A stretch of DNA of 64,000 nucleotides. Source: Pseudomonas sp. Leaf58. Its GTDB lineage: Bacteria; Pseudomonadota; Gammaproteobacteria; Pseudomonadales; Pseudomonadaceae. Location: contig NZ_CP032677.1 in NCBI RefSeq assembly GCF_003627215.1, positions 434,001 through 498,000 on the forward strand, given 5' to 3'. Every line of letters begins with the position of its first letter. Position 1 is the stretch's first letter. The position numbers and the translations under genes were made by a program. Below the pieces are notes generated by a model. It was not told the origin of the DNA. It ran no database searches and saw only the letters and a list, made by a program, of their open reading frames with translations. Shown in pieces: positions 1 through 64,000 of this stretch.

Positions 1-704
1 TGCACGCAGCGTTGCTCACAGGGCTGCTGGGCATTTTCTGGATGCTGCCGCAAACCTTCATCCTGCCGTTCACCCTGAACATCATGTGCAGCCAGGTGAT
101 GCTGATGATCGCTGCAGCGGTGGCCCATGAGGCCTACCAGATGGCCTTCCGCGACGAGCTTACCGGCCTGCCGGGCCGCCGGGCGCTGAACGAGCGCATG
201 CAGCGCCTGGGGCGCAACTATGTGATTGCCATGAGCGATGTCGACCACTTCAAGAAATTCAATGACACCCATGGCCATGATGTGGGCGACCAGGTGCTGC
301 GCCTGGTCGCCAGCCGCTTGTCCAAAGTCACTGGTGGCGGCCGGGCCTACCGTTATGGCGGCGAGGAGTTTGCCTTGGTGTTTGCCGGCAAGACCGCCGA
401 GCAATGCGTGCCGCACGTGGAAGCCGTGCGCGAGGTGATCGCTAACTACGTGATGCACTTGCGTGACCAGCACAACCGCCCCCAGGACGATACCGCCGGG
501 CGCCACCGGCGGGCCGGCAGTGGCGGCGGCACGGTATCGGTCACCATCAGTATCGGCGTGGCCGAGCGCCAGGCCGATCATCGTAACCCCGAGGCCGTGT
601 TGAAGTCCGCCGACCAGGCGCTTTACAGCGCCAAGGGCGCAGGGCGCAATTGTGTCATGGTGCATGGGCAACAATCGCAGCGTGGGGCAGTGCGCATGGC
701 GTGA
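1..704 (+). CDS. Diguanylate cyclase (GGDEF), 5' end outside window
   Basis: Synthesises cyclic di-GMP at the membrane. The reading frame is open to the left edge, so the N-terminus is missing; what is visible starts inside a hydrophobic membrane segment and is followed by a GGDEF domain beginning near RDELTGLPGRRAL. The active-site loop reads GGEEF, a functional variant. The usual inhibitory RxxD site just upstream of the signature is replaced by a Gly-rich TGGG stretch, so product inhibition may be absent. After the active-site half there is an extra hydrophilic Arg/Gly-rich loop of about 25 residues before the conserved SIGVAE strand. The next gene starts 124 bp downstream and is probably separately controlled. 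Confidence 0.9.
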   Translation, partial: HAALLTGLLGIFWMLPQTFILPFTLNIMCSQVMLMIAAAVAHEAYQMAFRDELTGLPGRRALNERMQRLGRNYVIAMSDVDHFKKFNDTHGHDVGDQVLRLVASRLSKVTGGGRAYRYGGEEFALVFAGKTAEQCVPHVEAVREVIANYVMHLRDQHNRPQDDTAGRHRRAGSGGGTVSVTISIGVAERQADHRNPEAVLKSADQALYSAKGAGRNCVMVHGQQSQRGAVRMA

Positions 705-710
705 CCGGAA

Positions 711-726
711 TAGACCGTGCGGTCTA
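711..726. promoter_or_regulatory. Perfect 16-bp palindrome, candidate repressor operator
   Basis: TAGACCGTGCGGTCTA has two 7-bp arms around a 2-bp centre. It lies just after the cyclase stop codon and about 100 bp before the acyl-CoA dehydrogenase start. No T-run follows, so it is not an intrinsic terminator. Size and symmetry resemble TetR-family operators, which commonly control acyl-CoA dehydrogenase genes. The binding protein is unknown. Confidence 0.5.
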
Positions 727-828
727 GTGATGACCCTATGTCTCGTAAAAGTTGTTCGGTTACACTGCCTGCAACCCAGTGTTCGCGGTTCCCCGAGACC
801 GCCCCGACCCGACTAGCGAGAGGTTGTC

Positions 829-2607
829 ATGGCCGACTATAAAGCGCCCCTGCGCGACATGCGCTTCGTACTGAATGAAGTCTTCAACGTAGCCGAGCAG
901 TGGGCGCAGTTGCCCGGGCTGGCTGAAGTAGTCGATGCCGACACGGCGATGGCGGTGCTGGAAGAAGCCGGCAAGGTCACCGCGAAAACCATCGCGCCGC
1001 TCAGCCGCGCTGCCGATGAAGAGGGTTGCCACTGGGACAACGGCGCGGTGCGCACACCGGCGGGCTTTATCGAGGCCTACAACACCTATGCAGAAGGCGG
1101 CTGGGTGGGCGTGGGCGGCGACCCATTGTTCGGCGGCATGGGCATGCCCAAGGCTATCTCGGCCCAGGTCGAGGAAATGGTCAACGCCTCCAGCCTGGCC
1201 TTCGGCCTGTACCCGATGCTGACCGCCGGTGCCTGCCTGTCGATCAATGCCCACGCCAGTGAGGCATTGAAGGAAAAGTACCTGCCGAACCTGTACGCCG
1301 GCGTGTGGGCCGGTTCCATGTGCCTGACCGAACCGCACGCTGGCACCGACCTGGGCATCATCCGCACCAAGGCCGAACCCCAGGCTGACGGCAGCTACAA
1401 GGTCAGTGGCACGAAGATTTTCATTACCGGTGGCGAGCACGACCTGACCGAGAACATCATCCACCTGGTGCTGGCCAAGCTGCCAGATGCACCGGCGGGG
1501 CCGAAAGGGATTTCGCTGTTCCTAGTGCCGAAGTTCATGGTCAACCAAGACGGCAGCCTGGGCGCGCGCAACCCGGCCACCTGTGGCTCGATCGAGCACA
1601 AGATGGGCATCCAGGCCTCGGCCACCTGTGTGATGAACTTCGACGAAGCAGTCGGCTATATCGTCGGTGAGCCAAACAAAGGCTTGGCGGCCATGTTCAC
1701 CATGATGAACTACGAGCGCCTGGGTGTTGGTATCCAAGGCCTGGCCTCGGCCGAACGCTCCTACCAGAATGCTGTGGAATACGCCCGCGACCGCCTGCAA
1801 AGCCGCGCGCCGAGCGGCCCGCAAGCCAAGGACAAGGCCGCCGACCCGATCATCGTCCACCCAGATGTACGCCGCATGTTGTTGACCATGAAGGCGCAGA
1901 TCGAGGGTGGCCGCGCCTTCTCCACCTACGTGGCCATGCAACTGGACAGTGCCAAGTACAGCGAAGACGCCAGCGTGCGCAAACGCAGCGAAGAGCTGGT
2001 GGCACTGCTGACACCGGTAGCCAAGGCCTTCCTCACCGACCTGGGCCTGGAGTGCACGGTGCACGGCCAGCAGGTGTTTGGCGGGCATGGCTACATTCGT
2101 GAGTGGGGGCAGGAGCAGCTGGTGCGCGATGTGCGTATTACGCAGATCTACGAAGGCACCAACGGCATCCAGGCCCTCGACCTGATGGGGCGTAAGGTGG
2201 TGGCCAGCGGCGGCGCGTACTACCGGCTGTTCGCCGACGAGATTCGCCAGTTCATTGCCAGTGCGGGTAGCGAACTGGACGATTTTGCCAAGCCGTTGGC
2301 GGCCAGCCTCGACCAACTCGACGGGCTGACCGAATGGGTACTGGAACAGGCCAAGGGCAACCCGAATGAAATTGGCGCGGCTTCGGTCGAGTACCTGCAT
2401 GCCTTTGGCTACGTGGCCTATGCCTACATGTGGGCGTTGATGGCGCGGGCAGCGCAGGCGGGGGAAGGAGACCAGGCGTTTTATGCGGGCAAGCTGGGCA
2501 CGGCGCGGTTCTACTTTGCGCGTTTGCTGCCGCGGCTGAATTCGCTGGTGGCGTCGGTGAAGGCGGGGAGTGAGTCGTTGTACCTGCTGGATGCTGGCCA
2601 GTTCTGA
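829..2607 (+). CDS. Acyl-CoA dehydrogenase, long (FadE/DmdC-like) type
   Basis: FAD-dependent alpha,beta-dehydrogenation of an acyl-CoA, the first step of a beta-oxidation round. At 592 residues it is the long form with an extra C-terminal helical domain. The middle-domain motif CLTEPHAGTDLG and strand SGTKIFITGGEHD (about residues 165-205) and the catalytic-glutamate motif QIYEGTNGIQA (about 445) are intact. The start follows the ribosome site GAGAGG. By memory the orthologous gene in P. putida KT2440 is one of two adjacent paralogues linked to fatty or phenylacyl-CoA oxidation; the true substrate cannot be read from sequence. A 3-methylmercaptopropionyl-CoA dehydrogenase label is common in databases but is only family-level. 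Confidence 0.93.
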   Translation: MADYKAPLRDMRFVLNEVFNVAEQWAQLPGLAEVVDADTAMAVLEEAGKVTAKTIAPLSRAADEEGCHWDNGAVRTPAGFIEAYNTYAEGGWVGVGGDPLFGGMGMPKAISAQVEEMVNASSLAFGLYPMLTAGACLSINAHASEALKEKYLPNLYAGVWAGSMCLTEPHAGTDLGIIRTKAEPQADGSYKVSGTKIFITGGEHDLTENIIHLVLAKLPDAPAGPKGISLFLVPKFMVNQDGSLGARNPATCGSIEHKMGIQASATCVMNFDEAVGYIVGEPNKGLAAMFTMMNYERLGVGIQGLASAERSYQNAVEYARDRLQSRAPSGPQAKDKAADPIIVHPDVRRMLLTMKAQIEGGRAFSTYVAMQLDSAKYSEDASVRKRSEELVALLTPVAKAFLTDLGLECTVHGQQVFGGHGYIREWGQEQLVRDVRITQIYEGTNGIQALDLMGRKVVASGGAYYRLFADEIRQFIASAGSELDDFAKPLAASLDQLDGLTEWVLEQAKGNPNEIGAASVEYLHAFGYVAYAYMWALMARAAQAGEGDQAFYAGKLGTARFYFARLLPRLNSLVASVKAGSESLYLLDAGQF

Positions 2608-2644
2608 CGGACTTTAGGGCTGCGAGGCGGCCCAAACATCTCCG

Positions 2645-2662
2645 TGTAAGCTTTTTCCTACA
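2645..2662 (+). promoter_or_regulatory. GacA upstream activating box of rsmY
   Basis: TGTAAG, six bases, then CCTACA: one mismatch from the known GacA box TGTAAG-N6-CTTACA. It is centred about 66 bp before the inferred rsmY start, the spacing typical of Gac-controlled small RNA genes. A -10-like TAATCT sits at 2708-2713. Confidence 0.85.
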
Positions 2663-2718
2663 CGACGTGGTGATGTTTCGCCACTGTTCTCAGATTGGAT
2701 CCAGAGTTAATCTTTACC

Positions 2719-2848
2719 ACATGGACGTTGCGCAGGAAGCGCAAAGGACAGATCAAGGATGACGACGAGGGACCACCTGCCAGGACGGCGGGGCGATACG
2801 GATGTCACAGGGAAACAGTCTGGAAAACCCCGCTTCGGCGGGGTTTTT
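2719..2848 (+). ncRNA. rsmY: RsmY-type small RNA sequestering CsrA/RsmA proteins
   Basis: Non-coding RNA that titrates RsmA/RsmE and so relieves translational repression of secondary metabolism and biofilm genes. The 130-base transcript is inferred from the GacA box, a -10 at 2708-2713, and a strong terminator at its 3' end. It contains nine GGA motifs (near 2723, 2735, 2746, 2757, 2770, 2783, 2800, 2811 and 2822). The second is in the loop of a perfect hairpin, TTGCGC-AGGAA-GCGCAA (2728-2744), which is the canonical RsmA-binding presentation and a hallmark of RsmY. The 5' end is estimated to within a few bases. By memory KT2440 rsmY occupies the same gap. No coding gene is supported here. 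Confidence 0.88.
2824..2848. terminator. Bidirectional intrinsic terminator (rsmY / LysR gene)
   Basis: A 10-bp stem AAAACCCCGC / GCGGGGTTTT closed by a TTCG tetraloop, followed by Ts. It ends rsmY on the plus strand. The A-tract on the other side lets it serve the convergent LysR gene, whose stop is 17 bp away. Confidence 0.92.
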
Positions 2849-2864
2849 CTTGTGCGCGTTTTTT

Positions 2865-3788
2865 TCAGGCCAGCACATCCAGCGGCGATGCGCCCAACAG
2901 CCGGGCGTCCGTCTCTTCCTCCAGCAGCGTGCGCAGCAGCTCTACAGAGGCCTGCTGGCGCTGGGCGTCGCGGAACACCAAACCAACCTTCAGCGGCACC
3001 CGCGGCTCGCTCAATGGCTTCCACAGTAGCCCCTGATCATCCTCGGCAGCTTCCTTGGCCCGCCCGGGCAGGATGGTGGCTAGCGCGGTATGGGCCAGGC
3101 TGTCGAGAATCCCCGCCATGTTGTTCATCTCCGCCTGCACCTGCGGCCGACGCCCCTGGCTGGCTAGCTGCGCCTGCCAGATCTGGCGGATCTGGAACTC
3201 CTCGCCCAGCATCAGCATGGGCAGCTCGGCGGCCTGCCGGATGGAAACCTTCTTGAAGTCCTTGAGCGGGTGGCTATTGGGGATGACCAGTTGCAGCTCA
3301 TCTTCATACAACAGCAGGCCATGCAACCCTGGCTGACGTGGCGGCAGATAGCTGATGCCAATGTCCAGGCTGCCGTTGAGCAGCCGCCGCTCGATCTCCA
3401 GCCCTGACAACTCGTAGATCTGCACCACCAGGTGCGGCTGTGCCTTGCGCAGCCGTTCGAGCAGTTGTGGCACCAGGCTCGGCCGCACGGTTTGCAATAC
3501 ACCGATGGCCAAAGTGCGCAGCGACTGGCCTTTGAAATTGCGCATGGCCTCGTGGGCGCGCTGCAGGCCGTCGAGCAGCGGCAGGGCGTGGTTGTACAGG
3601 GTATGAGCGGCCAAGGTCGGCAGCAGGCGCTTGTTGCTGCGCTCGAACAGGCTCAGGTCGAGGCTGTGTTCCAGTTGGCGGATCTGCTGCGACAGCGCTG
3701 GCTGGGACAGTGACAGGCGCTCGGCCGCGCGGCCCACGTGGCCTTCTTCATACACCGCGACGAAATAACGCAGTTGGCGGAAATCCAT
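2865..3788 (-). CDS. LysR-family transcriptional regulator
   Basis: A 307-residue regulator with an N-terminal winged helix (MDFRQLRYFVAVYEEGHVGRAAERL; helix-turn-helix LSLSQPALSQQIRQLE) and a C-terminal effector-binding domain from about residue 90. The ATG at 3788 is preferred over a GTG three codons upstream because it gives the standard family N-terminus. It is divergent from the aminotransferase gene across 210 bp, the classical arrangement in which a LysR protein controls its neighbour. The effector is unknown. In some pseudomonads a LysR/aminotransferase pair next to the pqq genes has been counted with that cluster; I cannot confirm that here. Confidence 0.92.
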   Translation of the reverse strand: MDFRQLRYFVAVYEEGHVGRAAERLSLSQPALSQQIRQLEHSLDLSLFERSNKRLLPTLAAHTLYNHALPLLDGLQRAHEAMRNFKGQSLRTLAIGVLQTVRPSLVPQLLERLRKAQPHLVVQIYELSGLEIERRLLNGSLDIGISYLPPRQPGLHGLLLYEDELQLVIPNSHPLKDFKKVSIRQAAELPMLMLGEEFQIRQIWQAQLASQGRRPQVQAEMNNMAGILDSLAHTALATILPGRAKEAAEDDQGLLWKPLSEPRVPLKVGLVFRDAQRQQASVELLRTLLEEETDARLLGASPLDVLA

Positions 3789-3881
3789 AAGTAACACTTA
3801 TCGAAAATGCTGGAAAAACGAAATGGTCGAGAACCCTCGCGAAGCCTAGTCTATCGCCGTATTCCAACGGGTTACAGCGAT

Positions 3882-3895
3882 CAATCGGTCGATTG
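3882..3895. promoter_or_regulatory. 14-bp dyad in the LysR/aminotransferase gap
   Basis: CAATCGGTCGATTG has 6-bp arms around GT. It lies midway in the divergent promoter region and so is a reasonable LysR-type binding site. It does not follow the T-N11-A rule exactly, and no protein has been shown to bind. Confidence 0.3.
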
Positions 3896-3998
3896 TTACC
3901 TTGGATGAAAAACACTTTTGATAGGCAAGGCAGAATATCGAGTGCCGGCACCCAGACCGCACCGTGGCCGCCCTTTACCGTGATTGGTTGGAGCCCTG

Positions 3999-5279
3999 AT
4001 GAACCTGTTCAACCTGCGCCGCCCGGCCGCTGCCGCCGTCGCCGAGCCCAAGCGTGCGCCGGTGATCGTGCCGGAAGCGTCGCAGCTGTCGCGTGAGCGC
4101 CTGATGCCCAGCACCGAACGCGCAGCACAGGTATTCGTACGTGGCCAAGGCTCCTGGTTGTGGGATAACGAAGGGCATGCCTACCTGGACTTTACCCAGG
4201 GTGGCGCGGTCAACAGCCTGGGGCACAGCCCCAGCGTGTTGGTGAAGGCGCTGGGCAACCAGGCCCAAGCGCTGATCAACCCGGGGTCCGGCTTCCACAG
4301 CCGTGGCTTGCTGAGGCTGGTTGAGCGCCTGTGCCAGAGCACCGGCAGCGATCAGGCCTACTTGCTCAACAGTGGTGCCGAAGCCTGCGAAGGCGCGATC
4401 AAGCTGGCGCGCAAGTGGGGCCAACTGCACCGCAACGGTGCCTATCACATCATCACGGCCAGCCAAGCTTGCCATGGCCGCAGCCTGGGCGCCTTGTCGG
4501 CCTCCGACCCGCTGCCATGCAACCGTTGCGAGCCGGGCTTGCCGGGTTTCAGCAAAGTGCCGTTCAACGACCTGGCGGCGCTGCACGCCGAAGTGAACTC
4601 GCGCACCGTGGCGATCATGTTGGAACCGATACAGGGCGAGGCCGGTGTTATCCCGGCCACGCAGGAATACCTCAAGGGGGTAGAAACACTGTGCCGCGAG
4701 TTGGGCATCCTGCTCATCCTCGATGAAGTGCAGACCGGCATCGGCCGTTGTGGTGCGCTGCTGGCCGAACAAACCTATGGCGTGCGTGCCGACATCATCA
4801 CCCTGGGCAAGGGCTTGGGCGGTGGCGTGCCGTTGGCAGCGTTGCTGGCCCGGGGCACGGCGTGTTGCGCCGAGCCCGGCGAACTGGAAGGCAGCCACCA
4901 TGGCAACGCGCTGATGTGCGCCGCCGGCCTGGCCGTGCTGGATACCGTGCTGGATCCTGGCTTCTTCGAGCAGGTACAGGACAATGGCCGCCACTTGCGC
5001 GAAGGCCTGAGCCGCCTGGCCGGGCGTTATGGCCAGGGCGAAGTACGTGGGCAAGGCCTGCTCTGGGCCCTGCAGTTGAAAGACAACTTGGCCCGCGAGC
5101 TGGTGGCGGCGGCCCTGCATGAAGGTTTGCTGCTCAACGCACCGCAGGCAGATGTGCTGCGCTTTTCGCCAGCCCTGACCGTGAGCAAGGGCAACATCGA
5201 CGAGATGCTGCTGCGCCTGGCCCGTGCCTTCGCCCGCCTGCACGCCCAGCAGCAGGCCCGCCGCGAAGTGCCGGCGTAG
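3999..5279 (+). CDS. Class III PLP aminotransferase (acetylornithine/ornithine type)
   Basis: Pyridoxal-phosphate aminotransferase of 426 residues in the ArgD/GabT superfamily. Visible motifs are the phosphate-binding NSGAEACEGAIKLAR, the cofactor aspartate in LILDEVQTGIGR, and the Schiff-base lysine in ITLGKGLGGGVPL. The ATG at 3999 has GGAG five bases upstream. The cysteine-rich stretch CHGRSLGALSASDPLPCNRC is unusual compared with the SYHGRT region of biosynthetic ArgD and argues for a different substrate. It is divergently transcribed from the LysR gene and followed by a strong terminator. Substrate unassigned. Confidence 0.88.
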   Translation: MNLFNLRRPAAAAVAEPKRAPVIVPEASQLSRERLMPSTERAAQVFVRGQGSWLWDNEGHAYLDFTQGGAVNSLGHSPSVLVKALGNQAQALINPGSGFHSRGLLRLVERLCQSTGSDQAYLLNSGAEACEGAIKLARKWGQLHRNGAYHIITASQACHGRSLGALSASDPLPCNRCEPGLPGFSKVPFNDLAALHAEVNSRTVAIMLEPIQGEAGVIPATQEYLKGVETLCRELGILLILDEVQTGIGRCGALLAEQTYGVRADIITLGKGLGGGVPLAALLARGTACCAEPGELEGSHHGNALMCAAGLAVLDTVLDPGFFEQVQDNGRHLREGLSRLAGRYGQGEVRGQGLLWALQLKDNLARELVAAALHEGLLLNAPQADVLRFSPALTVSKGNIDEMLLRLARAFARLHAQQQARREVPA

Positions 5280-5329
5280 CGATTGATCGAAATACAGAAT
5301 TCAACGAACCGTCTGGCGTTCCTGCGCAT

Positions 5330-5370
5330 CGCCCCTGGCCTGCTTCATTCGGCCCGGGGCGTTTTTTTTT
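5330..5370 (+). terminator. Intrinsic terminator after the aminotransferase gene
   Basis: The stem CGCCCCTGGCC / GGCCCGGGGCG has one mismatch and a 10-base loop, followed by nine Ts. It separates the aminotransferase from the small membrane-protein gene. Confidence 0.88.
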
Positions 5371-5432
5371 GCCCGTGGAACCTCTGCCGCGGGCGGCTAG
5401 TCTGTGAGGTAACCCTTTCAGGAGAGACTCGC

Positions 5433-5591
5433 ATGGACTTTATCCGCATCATCATCGCCATCATCCTGCCGCCGCTGGGCGTGTTCCTGCAGGTGGGGTT
5501 TGGCGGGGCCTTCTGGCTGAATATCCTGCTGACTTTGCTGGGGTACATTCCGGGGATCGTGCATGCGGTGTATATCATCGCCAAGCGTTAG
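5433..5591 (+). CDS. Pmp3/YqaE-type small membrane protein
   Basis: A 52-residue protein made almost entirely of two hydrophobic helices. The family signature is a PPLGVFLQVG turn in helix 1 and LLTLLGYIPGIVHAVYI in helix 2. Pmp3 proteolipids are stress-associated inner-membrane proteins affecting membrane potential. The ATG at 5433 is chosen because AGGAG lies nine bases upstream; a longer in-frame reading would include non-conserved sequence and the preceding terminator. It is probably monocistronic. Confidence 0.85.
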   Translation: MDFIRIIIAIILPPLGVFLQVGFGGAFWLNILLTLLGYIPGIVHAVYIIAKR

Positions 5592-5605
5592 CCTGTCAGG
5601 GCCTC

Positions 5606-5686
5606 ATCGCCGGCAAGCCGGGCTCCCACAGGATTGCGCAGCGATCAAGGCCTGTGTAATACCTGTGGGAGCTGGCTTGCCGGCGA
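5606..5686. repeat. REP pair, family B (CGCCGGCAAGCC...GCTCCCACAG)
   Basis: Inverted copies of a 26-base unit, ATCGCCGGCAAGCC(G/A)GCTCCCACAGG, flank a spacer of about 30 bases in the gap between the convergent Pmp3-like and S9 peptidase genes. The same unit recurs at 51774-51862. Confidence 0.88.
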
Positions 5687-5711
5687 TTGGGCTACAAAGC
5701 AGCCCCGGGGG

Positions 5712-7535
5712 TCATCTCTTCAACACCCGGCAATAGAACTTCCATTCTTCTTCCAAGGCATGCGCCAGGTTCTCCGCCTTGCGGAACCCATGCCGCTCGC
5801 CCGCATAGAAGTGCCCTTCGGCCTCGACCCCGTTAGCCTGCAACGCCGCCAGCATCGACCGCGTCTGCTCCGGCACCACCACCGCATCCAGTTCGCCCTG
5901 GAAGAAAATCACCGGCACCTTGATCTGCTCCGCATGCAGCAGCGGCGTACGCTGGCGATAGCGCTCGGCATCCTGTAGTGGGTCGCCGATCAGCCAGTCC
6001 AGGTAGTCCCCTTCGAACTTGTGCGTGGCCCGGCCCAGGGCCACCGGGTCGCTTACCCCGTACAGGCTGGCACCAGCGCGGAACACATCATGGAACGCCA
6101 AGGCGCACAGGGTGGTGTAGCCGCCAGCGCTACCGCCGCGGATGAACGCCTTGCGCCCGTCTACCAGGCCGCGAGCCGCCAGGTATTCGACCGCCGCGCA
6201 GGCATCGACCACATCGCTTTCGCCCCAGCGCAGGTGCAGCGCCTGGCGGTACGCCCGGCCATAGCCGGTGCTGCCCCGGTAGTTGAGATCGGCAACGGCG
6301 AAGCCGCGTTGGGTCCAGTACTGAATGCGCGGGTCGAGCACGGGATAACAAGCCGAGGTGGGGCCGCCGTGGATGAAGACCACCAGCGGCGCGGCACTTG
6401 GCGACTGCGCCGCCGGGTAGAAGAAACCATGGGCCTGCGCGTCGTCACGGCCATAGTGGAACGACTGTGGCAGGCTGATTTGCTCTGCCGGCAGCACCTC
6501 GGCACCACCGGCCAACACGCGTACCTCGTGGTTACTCCGGTCAATGGCGATCACTGCCGGCGGGCTGATGGGCGAGGCGGCAATGGCATACAGCTGATCG
6601 GTATCCATGGCTAGGCTGCGAAAGCGCGTATAGGCACTGGCGAAACGCTGCGTACGGCCATCGGCAGTACGCAGCCCCAATTGCCCGAAGCCGTCGGCGA
6701 ACCAGCTGGCCAGGTAACTTTGCGGCCCCAGCGCCAACCAGGTGCAGGTACCCAACTGCCAAGGCGCTGCGGCATGGTCAGCGGGGGTGGCAGGCAACGC
6801 CTGCCAGCGGCCGTCGGCCTCTCCCCAGGGCTGCCAGAAACCATGGCGATCAGATAGGCAGTAGAGCCGGCCTGCTGTATCGAAACGCGGCTGCTGCAGC
6901 GATTCGTCAGTGCCCGCTACACACTGCGCTGGCCCCCACTGGCCGCGGGCATCCCGTGCGCGCTGCATCAACCGGGTGACGGTCCAGGGCTGCTCCGGGC
7001 GGTCCCATTCAATCCACGCCAGGCGTTGGCCATCGGCACTCACGGTGGGGGATGCATAGAAGTCGGCGCCCTCGGCCAGCACCTCGCGGCTGCCCTCGCG
7101 CAAAGCGACCAGGCGATGTTCCACCTGCCCGGCGTGGCGCTCTTCGACGGCCAGCACCGAGCCGTCGTGCCACTGCACATCGCCGTAGCGGCAACTGGCG
7201 TCGTCAGTCAAAGCCCGCGGGGTGGAGCCGTCCAGAAGCTGCGCGTAGACCTGCTGGTCCTTTTCGTTGACGAACACCAGCCCGTCATCACTCAAGCAGA
7301 AACTGCCACCGCCGTACTCGTAAACCCGGCTGCGCACGCTGAAGCCGTCCGGGGTCAGGCAACGGGCTTGGTAGTGCAACCAGTGCCAGATGCGGCAAGC
7401 ACCATCGGCTGGGCGGAACTCCAGCCAGAACAGCCCATCGGCACTCACCTTGAGTTCGGCGAAGTCGGTGCCGGCGGCTACCGCCTGGGCCGCAGTGAAT
7501 TCAGCCGCGGGCGATGACACGGGAGTTTCGTTCAT
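5712..7535 (-). CDS. S9 prolyl-oligopeptidase-type serine peptidase of the pqq cluster
   Basis: A 607-residue protein with an N-terminal beta-propeller-like half and a C-terminal alpha/beta-hydrolase. The nucleophile elbow is RGGSAGGYT (about residue 450); acid and histidine are in the GELDAVV and GERHGF segments near the end. The start codon lies inside the last 35 bases of pqqE and no good ribosome site precedes it, so translation is probably coupled. Such peptidases are found as the last gene of several Pseudomonas pqq operons (pqqM or pqqH in some papers). A role in trimming PqqA or the crosslinked peptide is an inference. No signal peptide is seen. Confidence 0.88.
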
Positions 7536-8661
7536 TGCGGAAGGTCATCTGTTCAATGGCGAGCTGGGCGCTTTCGGCCTCCTCGCGGGCCTTGAGGATG
7601 ATGCTGTGGTCGGCTGACTTGGCGCACACCGGGTCGGCGTTGCTGGCATCACCGGTCAGCATGAAGGCCTGGCAGCGGCAGCCGCCGAAGTCCTTTTCTT
7701 TTTCGTCGCAGGAGCGGCACGGTTCGCGCATCCACTCATAGCCACGGAAACGGTTGAAGCCGAACGATTCATACCAGATATGGTGCAGGTCGTGGTCGCG
7801 CACATTCGGGAACTGCACCGGCAGTTGGCGTGCGCCATGGCAAGGCAGTGCCGTGCCATCGGGGGTGATGGTGAGGAACAGGTTGCCCCAGCCATTCATG
7901 CAGGCCTTGGGGCGCTCTTCGTAGTAGTCGGGGGTGACGAAGATCAGCTTGCACGGGTTACCTTCGGCCTTGAGCTTGTCGCGGTACTGGTTGGTGATAC
8001 GTTCGGCGCGCTCCAGCTGCGCGCGGGTCGGCAGCAGGCCCAGGCGGTTGAGGTGGGCCCAACCGTAGAACTGGCAGGTGGCGAGCTCGACGAAGTCGGC
8101 TTCCAGGGCGATACACAGCTCGATGATGCGATCGATCTTGTCGATATTGTGCCGGTGAGTGACAAAGTTGAGCACCATCGGGTAGCCATGGGCTTTCACT
8201 GCGCGGGCCATTTCCAGCTTTTGCGCAAAAGCTTTCTTCGAACCGGCCAGCAGGTTGTTCACCTGCTCGTCGCTGGCCTGGAAGCTGATCTGGATGTGGT
8301 CCAGGCCCGCTTTCTTGAAGTCGGCGATGCGCGCCTCGGTCAGGCCGATGCCCGAGGTGATCAGGTTGGTGTAGTAACCCAGCCGACGGGCCTCGCCGAT
8401 CAGTTCGGCGAGGTCTTGGCGTACCAGCGGTTCTCCGCCGGAAAAGCCGATTTGCGCGGCACCCATTTGCCGCGCTTCGGCCATTACCTTGAACCACTGT
8501 GCGGTGCTCAGCTCCTGGCCCTGGGCGGCGAAGTCCAGCGGGTTGGAGCAGTACGGGCACTGCAAAGGGCAGCGGTAGGTCAGCTCGGCCAGCAGCCACA
8601 GGGGCAGGCCGACCTCGGGCGTGGGCGGTAACTCAGGCGAGGACGATCCAGTGTTCGGCAC
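7501..8661 (-). CDS. pqqE: PqqA peptide cyclase (radical SAM), GTG start
   Basis: Radical-SAM enzyme that forms the Glu-Tyr carbon-carbon crosslink in PqqA. The CPLQCPYC motif (CxxxCxxC, about residue 32) binds the SAM cluster, and the C-terminal SPASM cysteines include ACMNGW and [16 protein letters not shown]. No ATG sits at the usual position. A GTG at 8661 is the best start because GGAGG lies six bases upstream, inside pqqD; it gives 386 residues with about ten before the conserved [13 protein letters not shown]. The gene overlaps pqqD by 29 bases and the peptidase gene by 35. Confidence 0.93.
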
Positions 8662-8908
8662 GGGCCACCTCCATGAACTGCTCGATGTCATCGGCCACTT
8701 CCGGGACATCGGGGAACTGTTGGGCAAGTTCGGCAATGATCGCGGCAACGTCGCGTTGGCCGTCGATCAGGCCGCCGATCAGGGCGGCGCTGTCGTTGAG
8801 TTTGATCATGCCTTCGGGGTACAGCAGCACGTGGCCCTTTTGCGCCGGCTCGTACTGGAAGCGGTAACCGGGGCGCCAGTTGGGCACCTGTTTACGGTTG
8901 AAACTCAT
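8633..8908 (-). CDS. pqqD: PqqA-binding chaperone
   Basis: A 91-residue RRE-fold protein that binds the PqqA peptide and presents it to PqqE. The family features [28 protein letters not shown] and the C-terminal helical half are present. The start ATG at 8908 overlaps the pqqC stop as ATGA, so the two are translationally coupled. Length is normal for the family. Confidence 0.95.
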
Positions 8909-9660
8909 AGGGTGATCCCTTTGTGCCACACCCGTTCCTGGGTGACGGAGTGATAGGGCGGGCGGTTCAGCTCGTAGGCCATGCTCATGGCGTCGAGCAT
9001 GCTCCAAAGGATATCCAGCTTGAACTGCAATATTTCCAGCATACGCTCCTGGCCCGCGCGGGTGGTGTAGTGCTGCAAGGTAATCGCCAGGCCGTGCTCC
9101 ACGTCACGCCGGGCTTGGCCCAGGCGCGTGCGGAAGTATTCGTAGCCGGCTGGGTCGATCCACGGGTAGTGCTGCGGCCAGCTGTCCAGGCGCGACTGGT
9201 GGATTTGTGGGGCGAACAGCTCGGTCAGCGAGCTGCTGGCGGCCTCCTGCCAGCTGGCCCGGCGGGCGAAGTTGACATAGGCATCGACGGCAAAGCGCAC
9301 GCCGGGCAGTACCAGCTCTTGTGAGCGCAGTTGGTCTGGGTCGAGGCCCACGGCCTGGCCCAGGCGCAGCCAGGCTTCGATGCCGCCGTCTTCGCCGGGC
9401 GCACCATCGTGGTCGAGCAGGCGCTGGATCCACTCGCGGCGCATTTCGCGGTCCGGGCAGTTGGCCAGGATCGCGGCATCCTTCATCGGGATGTTGACCT
9501 GGTAGTAGAAACGGTTGGCCACCCAGCCCTGGATCTGTTCGCGAGTGGCGCGGCCTTGATACATCGCCACATGGTACGGGTGATGGATGTGGTAGTAGGC
9601 GCCTTTGGCGCGCAGAGCCTGCTCGAATTCGGCAGGGGACATTGGCAGTGCGTCGCTCAT
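8905..9660 (-). CDS. pqqC: PQQ synthase, final cofactor-less oxidase step
   Basis: Catalyses the last ring closure and eight-electron oxidation giving pyrroloquinoline quinone. It has 251 residues, normal for the family, and the conserved helical-bundle motifs [20 protein letters not shown] and [10 protein letters not shown]. It overlaps pqqD by 4 bp. The 145-bp gap to pqqB upstream is unusual for this otherwise compact operon and holds a REP pair. Confidence 0.95.
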
Positions 9661-9705
9661 TCGGCTGGCTCCTGTAAAGCTGGGTTTCGGCTCGCCTCGC
9701 CTCCT

Positions 9706-9788
9706 GTAGGAGCGGGCTTGCCCGCGAACACCGGCGGAGCCGGTGCCCTATACCGTGTTGCATTTTTCGCGGGCAAGCCCGCTCCTAC
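9706..9788. repeat. REP pair, family A, inside the pqq operon
   Basis: Perfect 23-base inverted arms (GTAGGAGCGGGCTTGCCCGC plus GAA) at 9706-9728 and 9766-9788. The spacer itself contains an ACCGGC-GGA-GCCGGT hairpin. It lies between pqqB and pqqC, so the pqq mRNA carries a large stem-loop that could stabilise or partly end the upstream message. Confidence 0.93.
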
Positions 9789-9805
9789 GCTGTGCGGAGG
9801 CGGCC

Positions 9806-10717
9806 CTATAACTCGATACTCATGCCATCGAAGGCCACTTCCACGCCCCGGCGCAGCACTTCGGCGCGCTCGGGCGAGTCTTCGTCAAGAATCGGGTTGG
9901 TGTTGTTGATGTGGATAAGTACCTTGCGCTGGCGCGGGAAGCCATCGAGCACTTCAAGCATGCCGCCGGGGCCGTTCTGCGCCAGGTGGCCCATCTCCCG
10001 GCCGGTGCGGGTGCCCACGCCACGGCGCTGCATTTCATCATCTTCCCACAGGGTGCCGTCGACCAGCAGGCAGTCGGCGCCGTGCATCATCGCCAGCAGC
10101 TTGTCGTCCACCTGGCCCAGGCCTGGGGCGTAGAACAGCTTGCCGCCGGTGCGAGTGTCCTCGACCAACAGGCCAAGGTTATCGCCCGGGTGCGGGTCGA
10201 AGCGGTGCGGCGAGTAGGGCGGGGCGGCGCTGCGCAGAGGGAACGGGGTGAAACGCAGGTTGGGGCAGGCGTCGATTACGAAGCTGCCTTCCAGCTCGAT
10301 GCGGTTCCACTGCAAGCCGCCATTCCAGTGGCTGAGCATGTTGAACAGCGGGAAACCGGTGGTCAGGTCCTGGTGGACCATGTCAGTGCACCACACTGGG
10401 TGCGGGCAGCCTTCGCGCAGGCTGAGCAGGCCGGTGGTGTGGTCGATTTGGCTGTCCAGCAGCACGATGGCGTTAATGCCGGTATCGCGCAGGGCGCGGG
10501 CTGGCTGCATTGGCGCAAAAGCCTGGAGCTGGGCGCGGATGTCGGGCGAGGCATTGCACAGCACCCAGTGCACGCCGTCATCGGACAGGGCGATGGACGA
10601 CTGGGTGCGCGCCGTGGCGCGCAGGGTGCCGTCACGGTAGCCCTTGCAGTTGACGCAGTTGCAGTTCCACTGTGGGAACCCGCCACCGGCGGCGGAACCA
10701 AGAACCTGAATGTACAT
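9806..10717 (-). CDS. pqqB: PQQ biosynthesis hydroxylase PqqB
   Basis: Metallo-beta-lactamase-fold protein that hydroxylates the tyrosine of the Glu-Tyr precursor. It has 303 residues, starting [21 protein letters not shown]. The CNCVNC zinc site and the [16 protein letters not shown] segment are present. The ATG at 10717 is chosen over a GTG two codons upstream, as it gives the conserved N-terminus and has GAGAG at proper spacing. It is separated from pqqA by a hairpin. Confidence 0.95.
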
Positions 10718-10756
10718 GGCCACTCTCTATGCAGAAAACCGTAGCGAATAAACGAA

Positions 10757-10780
10757 AACGCCCCGGCAGGCCGAGGCGTT
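10757..10780 (-). terminator. pqqA-pqqB intercistronic hairpin (partial terminator)
   Basis: On the minus strand AACGCCTCGG pairs with CCGGGGCGTT (one mismatch) across a short loop, followed by TTTTCGTTT. It lies 17 bases after pqqA. Such a leaky terminator would make pqqA mRNA more abundant than the enzyme genes, as is known for other pqq operons. Confidence 0.75.
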
Positions 10781-10796
10781 GAACCGTAAGCCGGGC

Positions 10797-10868
10797 TTAG
10801 CGGTTGGCGAAGTACATGGTGACTTCGAAGCCGATGCGAAGATCAGTGTATGCAGGTTTGGTCCACAT
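10797..10868 (-). CDS. pqqA: PQQ precursor peptide PqqA
   Basis: A 23-residue ribosomal peptide that supplies the Glu and Tyr converted into PQQ. Translation gives [10 protein letters not shown] followed by [13 protein letters not shown]. The precursor residues are Glu15 and Tyr19 in the conserved E-V-T-x-Y motif. AAGGAG lies seven bases before the ATG, the strongest ribosome site in the cluster. It is followed by a leaky terminator. Confidence 0.97.
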
Positions 10869-10958
10869 GGAATTACTCCTTCCGGATGAGGGTGGGGTGT
10901 GTCAGCTACTACTTGGGTACCACCATTCGCTGGAGGTTCCCGTGACTGAGATTGCGCT

Positions 10959-10964
10959 ATCTTA
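10959..10964 (-). promoter_or_regulatory. Candidate -10 of the pqqA promoter
   Basis: TAAGAT read on the minus strand, about 90 bases before the pqqA start, in the only AT-rich stretch of the pqqF-pqqA gap (10960-11026). A good -35 is lacking (only CCTTTC at 17-bp spacing), suggesting activator or alternative sigma dependence. It implies that pqqABCDE has its own promoter apart from pqqF. Confidence 0.4.
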
Positions 10965-11026
10965 CAAGAAAAATTTGTACCGAAAGGTTAATTATTCGAA
11001 AAGTGCCATTGCAATTTTCGTAACAA

Positions 11027-13327
11027 TCATGGGTTTGCGCCCTGCCAGGAAGTATCTGGCGCGGCAGCGTTGGCCAGGCAGAGCCACCTGGAACTTGAGT
11101 CGAGCAGGTGGCTGAGCAATTGGTCCAGGTCCGTCTGCCGTGTATCCAGGATAGACCGGCGCAGCGCATCCAACCCGTGGTCGTATGTGGCTAGGTATGT
11201 CTGCCACGCCCATTCGGCGACTTCGGCGTTGCCCATGGCGGGTTCATCGAACTGCTCGGCCAGGGCCTGGCGAGCAGCCGGCTCAAGGGTAACGCCCCGG
11301 CGCAGCAAGCTGAGCAGGTGCTCAAGGATTTGGGCCTGGCTGGCATGCGGCGACTGCACCCCGAACAGCAGGCCGCCGACGCCTTCGACCTGACGGAAGG
11401 TACTGAATACCGCGTAGCCGAGTTGCAGCTCTACCCGCAGCCGTTGGTAAACCGGCCCTTGTAGCAACTGGGCGAGCAGGCGGCCGGCCGCTTCTTTGGA
11501 AGCGGGCAGTGGGCAGAACAGCAGCAAGGCCTGTTCACTGCCAGGTACTTCGACATGTTGCCAGCGGTGCCCGGCCCATGCGGGTAACGGGCCCGGCACA
11601 TCACCTTGGCCAGGGCAATGCTGCAAAGCAGTGCCCAATGCGTTCAGGGCGGCATGCTCGAAGCCAGCAGCCAGGCCGTGCCAGCTAGCCTGCTGCCACA
11701 GGCTGTCGAGCTGGGCCTGGGCCAGCGCGCAGGCTGCAACGGGCGCAGATGTGCCGCCCAGCACCGCGTCGGGTAGGTGCTTGAGCAGGGCCCGGATCGG
11801 CATCAGTGTGGGAGGCTGCGCCGAGGGCGGTAGCCAGCAGCCGGCCGGCGGCTTGAGCATCAGCGCCAGAGCCTGCTGCACAGTGCGTAGCGCTGCTGCC
11901 GGCAGCCCGGCGCAACGCAGTTGCCAGTAGTCGCCAACGGCACTGAACTGCAGTTGCACCGATGCGCGTTCGCAGCGCTGTTGCAGGGGCAGCAAGGCGC
12001 ATTCGAGTACCGCCTGCAGGTGCTGGCGCCAGGGTGACGGGACGTGCCAGCGCAGGTAGAGCGCCGAGTACTGTCGTGCGCCGGGGAGCTGGTCGCTGAG
12101 CTTCAGGGCAGCGGGCAGAGGCTGCGTCTTGGCGCTGGGCAGCTCGGTCATCAGCAAGGGCTCGACCGCGGGCAGTTGCCATTGCCCATGTGTGCGGCTC
12201 GGCAGGCCTTGCAGCAGGGCACGCAGGGCCTGCAAAGCTTGCACATTCAACCCGGCAAATGGCTGGCCGGCGCTGTCCCGGCGGGCCAGCTCAAGCGCGC
12301 TGGCGCTGCGTTCGCGGCTTTGCTGCAGCCGTTCGAACTCGGCATTCAATTGTTCTGCCCGGGCCTGGCGCATAAAGCCAAACCAACCCTGCAACAGGGC
12401 ATCGACCTCCTCTGGGCAGGCCTCCTCGCTCAGCTTGAGATCGATGTGCCACAACAGCTGCCCAGCGAAGGCATACAGCGCCTCGGCCTGGAAACCTTGC
12501 AGCCAGCCACGCTGGCGAAGTGCAGCCAGCCAGGTGCCCGGGCGGCTGTCGCCAAGGCAGGTGGTCAGCAGCTCCAGGGCCTGCTCGGCGCCTGGCGGCA
12601 GGTTCGTGTGGGTGAAGGCCCGCTGCAGGGGGGCCGCTGACAGTGGCGGTGGCAGCGTTTGTGGTACCGGTTTAGCCGTTGCGAACCGCTCGGCATGCTG
12701 TCGGCCGAGTGTTTCCAGGTCGTTCAGCGGCTGCGGGCCGCACAGGCTCAAGGTGATCTGGCCGCCTTGGTAGAAGCGCTGATGAAAGCCATGCAGCGCT
12801 TGCTGGAAGGCCGGGTCCTGTAAAGCGAGGGTGTGCCGGTTACCGGCATGAAAAGCGCTCAATGGATGGCCCGGCGCCACGGCTTGCAGCAAGGCAAACT
12901 GCTGTTGAGCCTGCGGGTTGCGCGACCAGGCAATGAACTCGGCATGGATCACTTCGCGTTCGCGACGTTGGCGCTCGATGCCTAGGTCAGGTTCGGCGAG
13001 CATCTGGCACAGGCGCTCGAGCCCACCGGCCAAGGCGCTGGGTGGGACCTCGAAGAAAAAGTCGGTGGTGCGTTCGCGGGTGCTGGCATTGACCTGGCCA
13101 CCAAGCGCCTGCACGTAGCGCATCAGGCCGTCTTCCAGCGGAAAGCGCGGGGTGCCGAGGAAGAACAGGTGTTCCAGGAAGTGCGCCAGGCCAGGCCATT
13201 TGCCTGGGGCGTCGTGGCTACCCGCGTGTACCCGCAGTGCGGCCGCCGAGCGCTTCAGGCGCGGGGCGTGGCGCAGGGTCAGCTGCAGGCCGTTGGCAAG
13301 GGTGAGGTGGCGGGTGGCGTCAGGCAT
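11027..13327 (-). CDS. pqqF: M16 zinc peptidase PqqF
   Basis: A 766-residue insulinase/pitrilysin-family protease thought to process PqqA. The inverted zinc motif HFLEH is near residue 49 and the downstream zinc-ligand glutamate lies in the REREVIHAE segment. The C-terminal half is the degenerate partner domain. The ATG at 13327 has GGAG five bases upstream. It lies upstream of pqqA on the same strand with a 158-bp gap carrying a promoter, so the two may be only partly co-transcribed. Confidence 0.93.
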   Translation of the reverse strand: MPDATRHLTLANGLQLTLRHAPRLKRSAAALRVHAGSHDAPGKWPGLAHFLEHLFFLGTPRFPLEDGLMRYVQALGGQVNASTRERTTDFFFEVPPSALAGGLERLCQMLAEPDLGIERQRREREVIHAEFIAWSRNPQAQQQFALLQAVAPGHPLSAFHAGNRHTLALQDPAFQQALHGFHQRFYQGGQITLSLCGPQPLNDLETLGRQHAERFATAKPVPQTLPPPLSAAPLQRAFTHTNLPPGAEQALELLTTCLGDSRPGTWLAALRQRGWLQGFQAEALYAFAGQLLWHIDLKLSEEACPEEVDALLQGWFGFMRQARAEQLNAEFERLQQSRERSASALELARRDSAGQPFAGLNVQALQALRALLQGLPSRTHGQWQLPAVEPLLMTELPSAKTQPLPAALKLSDQLPGARQYSALYLRWHVPSPWRQHLQAVLECALLPLQQRCERASVQLQFSAVGDYWQLRCAGLPAAALRTVQQALALMLKPPAGCWLPPSAQPPTLMPIRALLKHLPDAVLGGTSAPVAACALAQAQLDSLWQQASWHGLAAGFEHAALNALGTALQHCPGQGDVPGPLPAWAGHRWQHVEVPGSEQALLLFCPLPASKEAAGRLLAQLLQGPVYQRLRVELQLGYAVFSTFRQVEGVGGLLFGVQSPHASQAQILEHLLSLLRRGVTLEPAARQALAEQFDEPAMGNAEVAEWAWQTYLATYDHGLDALRRSILDTRQTDLDQLLSHLLDSSSRWLCLANAAAPDTSWQGANP

Positions 13328-13383
13328 GGGAACTCCGGTAACTGCTGCCATGCTAACCCATTTGGTTGCAGGCCCGGCCCCTG

Positions 13384-14178
13384 TCAGCCTTTACGCAGGT
13401 GCAGTTCCTGGCGCAGGTCGGACAAGTAGGGGAATGCTGCTCGCCCCTGCACAACCCGCTCATGCTCAAGCTCCGCCAACAACTGGCACTCCTCCCGCCC
13501 GGCCATGGCCAGCAGGCTGCCATCCGGGCCGATGATGCTGCTCTGCCCGCAATACCGGATCTCGCCTTCCGCGCCGCAATAGTTGGCGTAAACCAGGTAA
13601 CACTGGTTCTCCTGCGCCCGCGCCCTTACGGTCACCTGGCAGACGAAGTCATACGGTGACATGTTTGCCGTTGGCACCAAGATCAGCTCAGCGCCGCCCA
13701 GCGCCAGGCGCCGGGCATTCTCCGGGAACTCGATGTCGTAGCAGATCAGCAGGCCGATCTTCCAGCCATCCAGCTCCACCACCGGGAAGTGGTCGAGGCC
13801 CGCACTGAACATCGAGCGGTCCAGCTCACCGAACAGGTGGGTCTTGCGATAGTTGCTCAGGCTACTGCCGTGGGCATCGATCAACTGCACGCTGTTGTAG
13901 ATCGCACCATCATCGCCGCGCTCCGGGTAGCCATAGACGATGGCGATGCGGTGCGCCTGAGCGATCTCCACTACCGCCATGGCCGCCGGGCCATCGTTGG
14001 CCTCGGCCAGGCGCTCGACCTGGGCCAAGCCGATGTTGTAGCCAGTCAGGAACATCTCCGGGCACACCAGCAGCTGGGCGCCGCGTTCGGCCGCCAGTTG
14101 CGCCTGGTGGTGCAGCCGTTGCAGGTTGCCGGGCACGTCCAATGGCTTGGGCGCGCCCTGGAACAAAGCAATGCGCAT
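13384..14178 (-). CDS. davA: 5-aminovaleramide amidohydrolase (nitrilase superfamily)
   Basis: Hydrolyses 5-aminopentanamide to 5-aminovalerate in lysine catabolism. It has 264 residues and the nitrilase triad: Glu in the N-terminal AERGAQLLVCPEMF strand, Lys in YRKTHLFGELDR, and Cys in IGLLICYDIEFPE. The ATG at 14178 has AGGAGG four bases upstream. It sits 14 bp behind davB on the same strand, which fixes its pathway role more firmly than sequence alone. Length matches P. putida DavA. Confidence 0.93.
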   Translation of the reverse strand: MRIALFQGAPKPLDVPGNLQRLHHQAQLAAERGAQLLVCPEMFLTGYNIGLAQVERLAEANDGPAAMAVVEIAQAHRIAIVYGYPERGDDGAIYNSVQLIDAHGSSLSNYRKTHLFGELDRSMFSAGLDHFPVVELDGWKIGLLICYDIEFPENARRLALGGAELILVPTANMSPYDFVCQVTVRARAQENQCYLVYANYCGAEGEIRYCGQSSIIGPDGSLLAMAGREECQLLAELEHERVVQGRAAFPYLSDLRQELHLRKG

Positions 14179-14192
14179 GCTGCCTCCTTGTC

Positions 14193-15875
14193 TCAGTCGG
14201 CCAGGGCGATTGGGCCGATTTCGTCGAACACATCGCCTGGGCCGGGGTTGTCCGGGTGGGTGCGGCCACCGAAGTGGTTCATGATACCCCACACCGCATT
14301 CAGCGATGTTTGCACCGCACCTTCAACCCAGGCTGGCGTCCACGATACGTCGTCACCGGCGATGAACATGCCGCGCTGCTCGGCAGGCATGTCCTGCTGC
14401 ATGAAGTGTGCATACATACGCTGGTTGTAGCGGTAATGGCCAGGCAGCGCGCCCTTGAAGGCACCGAGGAAGTGCGGGTCGGCTTCCCAGGACACGGTGA
14501 TCGGGTCGCCGATGATGTGCCCGGCAATGTCGGTCTTCGGGTAGATCTTCTTCAGAGCGTCCAGGGCCAGTTGCACGCGTTTTTCCACCGGGTGCGGCAG
14601 CATCTTCAGCGCGTCGCTCATCCAGGCGTACGACAGGCAAATCACCCCCGGCTTGTCGTCGCCGTTGTCGAACAGGTAGGTGCCCCGGGTAAGGCGGTCG
14701 GTGAGGGTCATGCTCATCAGGTCGCGGCCGGTTTCCGGGTCCTTGTCCTTCCAGAACGGGCGGTCGACCATGACAAAGGTCTTCGAGGACTGCATGTAGC
14801 GGGTGCGGTCCAGGGCCATCCACATCTTTTGCGAGAACAGCGATTCCTCGCAGTCGATCTGGGTGGTCAGTAGCCAGGTCTGGCAGGTGGCGAGCACGGC
14901 GCTGTAGTGACGGGTGTCGCCCCAGTTGTCGGTGACCGCCAGGCGGCCATCGGCAGCGCGGGCGATGCGCTTCACCCCAGTCCGCGGCGCCCCGCCGTGC
15001 AGCGCGCTCAGGCTGGTGCCCTCCGGCCAATGCACGCAGCGCTCCGGTACATGGCGCCAGATGCCTTGCGGCACTTGTTCTACACCGCCGACTACAAGGT
15101 GCTGGTGGTCGTCGCAGTTGGTCATCACCACGCGGAAAATTTCCAGCATCGAGTTGGGGAAGTCCGAGTCCCAGCCGCCGGTGCCGAAGCCGACTTGGCC
15201 GAACACTTCACGGTGCTGGAAGCTCAGTTGGGCGAACGAGCGCGAGGTAGCGACGAAATCGTAGAAGGTGCGGTCGTCCCACAGCGGTACCAGCTTGTTC
15301 CACAGCGCTTTCAGGCGCGGTACGTCCCGGTCGCGGATAGCCTGCTGGATGTCGGCGAATTGGGCACCGCTTTCCAGTGCGTCGGCCCAGGCGTCGGCCA
15401 CTTCGTGGAACAGCTTGGGCAGGTCGGTGGGCTTTTCGGCGTAGTAGGTTTGGCCTTCCAGGTCGATCACCGTGCTGCCCGAAGCCGGGGTCAGCGGGTT
15501 GGGGAAGGGTTTGGTTTCCAGGCCCAGCTTGTCCACATAGTGGTAGAAGGCGGTGGATGACACCGGGAAGCGCATGCCACCCAGTTCGGCAATGACCCCG
15601 TCGGTGCCGTTGAAGGTTTGCGAGCGCAGCCGCCCGCCCAGCTTGGAAGCCTCATACACCACAGGCTTCAGGCCCAGCTTCATCAACTCGTAGGCCGCCA
15701 CCAGGCCAGCAATTCCAGCGCCCACGATTGCCACTTCTTCACCATGGCGCTCGGCCGGGATGCTGCCCAGGCCTGCCGGGTGTTCCAGCCAGTCGTCGAA
15801 GGCGAAGGGGAAGTCTGGGCCAAAAATGGTGATGGGCTTTTTGCCGTCGGCGGGGTGGCGGTTTTTCTTGTTCAT
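14193..15875 (-). CDS. davB: L-lysine 2-monooxygenase
   Basis: FAD flavoprotein of the amine-oxidase fold that converts L-lysine plus O2 to 5-aminovaleramide, CO2 and water, the entry step of the delta-aminovalerate route. It has 560 residues, the length of P. putida DavB. The dinucleotide-binding site is EVAIVGAGIAGLVAAYELMK near residue 48, followed by an acidic residue ending strand 2. An old tryptophan 2-monooxygenase annotation is the main alternative, but the adjacent davA settles it. A promoter-like TATACT lies about 45 bases upstream. Confidence 0.93.
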   Translation of the reverse strand: MNKKNRHPADGKKPITIFGPDFPFAFDDWLEHPAGLGSIPAERHGEEVAIVGAGIAGLVAAYELMKLGLKPVVYEASKLGGRLRSQTFNGTDGVIAELGGMRFPVSSTAFYHYVDKLGLETKPFPNPLTPASGSTVIDLEGQTYYAEKPTDLPKLFHEVADAWADALESGAQFADIQQAIRDRDVPRLKALWNKLVPLWDDRTFYDFVATSRSFAQLSFQHREVFGQVGFGTGGWDSDFPNSMLEIFRVVMTNCDDHQHLVVGGVEQVPQGIWRHVPERCVHWPEGTSLSALHGGAPRTGVKRIARAADGRLAVTDNWGDTRHYSAVLATCQTWLLTTQIDCEESLFSQKMWMALDRTRYMQSSKTFVMVDRPFWKDKDPETGRDLMSMTLTDRLTRGTYLFDNGDDKPGVICLSYAWMSDALKMLPHPVEKRVQLALDALKKIYPKTDIAGHIIGDPITVSWEADPHFLGAFKGALPGHYRYNQRMYAHFMQQDMPAEQRGMFIAGDDVSWTPAWVEGAVQTSLNAVWGIMNHFGGRTHPDNPGPGDVFDEIGPIALAD

Positions 15876-15917
15876 GAAGTGACCTTGCCGGAGAGGCTGC
15901 GCAGCGAGCGGAGCCTG

Positions 15918-15923
15918 AGTATA
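15918..15923 (-). promoter_or_regulatory. Candidate -10 of davBA (sigma-S-like)
   Basis: On the minus strand the sequence reads CCTATACTC. CTATACT is the preferred stationary-phase sigma -10, and no convincing -35 stands 17 bp upstream. Predicted transcript start is about 36 bases before the davB ATG. An AT-rich tract at 15960-16035 upstream could bind a regulator. Confidence 0.35.
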
Positions 15924-16070
15924 GGAGATGCTTGGGGGCCATTTTAGGGGGCGGGGTGTTCGTTATTAAGATGCAGAGTGTTGTCTGAATGTAGTTTTTT
16001 TCGTCATAAGTGCATCGGATATATACATTTAGACGAGGCAGGGTCCGGGTAGTCCAAGTGCATCACCGGC

Positions 16071-16149
16071 CCTTTGTAGCAGCGGGTTTGCCTGCGAATG
16101 CGTCGGTAGATTCACTGCAGCATTCGCGGGTAAACCCGCTCCTACAAGG
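16071..16149. repeat. REP pair, family A
   Basis: Imperfect inverted arms (CCTTTGTAGCAGCGGGTTTG... and ...CGGGTAAACCCGCTCCTACAAGGG) around an 18-base spacer in the 492-bp gap between the Lrp gene and davB. Confidence 0.88.
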
Positions 16150-16155
16150 GGCTGT

Positions 16156-16400
16156 GTGGCCCTTGTAAACTGGGTGATCAGACAGTTCCTGAAACCCACC
16201 GCTGAAAAGCCCTTCTGCTGCTGCGAATCCAGCTACCCGCGGCTATTCGCCATACGCCCCGGCATCGACGCCACAGACGCCCTGGTCCACGCATGCCTTT
16301 TGGCCCGTGGTTTCAATCAAGTCGCCACTGATTACGCCCAACATCACGCTCCTGACCGCCAACCTGCTCAGAGCGGCTGCCCGCGGTCCACCTTGCTGCT
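16156..16400 (+). pseudogene. Possible frameshifted remnant of a small DUF3077/DUF6124-type gene
   Basis: In one frame the translation contains PRLFAIRPGIDATDALVHAC followed by LLARGFNQVATDYA, which resembles the core of short Pseudomonas proteins of the DUF3077/DUF6124 type. The similarity stops at about 16335. In a neighbouring frame ITLLTANLLRAAAR resembles the missing C-terminal helix, ending at a stop within the end of the Lrp gene. This suggests a decayed or frameshifted copy. I recognise this from memory of the family only, so it is tentative. No clear ribosome site is visible. Confidence 0.3.
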
Positions 16401-16829
16401 GAGAATGATCGATGTGGTGGTCTTCTCCACCCCGTCGACACTGCCGATTTGGTCCAGCAGTTGGTCCAGTTGCTCGGGCGAGTCGGTACGCAGCCAGGCC
16501 ACATAGTCGAACTCGCCGCTTACCGCGCACAGCTGCTGCACCTGCCCCATGGCACTCAGGCGGCGCACCACCTCCTTGCCCGAGCGCGGCTGCACCTTGA
16601 TCCCCACATACGCCTGCAATCCACCGCCCATTACCCGCTGGCCAAGGCGCACGCCATAGCCGGAGATGACCTTGTTTTTCTCCAGCCGCTCCAGGCGCGA
16701 ATTGACCGTGGTGCGGGCGATGCCCAGCTGGCGGGCGAGGGTGGCGACGCTTTCGCGGGCGTTAATCTGCAGCAGGGCGATCAGCTGGCGATCGATTTCA
16801 TCCAGTGGGATGGAGCGGGAATCCGACAT
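16368..16829 (-). CDS. Lrp/AsnC-family transcriptional regulator
   Basis: A 153-residue protein with an N-terminal winged helix (LDEIDRQLIALLQINARES; recognition part GIARTTVNSRLERLEK) and a C-terminal RAM ligand-binding domain (VKVQPRSGKEVV... GEFDYVAWLRT). Family members sense amino acids. It lies upstream of davBA on the same strand, so lysine-responsive control of davBA is plausible but not shown. A 35-bp dyad overlaps its own probable promoter, suggesting autoregulation. Confidence 0.93.
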   Translation of the reverse strand: MSDSRSIPLDEIDRQLIALLQINARESVATLARQLGIARTTVNSRLERLEKNKVISGYGVRLGQRVMGGGLQAYVGIKVQPRSGKEVVRRLSAMGQVQQLCAVSGEFDYVAWLRTDSPEQLDQLLDQIGSVDGVEKTTTSIILSSKVDRGQPL

Positions 16830-16842
16830 GGCGAGTCTCTAC

Positions 16843-16877
16843 GGTTGGCCCGCTAGCCTAGCTAGCCCGTGCCAACC
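16843..16877. promoter_or_regulatory. 35-bp nested dyad before the Lrp gene
   Basis: Outer arms GGTTGGC and GCCAACC enclose two GCTAGC palindromes separated by three bases. The element begins 14 bases before the Lrp start codon. Lrp-family proteins often autoregulate through extended dyads of this kind. Confidence 0.5.
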
Positions 16878-17102
16878 AGAGCAAGGGCAGTCACAGCCCA
16901 TTACAGTACTGCAAAAATCCCAGAGCCGTTTTGCGCGCCCGAGAGAGGAGTAACAGGTTGGTCGAACGCTTGCTGCCGACAACCTGCGCGCGCGGGGGGT
17001 GGAACAGGTTATGGAGTGTTCACATAAGCTCATGTGGAACTGGAGCCGGCGTATGTTGGTTACTACCGTAGCGGTGAAAAACCTGTGCCGAGGACAGTCG
17101 CA
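16878..17102. other. Non-coding gap before the Lrp gene with repeated AACAGGTT motifs
   Basis: No supported gene. The octamer AACAGGTT occurs at 16952-16959 and 17003-17010, and its complement AACCTG(T) at 16981-16986 and 17080-17086. An inverted CACAT-AAGCTC-ATGTG lies at 17021-17036. These may be regulatory sites or chance. Confidence 0.3.
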
Positions 17103-17129
17103 CAAAAAAGCCGCGCAGTGCGCGGCTTT
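17103..17129 (-). terminator. Intrinsic terminator after the tRNA
   Basis: On the minus strand AAGCCGCGCACTGCGCGGCTTTTTT forms an eight-to-ten-pair hairpin followed by six Ts, a few bases after the tRNA 3' end. Confidence 0.92.
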
Positions 17130-17134
17130 GAAGT

Positions 17135-17211
17135 TGGTGGGCCCACACGGACTTGAACCGTGGACCAAAGGATTATGAGTCCTCTGCTCTAACCAACTGA
17201 GCTATAGGCCC
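17135..17211 (-). tRNA. tRNA with CAU anticodon, probably tRNA-Ile2 (lysidine type)
   Basis: 77 bases including an encoded CCA. The acceptor begins GGGCCTA and pairs with the 3' strand through one G-U. The D-arm contains GCTCAGTTGGTTAGAGC, the anticodon loop CTCATAA, and the T-arm GGTTCAAGTCC. Elongator Met and minor Ile tRNAs share CAU. The TTTGGTC variable region and the T-arm resemble E. coli ileX more than metT, so Ile2, modified by TilS, is favoured. It is transcribed toward its own terminator. Confidence 0.88.
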
Positions 17212-17227
17212 TCAGTAAGTGGCCGGA

Positions 17228-20200
17228 TTATAACGAGGGTTTCGCACCTGTGCCATCTGAAAGATCCGATAGTGCTATGCGAAGAAACGTTGCCGCAAAC
17301 TCCTCTGGAGGCAGGGGCAGGCTGACGATGTAGCCCTGAATCTGTTCGCAGCCTTCGGCAGCCAAGAAGCGTTGCTGGGCCTGGTTTTCCACGCCCTCAG
17401 CAATGATGGTCAGCTGCATGCTGCGGCCCAGGGCGATGATTGCACGGGCGATGGCAGCGTCATGCGGGTCGTCGGGCAGGCCGCGGATGAACGACTTGTC
17501 GATCTTGAGGATGTCCAGCGGCAGGCGCTTGAGGTAGCTCAGCGAGGAATAGCCGGTGCCGAAGTCGTCGATGGCCAGCTGCACGCCCAGCTTCTTCAGC
17601 TGGTACAGCACGGCCAGAGCCTCTTCGGCCTGGCTCATGATGAAGTTCTCGGTGATCTCCAGTTGCAGGTCGCCGGCCTTGAGCTGGTATTGCTTGAGCA
17701 ACTGTTCGATGCGCCGGGCAAGGTGCGGGTGGCGCAGCTGGGCGCCGGCGAGGTTGATCGACAGTGGGCCGAAGGGCTCGAAGTGCTGCTTCCAGGCCTG
17801 CATCTGCCGGCAGGCTTGCTCCAATACCCAGTCGCCAACCTGAAGGATGGTGCCGTTCTCTTCCGCCAGGTGGATAAAGTGCTCCGGCGGCACTTCACCA
17901 AAGTTCGGGTGGCTCCAGCGGATCAGCGCTTCGGCGCCGACCAGGCTGTGGGTCTTGAGGCTGAGCTTGGGCTGGAAGCACAGGCTCAGTTCGTTGCGTT
18001 CAATGGCACGGCGCAGTTCGTGCTCCAGGGCGATGCGTTCACTGGCCTGGGCGGTGAGGTCGCGGGTGTAGGCTTCGACGCGGTTGCGGCCCTTGGCCTT
18101 GGACCGGTACATGGCCGCGTCGGCGTTGCGGATCAGCGAGGAAACGTCGGTGCCGTCCTGTGGATAAAGGCTGATGCCGATGCTGGCACTGGTGAAGAAC
18201 TCGTGCTCGCCGGCCTGGAACGGCGCGTTGAAGCAGGCCAGCAGCTTGTTGGCAATGGTGCTGGCGTCACTGGGTTTGTGCAGGCCGGGCAGCAGGATGA
18301 TGAACTCGTCGCCGCCCAGGCGGGCCACGGTGTCGACGTCGCGTACCTGCTCCTTCAGGCGCTGGGCGATGCCCTTGAGCAGCAGGTCGCCGACGGGGTG
18401 ACCCAGGCTGTCGTTGATGTGCTTGAAGCGGTCAAGGTCAAGGAACAACACTGCGCCCTGGCGGTTGGACTCCTGCGCGCAGGTGAGCACGGCCTGCAGG
18501 CGGTTCTCGAACAAGGCGCGGTTGGGCAGGCCGGTGAGCGGGTCGTGGTGGGCCTGGTAATCGAGCTTGGCCTGGGCATGCTTGAGGCTGGAAATATCAG
18601 CGAACACCGCGACGAAATGGGTGATTTCGCGCTCGCTGTTGCGCACGGCGCTGATGGTTAACCAGCCAGGGTACAGCTCACCGTTCTTGCGCTTGTTGTA
18701 GATCTCGCCTTGCCAATGGCCTTCGTCGGTCAACTGGTGCCACATAGCGGCATAGAAGGCGCTGTCGTGCTGGCCGGAGGCGAGCAGGCGCGGGGTCTGG
18801 CCAAGCGCTTCGATTTCGCTGTAGCCGGTGATTTCGCTGAAGGCACGGTTGACGGCACTGATGCGTTGGTCGATGTCGGTGATAAGCACGCCTTCGGCGG
18901 TATTCTCGAACACGGTGGCGGCCAGCTGCAGTTTTTGCTGCATCAGGTGGCGCTCGGTGATGTCACGGGCGATGGTTAGCATGCAGTCGACCCCGGCAAT
19001 TGGCAGGGGCCGCGCGGACAGCTCGCAAAGACGGATCTGCCCGTCGCTGCGGCGGATATGGCAGGTGAAGTCGCGCACAAAGCCGTCGCGCTTGAGCTGG
19101 TCGACCAGGCGCTTGCGTTCGTTGAGGTCGACCCAGATGCCCAGGTCCAACGAGGTCTGGTCGAGGGTTGGGTTAAGGTCGTAGCCGGTGAGGCGGCAGA
19201 AACCCTCGTTCACTTCAAGCAACAAGCCGTCGCTCTGGCGCGACAGCAACAAGCCGTCGGGTGAAGCATGGAAGGCCTTGGCGAATTTTTCTTCCGAGGT
19301 TTGCAGCTGCTCTTGGGTTTCTTTGAGCTGGCTGATATCGCGTACCGCCACCACCAGCGCAGGCGTGCCGTCAAGCTCGAAGGTTTCTACCGAGGTCAGG
19401 CCGGTAAACAGTTGGCCGTTGCTGCGCCGGAAGCTCATTTCCAGGTTGCGGATGCCACCCTGGTGCAAGCGTTCGAGCAGCTGCGGGCCGCTGCCTTCGA
19501 CGCCCCAGAGGTTCAGGTCAGTGGCGGTACGGCCAATTACCTGGCCTGGGTTGAGGCCAATCTGCTCTTCAAAGGCTTCGTTAACTTCCAGTAGGCAGCC
19601 GTCGCTGTGGCGGGCAATCAGCAGGATGTCTGGGCACTGCTGGAACACCGAGGCAAACTTCTGCTCCGACAGGCGCAAGGCGTCCTCGGTGTGCTTGGTT
19701 TCGCTGATGTCGATCATCAGCCCACGCATCACCGGCTGGTGGCCGTGTTCGATCATGCTGACGATGTTGCGCACCCACAGCGCCTGGCCATCGGCCCGGA
19801 TCACGCGATAATCCAAGCTGTGGTCACGCCCAGCCGCGGTCTCGCTGTCGCAGTAGGCTTGGGCCCATAGGGCGTCTTCCGGGTGCAGGATGCTGCGCCA
19901 GAAGCCGGGTTTGAGCCATTCACTCAGCGGGTAGCCGAGCAAACCTTCGGCGTGGGGCGAGACGTAGCTGTAGGTGAAGTCGTTGGCGTCGGCCTCCCAG
20001 GCGATAGCGGACAGGCTCTCGACCAGGCTGCGGTAGTGGTACTCGCTGCTACGCAGTTCCTGTTCGAGGGCGATGCGCCGGGAAATTTCCGAGCTGAGCC
20101 GGCGGTTGATACGGATGACTACAGCCAGCACGGCCATCAACAACAGCACCGTTGGCAGGCCATACACCAGCAGGTCGGACCAGAACAGCCGTTGGTCGAC

Positions 20201-20971
20201 CACATTGCCTACCCAGCGTTGCTGGATCTGGCTGACGTCACCACTGCTCATGTCGGCCATTACTTTGTCGAGAATGCCGACCAGCAGCTTATTGTCGCGC
20301 GGGGCGGCCATGGCCAACTGGTAGCGGTAAGGTGTTTCGCCGCTGACGTAAAGCCCGTCCAGCTTGAGTTGGCGTAGGCTCCAGATGCTGGAAGCGAGGT
20401 CGCCGACCACCGCGTCCACTTGGTCGGTGGCCAAGGCCTGCAGGGTGGAGCTGACGTTGGGCAGGGCGACCAGATTGAGGTCTGGATGGTGGGTGCGCAG
20501 CAACTCGTGCGGAGCATAGTTTTCGACCACGGCGATCTTCAGGCCGTACAGGTCTTCCAGCTTGCGCGGCTGTGCGCCGCCTTTGTGGGCGAGGATGACG
20601 ATGGGGAAGTCGAGGTACGGACGGGTGAAGGCCAGGTACTCCTGGCGCTCGGGGGTGGACATGATGCCGGGCAGTAAGTCGATACGGTTTGCACGCGCCT
20701 GCGCCAGTACCTCGGTCCAACTGCTGGGTTCGACCGGTTTGAACGTTACACCCAGGCGCTGCTGGATGGTGGCGATGTAATCGGCGGCCAATCCCTGGTA
20801 CCGGCCCGCCTGGTCGCGAAACTCGAACGGTGGCCAAGAGGCATCTACGCCCAGGCTCAGCTGCGGGTGGGCAGCCAACCAGGCTTTCTCCTCATCTGTC
20901 AGGGTCAGGGCGCCGGCCGTTGTGTTCCACAAAATCAGGAGCAGCAACAGGATGGCCGGCATCGGGGGCAT
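17228..20971 (-). CDS. Periplasmic-sensing multi-PAS GGDEF-EAL protein
   Basis: A 1247-residue cyclic di-GMP enzyme. Order: signal peptide (1-21), SBP_bac_3 amino-acid-binding-like domain (about 30-265), membrane helix (about 270-290), four PAS domains (about 310-800), GGDEF (about 810-975) and EAL (about 990-1235). The cyclase site RLGGDEFIIL is intact. The phosphodiesterase has EALIRW, DDFGTGYSSL and KIDKSFI, so both activities may exist. The sensor module suggests control by a small periplasmic ligand. It follows the tRNA terminator region and is upstream of nothing obvious, so it is probably monocistronic. Confidence 0.93.
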   Translation of the reverse strand: MPPMPAILLLLLILWNTTAGALTLTDEEKAWLAAHPQLSLGVDASWPPFEFRDQAGRYQGLAADYIATIQQRLGVTFKPVEPSSWTEVLAQARANRIDLLPGIMSTPERQEYLAFTRPYLDFPIVILAHKGGAQPRKLEDLYGLKIAVVENYAPHELLRTHHPDLNLVALPNVSSTLQALATDQVDAVVGDLASSIWSLRQLKLDGLYVSGETPYRYQLAMAAPRDNKLLVGILDKVMADMSSGDVSQIQQRWVGNVVDQRLFWSDLLVYGLPTVLLLMAVLAVVIRINRRLSSEISRRIALEQELRSSEYHYRSLVESLSAIAWEADANDFTYSYVSPHAEGLLGYPLSEWLKPGFWRSILHPEDALWAQAYCDSETAAGRDHSLDYRVIRADGQALWVRNIVSMIEHGHQPVMRGLMIDISETKHTEDALRLSEQKFASVFQQCPDILLIARHSDGCLLEVNEAFEEQIGLNPGQVIGRTATDLNLWGVEGSGPQLLERLHQGGIRNLEMSFRRSNGQLFTGLTSVETFELDGTPALVVAVRDISQLKETQEQLQTSEEKFAKAFHASPDGLLLSRQSDGLLLEVNEGFCRLTGYDLNPTLDQTSLDLGIWVDLNERKRLVDQLKRDGFVRDFTCHIRRSDGQIRLCELSARPLPIAGVDCMLTIARDITERHLMQQKLQLAATVFENTAEGVLITDIDQRISAVNRAFSEITGYSEIEALGQTPRLLASGQHDSAFYAAMWHQLTDEGHWQGEIYNKRKNGELYPGWLTISAVRNSEREITHFVAVFADISSLKHAQAKLDYQAHHDPLTGLPNRALFENRLQAVLTCAQESNRQGAVLFLDLDRFKHINDSLGHPVGDLLLKGIAQRLKEQVRDVDTVARLGGDEFIILLPGLHKPSDASTIANKLLACFNAPFQAGEHEFFTSASIGISLYPQDGTDVSSLIRNADAAMYRSKAKGRNRVEAYTRDLTAQASERIALEHELRRAIERNELSLCFQPKLSLKTHSLVGAEALIRWSHPNFGEVPPEHFIHLAEENGTILQVGDWVLEQACRQMQAWKQHFEPFGPLSINLAGAQLRHPHLARRIEQLLKQYQLKAGDLQLEITENFIMSQAEEALAVLYQLKKLGVQLAIDDFGTGYSSLSYLKRLPLDILKIDKSFIRGLPDDPHDAAIARAIIALGRSMQLTIIAEGVENQAQQRFLAAEGCEQIQGYIVSLPLPPEEFAATFLRIALSDLSDGTGAKPSL

Positions 20972-21089
20972 AGCGGCCTCACATTCAGGTGATATGAAGT
21001 CGAGTGTAGACGGGCATTGCTGCAGGTGTGCGGTGGAAGGTGGGGTCTTTTGTCAGATACAACAGGGCCTTGCAGGTGTGGGCTGTTAT

Positions 21090-21118
21090 ATCTGTGGGAG
21101 CGGGCATGCCCGCGAAAC
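21090..21118. repeat. Single REP unit, family A-like
   Basis: One unit, TGTGGGAGCGGGCATGCCCGC followed by GAAA, then a GGCGCC-rich inverted repeat (21120-21143), in the gap between rpoD and the GGDEF-EAL gene. Confidence 0.7.
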
Positions 21119-21172
21119 CGGCGCCGCGATAGATGGCGCCGGCTGCGCCGGTGTGCGTGGGCACGCCAAAAG

Positions 21173-21198
21173 AAAAACCCCGGCCTGGGCCGGGGTTT
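21173..21198 (-). terminator. rpoD terminator
   Basis: A perfect 11-bp stem AAACCCCGGCC / GGCCGGGGTTT with a two-base loop, followed by further Ts on the minus strand, 5 bases past the rpoD stop. It ends the rpsU-dnaG-rpoD operon. Confidence 0.93.
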
Positions 21199-21202
21199 GT
21201 CA

Positions 21203-23053
<1,851 letters not shown>

Positions 23054-23100
23054 AACACCCTATCCACTGAAGGTCTTGGCGGGCAAAAAACAAGCCGAGG

Positions 23101-23106
23101 ATTATA
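23101..23106 (-). promoter_or_regulatory. Candidate -10 of an internal rpoD promoter
   Basis: TATAAT on the minus strand preceded by GGG, within the dnaG-rpoD gap and 48 bases before the rpoD ATG. No good -35 is present. Extra promoters before rpoD are known for this operon in other bacteria. Confidence 0.4.
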
Positions 23107-23120
23107 CCCGAGCATGGGCC

Positions 23121-25103
23121 TCACGCGCCAGATGAGGTCGGCGTTTGTGCGGGAACATTCCGGCTCAGCAGGGCGAGGAGCTGGGTTTTTTCCTCGCTGG
23201 TCAATTCGCTTTGACGTGATTTCCTGAGCAGTTGTTCCAGGCTGCGCTCGCGTTGGCGGGCGGACAAGCTAGTTATAGTGTCGAAAAACTGTTGTTCAAG
23301 GTTGTCGGCCACGATCAGCCATTCCTTTTCCGCCAAGGCCCTCAGCAGGCGGCCCTGTTCGGTGCCGTGCCAACGTGCGATCAACTGCATTGAGCTTAGC
23401 CCAGGATTTTTCTGTGCGGCTTCGATCAATGCCACCAGCAGCTGGCTGTACAGGTGTTCTTCGTCGGCGAAGTGGCTGGCATCTTCCACCTTGCCGGCCA
23501 GCAGCGGGTGGTGCAGCAGGGTACGCAGGGCAGCCAGGGTGGGCGGCTCGACCGGGGCCGGCACGCGCGGTGGTGCTTCGTCGCGCTGCTGCCAGGGCTT
23601 ACCGCCCTTGCGGTTCTTGTCCCAAGGCTTGTCGCTCCACGGCTTCTTGCCGCCACCCTTGTTCGGCTTCCACTCCTGTTCCTGATGAACGGGGGCATAG
23701 TCGTGCTGCGGCATGTCGCCGTAGTCGGGGGTGTAGCTGGCCATGGCATCGTAGTCATAGCCAGGGTCGTAGTCCGGCACGCTGCTGGAGGCTGGGGCTT
23801 GTTGCGCCAATTGCTCGACCTGCTGTGGGTCGAGGCCGGTGATTTCCTTCAGGCGGTTGCGCATCAACTGGCGCAGGTTGGCGCCGGGGATCTTTTCGAT
23901 CAACGGTGCTGCCAGGGTCGCCATGTGCGCCTTGCCTTCCAGCGAGCGCGGGTCAGCTTCGACGCCCAACTGCTCGAAGAAATAATCGGCCAGCGGCTGT
24001 GCGTGCTGGTTGATACGAGCCATGAAGGCATCGGTACCCTCGGCGCGTACTAGGCTGTCCGGGTCTTCGCCTTCGGGTAGGAACAGAAAGCGCGCGCGGC
24101 GGCCATCCTGCAGGTTCGACAGGGTCGCCTCCAGGGCGCGCCAGGCAGCCTTGCGCCCGGCCTGGTCGCCGTCGAAGCAGAACAGCACGCTGGGTACTAC
24201 GCGGAACAGGCGCTTGAGGTGCTCTTCGCTGGTGGCGGTGCCGAGAGTAGCCACGGCGTTGCGCAAGCCTTGTTGGGCCAGGGCGATAACGTCCATGTAG
24301 CCCTCGACGACGATGATTTCGTCGAGGTTGCGGTTGTGCTTGCGTGCCTCGTACAGGCCGTACAGCTCCTGGCCTTTATGGAACACCGGGGTTTCCGGGG
24401 AGTTCAGGTACTTGGGCTTGTCGTCGCCGAGCACCCGGCCGCCGAAGGCAATGATGCGCCCACGGCTGTCGCGGATCGGGAACATCACCCGGTCGCGGAA
24501 GCGGTCGTAACGCTTGCCGCTTTCGGCGTTCTCGATCAGCAGGCCGGCATCGATCATCACCTTTTGCTGTAGGGTGTCAGCGCCCAGATGCTTGAGCAAA
24601 TTGTCCCAGCCTGGCGGGGCGAAGCCTAGGCCGAAGTCGCGGGCAATTTCCCCGGACAAGCCGCGGCCCTTGAGGTAGTCCACCGCTGCCTTGCGGGTTG
24701 GGTGGTTGCGCAGGGCCTGGCGGTAGAACTCCGATGCGGCGTCCAGCAACGGGTACAGCGGTGAATCGGTTGGCTGGCGCGGCTTGTGGTCGCGGCGGCC
24801 TTGTTCGCGGGGTACTTCCATGCCGGCGGCGCGGGCCAGTTCCTCGACGGCCTGGGGGAAGTCCAGGTTGTCGTGGTCCATGACGAAGCCCAGCGCGTTG
24901 CCGCCGGCGCCGCAGCCGAAGCAGTAGTAGAACTGCTTGTCGGGGCTGACTGTGAAGGAAGGGGACTTTTCTTTGTGGAACGGGCAGCAGGCGGAGTAGT
25001 TCTTGCCAGTTTTTTTCAGCTGGACGCGCGAACTCACCACGTCGACGATGTCGAGGCGGTTGATCAGGTCGTCAATGAAGCTCTGGGGAATCAGCCCGGC
25101 CAT
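23121..25103 (-). CDS. dnaG: DNA primase
   Basis: Synthesises RNA primers at the replication fork. 660 residues: an N-terminal CHC2 zinc finger (CCPFHKEKSPSF and YYCFGCGAGG), the TOPRIM catalytic core (EGYMDVIALAQ, FDGDQAGRKAAWRA), a low-complexity Asp/Tyr/Lys linker (about 440-520), and a C-terminal DnaB-binding domain. The ATG at 25103 (MAGLIPQSF) is the family start; an in-frame ATG seven codons upstream lacks a ribosome site. It is the middle gene of the macromolecular synthesis operon. Confidence 0.97.
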   Translation of the reverse strand: MAGLIPQSFIDDLINRLDIVDVVSSRVQLKKTGKNYSACCPFHKEKSPSFTVSPDKQFYYCFGCGAGGNALGFVMDHDNLDFPQAVEELARAAGMEVPREQGRRDHKPRQPTDSPLYPLLDAASEFYRQALRNHPTRKAAVDYLKGRGLSGEIARDFGLGFAPPGWDNLLKHLGADTLQQKVMIDAGLLIENAESGKRYDRFRDRVMFPIRDSRGRIIAFGGRVLGDDKPKYLNSPETPVFHKGQELYGLYEARKHNRNLDEIIVVEGYMDVIALAQQGLRNAVATLGTATSEEHLKRLFRVVPSVLFCFDGDQAGRKAAWRALEATLSNLQDGRRARFLFLPEGEDPDSLVRAEGTDAFMARINQHAQPLADYFFEQLGVEADPRSLEGKAHMATLAAPLIEKIPGANLRQLMRNRLKEITGLDPQQVEQLAQQAPASSSVPDYDPGYDYDAMASYTPDYGDMPQHDYAPVHQEQEWKPNKGGGKKPWSDKPWDKNRKGGKPWQQRDEAPPRVPAPVEPPTLAALRTLLHHPLLAGKVEDASHFADEEHLYSQLLVALIEAAQKNPGLSSMQLIARWHGTEQGRLLRALAEKEWLIVADNLEQQFFDTITSLSARQRERSLEQLLRKSRQSELTSEEKTQLLALLSRNVPAQTPTSSGA

Positions 25104-25403
25104 GGCAGTCTCGTCATCTGGCAACTGGCAAGTCTAATCGCTCACACGCCGAATGGGGCGGGTGCTGCTTGGGGAGTGCGAGGGAGTGTGCTCGTCGCCG
25201 GCCTGTGAGGGCCCGTCAGTCGGACGTGCACGTCTGGTCATACAACAACAAGGACCAGCTCTGACGTTTCAGGCAGGTTGCCCATATGCAGTTCGCATGA
25301 AGCTCGTGCAGGGCCTTGAGCTAGCTGCTCAAGTTTGAAGCGACCACTGCCATCGCCCGGGTGTTAGCCGGGCAGGGCAGAAGCTTTGCGTTGAACGTCT
25401 GTA
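25104..25403. other. rpsU-dnaG gap with a regulatory hairpin
   Basis: A 300-bp gap without a supported gene. GCCCGG-GTGTTAG-CCGGGC at 25355-25373 forms a stem-loop 30 bases after rpsU without a T-run. In the equivalent E. coli position a leaky terminator lowers primase relative to S21, and this hairpin could do the same or mark a processing point. Nothing else is recognised. Confidence 0.45.
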
Positions 25404-25619
25404 TTAGTACAGACGAACGGCGCGGCGCTGTTCGCGCTGAACTTTCTTGGCGTGACGCTTAACAGCAGCAGCTGCTTTGCGCTTACGCTCGGCGGTCGGC
25501 TTCTCGTAAAACTCGCGGCTACGAACTTCAGCCAGTACACCGGCTTTTTCGCAGGAGCGCTTGAAACGACGCAGAGCTACGTCGAAGGGTTCGTTCTCTT
25601 TAACTTTGACGGCTGGCAT
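25404..25619 (-). CDS. rpsU: 30S ribosomal protein S21
   Basis: A 71-residue highly basic protein of the small subunit needed for initiation at mRNA start regions. The sequence [20 protein letters not shown] and the Arg/Lys-rich C-terminus ([18 protein letters not shown]) are typical. It is first gene of the rpsU-dnaG-rpoD operon, with a good promoter at 25708-25736. Confidence 0.98.
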
Positions 25620-25707
25620 CCAGGGCTACCTTAATTCATTACCGGGGTAGACGTGCTCCTGGCAAAACAAAGGTGTGCTGGAGAACGTCGGTTTTCAAGG
25701 GTTGCGG

Positions 25708-25736
25708 ATGTTAACCCTTAGCAAGCCGGAATGCAA
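25708..25736 (-). promoter_or_regulatory. rpsU-dnaG-rpoD promoter
   Basis: On the minus strand TTGCAT, 17 bp, TAACAT: a good housekeeping promoter about 90 bases before the rpsU start. It is divergent from tsaD. Confidence 0.6.
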
Positions 25737-25823
25737 AGCCTCTGATCGAAAACCGCTGGTCGGCATCCAACACGGGGACTATCATGCGCGCCTTCGAATT
25801 CAGCCCCCACAAGGGACGAACCC

Positions 25824-26849
25824 ATGCTAGTACTGGGATTGGAAACATCCTGCGACGAAACTGGCGTCGCATTATATGACAGTGAACGCGGTTTGTTAGC
25901 CGACGCGCTGTTCAGCCAGATTGACCTGCACCGCGTGTTCGGCGGTGTGGTGCCCGAGCTTGCTTCGCGTGACCACGTCAAGCGCATGCTGCCGCTCATC
26001 CGCCAGGTGCTGGACGAGGCCCGCTGCGTTGCCACCGAGATCGACGCCATCGCCTATACCGCGGGTCCTGGGCTGGTCGGTGCATTGCTGGTGGGGGCTT
26101 CTTGTGCCCAGGCGTTGGCCTTTGCCTGGGGCATCCCGGCAATTGGCGTACACCACATGGAAGGCCACTTGCTGGCCCCCATGCTGGAAGAAAACCCGCC
26201 CGAATTTCCGTTCGTCGCTTTGTTGGTTTCTGGTGGTCATACCCAGCTGGTTCGGGTTGATGGCATCGGCCAGTACGCGTTGCTGGGCGAGAGCCTGGAC
26301 GACGCCGCTGGCGAAGCGTTTGACAAGACGGCCAAGCTGATCGGCCTCAACTACCCGGGTGGCCCAGAAATCGCGCGCCTGGCCGAGCAGGGTGTGCCTG
26401 GGCGCTTCGTGTTCCCGCGGCCAATGACCGACCGCCCAGGCCTGGAATTCAGTTTCAGCGGCCTCAAGACCTTCGCCCTGAATACCTGGCAGCAGTGCAG
26501 GAATGCTGGCGACGACGGTGAGCAAACCCGTTGCGACGTGTCCCTGGCATTCCAGCAGGCGGTGGTAGAGACTTTGACCATCAAGTGCAAGCGTGCCCTC
26601 AAGCAAACGGGCCTCAAGCGCCTGGTGATTGCGGGAGGCGTGAGTGCCAACAAGGCCCTGCGTGCTTCGCTGGAAGACATGCTGGCCGCTATGAAGGGCA
26701 GCGTGTACTACGCGCGCCCGCAGTTCTGCACTGACAACGGCGCGATGATCGCCTACGCCGGTTGCCAACGCCTTTTGGCCGGGCAGCAGCAAGACCTGGC
26801 GATCAGCGTGCAGGCCCGCTGGCCGATGGAGCAGTTGCCGCCGTTGTAA
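25824..26849 (+). CDS. tsaD: tRNA N6-threonylcarbamoyladenosine transferase catalytic subunit
   Basis: Forms the t6A37 modification of ANN-decoding tRNAs with TsaBCE. It has 341 residues of the Kae1/ASKHA fold: [13 protein letters not shown] at the N-terminus, metal-binding histidines in [13 protein letters not shown] (about 107-119), the nucleotide loop [10 protein letters not shown], and a late metal-ligand aspartate in [13 protein letters not shown]. It is divergent from rpsU, as in E. coli, and convergent with plsY with a 3-bp gap. Confidence 0.97.
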
Positions 26850-26852
26850 GGT

Positions 26853-27422
26853 TTAGAAATGCCGTTCGCGGCCGGCAAACAAGTCGCGCAGGTTGTTACG
26901 GTGGCGCCATACGATCATCACCGTCAGCACGCTGATCGGCAGCAGGGCCTCGGGCTCGCGCCAGGCCAGCAAGGGCAAGGTCAGGGGCGTGGCGATCAGC
27001 GCCGCCAGCGAGCTGGTGCGGGTCAGGTAGAAGGTCAGTAGCCAGGCGCCGATGGCCAGCAGCGCCGCTGGGAAGTACAGGGCCATGAGCATGCCGGCGG
27101 CGGTCGCCACGCCCTTGCCGCCGCGGAAGCAGAAGTACAGCGGGAACAGGTGGCCCAGCACTGCACACACGCCAACCCAGGCCTGCGCTTGCAGGTCTAG
27201 CCCGGCAAGGCGGGCGAGTAATACCGGCAGCAGGCCCTTGCACAGGTCGCCAAGCAGGGTCAGGATCGCCATTTTACGGCCTGCCAGGCGTAGCATGTTG
27301 GTGGCGCCGGCATTGCCTGAACCGCTGGAACGCGGGTCCGGGCTGCCCGAAAGGCGGCTGAGGACAATGGCGAAGGACAGCGAGCCGAGCAGGTAGGCGA
27401 GCAACGCCAGTAACCAAAACAT
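26853..27422 (-). CDS. plsY: Acyl-phosphate glycerol-3-phosphate acyltransferase
   Basis: Inner-membrane enzyme making lysophosphatidic acid from acyl-phosphate. 189 residues with about five membrane helices and the family motifs [12 protein letters not shown] (near 36), the GGKGVAT loop (near 105) and a late cytoplasmic loop with TRTSSLAAL. It is divergent from folB and convergent with tsaD. Confidence 0.96.
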
Positions 27423-27496
27423 GCTAACTATTCCGGGCGAGGACGCCCTGATTCTAACGGCGCCAGTCGCCCTTGTCGTGCTGTGGAGAGAAGTGC

Positions 27497-27853
27497 TTGG
27501 ACAGAGTGTTCATCGAAGGCCTGGAAGTCGATACCGTCATCGGTGCCTATGACTGGGAGCGGGATATTCGCCAGTGCTTGCGCCTGGACCTGAGCTTCGC
27601 TTGGGATAACCGCCCGGCCGCCGCTGGTGATGACCTGAACCTGGCGCTGGACTACGCCAGCGTGTCGGCGCGCATCCAGGCGTTTGCCGAGCAAGCACGT
27701 TTCGAGCTGGTGGAAACCTTCGCCGAACGCTTGGTGGCAACGTTGATGGAAGAGTTCCACATCCCTTGGGTGCGGTTGAAGCTGACCAAGCCGGGTGCGG
27801 TGCCGGCAGCCCGTGGTGGTGTTGGCGTGGAGATCGAGCGCGGATGTCTCTGA
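27497..27853 (+). CDS. folB: Dihydroneopterin aldolase, TTG start
   Basis: Folate pathway enzyme cleaving dihydroneopterin to 6-hydroxymethyl-dihydropterin and glycolaldehyde. 118 residues starting [20 protein letters not shown] after the initiator; the active-site lysine is in [12 protein letters not shown]. The start is a TTG with GGAGAG six bases upstream; no ATG is available, and further upstream sequence is not conserved. It overlaps folK by 10 bases. Confidence 0.95.
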
Positions 27854-28359
27854 GCACGGTTTACCTGGGCCTTGGCAGCAACATCGACCGCGAGGTGCAC
27901 CTGTGCGCCGGGCTCGATGCATTGGCGGGCATCCTGACGGACATGCGTTGTTCGCCGGCATTCGAAAGCCAGGCGGTGGGGATCAAGAGCGGGCCGTTCA
28001 TCAATTTTGTGGTGACCGGGCAAACTGCGTTACCGCTGATTGAGCTGGACCGCCGGCTGAAGTTCATCGAGGCCGACAACGGCCGCTATGCGCCAGACCG
28101 CAAAGGGCTGCCGCTGGATATCGACGTGCTGATGTATGACGATCTGCACGGTACGTTCGATGGTCTTGTGCTGCCCCGCGCCGAGATTTTGAAAAACGCC
28201 TTCGTGCTGTGGCCCTTGTCGCTGTTGGCGCCCGAGCTGGTGCATCCGGGGGTGGGCAAGCGTATGGCGCAGTTGTGGCAGGAGGCGCAGATTGACCAGG
28301 TATTGGCCCCGGTCGCCTTCCAATGGCGTGGGTTGCAGCTGACCCCTACTGGAACCTGA
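27844..28359 (+). CDS. folK: 2-amino-4-hydroxy-6-hydroxymethyldihydropteridine pyrophosphokinase
   Basis: Transfers pyrophosphate from ATP to the pterin made by FolB. 171 residues with VYLGLGSNI at the N-terminus and the signature DRKGLPLDIDVLMYDD (two metal aspartates, near residue 95). The ATG overlaps the folB end, so translation is coupled. It is followed by a perfect REP palindrome facing the convergent cca gene. Confidence 0.95.
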   Translation: MSLSTVYLGLGSNIDREVHLCAGLDALAGILTDMRCSPAFESQAVGIKSGPFINFVVTGQTALPLIELDRRLKFIEADNGRYAPDRKGLPLDIDVLMYDDLHGTFDGLVLPRAEILKNAFVLWPLSLLAPELVHPGVGKRMAQLWQEAQIDQVLAPVAFQWRGLQLTPTGT

Positions 28360-28360
28360 G

Positions 28361-28456
28361 CCGGCCTCTTCGCGGCTAAAGCCGCTCCTACAGGGATCGC
28401 ATGATGCGAGTGCTGTGCGATCCCTGTAGGAGCGGCTTTAGCCGCGAAGAGGCCGG
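28361..28456. repeat. REP pair, family A, perfect 41-bp inverted arms
   Basis: Arms at 28361-28401 and 28416-28456 are exactly complementary (core CTTCGCGGCTAAAGCCGCTC) with a 14-base loop. It sits between the convergent folK and cca genes and would form an extremely stable hairpin in either transcript. Confidence 0.96.
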
Positions 28457-28470
28457 TATGTTCAACCGCG

Positions 28471-29568
28471 CTAGTAAGCCTCAAGCGCTTTCAGCCGCTC
28501 ACCTTTAAGCGCTTCGCCCAGAGCCTGGCCAGTTAGCCCGGCCTGCACCAGCGGCTTCACATCCACCGCCCGCGCCGCCGCTGCGGCCCCTCGCAGATAC
28601 TTGGCCTGTGGATAACCCGCTTCGCCATCGCTCAGCGCCGCCATCTCGCACACCGCAATGAAATCCTCGAACCGCTGCGGCCGCCGGTACACATCGAACT
28701 TCTGCAGCAACTCCAGCAGGGCTGTGGCAGGCAGCTCCAGCGCCTGCTTGCCCTGCGCCAGGCACTCCCCTGTCAGCAGGGCCAGCTCCTGGCACTCCCG
28801 GGGGGCCTTGAGGCGCTGATTGACGGTTTTGATCGAAGCGGGGGCCAGTGTGTGCAGCAGGCAGGCCCAGCGCACATGCAGGGGCTGCTGGTGCAGTGCA
28901 GCCTGCTCCAGCGCCGTCAGCGCCTGGGCATCGTCTTCAAGCTCAGGCAGCAGCTCCTGTAAGGCTCCGCACCCGCGCAGCACTTGGAAGAATACCTGGG
29001 GCTGCGCTTCCATCAGCGCCCGCTCAATTTCCTTCCAGCTACGCTCGGCAGTCAATGCCTGCAGCTCGCCAGAGGCGCTGATCTGGCGCATCAGCACCAG
29101 AGTCTCGTCGGCAACCCGGAAACCTAGCGGTGCATAGCGGGCAGCAAAGCGAGCAACGCGCAGCACGCGCAAGGGATCTTCGGCGAATGCCGGTGAAACA
29201 TGGCGTAACAGGCGTTGATCAAGGTCGTCCTTGCCGTGATAAGGGTCGTACACTGTGCCCGTTTCGTCCTCGGCCATCGCATTGATGGTAAGGTCACGGC
29301 GGATCAGGTCTTCCTCCAGGGTCACCTCGGGGCTGGCATGAAAGGTGAACCCGCCATAGCCACGCCCGCTTTTGCGCTCGGTGCGCGCCAAGGCGTACTC
29401 CTCGCCGGTTTTCGGGTGCAGGAAGACCGGGAAATCAGCGCCGACGGGCCGAAAACCCTTGGCGTGCATTTCTTCGACGGTGGCGCCCACCACCAGCCAG
29501 TCGATATCGCTGACAGGGCGGCCGAGCAGGCGGTCGCGCACGGCGCCGCCAACTTTGTAGATGTGCAT
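28471..29568 (-). CDS. cca: tRNA CCA-adding nucleotidyltransferase without the HD motif
   Basis: Adds or repairs the 3' CCA of tRNA. 365 residues with the class II head motif [20 protein letters not shown] (catalytic Asp pair), [10 protein letters not shown] and the neck region. The enterobacterial enzyme has a C-terminal HD phosphohydrolase; here the corresponding stretch reads [13 protein letters not shown], without the HD dyad, so only nucleotidyltransferase activity is expected. The ATG at 29568 has GGAGAG six bases upstream; an in-frame TTG two codons earlier is rejected. A long hairpin abuts this ribosome site. Confidence 0.94.
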
Positions 29569-29578
29569 GTGCAACTCT

Positions 29579-29616
29579 CCATAACTGCCGACAGGATACC
29601 CCGTCGGCAGCTATGG
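29579..29616 (-). terminator. Stem-loop between spoVR and cca touching the cca ribosome site
   Basis: On the minus strand CCATAGCTGCCGAC pairs with GTCGGCAGTTATGG (14 pairs counting one G-U) with a 10-base loop. No T-run follows; the last two Gs are the first bases of the cca GGAGAG. It may act as a read-through barrier or a translational lock. Confidence 0.6.
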
Positions 29617-29623
29617 CGTGGCT

Positions 29624-31192
29624 TCAGAGGTGGTGGATCACGGCCAGGTCCATGCGGCCGTAGTCGGCGCTTTCGCCATGCTCGCCGCGGGGTGGCATGT
29701 GGTGGGTCTTCATCACCTGGTCGCCCTGTGCGGTCTCCAGGTGGATGTCGAAGCCCCACAGGCGGTGCAGGTGCTTGAGCACTTCATCGGTGGAGTCGCC
29801 TAGCGGTTTGCGGTTGTGTTGCTGGTGGCGCAGGGTGAGCGAGCGGTCACCGCGGCGATCGACGCTCCAGATCTGCACGTTCGGTTCACGGTTGCCCAGG
29901 TTGTACTGTGCTGCCAGTTGCTCACGGATAATGCGGTAGCCAGCCTCGTCATGAATGGCAGGCACCAACAGGTCGTCGCGCTGGTCGTCGTCGAGGATGC
30001 TGAACAGCTTGAGGTCGCGCATCACTTTAGGCGACAGGTACTGCAGGATGAAACTTTCGTCCTTGAAGCTGCTCATGGCGAACTTGATGGTAGAAAGCCA
30101 ATCACTGCCGGCAATGTCGGGGAACCAGTGGCGATCTTCTTCAGTAGGATTCTCGCACATACGGCGGATGTCGGTGTACATGGCAAAGCCCAGCGCATAG
30201 GGATTGATGCCGTTGTAGTAGGGGCTGTCGAAGCCGGGTTGGAACACCACGCTGGTATGCGACTGCAGGAACTCCATCATGAAGCCTTCGGTGATCAGGC
30301 CCTCGTCGTACAGGTCGTTCATCAAGGTGTAATGCCAGAACGTCGCCCAGCCTTCGTTCATCACCTGGGTTTGGCGCTGTGGGTAAAAATACTGGGCGAT
30401 CTTGCGCACGATGCGCACCACCTCGCGCTGCCAGGGTTCGAGCAGGGGCGCGTTCTTCTCGATGAAATACAGGATGTTTTCCTGTGGTTCGGCGGGGAAG
30501 CGCCCATCATCGCGGTCGTTGCCCTTGTCGGCGCTTCTCGGGATGGTCCGCCACAGGTCGTTGATTTGACGTTGCAGGTGCTCTTCGCGCTCCTGTTGCC
30601 GGCGCCGCTCCTCTTCGGCAGAAATAGGGTAGGGGCGCTTGTAGCGGTCGACACCGTAGTTCATCAGAGCGTGGCAGGAGTCGATCAGGTCTTCCACGGC
30701 ATCAATGCCATGGCGCTCTTCGCACTGGGCGATGTACTGCTTGGCGAACACCAGATAGTCGATGATCGAACTGGCGTCAGTCCAGGTGCGGAACAGGTAG
30801 TTGCCTTTGAAGAAGCTGTTGTGGCCGTAGCAGGCGTGAGCGATAACCAGTGCCTGCATGCACATGGTGTTTTCTTCCATGAGGTAGGCGATGCACGGGT
30901 CGGAGTTGATCACGATCTCGTAGGCCAGGCCCATTTGGCCACGGCTGTACGACTTTTCCGTGCTGAGAAACTGCTTGCCGTAAGACCAGTGGTGATAGCC
31001 CAGCGGCATGCCGACCGAGGCGTAGGCGTCCATCATCTGCTCGGCAGTGATCACTTCGATCTGGTTGGGGTAGGTGTCCAGGGCATAACGCTCGGCCAGC
31101 CGGCCGATTTCCCGATCATAGGTTTGGATCAGTTCGAACGTCCACTCGGACCCGGTGGAAATGGGTTGGCGTCTCTGTGCTCTGGCGGTCAT
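29624..31192 (-). CDS. SpoVR-family protein (YcgB-like)
   Basis: A 522-residue cytoplasmic protein of the SpoVR/YcgB family. Conserved features include the aromatic-rich N-terminal block ([11 protein letters not shown]), [13 protein letters not shown], and the His-containing [10 protein letters not shown] motif that resembles a metallopeptidase site. Function is unclear; in gamma-proteobacteria it forms a stress and stationary-phase module with PrkA and YeaH. It overlaps yeaH by ATGA and is last of the three genes. Confidence 0.94.
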
Positions 31193-32460
31193 GTGGCTAA
31201 CCTGCGCTGGAAGAGTTCACGGAAGACCGGGTAGATGTCGCCGGCCGATACCAACTGCTGTTGGGCGAACGTGTCGGGGAAGCCTTCGCCGATGCGCTCG
31301 TATTCGTACCACAGCGCCTGGTGCTCGCGGGGTGTGATTTCGACATAAGTGTAGTACTGCACATGCGGCATGATCTGCTTGGAGAGGATTTCGCGGCAGA
31401 TTGGCGAGTCGTCGTTCCAGTTGTCGCCGTCGGAGGCCTGGGCGGCGTAGATGTTCCAATCGCTGGCCGGGTAGCGCTCGGCCATGATCTCCTGCATCAG
31501 CTTCAGCGCGCTGGAGACGATGGTGCCGCCGGTTTCTCGCGAATAGAAGAACTCTTCCTCGTCCACCTCGCGGGCGCTGGTGTGGTGGCGGATAAACACC
31601 ACCTCGATGCGGTCGTAGTTACGCTTCAGGAACAGGTACAGCAGGATGAAGAAGCGCTTGGCGATGTCCTTGGTAGCCTGGGTCATCGAGCCGGACACGT
31701 CCATCAGGCAGAACATTACCGCCTTGGAGCTGGGGTTGGGCTGTTTGACCAGCAAGTTGTACTTGAGGTCGAAGGTATCGAGGAAGGGCAGGCGATTGAT
31801 GCGTGCCTTCAAACGTTCGATTTCCTGTTCGACTTCCTGGATATCGGTGAAATTGTCTGGTTCCTCGACCCGCAGGCGGTCAAGTTCCTTTTGTGCCTCG
31901 CGCAGCAGTGCGCGGCTGCTGCCGGTTAGGGCGATACGCCGGGCATGGGCCGAGCGCAGGGTGCGCACGATGTTGATGCGTGACGGGTTGCCTTCGTTGG
32001 CGATACCGGCGCGCACGGTTTTGAAGGTGTCGGCACCGGTCAGGTGACGTTTGACCAGGTTAGGTAGCTCGAGGTCTTCGAACATGAACTCGAGGAACTC
32101 TTCCTGGGTGATCTGGAAGACGAACTCGTCCATGCCCTCGCCGGAATTGCCGGCCTTACCACGGCCACCACCACCGCCTCCACCTTGCGGCCTGGGGATG
32201 TGTTCGCCGGCTGTAAACTCTTTGTTGCCAGGGTGCACGATGGTCTGTTTGCCGCCGCGGCCATGGTGCAGCACCGGCTCGTCGATGTCGCGCCCAGGAA
32301 TACTGATTTGCTCGCCATGTTCCATGTCCATGATGGAACGGCGGCTCACCGCCTCTTCGACGGCCTTCTTGATGTGCTCACGGTAGCGCCGCAAGAAACG
32401 CTGGCGGTTGACCGTGCTCTTGTTCTTGCCGTTCAGGCGTCGGTCGATTACGTAGCTCAT
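31189..32460 (-). CDS. YeaH-type VWA-domain protein (UPF0229)
   Basis: 423 residues, normal for the family. A disordered Gly-rich stretch ([12 protein letters not shown], about 93-104) precedes a C-terminal von Willebrand A domain with the MIDAS start [11 protein letters not shown] (about 247). The ATG at 32460 follows GGAGGG. It lies between prkA and spoVR, and these genes work together in starvation responses, probably with the VWA protein as a partner of the PrkA kinase. Confidence 0.94.
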
Positions 32461-32469
32461 GGTCCCTCC

Positions 32470-32600
32470 GGTAGCTGGGAGCAGCTGCAAGCCACAAGCT
32501 TCAAGCTGCAAGAACGAGCAGCCACCGCTGCTGCAAGCTACGGCGCCGGGCTTGCGCTCGGCGCTGGGCAGCTTGGAGCTTGCGGCTTGTAGCTTGCCGC
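32470..32600. repeat. AGCTGCAAGCTTG-type imperfect inverted repeat
   Basis: The prkA-yeaH gap is filled with variants of AGCTGCAAGC / GCTTGCAGCT arranged as a roughly 75 percent inverted repeat (GCTGCAAGCCACAAGCTTC... against ...GAGCTTGCGGCTTGTAGCTT). It resembles a repeat class scattered in Pseudomonas intergenic regions. It lies inside an operon and probably folds in the mRNA. Confidence 0.7.
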
Positions 32601-32601
32601 T

Positions 32602-34524
32602 TTATTGCGATTTCCTGACCCGCAGGTACCATTCCGACAGCAGGCGCACCTGTTTGTCGGTATAACCACGCTCCACCATCCGGGTGACGAAGTCGTTGTG
32701 TTTTTTCTGGTCCTCTTTGCTGGCCTTGGCGTTGAAGCTGATGACCGGCAGCAGGTCTTCGGTGTTGGAGAACATTTTCTTCTCGATCACCACCCGCAGC
32801 TTTTCATAGCTTAGCCAGCTAGGATTCTTGCCGTTGTTGTTGGCGCGTGCGCGCAGTACGAAGTTGACGATCTCGTTACGGAAGTCTTTCGGGTTACTGA
32901 TGCCCGCCGGCTTCTCGATCTTCTCCAATTCCTCGTTGAGGGCGATACGGTTGAGGATTTCGCCGGTTTCCGGGTCGCGGTATTCCTGGTCCTGGATCCA
33001 GAAATCGGCGTACAGCACGTAGCGGTCGAAGATGTTCTGGCCGTACTCGCTGTAGGACTCCAGGTAGGCAGTCTGGATCTCCTTGCCGATGAACTCGATG
33101 TAGCGCGGTGCCAGGTATTCCTTCAAGTAGCGCAGGTAGCGTTCGCGCACTTCGGCCGGGAACTGTTCCTGTTCGATCTGTTGCTCAAGCACATACAGCA
33201 GGTGCACTGGGTTGGCTGCTATTTCGTGTGGGTCGAAGTTGAAGACTTTGGACAGGATCTTGAAGGCGAAGCGCGTCGACAGGCCATTCATGCCCTCGTC
33301 GACACCGGCGGAGTCCCGGTATTCCTGGATCGACTTGGCCTTTGGGTCGGTATCCTTGAGGTTTTCCCCGTCGTAGACGCGCATTTTCGAGTAAATGTTA
33401 GAGTTTTCGGGCTCTTTGAGGCGCGAAAGCACAGTGAATTGGGCCAGCATCTTGAGTGTATCCGGCGCGCAATGGGCCTTGGACAGCGAGCTGTTGATCA
33501 ACAGTTTGTCGTAAATCTTGATCTCGTCGCTGACACGCAGGCAATAAGGCACCTTGACGATGTAGATCCGGTCGATAAACGCTTCGTTGTTCTTGTTGTT
33601 ACGGAAGGTGTGCCACTCCGATTCGTTGGAGTGAGCCAGCAGAATACCCGTATAAGGAATTGCGCCCAGGCCTTCGGTGCTGTTGTAGTTACCCTCTTGG
33701 GTGGCGGTGAGCAAAGGGTGCAGGACCTTGATCGGCGCCTTGAACATTTCGACGAATTCCATCAGGCCCTGGTTGGCCCGGCACAGCGCGCCCGAGTAGC
33801 TGTAAGCGTCGGCGTCGTTCTGTGGGAATTCTTCGAGCTTGCGGATATCGACCTTACCGACCAGGGCAGAAATATCCTGGTTGTTCTCATCGCCAGGTTC
33901 GGTCTTGGCAATGGCGATCTGGTTAAGGATCGAAGGGTAGAGTTTCACCACCTTGAACTTGGAAATGTCACCGCCGAACTCTTGCAAGCGCTTGGTGGCC
34001 CACGGCGACATGATGGTATTCAGGTAGCGCCGCGAGATGCCAAACTCTTCCTCGAGGATGGCCCCGTCTTCGGTGGCATTGAACAGCCCCAAGGGCGACT
34101 CGAATACCGGCGAGCCCTTGATGGCGTAAAACGGTACTTTTTCCATCAGTTGCTTGAGTTTTTCGGCCAGCGACGACTTGCCGCCGCCCACCGGGCCCAG
34201 CAGATAGAGGATTTGTTTCTTTTCTTCCAGGCCTTGGGCGGCGTGGCGGAAGTAGGACACGATCTGGTCGATGCACTCTTCCATGCCATGGAAGTCGGCG
34301 AAGGCCGGATAGCGACGAATAACCTTGTTGGAAAAGATACGCGACAGCCTGGAGTTGGTAGAGGTGTCGATCAGCTCTGGCTCACCGATGGCCAGCAACA
34401 GCCGTTCGGCCGCCGATGCGTAGGCACTGCGATCCTCTTTGCACAGCTCGAGGTACTCCTGCAGCGAGAGTTCTTCCTGGCGCGTAGACTCGAAACGTTG
34501 TTGGAAGTGGCTAAAAATACTCAT
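32602..34524 (-). CDS. prkA: PrkA/YeaG serine protein kinase (AAA-type)
   Basis: A 640-residue cytosolic kinase with an N-terminal AAA+ module: Walker A LLGPVGGGKSSLAEKL near residue 110, followed by a C-terminal kinase-like domain rich in acidic helices. It is first gene of prkA-yeaH-spoVR. In E. coli the orthologue acts in nitrogen starvation and stationary phase. The 283-bp gap upstream has a TATACA -10-like element at 34604-34609 without a -35, compatible with sigma-S. Confidence 0.95.
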   Translation of the reverse strand: MSIFSHFQQRFESTRQEELSLQEYLELCKEDRSAYASAAERLLLAIGEPELIDTSTNSRLSRIFSNKVIRRYPAFADFHGMEECIDQIVSYFRHAAQGLEEKKQILYLLGPVGGGKSSLAEKLKQLMEKVPFYAIKGSPVFESPLGLFNATEDGAILEEEFGISRRYLNTIMSPWATKRLQEFGGDISKFKVVKLYPSILNQIAIAKTEPGDENNQDISALVGKVDIRKLEEFPQNDADAYSYSGALCRANQGLMEFVEMFKAPIKVLHPLLTATQEGNYNSTEGLGAIPYTGILLAHSNESEWHTFRNNKNNEAFIDRIYIVKVPYCLRVSDEIKIYDKLLINSSLSKAHCAPDTLKMLAQFTVLSRLKEPENSNIYSKMRVYDGENLKDTDPKAKSIQEYRDSAGVDEGMNGLSTRFAFKILSKVFNFDPHEIAANPVHLLYVLEQQIEQEQFPAEVRERYLRYLKEYLAPRYIEFIGKEIQTAYLESYSEYGQNIFDRYVLYADFWIQDQEYRDPETGEILNRIALNEELEKIEKPAGISNPKDFRNEIVNFVLRARANNNGKNPSWLSYEKLRVVIEKKMFSNTEDLLPVISFNAKASKEDQKKHNDFVTRMVERGYTDKQVRLLSEWYLRVRKSQ

Positions 34525-34603
34525 GACGTCACCTCGCTCGATACGTGGAGACGACGCCGGATCAGTCAGCTGATGCTGGCATGCAACCGGGTTCGCCGAT
34601 TGC

Positions 34604-34609
34604 TGTATA
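34604..34609 (-). promoter_or_regulatory. Candidate -10 of the prkA operon
   Basis: TATACA on the minus strand, 80 bases before the prkA ATG. No TTGACA-like element stands at 16-18 bp, a pattern often seen for stationary-phase sigma promoters. Weak evidence. Confidence 0.3.
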
Positions 34610-34740
34610 CCCCCCAGAACACCCTGTAACGCTACCGATGACCCGCACGCCGGTGTACCGGCTCTCCCCTTTTTTGGATGGCCTGAGCTTAAGCGTAGTT
34701 GGTTATCGGCAAGGTCAAGTGGCGAGCGAGGCAGAAGTTA

Positions 34741-34756
34741 CGAACGACCGTTCGTC
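34741..34756. promoter_or_regulatory. Perfect 16-bp palindrome in the prkA-glpE gap
   Basis: ACGAACGACCGTTCGT has 7-bp arms and a 2-bp centre. It lies about 215 bases before prkA and 52 bases after glpE. A hairpin AGCCCGC-GCCCCGT-GCGGGCT (34766-34790 region) separates it from glpE. TetR-type operators have this symmetry. The binding protein is unknown. Confidence 0.4.
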
Positions 34757-34807
34757 AGATCGCCCGCAAGCCCGCACGGGGCGCGGGCTGCAGTAAAAAT
34801 GAAAAAT

Positions 34808-35137
34808 TTATTCGGCGCTGCCTAGGGCGGTCTCTGCCGGGTAGGTGGCGCGCCACAGTTCAAAACCGCCGTCGACGCTGTAAACGTCGGAGAAGCCCTG
34901 GCCTACCAAGTAGGCGGCGGCGCTCTGGCTGGAGTTGCCGTGGTAGCAGACCACCAGGGTTGGGGCGTCGAGGTCGGCATTGCGGATGAACTCGGCGACC
35001 GAGTGGTTATCCAGATGCTGGGCGCCGGTGATGTGGCCGGCGGCGAAGGCCTGCGAGTCGCGAATGTCGACGACTACCGCACCTTGCGCGCGCAGGGCCA
35101 GTGCCTGTTCGGGAGGGATGCGCTTGAATTCGCTCAT
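34808..35137 (-). CDS. glpE: Single-domain rhodanese, thiosulfate sulfurtransferase
   Basis: A 109-residue cytoplasmic rhodanese. The active loop is CYHGNSSQS, with Cys as the persulfide carrier and six residues closing the loop, typical of GlpE. The helix [19 protein letters not shown] precedes it. It is last gene of the lptD-to-glpE run, 12 bp after apaH. Any link to glycerol metabolism is only from the E. coli name. Confidence 0.94.
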
Positions 35138-35149
35138 GGGGGCTTTCCT

Positions 35150-36016
35150 TCAGGGTTTATCGTTCAGTGTAGTGGGTTGGGCCGGTGCACGAAGGGTGCC
35201 GTCGTCGGCGCAGTCACAGCGGTGGTATTCGCCGCTGTCGACGTTGTACAGGGTCATGGCACCGCCCCACACGCAACCGGTGTCCAAGGCGATGATACCG
35301 GGCTCGTCAACCTTGCCCTGCAGGGCGGCCCAGTGGCCGAAGATGATTTTTACATGGCGTGAGCGGCGGTTTTTGTGCGCGTACCAGGGCTTGTAGCCTT
35401 TGGGCGCGGTATCCAGGCCTTCTTTGCTCTTGAGGTCGAGCTTGCCCTCGGCGGTGCAGAAGCGCATGCGCGTGAGGCAGTTGGTGATGACCCGCAGGCG
35501 TTCGATGCCGCTTAGGTTCTTGCTCCACTTGTTTGGCTCGTTGCCATACATGCCGTCCAGGTACAGCTTCAGGCGCTCGTCATCGCGCAGCACTTCCTCG
35601 ACTTCGGCAGCCAGTTCCAAGGCTTTGCCCAGGGTCCATTGCGGCGGAATGCCTGCGTGAACCAGAGCGATGCCACGGGGGTCATCGTAATGCAGCAGCT
35701 TTTGCCGGCGTAGCCAGTCGAGCAGTTGGTCGGCGTCTGGCGCGTCGATGATCTCGCGTAGGGTGTCGCTTTTTTTCAGCCGTTCGACGTTGTGCCAGGC
35801 GGCCAGCAGGTGCAGGTCATGATTGCCCAGCACGCAGACCAGCGACTGGCGGATCGAATAAAGGAAGCGCAAGGTTGCCAGTGATTCGGGGCCGCGGTTG
35901 ACCAGGTCACCGACCAACCACAGGCGGTCGACGGCAGGGTTGAATTTGACGCGTTCGAGCAGGCACTTGAGTGGCTGCAGGCAGCCCTGCAGGTCACCGA
36001 CGGCGTAGGTGGCCAT
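35150..36016 (-). CDS. apaH: Bis(5'-nucleosyl)-tetraphosphatase, symmetrical
   Basis: Hydrolyses Ap4A to two ADP and also removes Np4 caps from RNA. 288 residues of the calcineurin-like phosphoesterase family: [16 protein letters not shown] and GNHDLHLL motifs carry the metal ligands. Its ATG shares one base with the apaG stop (TGATG), showing tight coupling. Confidence 0.97.
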
Positions 36017-36396
36017 CAGTGCAGTGCCCCGGGTACCGCCAGGCGGAAGGGGGCAATCTCGGCGTCGAAGCGTTTGCCGTCTTCGGCGAACATCTGGTAG
36101 CTGCCCTGCATGGTGCCAACGCGGGTGCTGATGACCGCGCCGCTGCTGTAGGTGTGGCTCTGGCCCGGGTCGATATTGGGTTGCTGGCCGACTACGCCGG
36201 CGCCGCGCACCTCCTCGACTTCGCCGTCACCGTTGGTGATCAGCCAGTGGCGCGACAGCAGCTTGGCTTTGAGCGAGCCATTGTTCTGCACGGTAATGGT
36301 GTAGGCGAAAGCGAAACGACTGTTTTCGGGGTCGGATTGTTCTTTGAGGTAGCGGGTCACGACGCTGACGTCGATCTGATAGCGGGGGTCGGACAT
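36016..36396 (-). CDS. apaG: ApaG/CorD beta-sandwich protein
   Basis: A 126-residue protein of the ApaG family with a fibronectin-III-like fold; contains the Gly-rich [20 protein letters not shown]. The function is poorly defined (cobalt and magnesium efflux phenotypes in enterobacteria). It is coupled to apaH. A REP pair fills the 207-bp gap to ksgA. Confidence 0.96.
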
Positions 36397-36494
36397 GCAA
36401 GGGCCTTGGGAGAACTGACGCAGTAATGCAGTCTAGGCCATTGAGAGGGGGGAGGGCCAGCGCTGTAGGGCTTGGGGTTTTGGGTTGTCTGTGC

Positions 36495-36591
36495 CGGCCT
36501 CTTCGCGGGTGAACCCGCACCTACCAGGGACCGCACACATTAGATGATTGTGCGGCCCCATATAGGCGCGGGTTTACCCGTGAAGAGGCCG
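36495..36591. repeat. REP pair, family A, inside the ksgA-apaG operon gap
   Basis: Inverted arms beginning CGGCCTCTTCGCGGGT and ending ACCCGTGAAGAGGCCG flank a spacer that also pairs (CCGCACA / TGTGCGG). Arms are imperfect. Confidence 0.9.
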
Positions 36592-36603
36592 CTCCAGGCT
36601 AAA

Positions 36604-37407
36604 TCAGGCTTGTTGCTGATTAGCAAGCTGGTCAGCCAGGCGCACGAAGGCCGCCAGGTCCAGCTGTTCGGGGCGCAGGCTGCCATCCACGCCAGCAGCC
36701 TCGATGGCCGCGCTGTCGAGCAGGCCTTTCAGGGTGTTGCGCAGGGTCTTGCGGCGCTGGTTGAACGCTTCGCGTACCACGCGTTCCAGTAGCAGGTGGT
36801 CTTTGGCCGGGTAGGGCAGCACTTCGTGTGGCACCAGTCGGACGATGGCCGAGTCCACTTTTGGCGGCGGGTTGAAGGCGCCAGGGCCAACATTGAACAG
36901 GTGCTCGACCCGGCAGTGGTACTGCACCATGATCGATAGGCGCCCCCAGTCACCACCGCCAGGGCCGGCCGCCATGCGCTCGACCACTTCTTTTTGCAGC
37001 ATGAAGTGCATGTCGCGAATCAGCCCAGCATGGCTGAGCAAATGGAAGATCAGCGGGGTGGAGATATTGTAGGGCAGGTTGCCGACCACCTTGAGGCTGC
37101 GCGGTGGCACGCCCAGCTGGTTGAAGTCGAACTTCAGGGCGTCGCCCTGATGCAGGCGGAAATTGCCGCGGCCAGCGAACTTGTGCTGCAGGATCGGCAC
37201 CAGGTCTTTGTCCAGTTCCACCACGTCCAGCTGTGCGCCGCTGCCCAGCAGGCCTTCGGTCAGGGCGCCCTGGCCCGGGCCGATTTCCAGCAGGTGTTCG
37301 CCCGCCTTGGCGTTGATGGCACGCAGGATGCGGTCGATGACGCCAGCGTCGTGCAGGAAGTTCTGGCCGAAGCGCTTGCGCGCCCGGTGTTGGTATTGCT
37401 CGTTCAT
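36604..37407 (-). CDS. ksgA: 16S rRNA (A1518/A1519) dimethyltransferase
   Basis: Also named rsmA; makes the m6,2A pair near the 3' end of 16S rRNA and acts as a late 30S assembly check. 267 residues: SAM-binding [14 protein letters not shown], acidic VVELDKDL and catalytic NLPYNIST. It overlaps pdxA by 4 bp. Confidence 0.97.
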
Positions 37408-38393
37408 GGTCGGTTCTCGGCCATCTGGTAGGCGGTTTCCAGTGCGACGCGCAGGCTGCCGGTGTCGACCTTGCCGGTACCGGCCAGGTCCAGGGCGGTG
37501 CCATGGTCGACCGACGTGCGGATGATCGGCAGGCCCAGGGTCACGTTGACCGCAGCGCCGAAGCCTTTGTACTTGAGTACGGGCAGGCCTTGGTCGTGGT
37601 ACATCGCCAGCACCGCATCGCAGTGCTCCAGATATTTGGGGGTAAACAGGGTATCGGCCGGCAGCGGCCCGCGCAGGTCCATGCCTTCGGTGCGCAGGCG
37701 GGCCAAGGTCGGCTCGATGATGTCGATTTCCTCGCGGCCCAGGTGGCCGCCTTCACCCGCGTGCGGGTTCAGGCCGCATACCAGGATGCGAGGGTTGGCG
37801 ATGCCGAACTTGTCACGCATGTCGGCATGCAGGATGCGGGTAACACGCTCGACGCGCTCAGCGGTGATGGCGTCGGCAATATCGCGTAGCGGCAGGTGCG
37901 TAGTCACCAAGGCCACACGCAGGCCACGGGTAGCCAGCATCATCACCACTTGCGCGGTGTGGGTCAGGTCAGCCAGGAACTCGGTGTGCCCGGAGAAGGC
38001 GATACCGCTTTCGTTAATCACGCCCTTGTGCACAGGGGCGGTGATCATCCCGGCAAAATGCCCGGCCAGGCAGCCTTGCCCGGCCCGGGTCAGGGTTTCT
38101 AGCACGAACGCTGCGTTGGCTTTGTCGAGCTGGCCTGACACCACCGGGGCCGCCAGGGGCGTATCCCAGACGTACAGGCTGCCCGCTGGCGCCGGCTGCT
38201 CGGGCCATTGGCCTGGCGCTACCGGCAGCAGTTTGACGGCCAGCCCCAGCTGGGCGGCCCGCTCGGCGAGCAGGTCACGGCTGGTGATGGCGATCAGGGG
38301 GTGAGGCTGGGCGTCGGCGGCAAGCAGCAGGCACAGGTCGGGGCCTATGCCGGCCGGCTCGCCGGGGGTGACGGCGAAGCGCAGTGGCTTCAC
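37404..38393 (-). CDS. pdxA: 4-hydroxythreonine-4-phosphate dehydrogenase
   Basis: Vitamin B6 synthesis. 329 residues with [12 protein letters not shown] at the N-terminus and metal-binding histidines ([24 protein letters not shown]). It overlaps surA by 4 bp and ksgA by 4 bp, the conserved surA-pdxA-ksgA order. Confidence 0.97.
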
Positions 38394-39709
38394 TGGGCGG
38401 CCTGGTCAGTGCCAGGCAGCTTGATTTCAACGTAGGCTTCGTCACGGATCTGGCGCAGCCAGGTTTGCAGCTCTTCGTCGTACTTGCGGTTGCGCAGTAC
38501 GCCCATGGCCTGCTGTTCGCGAGCCTGCTCGGTGCTGTCGGTGGCGCGGCGGCCCAGCACTTCCAGAACATGCCAACCATACTGGGTCTTGAACGGACGG
38601 GTGACTTCGCCCTGGGCGGCGTTGGCCATCTGTTCGCGGAACTCAGGTACCAGGCTGTTCGGGTCGATCCAGTTGAGGTCGCCGCCATTGAGCGCCGAGC
38701 CCGGGTCTTCCGAGAAGCTCTTGGCCAGCTCGCCGAAGTCTTCGCCATTCTTGATGCGCTCGTACAGGCGCTCGGCCAATTGCTCGGTGGCCGCTTCGCT
38801 GCGGATCTCGCTTGGCTTGATCAGGATGTGGCGCACATGCACTTCGTCACGCAGCACGTTTTCGCTGCCACCGCGCTTCTCCTCAAGCTTGAGGATGATG
38901 AAGCCGTTGGGAATGCGGATCGGCTGGGTGATTTCGCCGACCGGCATGCTGCTGAGCATCTTGGCGAAGTCTGGTGGCAACTGGCCGGCTTTACGCCAGC
39001 CCATCTCGCCGCCTTCGAGGGCGTTTTCGCTGGCGGAACGGGCGATGGCCATTTGGCCGAAGTCGGCGCCTTGCTTAAGCTGCTGGTAAACATCGCCGAC
39101 CTGGCGGGCGGCAGCCTGGATGGCCTCCGAGTTGGCCGCTTCCGGGGTCGGAATCAGGATGTTGGCCAAGCGGTACTCTTCCGACATCTGCATTTTGCCC
39201 AGGTCGGAGTTGAGGAAGTTTTTCACTTCCTGCTCGGATACCTGGATGCGCTCGGCCACGCGGCGCTGGCGCACGCGGCTGATGATCATCTCGCGCTTGA
39301 CCTGCTCGCGAGCGTCGTCGAACGACAGGCCATCGCGGGCCAGGGCGGCGCGGAACTGGTCCAGCGACATGCCATTACGCTGGGCAATGGTGCCGATGGC
39401 CTGGTTCAGCTCTTCGTCGGTAATGCGGATGCCGGAGCGCTCGCCGATCTGCAGCTGCAGGTTCTCGACGATCAGACGTTCCAGCACCTGCTGCTCCAAA
39501 GCGCCGGTGGGCGGCACGCCGCCGCCGCGCTTGGCGATGGTTTGTTGCACCTCGTGGACGCGCTGGTCCAGCTGGCTTTGCATGACCACGTCGTTGTCGA
39601 CGATGGCCACCACGCGATCAAGAGGTTGCACCGCGGCATGCACCGCGCCACTCAGCAATGCAACGCCCAGCAACGCTGGGCGCAGACGATCAATAAGCTT
39701 GGTCTTCAC
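38390..39709 (-). CDS. surA: Periplasmic chaperone/peptidyl-prolyl isomerase SurA
   Basis: Escorts outer-membrane proteins to the BAM complex. 439 residues: signal peptide ([20 protein letters not shown]...VHA), SurA N-domain, and two parvulin domains (about 175-275 and 285-385; the second contains [10 protein letters not shown]). There is no ATG. GTG at 39709 gives the familiar KTKLID start; a GTG two codons upstream at 39715 has AAGG at better spacing. Both overlap the end of lptD, its substrate gene. Confidence 0.95.
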
Positions 39710-42497
39710 GTTCACGGTAACCTTGAATGCCTTGGTCGAGGAAAGATTCGACCTTGTTGCCAACGACGCCACCGAGGCCTTTCAGGACGATCTGAAGGAA
39801 GATGCCGTGGTCGCCTTTTTCGTTCTGCGGAAGTGCCTGGCTGAAGTCGTCGTAGTCGATCCAGTAACGGTTGATCAGGCGCAGCTTCCAGCAGCAGTTG
39901 TCGTACTCGAAACCACCCATGGCTTCCAGGGTGCGGTTGCGGTTGTAGTCATGCTGCCAGCGAGCGATGACGCTCCATTGCGGGACGATCGGCCAGATGA
40001 CCGAGAAGTCATGCTGCTGGATCTTGTAGTAGTCCTTGATGTAGTTCGGGTCGCCCGGTGTGCCGTAGTCGCCGCCGCCCACTTTCCACGTACCGGTGGT
40101 CGAGTCGTAGGCAATGGTGTCGTTGCGGTAGCGATAACCGAGGTTGACCACCTTGTTCGGGTTGTCTTCCGGCTGGTAGTGGAACATCGCGCTGCCCGAA
40201 CGGGTGCTGCGGCTGTCCGGGTCCCAGTTGAAGTCCGAATTGAAGCGCCAATCGCGGTTGAAGTAGTAGTTGTACAGCAAGGCGTACGGCGATACATCGG
40301 ACTGTGCATCCTTGCGGGTGCGGTAGTCGATGCCTGGCAGCTGGGCCTTGCGGTCTTTGAAGTAGTAGGCCTGGCCGACGCTCAGGTTCTGGCGCTCGAA
40401 GCCGTTTTCTTCGATCCAGCGGGTGGTCGCGCCCAGCGACAGCTTGTTCTCGTCGCCGATGCGGTCGACACCGCTGAAGCGGTTGTCGCGGAACAGCGAG
40501 TCATAGCTGAACAGTGTCTCGCTGGTATCGAACAGCGGGATGTCCATCTGGTCCTTGTATGGGACATACAGATAGAACAGGCGCGGCTCGAGGGTCTGGC
40601 GGTAGTTTGTACCGAACAGCGAGGTGTTGCGGTCGAAGTACAGGCCGCTGTCGACGCTGAAAATCGGAATGTCGCGATTCTGGTTGCTCTTGAAGTCGCC
40701 GTACAGGTCCAGGGTGTCGGCACTTGAGCTGGCAACATCGCTCTTGCCCTTGCCATCCAGGTCAAGATCGTAATGGGTGTACATGTACTTCAGCTTTGGC
40801 GTGACATAGCCGTAGCTGGCTGTCATCGGCAGGCTGATGGAAGGGGCGACGTTCAGGCGGGTACCGTTGGCACGCGCGACACCGAAGATGTTTTCGTCAA
40901 GACGTCGGCCTGGCACCCCGGCACTGGCGTCCGGATTGCCATCTTTGTCGAGTACGAAGTCGTCCTTCAGGTCACGATCAAAGCGAACGGCTTCGGTTTC
41001 GTAACCAAAGTTCAACCCACCCGGCTGGGCCGGCAGCAAACCGTTAAGGGTGATCTGCGGCAGACGATCATACGGCGTGATCTGCGAGATGGTCGCCATC
41101 TCGTAGGCATGCACGTTCAACCGGGCGGTGTAGCTGTCGCCGCGGTAGGTCAGTGCGCCCTGCTGGTTGAGCAGGTCTTTGCTCTCTACGCCAATCTGGT
41201 CGGACTCCAGGTCCTGGAAGTAGAACGGGTCGCTGATGTCGGTGTAGTCCACCTCGGTCATCAGGCGCTCGTCCAGGCCACCTTTGTGCTGCCAGTTGGT
41301 CATCCAGCGCTGTTCTTTATAATCAGTCTGGTCTTTGCGGTCGTCGTCCTTGTCGTTCAGGTACGCGCCGCCGAACTGGCCTTCGCTGGACGGTGTCAGG
41401 TAGCGGAACTCGCCTTCCATCAGCAGGCCGCGCTTGGTCATGTAGCGCGGGTACAACGTGGCGTCGTAGTTCGGTGCCAGGTTGAAGTAGTACGGTGTGA
41501 CCAGCGTGAAGCCGGTGTCGCTGCTGGTGCTGAACGAAGGCGGCAAGAAGCCGGACTGGCGACGGTCATCGATTGGGAAGTAGATGTACGGTGTATAGAA
41601 CACCGGGAAATCCTTGACCCGCAGGGTGACGTTGGTCGCGGTACCGAAACCGGTGGCCGGGTTCAGGGTGATGTTGTTGCCCTTCAGCTGCCAGGCGTTG
41701 CTGCCCGGTTCACAGGTGGTGTACGTACCGTCCTTGAGGCGGATGATGGCGTTTTCGCCACGCTTGGCGTACAGGGCGTTGCCGCGGATGTGCGACTTGT
41801 GCATCACGTATTCGGCGTTGTCGACTTGGGCCTCGCCCGTGTCGAGCTGGATTTGCGCCTGGTCACCGACCACCAGCGAGCCGTTGTCACGGATCTTGAC
41901 GTTGCCCTTGAGCTCGCCACGGTTCTCGGCCTGGTACAGGTTGGCCTCGTCGGCTTCGGCCTGCATGCTGCCTTGGCGCATCACCACGTCACCGGCGAGG
42001 GTAGCGATTTGCTGCTCCTGCTGGTACTTGGACACCTTGGCGTTGATGTAGGTTGGCGACTCGTCTTTCGGCGTGTTGTCGGCCATGCCCGGGCGGGTTG
42101 GTTCGATGTAGGCGCCTCCGCAGTACGGGCCGGTTTCGGCCAGCTGGGCTGCGGTCAGCTTTTCACGTGGGACCCAGTCCAGGTGGCTGAAGTCTTCGCT
42201 GCGCGACTTCAGGCCACGGCCCTTGGCCTCGGTGACCAGCATCGGCTTGTCCGCGGTTTCGGCTTCAGTGGCGGACTCGCTGCCAGAACTGACAGCCGCA
42301 CCTTCGTGCACCGGGCGCGGTGGCAGGTTGTTGGTTGGGGTCTTGGGCTTGCAGTCCCAACCACCGGAGGCGGACACTTGGCAGTCGAACTGTTCGGCCG
42401 CCATCACGTGCGAGGTGGCCAAAGGTTGCAGGGCCAGCAGACCGCCGGTCACCAGCAACGGAAATTTTCTACGAAACGCGGGGGATTTCAATGCCAT
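39690..42497 (-). CDS. lptD: LPS-assembly outer membrane protein LptD
   Basis: Inserts lipopolysaccharide into the outer leaflet with LptE. 935 residues: signal peptide, a Pseudomonas-specific N-terminal extension rich in Glu/Thr, the OstA/LptA-like jellyroll (about 150-280) and a C-terminal 26-strand barrel. Cysteine pairs for the interdomain disulfides appear near both halves ([15 protein letters not shown]). The ATG at 42497 gives a classic basic signal start [12 protein letters not shown]. It is divergent from amgK. Confidence 0.95.
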
Positions 42498-42627
42498 CTT
42501 ATTAGTCCGGGCTTCCTGCGTGCCATCTGCCCGCGTGTGGGGCCGCACGCCTCTCGATGGTCTGAAAAAGATGCTGGATAATAAAGCATGACCCGCTTGA
42601 CGGCTAGGGCCGTCGGAGACCCTTGTA

Positions 42628-44315
<1,688 letters not shown>

Positions 44316-44316
44316 C

Positions 44317-45084
44317 ATGTGGTGGCCAAGCACGGTGATTGGTGCCGGGGTCGGCTTTGCCGTTGCCAGCATTCCGGGGGCCTTGCTCGGCGCGTTGCTC
44401 GGGCAGGCCATCGACCGCCGCCTGCGCTTGACTGGCTGGGAGGACCTGCGTGAGCGCCTGAGTGGGCGCCCAGCCATGCGTGACGACGAACTGCTGTTCG
44501 TGATGCTGGGGCGCCTGGCCAAGTGCGATGGCCGGGTGGCGGAGCAGCATATCCAGCAGGCGCGCCAGGAGATGGTGCGCCTGGACCTGGCCGAAGCGGC
44601 CAGGCTGCGCGCGATTGCCGCGTTCAACCGCGGCAAGGCTGGCAAAGACCGGCTGGGCGGGCACTTGCGGCGGATCCGCCAGCAGCCGCACGCGGCAGAA
44701 GGCACCTTGCGTGCCTGTTGGCGCATGGTCTGGGCCGACGGCAAGATGGGCAACAAGGAGCGCGAGCTGCTGCTGGACTGGGGGCAAAAGCTGGGCCTGA
44801 GCCGACGGCAGGTGCAGGCCATGTCGCTGGAGTACGAGCCGCGTAAGGCGGCGGGCGCGCGAGACGTGCCCATGACCTATGCGGCGGCGTTGCGGCTGCT
44901 GGCGGTAGAGGCAGACGCCGATGGCGACAAGGTCAAGCAGGCGTATCGTCGCCTGGTCAGCCGGCACCACCCGGACAAGCTGGCGGGCACGGGTGCTAGC
45001 GAGGCGCAGCTGCGCGAAGCGACCGAGCGGACCCGTGAGTTGCATCAAGCCTACGCCATGATCCGCAAGCGGCGCGGGCTTTGA
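44317..45084 (+). CDS. DjlA-like protein: TerB-type domain plus DnaJ domain
   Basis: A 255-residue co-chaperone: one N-terminal membrane helix (STVIGAGVGFAVASIPGALLGAL), a central TerB-like helical domain with two repeats, and a C-terminal J-domain with the HPD tripeptide in SRHHPDKLAG (about 227). The start at 44317 is one base after the murU stop; an upstream in-frame start inside murU is rejected. It likely docks DnaK at the inner membrane. Confidence 0.88.
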   Translation: MWWPSTVIGAGVGFAVASIPGALLGALLGQAIDRRLRLTGWEDLRERLSGRPAMRDDELLFVMLGRLAKCDGRVAEQHIQQARQEMVRLDLAEAARLRAIAAFNRGKAGKDRLGGHLRRIRQQPHAAEGTLRACWRMVWADGKMGNKERELLLDWGQKLGLSRRQVQAMSLEYEPRKAAGARDVPMTYAAALRLLAVEADADGDKVKQAYRRLVSRHHPDKLAGTGASEAQLREATERTRELHQAYAMIRKRRGL

Positions 45085-45092
45085 ATGCCCTA

Positions 45093-45110
45093 TCGCCGGT
45101 AAGCCGGCGA
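45093..45110. terminator. Hairpin between the convergent djlA-like and DUF3530 genes
   Basis: TCGCCGG-TAAG-CCGGCGA, 7 perfect pairs with a 4-base loop. It resembles the core of a family B REP. No T-run, so termination is uncertain. Confidence 0.5.
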
Positions 45111-45130
45111 GAGGGCCATCATGGCAAACC

Positions 45131-46129
45131 TTACCCCTGCGGGCTCATCCACCCCCGCACTCGTCGGAACAGCTGCTCCTGTTCGGCCGCCTTGTTCCCC
45201 GGCATGGCGATCAGCGACAACTGCCGGTACTGGCTGTCCTTTTGCCGTTTGCTGGCCTGCAGGCGCTGCACCGCCGCGTTACGGTCAGCGCTACGGGTGG
45301 CATAGTAGATATCGGCAGTTGGCACGTTCAAGGTTGGCGCCAGGCTCTCCAGGTCATGCTCCACTCGCGCCGGTGTCTGCGCGGCGACCATCACCAGTTT
45401 CTGTACCTGCGGGGGTTGCTTTTCGCTCAGGTAGCGGGCTGCCCAATACGCCCCGCTGCCATGGCCGATCAGCACGATGCTGCGGGCGTTGTGCTGTTGG
45501 GCAAAGGCCACTGCAGCGTCCAGGCGGGCGAAGATGCGCTCGGCATCGGCTGGGTCGGTCTGTTCGCTTGCTTGTTCGGCATTGCTGCTTTGCGCCGTGT
45601 CGCCATCGGCCGCTGTGGCTTGGGCGACATTGGCATTGGCGTCGGCGGGTACAGCCTTGGCTGGTGCGCTTTGCCCGGTGGCTTTTTCGGGCTCGGCAGC
45701 GGGTTTGGCCTCAACCCGCGTCAGCGGGCTATCGGCGAGCAGGTCGGGCAGGCTAATGCTCAGGCTGTGCCAGCCGATATCAGGAAACTTCTGCCGTAAT
45801 GGGCCAACTGCATTCGGCCAGTCGGCCGTTTCGCCAGCGCCCGGGACGATGATGACTGCCCCTTGCGGAGCACTGTCGTTGGCCGGCTTCCACAGGGCCA
45901 GGAAACTGTCGGCACCGGCCTGCAGGGTCTGCTGTTCGGCCTTGGGCACCAGCCGCTCGAGTGCCTGGGCATCTTCTTGGCTGCGCTCCAGCAGGGGCGG
46001 GCGCGGGGCTTGGGCAGTAGCTGCCTCGGTGGTAGTGGCTGGTTTTGCGGCATCGGCGGCCAGGGCGCCGAGTGGAATGATCGAGGCTAGGCAGCACATT
46101 GCCAGCGTCGTGCGATAAAGTGTGGACAT
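45131..46129 (-). CDS. DUF3530 alpha/beta-hydrolase-like exported protein
   Basis: 332 residues with a signal peptide (MSTLYRTTLAMCCLASIIPLGALA). The hydrolase-type nucleophile motif is GHGSGAYWAARY (about 223). A low-complexity Ala/Glu/Gln insert (about 145-205) interrupts the fold. The DUF3530 family is frequent in Pseudomonas and has no established substrate. It is divergent from the sensor kinase. Confidence 0.87.
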   Translation of the reverse strand: MSTLYRTTLAMCCLASIIPLGALAADAAKPATTTEAATAQAPRPPLLERSQEDAQALERLVPKAEQQTLQAGADSFLALWKPANDSAPQGAVIIVPGAGETADWPNAVGPLRQKFPDIGWHSLSISLPDLLADSPLTRVEAKPAAEPEKATGQSAPAKAVPADANANVAQATAADGDTAQSSNAEQASEQTDPADAERIFARLDAAVAFAQQHNARSIVLIGHGSGAYWAARYLSEKQPPQVQKLVMVAAQTPARVEHDLESLAPTLNVPTADIYYATRSADRNAAVQRLQASKRQKDSQYRQLSLIAMPGNKAAEQEQLFRRVRGWMSPQG

Positions 46130-46182
46130 GAGTCAACCCAAGGCCAGAATGATACCGGCAGCCTAATAGTATTTGCCCGTGA

Positions 46183-46201
46183 CGGCCATGCTGCATGGCC
46201 G
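46183..46201. promoter_or_regulatory. 19-bp perfect inverted repeat before the sensor kinase gene
   Basis: CGGCCATGCTGCATGGCCG: 8-bp arms and a 3-base centre, 24 bases before the kinase ATG. It lies just downstream of a TAGTAT -10-like element (46167-46172), so it could be an operator or a 5' mRNA hairpin. Confidence 0.4.
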
Positions 46202-46224
46202 CCTTTGCCAAGACGAGCGTGTAG

Positions 46225-48612
46225 ATGAAGCGAGTGCGTCGCCTGTTGGTTATCGGCTGCTTGTGGCTGCCCTTGATTGCATTGGCCAGGCCCGAGGCGC
46301 AGCCCACAGTCGCCCTCGAACCGGCCCAGCAGCAGTGGCTGGATACGCACCGCAGCCTGCGCGTCGGCCTGGTGCTGCAGGCCCCCTACGCCCAGTTCGA
46401 CCGCCGTCTGCAGCAGCTGTACGGGGCCAATGTGGAGTTGGTGAGCAGCCTGGCGCAGGCGTTGCGCCTGGACCTGACCTGGCGCAACTTCGCCGATCAG
46501 GCCAGCCTCGAGCATGCCCTGCAAGCTGGCGAAATCGACTTCGCCCCAGGCCTTACCCAAACCCCAGCGAGCCTGCGCCTGTGGTTGTTCAGCGACCCGT
46601 ATATGCGCGTGCCACAGCTGGTGGTGGGGCCGCGTACCGGGGCCATGGCCGTGGACCTGGAACAGCTCGAAGCCGAGCAGCGGGTGGTGGTGCGCATGCC
46701 CAGCCAGTTGGCCGACTACCTGCGCGGCAACTACAGCAACCTCAACCTGCAAGGCGTACCCAACGAGCGGGAGGCCCTGCAGCTGGTGCTGGGTGGCCAA
46801 GCCAGTTTCGCGGTGATGGATGAGGCCCAGCTCAGTCGCCTGTCGCGCGAAAGCGAGTTCGGCGAGCTGGCAGTAGTTGGCGATATCGGTTTGCCGCAGC
46901 TGCTGCGCATCGGTTCGCGGCGCGACTGGCCGCTGTTGGCCGATGTGCTCGAGCGGGGTTTGCAGGCCCTGCCAGCCAAGCAGTTGGAGCAGCTGCACCA
47001 GCGCTGGTTGCAGCCGAAGTACCCACGCCTGAGCGACTCGGCGGGCTTCTGGCAGAACTTGGCCTTGCTGTTTGGTCTGCTGCTGTTGTGCACCTTGGCG
47101 ACCCTGGTGTGGCAGCGTCGGCAGCAGCGCCAGCTGGAGCGCAGCCTGCTGGCCACGCGAGAAAGCCTGGTGGAGCGGCAAGTGCGCGAAGAAGCGCTGC
47201 GCCTCAGCCAGTTCGCCATCGACCAGAGCACAGTGGGCATCCTCTGGGTGAACTGGGACAGCCACGTGCGCTACGCCAACCACGCCGCCGAACGCATGCT
47301 GGGCTATGGCGAAGGCGAACTGCTGGAGCGGCCGCTGAGCGCCTTTGAACCCAGCCTGAACATGGACCGCTGGCTGGAGTTGTGGAAGGGCGCACGCACC
47401 GGGGAGGGCGGTGTCGGCCAATTTGAAACACACTGCCGGCGGGCCGACCACAGCCTGCTGCCGGTGGAGCTGTCGCTGAGCTTTCTGCGCTTTCGTGATT
47501 CCGAGTACCTGGTGGTCTACCTCGCCGATGTCACCGAGCGCCACCGCGCCCTGGCCGCCCTGCGCGAAAGCGAGGCGCGGCTCAAGGGCATTGCCGGCAA
47601 CGTGCCGGGGCTGGTGTTTCGCCTGGAGCGCAACCCGGCCGAGGGCGACCTGGAGTTCCCTTACATCAGCGAGGGTAGCGAGGCCCTGGTGGGCTATGCG
47701 CCCAGCGAAATCCAGCACCCGCAAATGGGCCTGCGCAACCTCGTGCACCCCGAAGACCGCAGCGATTACCACCGGGTGCAGGACCTGGCCCTGGCCAATG
47801 ACCAGGACTGGTCCTGGCAGGGGCGCATCCTGACCCGCCACGGCGAACAGCGCTGGGCCGACATCAAGGCCAGTACCCGGCGCCTGGCCAATGGCCGGGT
47901 GGTGTGGGACGGCGTGGTGTGGGACATCACCCAAGGCAAGCGAGCAGAGCTGGCCCTGGCGAAATCCCAGGAGCAGCTGCGCGAGCTGTCGGCCCATCTG
48001 GAGAGCGTGCGTGAAGAAGAGAAAGCCCGCATCGCCCGCGAAGTGCACGATGAGCTGGGGCAAATGCTGACCGTGCTCAAGCTGGAGGTATCGATGTGCG
48101 AGCTGGCCTTTGCCGAACTGGACCCCGGCCTGAACGAGCGCCTGGCCAGCATGAAGCGCCTGATCGCCCAGCTGTTCCAGTTGGTGCGCGACGTGGCCAC
48201 TGCCTTGCGCCCGCCGATCCTCGATGCCGGTATTGCCTCGGCCATCGAATGGCAGGCGCGGCGCTTCGAGACACGCACGCAAATCCCCTGCCTGGTGCAA
48301 GTACCGGATAATCTGCCAGCATTGAGCGACGCCAAGGCCACCGGGCTGTTCCGAATCCTCCAAGAGGCGCTGACCAACGTGATGCGCCATGCCCAGGCGC
48401 ACAGTGTGGAGATCGAACTGGTGCCTGAGCGTGGGCAATTGCGCATGACCATCAGCGATGATGGCCGGGGGTTTTGCCGTGACCAGCCCCGGCCCACGTC
48501 ATTCGGCCTGGTAGGGATGCGCGAGCGAGTGTTGATGTTGGGCGGCAGCATGGTGCTGAACAGTGAGCCGGGCGAAGGCACCAGCCTGAGCGTGGCCATA
48601 CCGTTGGAGTAG
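46225..48612 (+). CDS. Sensor histidine kinase with periplasmic SBP domain and two PAS domains
   Basis: 795 residues: signal peptide or N-terminal anchor (1-22), SBP_bac_3 ligand domain (about 45-265), membrane helix (about 275-300, NLALLFGLLLLCTLATLVW), PAS (about 325-440), PAS/PAC (about 450-575), HisKA_3 dimerisation with phospho-His in ARIAREVHDELGQ (about 613), and HATPase (N-box NVMRHAQA, G-box DDGRGF and GLVGMRERV). This is the NarX/DegS-type kinase class that signals to LuxR-type regulators, and such a gene follows after 10 bases. The ligand is probably an amino acid or related small molecule; unproven. Confidence 0.93.
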   Translation: MKRVRRLLVIGCLWLPLIALARPEAQPTVALEPAQQQWLDTHRSLRVGLVLQAPYAQFDRRLQQLYGANVELVSSLAQALRLDLTWRNFADQASLEHALQAGEIDFAPGLTQTPASLRLWLFSDPYMRVPQLVVGPRTGAMAVDLEQLEAEQRVVVRMPSQLADYLRGNYSNLNLQGVPNEREALQLVLGGQASFAVMDEAQLSRLSRESEFGELAVVGDIGLPQLLRIGSRRDWPLLADVLERGLQALPAKQLEQLHQRWLQPKYPRLSDSAGFWQNLALLFGLLLLCTLATLVWQRRQQRQLERSLLATRESLVERQVREEALRLSQFAIDQSTVGILWVNWDSHVRYANHAAERMLGYGEGELLERPLSAFEPSLNMDRWLELWKGARTGEGGVGQFETHCRRADHSLLPVELSLSFLRFRDSEYLVVYLADVTERHRALAALRESEARLKGIAGNVPGLVFRLERNPAEGDLEFPYISEGSEALVGYAPSEIQHPQMGLRNLVHPEDRSDYHRVQDLALANDQDWSWQGRILTRHGEQRWADIKASTRRLANGRVVWDGVVWDITQGKRAELALAKSQEQLRELSAHLESVREEEKARIAREVHDELGQMLTVLKLEVSMCELAFAELDPGLNERLASMKRLIAQLFQLVRDVATALRPPILDAGIASAIEWQARRFETRTQIPCLVQVPDNLPALSDAKATGLFRILQEALTNVMRHAQAHSVEIELVPERGQLRMTISDDGRGFCRDQPRPTSFGLVGMRERVLMLGGSMVLNSEPGEGTSLSVAIPLE

Positions 48613-48622
48613 GAGAGCGATC

Positions 48623-49252
48623 GTGATTCGAGTGCTGGTGGCCGAAGACCACACCATTGTCCGTGAGGGCATCAAGCAGTTGATTGGCCTGGCCAAGGAC
48701 ATGCAGGTGGTGGGGGAAGCCGGTAATGGCGAGCAGTTGCTCGAAACCCTGCGCCACACCCCTTGCGAGGTGGTGTTGCTGGATATTTCGATGCCGGGCG
48801 TGAATGGCCTGGAGGCGATCCCACGGATCCGGGCGTTGCACGATGCGCCGGCGATCCTGATGCTGTCGATGCACGATGAGGCGCAGATGGCGGCACGGGC
48901 GCTGAAGGCTGGGGCAGCGGGCTATGCCACCAAGGACAGCGACCCGGCGCTGTTGCTGACCGCCATTCGCCGGGTTGCCGCCGGTGGGCGCTATATCGAC
49001 CCGGCGCTGGCTGACCGCATGGTATTCGAGGTGGGCCTGACCGAGTCGCGACCGTTGCACACATTGCTGTCGGAGCGGGAGTTTTCAGTGTTCGAGCGCC
49101 TGGCTCAGGGCGCTAACGTCAATGACATCGCTCAGCAACTGGCGCTGTCGAGCAAAACCATCAGCACCCACAAGGCGCGGTTGATGCAGAAGCTGAAAGT
49201 GAACTCGCTGGCGGAGTTGGTGAAGTACGCCATGGAGCACAAGCTGGTCTGA
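48623..49252 (+). CDS. LuxR/NarL-family response regulator, GTG start
   Basis: 209 residues: receiver domain with phospho-Asp in VLLDISMPG (about 54), Lys in YATKDSDP, and a C-terminal LuxR helix-turn-helix (LSEREFSVFERLAQGANVND then LSSKTISTHKARLMQKL). The GTG start has AGGAGAG five bases upstream. It is co-transcribed with the kinase. A GacA-like palindrome 167 bp downstream marks the ABC operon as a likely target. Confidence 0.94.
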   Translation: MIRVLVAEDHTIVREGIKQLIGLAKDMQVVGEAGNGEQLLETLRHTPCEVVLLDISMPGVNGLEAIPRIRALHDAPAILMLSMHDEAQMAARALKAGAAGYATKDSDPALLLTAIRRVAAGGRYIDPALADRMVFEVGLTESRPLHTLLSEREFSVFERLAQGANVNDIAQQLALSSKTISTHKARLMQKLKVNSLAELVKYAMEHKLV

Positions 49253-49284
49253 TTGCGACATGCCTGTCCCGCGGTCTGCACCGC

Positions 49285-49379
49285 CCGTTGTAGGCGCGGG
49301 TTTACCCGCGAAAGGGCCTAGCCTGCTATGTGCGGTGCCTGGACCGGCCCTTTCGCGGGTAAACCCGCGCCTACAACGG
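49285..49379. repeat. REP pair, family A, perfect 34-bp arms
   Basis: Arms at 49285-49318 and 49346-49379 (core GGCGCGGGTTTACCCGCG) are exactly complementary across a 27-base spacer. It lies right after the response regulator gene and probably serves as its 3' end. Confidence 0.95.
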
Positions 49380-49418
49380 CCGTAGCAGGGCACAGGGGGC
49401 ATTCCAAACCCGCCATCT

Positions 49419-49438
49419 TTGTAGGGCAATCCCTACAA
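49419..49438. promoter_or_regulatory. Perfect 20-bp palindrome upstream of the ABC operon
   Basis: TTGTAGGGCAATCCCTACAA has 8-bp arms and a CAAT centre. Its inner 18 bp have the TGTAGG-N6-CCTACA layout, one change per half-site from the GacA box. It is about 100 bp before a possible promoter (TTGCCG at 49493-49498, TACGCA at 49516-49521). A second small palindrome, CATCCGGATG, is at 49448-49457. Confidence 0.6.
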
Positions 49439-49545
49439 CAAATCTTCCATCCGGATGATGGCATTCTCTCAGCACCCCCGATTTCCCGGTGCTTGCCGCT
49501 TGTCTAGTCTTTGCCTACGCAGTCATCCAACAAAAAGGTGCAGGC

Positions 49546-50670
49546 ATGAGCGAGGCGAAGTCGAACGCTGCAACCAGCGAAACGCTGGTCAGCTTCCGTG
49601 GTGTGCAGAAGAGCTACGACGGCGAGTCGCTGATCGTCAAAGACCTCAACCTGGATATCCGCAAGGGCGAGTTCCTCACCCTGCTTGGCCCGTCCGGCTC
49701 GGGCAAAACCACCAGCCTGATGATGCTGGCCGGTTTCGAAACTCCCACCGCTGGTGAAATCCAGCTGGCTGGGCGGTCGATCAACAACGTGCCGCCGCAC
49801 AAGCGCGACATCGGCATGGTGTTCCAGAACTATGCGCTATTCCCGCACATGACCGTGGCTGAGAACCTGGCCTTCCCGCTGACCGTGCGTAACCTGAGCA
49901 AAACCGACATCAGCGAGCGGGTGAAGCGGGTGCTGAACATGGTTCAGCTCGATGCTTTCGCCAAGCGCTACCCCGGCCAGTTGTCCGGCGGCCAGCAGCA
50001 ACGTGTGGCGCTGGCCCGTGCGCTGGTGTTCGAGCCGCAGTTGGTGCTGATGGACGAACCACTGGGTGCCTTGGACAAGCAGCTGCGCGAGCACATGCAG
50101 ATGGAGATCAAGCACATTCACCAGCGCCTGGGCGTGACCGTGGTGTATGTAACCCACGACCAGGGCGAGGCGCTGACCATGTCCGACCGCGTGGCCGTGT
50201 TCCACCAGGGCGAGATCCAGCAGATCGCCGATCCGCGCACGCTGTACGAAGAACCCTGCAATACCTTCGTCGCCAACTTCATCGGCGAAAACAACCGCAT
50301 TAACGGCACCCTGCTGGCCAGCGATGGCAAGCGCTGCCAGGTGCAGCTGGCGCGCGGCGAGCGGGTTGAGGCGCTGGCTGTGAACGTCGGTCAGGCCGGC
50401 GAGCCGGTGACCTTGTCTATCCGCCCGGAGCGGGTGCGCCTGAACGGCCACAGCGAAAGCTGCGTCAACCGCTTTTCTGGCCGGGTGGCCGAATTCATTT
50501 ACCTTGGCGACCACGTGCGGGTGCGCCTGGAGGTTTGCGGCAAGGGCGACTTCTTCGTGAAACAGCCGATTGCCGAGCTCGACCCGGCCCTGGCCGTGGG
50601 CGATGTGGTACCGCTGGGCTGGGAGGTGGAGCACGCCCGCGCGCTCGATCCGATTGCCGAAGCCCATTGA
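49546..50670 (+). CDS. Polyamine-type ABC transporter ATPase (PotA family)
   Basis: 374 residues: Walker [12 protein letters not shown]-loop FQNYALFPH, signature LSGGQQQR, Walker B LVLMDEP, switch His in VTHDQGEAL, and a C-terminal TOBE regulatory domain. The ATG at 49546 has AGGTG upstream. It is first gene of a four-gene import operon (ATPase, binding protein, two permeases) typical of putrescine/spermidine-type transporters. Substrate unverified. Confidence 0.93.
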
Positions 50671-50710
50671 TGGATTGCTTCACCAACCCTGTACTGTGGA
50701 GAGAATAATA

Positions 50711-51745
50711 ATGCGCAAGCAGTTGAAACTGACCGCCCTGGCCCTGGGGCTGTTCGCCGCTGGCCAGGCCATGGCCGCAGACTTGACCGTAATTTCGTTT
50801 GGTGGCGCTAACAAGGCTGCCCAGGTCAAAGCGTTCTACGAGCCATGGGAAAAGGCGGGTAACGGCAAGATCGTCGCGGGTGAATACAACGGCGAAATGG
50901 CCAAGGTGAAGGCGATGGTCGACACCAAGAGCGTGTCGTGGAACCTGGTAGAGGTTGAGTCGCCAGAGCTAGCCCGTGGTTGCGATGAGGGGATGTTCGA
51001 AGAGCTCGACCCCGCGTTGTTCGGGGATGAAGCCGACTACGTGCCGGGGGCGATCCAACCGTGTGGTGTGGGCTTCTTCGTGTGGTCCACGGTCATGGCG
51101 TACAACGCTGACAAGCTCAAGACCGCACCTACCAGCTGGGCTGACTTCTGGGACACCAAGCAGTTCCCAGGCAAGCGTGGCCTGCGCAAAGGCGCCAAGT
51201 ACACGATGGAGTTTGCCTTGATGGCCGACGGCGTTGCGCCCAAGGACGTCTACAAAGTGTTGGCCACCAAAGAAGGCCAAGACCGTGCCTTCAAGAAGCT
51301 CGATGAACTCAAGCCCAGCATTCAGTGGTGGGAAGCTGGCGCGCAGCCACCGCAGTTTTTGGCCTCGGGTGACGTGGTCATGAGCTCCGCTTACAACGGC
51401 CGTATCGCCGCCGTGCAAAAAGAGAGCAACCTCAAGGTGGTGTGGAACGGCGGCATCTACGACTTCGATGCCTGGGCTATCCCTAAAGGTGCCAAGAACG
51501 TCGAAGAAGCGAAGAAGTTCATCGCCTACAGCGTCAAGCCCGAGCAGCAGAAGACCTACTCCGAGAACATCGCCTACGGCCCGGCCAACGCCAAGGCTGT
51601 GAGCCTGCTGTCGGACGATGTGAAGAAGGACATGCCGACCACGCCTGAAAACATCGCCAACCAGGTGCAGATCGATGTGGCCTTCTGGGCTGACAACAGC
51701 GAGCAACTGGAGCAACGCTTCAACGCCTGGGCGGCGAAGAAGTAG
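50711..51745 (+). CDS. Periplasmic substrate-binding protein (PotD/PotF type)
   Basis: 344 residues with a clear signal peptide ending AAGQAMA before ADLTVISFGG. The fold is type II periplasmic binding; aromatic and acidic residues typical of polyamine-binding clefts (FVWSTVMAYN, AWAIPKGAKN) are visible. The ATG at 50711 follows GGAGAG at a slightly long spacing. Encoded between the ATPase and the permeases. Confidence 0.92.
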   Translation: MRKQLKLTALALGLFAAGQAMAADLTVISFGGANKAAQVKAFYEPWEKAGNGKIVAGEYNGEMAKVKAMVDTKSVSWNLVEVESPELARGCDEGMFEELDPALFGDEADYVPGAIQPCGVGFFVWSTVMAYNADKLKTAPTSWADFWDTKQFPGKRGLRKGAKYTMEFALMADGVAPKDVYKVLATKEGQDRAFKKLDELKPSIQWWEAGAQPPQFLASGDVVMSSAYNGRIAAVQKESNLKVVWNGGIYDFDAWAIPKGAKNVEEAKKFIAYSVKPEQQKTYSENIAYGPANAKAVSLLSDDVKKDMPTTPENIANQVQIDVAFWADNSEQLEQRFNAWAAKK

Positions 51746-51773
51746 GACACCGGAAAGCAGGGCCGCTATGCGG

Positions 51774-51862
51774 CCCATCGCTGGCAAGCCAGCTCCCACA
51801 GGGAGCGCGCATTCTCTGAAGTCAGTGCAGTACCTGTGGAAGCCGGGCTTGCCGGCGATGGG
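51774..51862. repeat. REP pair, family B, inside the ABC operon
   Basis: Units CCCATCGCTGGCAAGCCAGC and GCCGGGCTTGCCGGCGATGGG flank CTCCCACAGGG...CCTGTGG. It sits between the binding-protein and permease genes, where it may stabilise the abundant binding-protein mRNA, as REP elements do in other transporter operons. Confidence 0.87.
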
Positions 51863-51906
51863 CTGCGCAGCAGCCCCATTTTTCAGTTCGTATCGCGGAG
51901 TTCGCC

Positions 51907-53154
51907 ATGGCCATTGCAGTGCCCCTTAACGAAGGCGCGGGTCCAAACCTAAAGCAGCGCCTCAAACACGCCGAGCGGGTCAACCGCTGGAAGGCGCAGG
52001 CGTTGATCGCGCCGCTGGCGCTGTTTCTTCTGCTGGTCTTTCTGGTGCCGATCGCGGCGCTGCTGTACAAGAGCGTCGGCAACCCGGAAGTGGTCGGCGG
52101 CCTGCCGCGAACGGTAGACATCATCACCCAGTGGGATGGCAAGAGCCTGCCGGGTGAGGAAGTGTACAAGGCGCTCAGCCAGGACTTGGCCGAGGCGCGC
52201 AAGAATCAGACCCTTGGCGACCTTTCAAAACGCTTGAATATGGAACTGGCCGGCTACCGCAGCCTGTTGACCAAGACCGCCCGGGCACTGCCGTTCAAGG
52301 TTGAGCCTGCCTCTTATAAAGAGGCCTTGCAGGCCTTGGACGAGCGTTGGGGCGACCCGGCCTACTGGCAGGCGATCCGCCGCAACACCAGTTCGGTGAC
52401 CTCGTTCTACCTGCTGGCCTCTGTCGACCACCGTATCGACGACCTCGGCGAGCTGGCCAAGGCCACCCCCGACCAGGCCATTTACCTGGACATCTTTGCC
52501 CGCACCCTGTGGATGGGGGTGGTGATTACCGCCATTTGCCTGGTGCTGGCCTACCCGCTGGCCTATTTGCTAGCCAACCTGCCAACCCGGCAGAGCAACC
52601 TGTTGATGATTCTGGTGCTGCTGCCGTTCTGGACCTCGATCCTGGTGCGGGTAGCGGCGTGGATCGTGCTGTTGCAGTCCGGTGGCCTGATCAACAGCGC
52701 GCTGATGGCCATGGGCATCATTGACCAGCCGCTGGAACTGGTGTTCAACCGCACCGGCGTGTACATCTCGATGGTGCACATCCTGCTGCCGTTCATGATC
52801 TTGCCGCTGTACAGCGTGATGAAGGGCATTTCCCCCAGCTACATGCGGGCGGCGATCTCGCTGGGCTGTCACCCGTTCGCCAGCTTCTGGCGGGTGTACT
52901 TCCCGCAGACCTACGCCGGGGTTGGCGCGGGCTGCCTGTTGGTGTTCATCCTGGCTATCGGCTACTACATCACCCCGGCACTGCTGGGCAGCCCCAACGA
53001 CCAGATGGTCAGCTACTTCGTCGCCTTCTACACCAACACCAGCATCAACTGGGGCATGGCCACCGCGCTGGGCGGGCTGTTGCTGCTGGCGACCGTGCTG
53101 TTGTACTTGATCTATAGCTGGCTGGTCGGCGCCAGCCGCCTGCGCCTGAGCTGA
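51907..53154 (+). CDS. ABC transporter permease with long periplasmic insert (PotB-like)
   Basis: 415 residues. Helix 1 (ALIAPLALFLLLVFLVPIAALLY) is followed by an insert of roughly 130 residues rich in charged helices before the remaining five helices, so it is longer than E. coli PotB. The ATPase-docking EAA loop reads YMRAAISLGCHPFASFWRVY. The ATG at 51907 follows GGAG. It pairs with the next permease. Confidence 0.92.
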   Translation: MAIAVPLNEGAGPNLKQRLKHAERVNRWKAQALIAPLALFLLLVFLVPIAALLYKSVGNPEVVGGLPRTVDIITQWDGKSLPGEEVYKALSQDLAEARKNQTLGDLSKRLNMELAGYRSLLTKTARALPFKVEPASYKEALQALDERWGDPAYWQAIRRNTSSVTSFYLLASVDHRIDDLGELAKATPDQAIYLDIFARTLWMGVVITAICLVLAYPLAYLLANLPTRQSNLLMILVLLPFWTSILVRVAAWIVLLQSGGLINSALMAMGIIDQPLELVFNRTGVYISMVHILLPFMILPLYSVMKGISPSYMRAAISLGCHPFASFWRVYFPQTYAGVGAGCLLVFILAIGYYITPALLGSPNDQMVSYFVAFYTNTSINWGMATALGGLLLLATVLLYLIYSWLVGASRLRLS

Positions 53155-53165
53155 GGAGCCTTGTC

Positions 53166-53993
53166 ATGCTGAGCCCTTACATGTCGCCTGTGGAGCGGGT
53201 GTGGTACTACAGCCTGCGCATTCTTTGCGGTCTGATTCTGCTGTTTTTGATCCTGCCGGTGTTGGTCATTGTGCCGCTGTCGTTCAACAGTGGCAGTTTC
53301 CTGGTGTACCCGCTGCAGGGCTTCTCGCTGCAGTGGTATCAGGACTTCTTCGGCTCGGCCGAATGGATGCGGGCCTTGAAAAACAGCATCATCGTTGCCC
53401 CGGCGGCCACGGTGCTAGCCATGGTGTTCGGCACCTTGGCGGCCATCGGCCTGACCCGTGGCGACTTCCCGGGTAAGTCGTTGGTGATGGCACTGGTGAT
53501 CTCGCCGATGGTAGTACCGGTGGTGATTATCGGTGTGGCGAGCTACCTGTTCTTCGCCCCGCTGGGCATGGGCAACAGCTTCACTTCGCTGATCCTGGTG
53601 CACGCGGTGCTGGGTGTGCCGTTCGTCATCATTACCGTGTCGGCGACCTTGCAGGGTTTCAATTACAACCTGGTACGGGCGGCAGCCAGCCTGGGCGCTT
53701 CGCCACTGCTGGCCTTCCGCCGGGTGACCCTGCCACTGATCGCGCCCGGGGTGATTTCGGGGGCGCTGTTCGCCTTTGCCACCTCGTTCGACGAGGTGGT
53801 GGTGACGCTGTTCCTTGCCGGGCCGGAGCAGGCCACTCTGCCACGGCAGATGTTCAGTGGTATTCGCGAGAACCTGAGCCCGACCATTGCCGCGGCGGCG
53901 ACCTTGCTGATTGCCTTCTCCGTGGTGCTGCTGCTGACCCTGGAGTGGTTACGTGGGCGTAGCGAGAAGCTCAGAACCCAGCAGCCTGGCTGA
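53166..53993 (+). CDS. ABC transporter permease (PotC-like)
   Basis: 275 residues with six membrane helices and the EAA loop LVRAAASLGASPLLAFRRVTLP. It is 11 bp after the first permease with GAGG-type ribosome sites. Last gene of the import operon, followed by a perfect REP palindrome. Confidence 0.93.
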   Translation: MLSPYMSPVERVWYYSLRILCGLILLFLILPVLVIVPLSFNSGSFLVYPLQGFSLQWYQDFFGSAEWMRALKNSIIVAPAATVLAMVFGTLAAIGLTRGDFPGKSLVMALVISPMVVPVVIIGVASYLFFAPLGMGNSFTSLILVHAVLGVPFVIITVSATLQGFNYNLVRAAASLGASPLLAFRRVTLPLIAPGVISGALFAFATSFDEVVVTLFLAGPEQATLPRQMFSGIRENLSPTIAAAATLLIAFSVVLLLTLEWLRGRSEKLRTQQPG

Positions 53994-54005
53994 TGATGGC
54001 TTGTC

Positions 54006-54112
54006 TGTACCGGCCTGTTCGCGGCTAAAGCCGCTCCTACAACGACTGCGCAGCATTCATGCCGTGTACAAAGCGTTGTAGGAGCGGCTTTAGCCGCGAA
54101 CAGGCCGGTACA
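54006..54112. repeat. REP pair, family A, perfect 39-bp arms
   Basis: Arms at 54006-54044 and 54074-54112 (core GTTCGCGGCTAAAGCCGCTC) are exactly complementary around a 29-base spacer. Located between the ABC operon and rpe, with no other terminator visible. Confidence 0.96.
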
Positions 54113-54200
54113 GGTCGAAGCAGCTATTGATACCAATCAGCCCTCATCCCTTTCCCTGGGTTACAATGCGCGCCACCGTGATTCTGCCAACAGGTGCGCC

Positions 54201-54875
54201 ATGCAGCCCTACGCTATTGCCCCCTCCATTCTCTCCGCCGATTTCGCTCGCCTGGGCGAGGACGTCGACAAGGTCTTGGCGGCGGGTGCCGACATCGTCC
54301 ACTTCGATGTCATGGACAACCACTACGTCCCCAACCTGACCATCGGCCCGATGGTGTGCACCGCCCTGCGCAAGTACGGCGTCACCGCCCCGATCGACGT
54401 GCACCTGATGGTCAGCCCGGTCGACCGCATCATCGGCGACTTCATCGAAGCCGGCGCCACCTACATCACCTTCCACCCGGAAGCCTCGCAGCACATCGAC
54501 CGCTCGCTGCAACTGATCAGGGACGGCGGCTGCAAGGCCGGCCTGGTGTTCAACCCGGCCACGAGCCTGGATGCCCTGAAGTACGTGATGGACAAGGTCG
54601 ACATGGTGCTGCTGATGAGCGTCAACCCAGGCTTCGGCGGGCAAAAATTCATCCCCGGTACCCTCGACAAGCTGCGCGAGGCGCGTGCGCTGATCGACGC
54701 CAGTGGCCGTGATATCCGCCTGGAAATCGACGGCGGCGTCAACGTCAACAACATCCGCGAGATCGCTGCCGCTGGCGCCGACACCTTCGTCGCCGGCTCG
54801 GCGATCTTCAATGCCCCGGACTACCAGGAAGTGATCGCCAAGATGCGCGCCGAAATGGCTCTGGCCCGCCCATGA
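54201..54875 (+). CDS. rpe: Ribulose-phosphate 3-epimerase
   Basis: Pentose-phosphate enzyme interconverting ribulose-5-P and xylulose-5-P. 224 residues, TIM barrel; motifs [30 protein letters not shown] (catalytic Asp, metal His), VHLMV and [17 protein letters not shown] lies before the ATG. It overlaps gph by 4 bp in the widespread rpe-gph-trp order. Confidence 0.97.
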
Positions 54876-55690
54876 GCGGCTTCGAGCAGCTGTTCCCGGG
54901 GACTCTGCCCAGGCTGGTGATGTTCGATCTGGACGGTACCCTGATCGATTCCGTGCCAGACCTGGCCGCCGCCGTGGACCGCATGCTGCTCGAATTGGGG
55001 CGCCCGCCCGCTGGCCTGGAAGCCGTACGCCACTGGGTTGGCAACGGCGCCCAGGTATTGGTGCGTCGGGCGCTGGCAGGTGGTATCGACCACGCCGGTG
55101 TCGACGATGCGCTGGCTGACCAGGCGCTGGCGCTGTTCATGGACGCCTATGCCGATAGCCATGAACTGACGGTGGTTTACCCCGGGGTACGGGATACCCT
55201 GCGCTGGCTGCGCAAGCAGGGCGTGGAGATGGCGCTGATCACCAACAAGCCAGAGCGCTTCGTCGGCCCGCTATTGGACCAGATGAAGATCGGCAACAAC
55301 TTCCGCTGGATCATCGGCGGCGACACCCTGCCGCAGAAAAAGCCCGACCCGGCGGCGCTGCTGTTTGTCATGCAAATGGCCGGCGTTACCCCGCAGCAGT
55401 CGCTGTTTATCGGCGATTCGCGTAGTGACGTACTGGCGGCCAAGGCGGCTGGGGTGCAGTGCGTGGGCCTGAGCTACGGCTACAATCATGGCCGGCCGAT
55501 TGACGACGAATCCCCCAGCCTGGTGATCGACGACCTGCGCGCATTGCTGCCCGGTTGCGCAGACCCGGCCACTGGGATAACGTTGGCGGACCTTCAAGCC
55601 TCACAAGACAGAGAGTCCACCGTGGCGGTTACTGGCAAATTCTGGATGAAAGTCATCAAGGCCCTGGCCCGTTGGCGTTGGCGCGCCTGA
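54872..55690 (+). CDS. gph: Phosphoglycolate phosphatase whose C-terminus contains the trp leader peptide
   Basis: HAD phosphatase removing 2-phosphoglycolate. 272 residues as read; nucleophile motif [15 protein letters not shown], Thr/Lys motifs [10 protein letters not shown] and KKPDP, and the acidic FIGDSRSD. The fold ends near residue 235; the last 22 residues, VAVTGKFW then [14 protein letters not shown], match the leader peptide found before trpG. So the 3' end doubles as the trpE attenuator leader. Whether the phosphatase really carries this tail or the leader is started independently cannot be told. Confidence 0.94.
55555..55583 (+). promoter_or_regulatory. Candidate trpE promoter inside gph
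   Basis: TTGCGC, 17 bp, TAACGT within the last 140 bases of gph. The -35 hexamer and 17-bp spacing are the same as in the candidate trpGDC promoter. Predicted transcript start is about 30 bases before the leader GTG. Confidence 0.5.
55622..55690 (+). CDS. trpE leader peptide nested in frame in gph
   Basis: A 22-codon reading frame starting at GTG (AGAGAG six bases upstream) and ending ARWRWRA-stop, with two Trp codons separated by one Arg codon, plus a third Trp earlier. The frame is the gph frame. Aligned without gaps to the trpGDC leader at 59359-59427, it shares VIKA and ARWRWRA. P. putida trpE is known to be controlled by attenuation, which requires such a peptide. A GC-rich hairpin GCCGGC-GCGT-GCCGGC follows at 55700-55715, and CGCGCC (55682-55687) can pair with GGCGCG (55703-55708), excluding that hairpin. 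Confidence 0.75.
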
Positions 55691-55760
55691 CTTTAGCTTG
55701 CCGGCGCGTGCCGGCCCGTCCGTTTGCCTGACCTATTGCTGCTTGCCACGAGGCTACCCC

Positions 55761-57245
55761 ATGACCCGCGAAGAATTCCTGCGCCTGGCCGCTGCCGGCT
55801 ACAACCGCATTCCCTTGGCCTGCGAAACCCTGGCCGACTTCGACACGCCGCTGTCGATCTACCTGAAACTGGCTGACCAACCCAACTCGTACCTGCTCGA
55901 ATCGGTGCAAGGCGGCGAGAAGTGGGGCCGTTACTCGATGATCGGCCTGCCGTCGCGCACGGTAATGCGTGTGCATGGCTACCACGTCAGCATCCTGCAG
56001 GATGGCGTGGAGGTGGAACGCCACGATGTCGAAGACCCGCTGGCGTTCGTCGAAACTTTCAAGGACCGGTACAAGGTCGCCGACATCCCCGGCCTGCCAC
56101 GCTTCAACGGCGGCCTGGTCGGCTATTTCGGCTACGACTGCGTGCGTTATGTGGAAAAACGCCTGGGAGCCTGCCCCAACCCTGATCCACTGGGTGTGCC
56201 GGACATCCTGTTGATGGTATCCGACGCGGTGGTAGTGTTCGACAACCTGGCCGGCAAGATGCACGCCATCGTGCTGGTCGACCCGGCTGAAGAGCAGGCC
56301 TTCGAACAGGGCCAGGCACGCCTGCAGGGTTTGCTGGAAACACTGCGCCAGCCGATCACCCCGCGCCGTGGGCTGGACTTGAGTGGCCCGATGGCTGCCG
56401 AGCCAGCGTTCCGCTCAAGCTTTACCCAAGAAGATTACGAGCGCGCAGTCGACACGGTGAAGGAATACATCCTGGCGGGCGACTGCATGCAGGTGGTGCC
56501 GTCGCAGCGCATGTCGATCGACTTCAAAGCCGCGCCTATCGACCTGTACCGCGCGCTGCGTTGCTTCAACCCGACGCCGTACATGTACTTCTTCAACTTT
56601 GGCGACTTCCATGTGGTCGGCAGCTCGCCTGAGGTGCTGGTGCGCGTCGAGGACAACCTAGTCACTGTGCGGCCGATTGCCGGCACCCGCCCGCGTGGCG
56701 CGACCGAAGAGGCCGACCGCGCGTTGGAAGACGACCTGCTGTCGGATGACAAGGAAATTGCCGAGCACCTGATGCTGATCGATCTGGGCCGCAATGACGT
56801 CGGTCGTGTGTCCTCGACCGGTAGCGTGCGCCTGACCGAAAAGATGGTGATCGAGCGTTATTCCAACGTGATGCACATTGTGTCCAACGTCACCGGTCAG
56901 CTGCGCGAAGGGCTGACGGCGATGGATGCACTGCGCGCGATCCTGCCGGCCGGTACGCTTTCGGGGGCACCGAAGATTCGGGCGATGGAGATTATCGACG
57001 AGCTGGAGCCGGTCAAACGTGGGGTTTACGGTGGTGCTGTCGGGTATTTCGCCTGGAACGGCAACATGGATACCGCGATTGCCATCCGTACTGCAGTGAT
57101 TAAAGACGGTGAGCTGCATGTGCAGGCCGGGGGCGGCATCGTGGCCGACTCCGTGCCGGCGCTGGAGTGGGAAGAAACCATCAACAAACGCCGGGCGATG
57201 TTCCGCGCGGTGGCGTTGGCTGAGCAGACTTCCGCCCCAAAATGA
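55761..57245 (+). CDS. trpE: Anthranilate synthase component I
   Basis: Makes anthranilate from chorismate with TrpG. 494 residues. The N-terminal feedback site [15 protein letters not shown] (Trp-binding LLES and S) is present; the catalytic C-domain has [25 protein letters not shown] and [20 protein letters not shown]. The ATG at 55761 is chosen as family start; weak ribosome site. It is separated from trpGDC by the oppositely oriented esterase gene and has its own attenuator. Confidence 0.97.
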
Positions 57246-57252
57246 ATTGATT

Positions 57253-57307
57253 GGGGCTGCCTTGCAGCCCTTCGCGGGCACGCCCGCGAAGGGCCGCAAA
57301 GCGGCCC
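57253..57307. terminator. Hairpin cluster between convergent trpE and the esterase gene
   Basis: CCCTTCGCGGGC / GCCCGCGAAGGG (57268-57293, 12 perfect pairs, loop AC) nested between GGGGCTGC and GCGGCCCC arms. The central part resembles a stripped family A REP. No T-run. Confidence 0.7.
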
Positions 57308-57314
57308 CATCAGT

Positions 57315-59195
57315 TCAGAAGTCCACGCTGACCCCCAGGCTAACCCCCTGCTGCGTCAACTCATCACTCTTGCGCCAGTTGTAGTTGCCGCGCAAATGCA
57401 CCCCCGCCACCACTTCATGGCTCACCCCTAGGCTCGCCCGGGTCAGGTCGCTGTGCGGCGTATACCCGGTCAGGGTGAAATCATTCGCCGGCAAGCTGGT
57501 CAGGTGCATCGTCACATCCTGCTGGTCATCCTCGAATTCATGCTCCTGCGCCACCTCGGCGAACAGCCGGGTACTCGGCAACACCTGCACACTGCCCAGC
57601 AACCCCACACCCAGACGGCGTGACGTGCGTTCCTGGTCGTCGAAGCCCAGTGCCGTCGAACGCCCACTCTTCTCCTCATAGCCGTCGACTTTCACCCGGG
57701 CATAGTCGGCGCTGATGAACGGCGCCAGCTGCCAGCGGCTGCTGTCGGCCGCCAGGTTGTAGCCCAGCCGCCCCGACATTGCCCAGGCTTCGCCATCGGT
57801 GTCGCCCTTTTCGCTGCGGTCGTTCACGCCAAGGGCGAAGGTGCGCTTGAGGTCGCTGTAGTCCAGGTGCCCGGCGGTCAGTGCCGCGTCGGCCCACCAG
57901 CGGTCCTGGCGGTACTGGGCGAAGGCGCTGGCCAGGTAGCTGTCCAGCTTGTAATCGGAGTCTTGTTCGCCCGCTTCCAGCTTCTGCCGATACACGCCGC
58001 CGGCCAGGCCCAGGCGCCAGGCGTCGTTCAGCCGGTAGCTACCACCTAGCGTCAGGTTGTAGCCGCGGCCATCGCCGCTGGCCGCGCTGCGTTGGCCGTC
58101 GAAGTCCAGGTCTTGGGCGCCGGTAGCGGCAAAGGCTTGCCACTGGCCAACCGCCTGCCAGGGTGTCTGCCATTGGTTGCGCAGCTCGTCCTGGTGGGCG
58201 CGCAGGCTGGCGTGGGCCATTTCTGGTAGCAGGGTCAGCTCCCAGGGGGCGGCGATGATCGAGTAGGCGTAATCGGCAATCAGTTGCTGGCCGGCGATGG
58301 TCGGGTGCACCGAGTCGTTGAACAGCAGCTTGGTCGGGTCTGGCGTGGTGCCGTTGATGCCATAAACCGGGTTTTCCACGCAGCCTTCGCCGCTGTAGCA
58401 GGTGCCGACCAGGCTCTGGTCGCTGGCCAGGCCGAATTGACTGGGGCTGGCCAGCGCCTCACCCAGTAGCACGGGGATGTTCAGCGGAATGATCTCGGCA
58501 TCGATCTGCCCCAGCTGGCTGAGCAGCGCTTGGTTGAAGGCGCCCGACAGCAACGACAGCGGGTTTTGTTGCGGCGTGCCGCTGAAGTTCGGTGTTTGGC
58601 CGAGGTCGGGCAGCAGCCAGACCATGATATAGCGGGCGCCGCCCTGCTGCAGGGCCTGGGCGCTGGCAGCCAGGCGGCCGCCAGCGGCGACGGCATCGGC
58701 GGGGCTGTTGACCAGGCCTTGCAGGAAGTCGTTGCCACCGCCGGTCAGGTAGTACAGCGCGTTAGGGTCGGCGCGCAAGCCGTTGGCCAGATAGCCCGGC
58801 TTTTCCCGCAGTACCTGGCCTGCGCCGGGGCGCCCTGGGGGGAGGACCGTCTCGGAAGTGCTGGTGATCGAATCCAGGATCTGCTGCGTGGTGTAGCCGC
58901 CAACTGCCCAGTTGTTGCCGTCCGGCAACCCAAGCGCCTGGTTGAGTGGGGAGGTGGAGGGGCCAAGCTCGGTTGGGCTCACGCCCAACCGCCCACCCAG
59001 GATCATCGGTGACACCGGGGCATAATTGCCACTGGCATCGCGGTTGGTGAAGCGTGCGCCGCCAAACTGCCCGGCGTCGCTGAGGCTGTCGCCAAACACG
59101 ATCATGCTGGAGTAGGGCGAGGGTGCCGCAAACGCCTGGCCGCATGCCAGTGCCAGTGAGGCGAGGGTAAAGCGCAATAACGGTGCTTTTCGCAT
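57315..59195 (-). CDS. estP: GDSL-family autotransporter esterase
   Basis: Outer-membrane esterase displayed on the surface. 626 residues: signal peptide (to AFA/APS near 24), passenger GDSL domain with block [11 protein letters not shown] (Ser), GGGND (block III) and DSVHP (block V Asp/His), then a C-terminal autotransporter barrel (about 350-626) ending in Phe. P. aeruginosa EstA and P. putida EstP are the close relatives; EstA affects rhamnolipid and motility. It is placed between trpE and trpGDC on the opposite strand. Confidence 0.94.
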
Positions 59196-59301
59196 CAGGG
59201 AACATCCTTTTCTTTGTTTTTATCAGGACTACCCGATCGACCTTAGCAAATCGCAGTGCATACCTCCCAAGTCCATTCGTTTCCCCGTGTTTACGGGCAT
59301 A

Positions 59302-59330
59302 TTGCGCCCGCCGCCCCGGTAGGCTACTGT
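59302..59330 (+). promoter_or_regulatory. Candidate trpGDC promoter
   Basis: TTGCGC, 17 bp, TACTGT. Predicted transcript start near 59337, giving a 22-base leader before the GTG of the leader peptide. Divergent from estP. Confidence 0.5.
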
Positions 59331-59358
59331 GCCGGGACGTATGAGCGAGACCTATCCT

Positions 59359-59427
59359 GTGTTGATCGTCAGCAAACTCTTGATGCGTGTAATCAAGGCC
59401 CACGCCCGTTGGCGTTGGCGCGCCTGA
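59359..59427 (+). CDS. trpGDC leader peptide
   Basis: A 22-codon frame from GTG (GCGAGA nearby) ending MRVIKAHARWRWRA-stop. The Trp-Arg-Trp block near the end is the stall site expected for Trp-sensing attenuation. An in-frame ATG at 59341 would give 28 codons but lies almost at the predicted transcript start. Downstream GC-rich inverted segments (GCCGG-CCCGC-CCGGC, then CCTTCCT pairing with AGGAAGG before trpG) could form the attenuator. It is paralogous to the trpE leader. Confidence 0.78.
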   Translation: MLIVSKLLMRVIKAHARWRWRA

Positions 59428-59563
59428 CTTTATCCCCTGCCGGCCCGCCCGGCCCGCCCCCGTTTGCCTTCCTGTCTAACGCCCCTTGTGGCAAAGCCGC
59501 GCCTATCGGCTGGTGTAGGAAGGTTCGAATTCTGAAGTCAGTAGATTCAAGAGGTTTAACCCG

Positions 59564-60157
59564 ATGTTACTGATGATCGACAATTACGACTCATTCACTT
59601 ACAACGTCGTTCAGTACCTTGGCGAGCTGGGTGCCGAGGTCAAGGTCATTCGCAATGACGAAATGACCATCGCCCAGATCGAAGCCCTCAACCCTGAGCG
59701 CATCGTCGTTTCCCCTGGCCCGTGCACGCCGAGCGAGGCGGGTGTGTCCATCGAGGCCATCCTGCATTTTGCCGGCAAGCTGCCGATCCTGGGCGTGTGC
59801 CTGGGCCACCAGTCCATCGGCCAGGCCTTTGGCGGTGACGTAGTGCGTGCACGCCAAGTGATGCACGGCAAGACCAGCCCGGTCCACCACCGTGACCTGG
59901 GCGTGTTCGCCGGCCTCAACAACCCCCTGACCGTGACCCGCTACCATTCCCTGGTGGTCAAGCGCGATACCCTGCCAGACTGCCTGGAAGTCACTGCCTG
60001 GACTGCCCATGCAGATGGTTCGGTCGACGAGATCATGGGCTTGCGCCACAAAACGCTGAATATCGAAGGGGTGCAGTTCCACCCTGAATCGATCCTTACC
60101 GAGCAGGGTCACGAGCTGTTCGCCAACTTCCTCAAGCAGACCGGCGGCCGCCGCTAA
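59564..60157 (+). CDS. trpG: Anthranilate synthase glutamine amidotransferase
   Basis: Supplies ammonia from glutamine to TrpE. 197 residues, class I amidotransferase: nucleophile in [10 protein letters not shown], His-Glu dyad in [10 protein letters not shown]. First gene of trpG-trpD-trpC. It is 136 bp behind the leader peptide. Confidence 0.97.
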
Positions 60158-60166
60158 GGATTGAAC

Positions 60167-61216
60167 ATGGATATCAAGAGCGCGTTGAGCCGTATCGTCG
60201 GCCAGCTGGACCTTTCTACCGAAGAAATGCGCGATGTGATGCGCCAGATCATGACCGGCCAGTGCAGCGAGGCGCAGATCGGTGCCTTTCTGATGGGCAT
60301 GCGCATGAAAAGCGAAAGCATCGATGAAATCGTCGGTGCGGTGTCGGTGATGCGCGAGCTGGCAGACAAGGTTGAACTGCAAACCCTCGACGGCGTAGTC
60401 GATATCGTCGGCACCGGCGGTGATGGCGCGAACATCTTCAACGTGTCCACTGCCTCGTCGTTCGTCCTGGCCGCAGCGGGTTGCACCGTGGCCAAGCACG
60501 GCAACCGCGCAGTGTCGGGCAAGAGCGGTAGTGCTGACCTGCTGGAAGCCGCTGGCATCTACCTGAACCTAACCCCTGTTCAGGTGGCGCGCTGCATCGA
60601 TAGCTTGGGCATCGGCTTCATGTTCGCGCAAAGCCACCACTCGGCCATGAAACATGCAGCCGGCCCGCGTCGCGACCTGGGCTTGCGTACCCTGTTCAAC
60701 ATGCTCGGCCCGCTTACGAATCCGGCTGGGGTGAAGCACCAGGTGGTCGGTGTGTTCGCGCAAGCCCTGTGCCGCCCGCTGGCCGAGGTGCTGCAGCGCC
60801 TGGGGAGCAAGCATGTGCTGGTTGTGCACTCCAAGGACGGCCTGGACGAGTTCAGCTTGGCGGCACCGACCTTTGTTGCCGAACTGAAAAACGACCAGAT
60901 CAGCGAATACTGGGTAGAGCCCGAAGACCTTGGCATGAAAAGCCAGAGCCTGCACGGCCTGGCGGTCGAGAACCCGCAGGCGTCGTTGGAGCTCATCCGT
61001 GATGCACTGGGGCGGCGCAAGACCGAGAATGGGCAGAAGGCTGCCGAGATGATTGTGCTGAATGCCGGTGCCGCGCTGTATGCGGCGGACCATGCCATGA
61101 GCCTGAAGTCGGGCGTAGAACTGGCCCATGATGTTCTGCACACGGGCCTGGCCTGGGAGAAGCTGCAGGAATTGGGTGCCTTTACTGCAGTATTCAAGGT
61201 GGAGAACGAAGCATGA
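60167..61216 (+). CDS. trpD: Anthranilate phosphoribosyltransferase
   Basis: Transfers phosphoribose from PRPP to anthranilate. 349 residues; PRPP-binding [17 protein letters not shown] and [23 protein letters not shown] lies six bases before the ATG at 60167. It overlaps trpC by 4 bp. Confidence 0.97.
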
Positions 61217-62046
61217 GCGTGCCGACGGTGCTGGAAAGGATCATTGCCCGCAAGTTCCAGGAAGTGGCTGAGCGCAGCGCGCGCGTAAGCCTTGCTGAAC
61301 TCGAAGGCCTGGCCAAGGCTGCCGACGCGCCGCGTGGTTTCGCCAATGCGCTGATCGAGCAGGCCAAGCGCAAGCAGCCGGCGGTGATTGCCGAAATCAA
61401 GAAGGCCTCGCCAAGCAAAGGCGTGATTCGCGAGCATTTTGTGCCGGCGGAAATCGCCGTCAGCTACGAGAAGGGCGGTGCCACCTGCCTGTCGGTGCTG
61501 ACCGATGTGGACTACTTCCAAGGCGCCGATGAATACCTGCAGCAAGCCCGTGCGGCAGTGTCACTGCCGGTGATCCGCAAAGACTTCATGGTCGATCCTT
61601 ACCAGATCATCGAAGCCCGTGCCTTGGGCGCCGACTGCGTGCTGCTGATCGTGTCGGCGCTGGATGACGTGAAGATGGCTGAACTGGCGGCCACCGCCAA
61701 GGATGTCGGCCTCGATGTGCTGGTAGAAGTACACGATGGCGATGAGCTGGAGCGGGCGCTGAAAACCCTCGATACGCCATTGGTGGGGGTAAACAACCGC
61801 AACCTGCACACCTTCGAGGTAAGCCTTGAAACCACCCTCGACCTGTTGCCGCGCATTCCACGGGATCGCCTGGCGATTACCGAGAGCGGTATCTTGAACC
61901 GGGCCGATGTCGAGCTGATGGCAATCAACGAGGTCTACTCGTTCCTGGTGGGTGAGGCGTTCATGCGCGCTGAACAACCAGGGCTGGAGTTGCAGCGGTT
62001 GTTCTTCCCGGAACAAGTGAAGAAAACTGTTCAGCAATTGGACTGA
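61213..62046 (+). CDS. trpC: Indole-3-glycerol phosphate synthase
   Basis: Ring-closure step of Trp synthesis. 277 residues, TIM barrel: [41 protein letters not shown] and AITESGI motifs. It is monofunctional, not fused to TrpF. Followed by a strong terminator. Confidence 0.97.
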
Positions 62047-62053
62047 GCAAACC

Positions 62054-62079
62054 AAGCCGGCGTTACTGCCGGCTTTTTT
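62054..62079 (+). terminator. trpGDC terminator
   Basis: AAGCCGGC-GTTACT-GCCGGCTT followed by Ts; a textbook intrinsic terminator 8 bases after the trpC stop. Confidence 0.95.
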
Positions 62080-62092
62080 GTATGCCTGGAAT

Positions 62093-62168
62093 GGCCCTTT
62101 CGCGGGCAAGCCCGCTCCTACAATGGATACGCGTCCTGTTGTAGCGGGTTCACCCGCGAAGAGGTCGG
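62093..62168. repeat. REP pair, family A, degenerate
   Basis: Arms GGCCCTTTCGCGGGCAAGCC... and ...GCGGGTTCACCCGCGAAGAG flank CTCCTACAA...TTGTAG between trpC and the lipoate-ligase-like gene. Confidence 0.88.
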
Positions 62169-62193
62169 TGAAAACAACAACATAGGTGGATCA

Positions 62194-62898
62194 ATGACCG
62201 ATCAACCCCTGGCCCTGACCGTTGAACAAGGGCTGCACGCCGAACAGGAACTGCTAGCCGCCGTCTGCCGCGGCGAACGCGACAGTGGCGTGCTGTTCTG
62301 GCGCCCCACCGACCATGCCTTGGTCATGCCCCGGCGCATGAGCCGCCTGGACAATTTCGAGGCCGCCTGCGCCGAACTGGCCATCGCCGGCTGGCCGGTG
62401 CTGTTGCGCGAAACCGGTGGGGAGCCGGTGCCGCAGTCACATTCGACGGTGAACGTTGCGTTGGTCTATGTTGCCCCACGTAGTGAGGGCGACCACGGCC
62501 GTATCGAGAATGCCTACGAGCGCCTGTGCCTGCCGCTGTGCGATGTGCTGCGCGGGTGGGGCGGGGTGGCGTCGGTGGGGGAAATCGACGGTGCTTTCTG
62601 CGATGGTCGCTACAACGTCAACCTCAACGGCCGCAAACTGGTCGGCACTGCCCAACGCTGGCGCCAGGGGCTGGGCGGCAAGCGCCCGGTGGTGTTGGTG
62701 CACGGTGCGCTGTTGCTGGACAACGAACGTGAGTCGATGGTGGCGGCGGTAAACCGCTTCAACGAGTGCTGCGAGTTGGAACAGCGCTGCCGCGCTGACG
62801 CGCACATCGCCTTGCACGAGGTGGCACCCGAGGCACCCTGGTTCGAGCATCTGTCGCAGGCCTATGCCAAGGTACTGGCCGACCTGCCCAAGGACTAG
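62194..62898 (+). CDS. Lipoate-protein ligase A-fold protein
   Basis: 234 residues of the biotin/lipoate A/B ligase family. The lipoyl-binding motif is [14 protein letters not shown] (about residues 69-82) and the catalytic-type lysine lies in [12 protein letters not shown] (about 150). It is shorter than full LplA and lacks its C-terminal domain, so it may be a lipoyl or octanoyl transferase rather than an ATP-dependent ligase. Its stop overlaps the convergent vfr stop by 4 bases. The exact reaction is not assigned. Confidence 0.8.
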
Positions 62899-63539
62899 CG
62901 GGTACCGTAGACCACCATGGTCTTGCCTTTGACCTGCACCAGGCTGCGCTCTTCAAGGTCTTTGAGGACGCGGCCGACCATTTCCCGGGAGCAACCGACG
63001 ATACGGCCGATTTCCTGACGGGTGATTTTGATCTGCATGCCGTCGGGATGGGTCATGGCGTCGGGTTGCTTGCACAGCTCCAGCAGGCAACGGGCAACGC
63101 GCCCGGTGACGTCGAAGAATGCCAGGTCACCGACCTTGCGGGTGGTGTTGCGTAGGCGTTGGGCCATCTGGCTGCCCAGGGCGTAGAGAATCTCCGGGTC
63201 TTGCCGGGCGAGTTCGCGAAATTTTTCGTAACTGATTTCGGCTACCTCGCATTCGGTCTTGGCGCGTACCCAGGCACTGCGCTGCTGAACACCGTCAGTG
63301 GGCTCGAACAGGCCCAGTTCGCCGAAGAAATCACCATTGTTCAGGTAGGCGATGATCATTTCATGGCCTTCGTCGTCTTCGATCAGGACAGTGACCGAAC
63401 CCTTGATGATGAACGACAGTGTTTCGGCCCGGTCGCCGGCGCAGATAATGTTATTTTTGGCGGTGTAGCGGCGGCGTTGGCAGTGCACCAGCAGCCTGTC
63501 GATGTTCTTGATCTTGGCGGGTAGGGCGGAGGCAACCAT
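62895..63539 (-). CDS. vfr: cAMP receptor protein Vfr/Crp
   Basis: Global regulator of 214 residues. The cAMP pocket has the phosphate-binding cassette [20 protein letters not shown], and the C-terminal helix-turn-helix is [24 protein letters not shown], almost identical to E. coli Crp. The ATG at 63539 has AGGA seven bases upstream; the preceding GTG is rejected. Divergent from the osmC-like gene. Confidence 0.96.
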
Positions 63540-63729
63540 CACGAAATCCTGTTCGATACAACCTATAGGCTTTTATAGAGGTTGGCTGGCGACCAGCGCC
63601 AGTCATTTGGCGCCAGCTTATCAGACACTACAGGATGTTTCGGTATTAAACCGCCACGTCTCGTACTTTTCCCACAGCCGTACAAGGTCTAAGCTGACAC
63701 CCTTTTCCGAAAATCAGGAGTCCAGATAG

Positions 63730-64000
63730 ATGAAGGCACGTATCCAGTGGGCCGGTGAGGCGATGTTCCTCGGCGAATCGGGGAGCGGCCATGTCGTCGT
63801 GATGGACGGCCCGCCCGAGGCCGGCGGCCGCAACCTGGGTGTGCGCCCAATGGAGATGCTGTTGTTGGGCTTGGGTGGCTGCAGCAGCTTTGATGTGGTG
63901 AGCATCCTGAAGAAGTCGCGCCAGGCAGTAGAAAGCTGCGAAGCGTTCCTGGAGGCCGAGCGCGCCAGTGAAGACCCGAAGGTGTTCACCAAGATCCACA
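63730..64000 (+). CDS. OsmC-family protein, 3' end outside window
   Basis: About 90 residues visible: MKARIQWAGEAMFLG, then GPPEAGGRNLGVRPMEMLL and LGLGGCSSFDVVSILKK. The cysteine in GGCSSFD is the family peroxidatic position. AGGAG is nine bases before the ATG. Likely a thiol peroxidase or an OsmC-like protein of the YhfA group; the second cysteine lies beyond the window. Confidence 0.88.
   Translation, partial: MKARIQWAGEAMFLGESGSGHVVVMDGPPEAGGRNLGVRPMEMLLLGLGGCSSFDVVSILKKSRQAVESCEAFLEAERASEDPKVFTKIH

Follow-up and report, generated by a model that had tools for sequence, protein, structure and literature searches.

The textbook Trp-sensing leader, trpL, is a free-standing ORF. Other relevant arrangements in Escherichia coli include the pheM-pheST attenuator, which is located behind rplT within an operon that is also entered by upstream read-through, with pheM being a separate ORF, and the ampC promoter, which sits inside frdD. 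Genes nested in the same frame within longer genes, with an internal start, also form a known class.

In Chlamydia, according to PMC7755916, a WWW motif inside a protein gene, that of YtgCR, is a Trp sensor that controls trp genes. For E. coli, PMC7815308 deals with termination linked to uORFs. For Pseudomonas putida, attenuation of trpE and trpGDC appears in the title of Olekhnovich and Gussin (2001), as cited in PMC8297930; in the part of the latter article that was considered, trpE occurs in a reference title only, and premature 3′ ends are described in the trpGDC leader of P. aeruginosa beside a possible GTG-started uORF.

Here we analyze a 64,000-nucleotide stretch of the Pseudomonas sp. 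Leaf58 genome (hereinafter, the window) in which the same 22 codons close the gph frame at its C-terminal end and encode a predicted Trp-sensing leader peptide. As in ribosome-mediated trp attenuation, a short ORF with clustered Trp codons, directly followed by a hairpin, precedes trpE or trpG; unlike the textbook trpL, however, this leader forms the in-frame end of an enzyme gene upstream, which also contains the likely promoter. The locus resembles pheM-pheST in having a putative attenuator in an operon that would also be entered by read-through, but pheM is not fused to the upstream gene, and it resembles ampC/frdD in having a promoter embedded in the coding end of the upstream neighbor, where, however, no leader peptide is shared. 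As in same-frame nested genes, the internal GTG at 55622 lies in the frame of the longer gene and would give a shorter product, with a promoter-like pattern and a Shine-Dalgarno (SD) sequence as the signals found for its possible separate expression; the difference is that translating the segment is predicted to be what counts, rather than the peptide made. With YtgCR, as described in PMC7755916, the locus shares Trp codons within a full-length protein gene for Trp-dependent trp control, but stalling in YtgCR reduces the repressor portion of the polypeptide being made, whereas here the shared frame ends at 55690 and the controlled gene, trpE, begins as a separate cistron at 55761, behind the hairpin. 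Among the literature matches listed, with thin coverage of subscription journals, no title or abstract opening describes shared coding of a gph tail and a trpE leader; the 2001 P. putida paper may already do so.

Organization of the locus and the Gph protein

The features of the locus in the window are as follows.

54201..54875, + strand: rpe, ribulose-phosphate 3-epimerase (TIGR01163, E 1.5e-98); its stop overlaps the gph ATG
54872..55690, + strand: gph, phosphoglycolate phosphatase, 272 aa including the leader-coded tail (NF009698, residues 1-272, E 1.1e-168)
55555..55560, + strand: predicted trpE -35, TTGCGC, within gph (cross-locus pattern)
55556..55621, + strand: gph linker, codons 229-250, open, with a weak codon-position signal; in fused lineages its length varies mostly by multiples of three
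55578..55583, + strand: predicted trpE -10, TAACGT, within gph, read by gph as (A)TA ACG T
near 55590, + strand: predicted trpE transcription start
55610..55615, + strand: SD-like purine-rich AGAGAG ahead of the leader GTG (anti-SD energy compared with shuffles)
55622..55690, + strand: predicted trpE leader ORF in the gph frame, GTG start (55622-55624), 22 codons, stop TGA at 55688-55690
55634..55640, + strand: GGCAAAT within the leader, complementary to GTTTGCC at 55722-55728 (sequence)
55643..55645, + strand: Trp codon 258 (read from the sequence)
55671..55691, + strand: candidate antiterminator, the leader 3′ end, pairing with about 55701-55719 (duplex -25.5 kcal/mol; fold from the ATG onward)
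55673..55681, + strand: Trp codons 268 and 270 (W-R-W; codons at 55673 and 55679, read from the sequence)
55700..55715, + strand: terminator-like hairpin GCCGGC-GCGT-GCCGGC with a weak U tract (stem counts across loci)
55722..55728, + strand: GTTTGCC past the hairpin, complementary to 55634-55640 (sequence)
55761..57245, + strand: trpE, anthranilate synthase component I (TIGR00564, E 6.9e-172); start 70 nt past the gph/leader stop
59302..59330, + strand: predicted trpG promoter, TTGCGC-17-TACTGT, in the same arrangement as at the trpE leader
59359..59427, + strand: trpG leader ORF (GTG), a free-standing relative of the trpE leader, 22 codons, VLIVSKLLMRVIKAHARWRWRA-stop
59564..60157, + strand: trpG, named from its translation and position

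A preliminary description of this DNA singled out the end of gph, and its reading of the sequence holds: the final 22 codons form a leader-like ORF with GTG 55622 in the gph frame, three Trp codons and an ARWRWRA-TGA end, the purine-rich site before the GTG is AGAGAG at 55610-55615, and a relative with its own short frame of 22 codons precedes trpG (GTG 59359). The accompanying statement that the phosphatase fold does not need the tail agrees with the Pfam domains HAD_2 (residues 16-199) and Hydrolase_like (157-224), both of which end before it. In the AlphaFold model, pLDDT is below 50 for residues 231-272, and the sole helix drawn in the tail (259-271) has low confidence; the Gph tail is predicted to be disordered. 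Among named proteins, the best matches to the window Gph, at 95-96% over 228 residues, place it nearest to the P. putida group. The NCBIfam model NF009698 spans all 272 residues, that is, the leader-coded tail has been built into the protein family model.

Of 60 genomes, 26 have an identifiable trpG leader in the 420 nt ahead of trpG. Among the 34 genomes in which none was found, 32 have trpG about 1.6-1.8 kb behind gph, directly after trpE, and trpG is farther from gph in genomes with the trpG leader; the exceptions to this pattern are G336 and G240. In the genome of the window, codons for A-R-W-R-W-R occur at 17 places; at L347, the one place read besides trpE and trpG, there is no leader-like frame before a trp gene. 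Behind trpE, an inverted-repeat-like stretch (57247-57312) faces a minus-strand gene and has sub-threshold Rfam matches on both strands.

Promoter, ribosome-binding site and start inside gph

A pattern TTGNNN, 16-18 nt, TANNNT is found ahead of the leader in all 216 loci in which the leader is fused to gph and in 92 of the 94 loci in which it is a separate ORF. The exact 17-nt spacer occurs in 284 of 292 loci (those with gph identity of 60% or more), whereas 50 mononucleotide shuffles, which keep base composition only, average 2.9 and reach 6 at most; in slices of the gph core, the exact pattern occurs once in 876. The gph codon that overlies the -10 is ATA in 189 and CTA in 27 of the 216 fused loci, with ATA accounting for only 17 of 1828 Ile codons of gph cores. 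The TTGC of the -35 and the TAACGT of the -10 hardly change, compared with an average of 24.7 changes at third positions of the core, and the last two bases of the -35 vary. Since the promoter-like element is located upstream of the leader in both classes, the trpE promoter likely lies inside gph in the fused genomes, together with the SD and the GTG. A consensus promoter scan of 53900-59700 reported nothing, which is explained by the window element matching each textbook hexamer at 3 of 6 positions and thus falling below the limit of such a scan; it was the cross-genome comparison that revealed the element.

The mean anti-SD energy ahead of the leader is -3.2 in fused and -3.3 in unfused loci (-1.4 and -1.8, respectively, after shuffling), and the start chosen is GTG in all but one of the 216 fused loci (215) and all but one of 68 unfused loci (67). 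Given that the leader has a ribosome-binding site of equal strength in both states, independent translation of the leader probably continues in the fused genomes, and, with the promoter-like element retained as well, much of it may be initiated at the GTG of a transcript separate from that of gph.

In 15 of 77 unfused loci, the gph stop coincides with the first three bases of the trpE -10 (TAG or TAA), so that one trinucleotide would serve both signals; examples are the group of L139 and L142 (GLR-stop) and L041.

Putative attenuator elements downstream of the leader

A stem of five or more pairs is found past the leader stop in 281 of the 292 loci, compared with 146 of 292 in one shuffle each. 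The arms vary in a matching manner, with 29 stem types (e.g., GCCGG/CCGGC, GCCGC/GCGGC and GGCTTT/AAAGCC), and the hairpin is visible in an alignment of 81 loci. The stretch past the hairpin is mostly GTTTGC-like, i.e., a poor, short U tract. The putative antiterminator duplex is only slightly better than that of shuffled sequences (mean over loci -21.4 versus -19.5; -25.5 kcal/mol in the window), and the fold of the window leader is not more stable than those of shuffled sequences (z 0.35 and 0.05). An Rfam search of 54500-60500 with E up to 5 gave four sub-threshold matches, none of them to a trp leader family.

A GCAAA(C/T) in the leader is complementary to (G/A)TTTGC behind the hairpin, and both are present in 206 of 292 loci. 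The end pairs are GGC..GCC and TGC..GCA in different groups, and the largest group (CGC..GCA) has no extended pairing.

Proposed mechanism

We propose, as a reading to which we give an even chance, that the fused segment is both the gph end and a Trp leader and that ribosomes translating gph likely sense Trp on transcripts that run from gph to trpE. A transcript starting near 55590 would undergo ordinary leader-peptide attenuation. A second transcript would run through rpe-gph into trpE and be translated by gph ribosomes, which would follow RNA polymerase and arrive at the Trp codons in frame. When Trp is available, these ribosomes would finish at 55690 and the hairpin would form; with Trp scarce, they would stall at the Trp codons, the leader 3′ end would pair with the hairpin, and trpE would be transcribed. 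Under this mechanism, selection would keep the open frame more than the sequence of the tail.

The sensing of Trp by gph ribosomes is what we infer from this arrangement. Of the suggestion in the preliminary description that one segment is both protein tail and Trp sensor, the shared coding stands, being in line with the in-frame fusion and with the depletion of frame breaks documented below; the dependence of the leader on gph does not, because the leader has its own promoter-like element (55555-55583), SD and GTG, kept in fused and unfused genomes alike. Thus, gph ribosomes would not be needed for sensing. A more far-reaching version, namely, that the trpE leader was joined to gph by selection, with each ribosome that completes Gph reading the Trp codons close behind RNA polymerase and thereby setting attenuation of read-through trpE transcription, linking the carbon metabolism of rpe-gph to Trp synthesis without a regulator protein, is a tentative one and somewhat doubtful in our view.

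Distribution and history of the fusion

Altogether, 333 gph loci were parsed, 317 of them distinct, a set that includes many close relatives and is not a random sample. In 216 of the distinct loci, the leader is fused to gph, in 94 it is a separate ORF, and in 7 no leader was found, where leaders were recognised by W-x-W near the stop and other kinds of leader are counted among the 7. Gph is 271-290 residues long in the fused loci, with the leader stop 66-213 nt ahead of trpE, and 225-258 residues in the 94 unfused loci with a leader, where the three frames of the leader relative to gph are about equally frequent (35/30/29). The tail has its Trp codons clustered, with W-R-W close to the stop, and in each of the 216 fused loci trpE is directly downstream; accordingly, for the expectation that the tail is kept only where trpE follows, no counterexample was found among the parsed loci. 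In L155 (G399), where the leader was not found, gph (261 aa) overlaps the trpE start by 4 nt, and in L144 a long inverted repeat separates gph from the trpE leader.

The gph end was surveyed in 379 of 398 genomes of the same genus. In 320 of these, the match extends to residue 271 or 272 without an internal stop, and this number of intact tails indicates that the fusion in the window is not due to chance. In 3 genomes, the tail is present with the core split between frames; 5 have early gph ends within the fused group (G009, G034, G130, G319 and G332); 48 are unfused, including G148 and G393, which fall inside the fused clade of the tree; and the remainder comprises 1 partial match and 2 genomes without a match at E 1e-40. 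In G198, G232 and G359 (L246, L247), the gph core is in two frames and the leader tail is intact, which could be an assembly error or a true break. The fusion extends over a large branch of Pseudomonas and close relatives.

In the tree of gph and trpE combined (308 loci), the fusion was gained once (local support 0.98) and lost three times, and the three lineages that lost it kept the leader. The tree of trpE alone (305 loci) implies two gains, with a support of 0.04 for the larger one, and three losses, which are not the same, L242 not being among them. One of the losses (L041, L243-L245) has a shifted frame that terminates in the TAA of the -10, yielding a Gph of 235 residues, near the unfused lengths. 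In L045, L046, L129, L130 and L242, representing two lineages with lost fusion, gph continues in the shifted frame as far as the leader, where it terminates either in GTGGTAG over the leader start or in the ATGA of an internal ATG, and could still hand over ribosomes.

Preservation of the shared frame

Length changes were traced on the trees in two intervals, from gph residue 226 to the -10 and from the -10 to the leader stop. By reconstructed states on the gph+trpE tree, the ratio of changes that are multiples of three to those that are not is 20:3 in the fused state and 15:54 in the unfused background (Fisher p 3.5e-8; p 1.7e-5 for the second interval alone), and on the trpE-only tree it is 21:4 versus 13:58. 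Per unit branch length, three-fold changes are about equally frequent in the two states (1.09 fused, 1.49 unfused), whereas frame-breaking changes are approximately 30 times rarer in the fused state (0.16 versus 5.35). A split by clade instead of by state was discarded: it gave 20-21:4 inside the fused clade and 14:54 outside on the gph+trpE tree and no significance on the trpE-only tree (32:50 versus 3:13, p 0.16), where the fused loci do not form one clade, so that the split mixes both states; the comparison was therefore redone by reconstructed state.

Nonsense changes point in the same direction. The count covers 171 fused loci of uniform length and, in these, the 18 linker codons that do not overlap the promoter boxes; the clade also has nine unfused loci, which are not part of the count and which all have frame-breaking length changes. 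None of the 483 changes is a nonsense change, compared with 10.8 expected from the observed spectrum. Both the anatomy of the locus and the strong depletion of breaks in the shared reading frame are well supported.

These data bear on the possibility that the attenuator is an ordinary one with its own promoter and that the extension of gph is a by-product, kept because a gph end out of frame would disturb initiation at the leader or yield a harmful extension. Such a by-product would be compatible with the retention of the promoter-like element, SD and start, with the three losses of the fusion in which the leader was kept and with the separate leader of unfused genomes. Nonsense in the linker, however, would simply restore a short Gph and is nevertheless absent, and the loss that ends at the -10 TAA with a Gph of 235 residues shows that at least some breaks are tolerated. 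We consider this explanation unlikely.

Constraint on the linker and the leader

Changes at codon positions 1/2/3 number 391/140/1876 in core residues 151-226, 169/125/189 in the free linker codons, a weak signal with a lower second position, and 18/9/91 in the leader. The amino acids of the linker are apparently far less constrained than those of the core, though not wholly free. With frame breaks and nonsense depleted and the codon signal weak, it is apparently the open frame, more than the amino acids of the linker, that selection maintains, and the linker could best be described as an open, length-tolerant bridge from the folded enzyme to the conserved leader. The two Trp codons of the W-R-W are constant in all loci with a leader, but this is by construction, because leaders were identified by their W-x-W.

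Two tests of constraint on the leader peptide disagree, and the sets that they use differ. With the gph core as the reference, leader changes are about half as frequent in the fused state (37:991 versus 34:480, p 0.01), with p 0.01 for the first 8 residues and p 0.38 for the last 14. With the trpG leader of the same genomes as the reference (the 26 of 60 genomes that have one, all leaders being read from a fixed offset, with longer ones included), the trpE leader is not more conserved when fused (35:43 in 15 fused genomes versus 9:26 in 11 unfused ones).

An alternative is that the leader-coded tail works in Gph itself, a loose linker tethering a conserved cationic, Trp-rich helix that might serve, e.g., in localisation, RNA contact or turnover. 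A kept frame, a loose linker and a conserved end would fit this function equally well, the halving of leader changes relative to the core is in keeping with it, and the only tail helix drawn by AlphaFold, albeit with low confidence, is 259-271. However, the end of the peptide is about as conserved in the unfused lineages (seen for the last 14 residues and for the last 15 codons), the comparison with the trpG leader reveals no added conservation upon fusion, and no parsed fused locus lacks trpE behind it. We consider such a role in Gph unlikely. Finally, a neutral accident, i.e., a single loss of the gph stop in lineages that have merely remained unchanged since, would accord with the single gain on the gph+trpE tree and with the weakly constrained linker residues but is very hard to reconcile with a drop in frame-breaking changes at similar rates of frame-keeping ones and with zero nonsense changes seen.

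Implications

Returning to the proposed sensing of Trp by gph ribosomes, the presence of both states and three reversals in related genomes makes the operation of an attenuator by ribosomes of the upstream gene directly testable with single stop codons. A caution applies to annotation, in that a regulatory leader has been taken for enzyme sequence in NF009698, a public family model. If the proposal is correct, a leader peptide doubles as the conserved end of a housekeeping enzyme, and the promoter, ribosome-binding site, start and sensor of an attenuator would all lie inside the coding sequence of another gene, with the shared frame held by selection.
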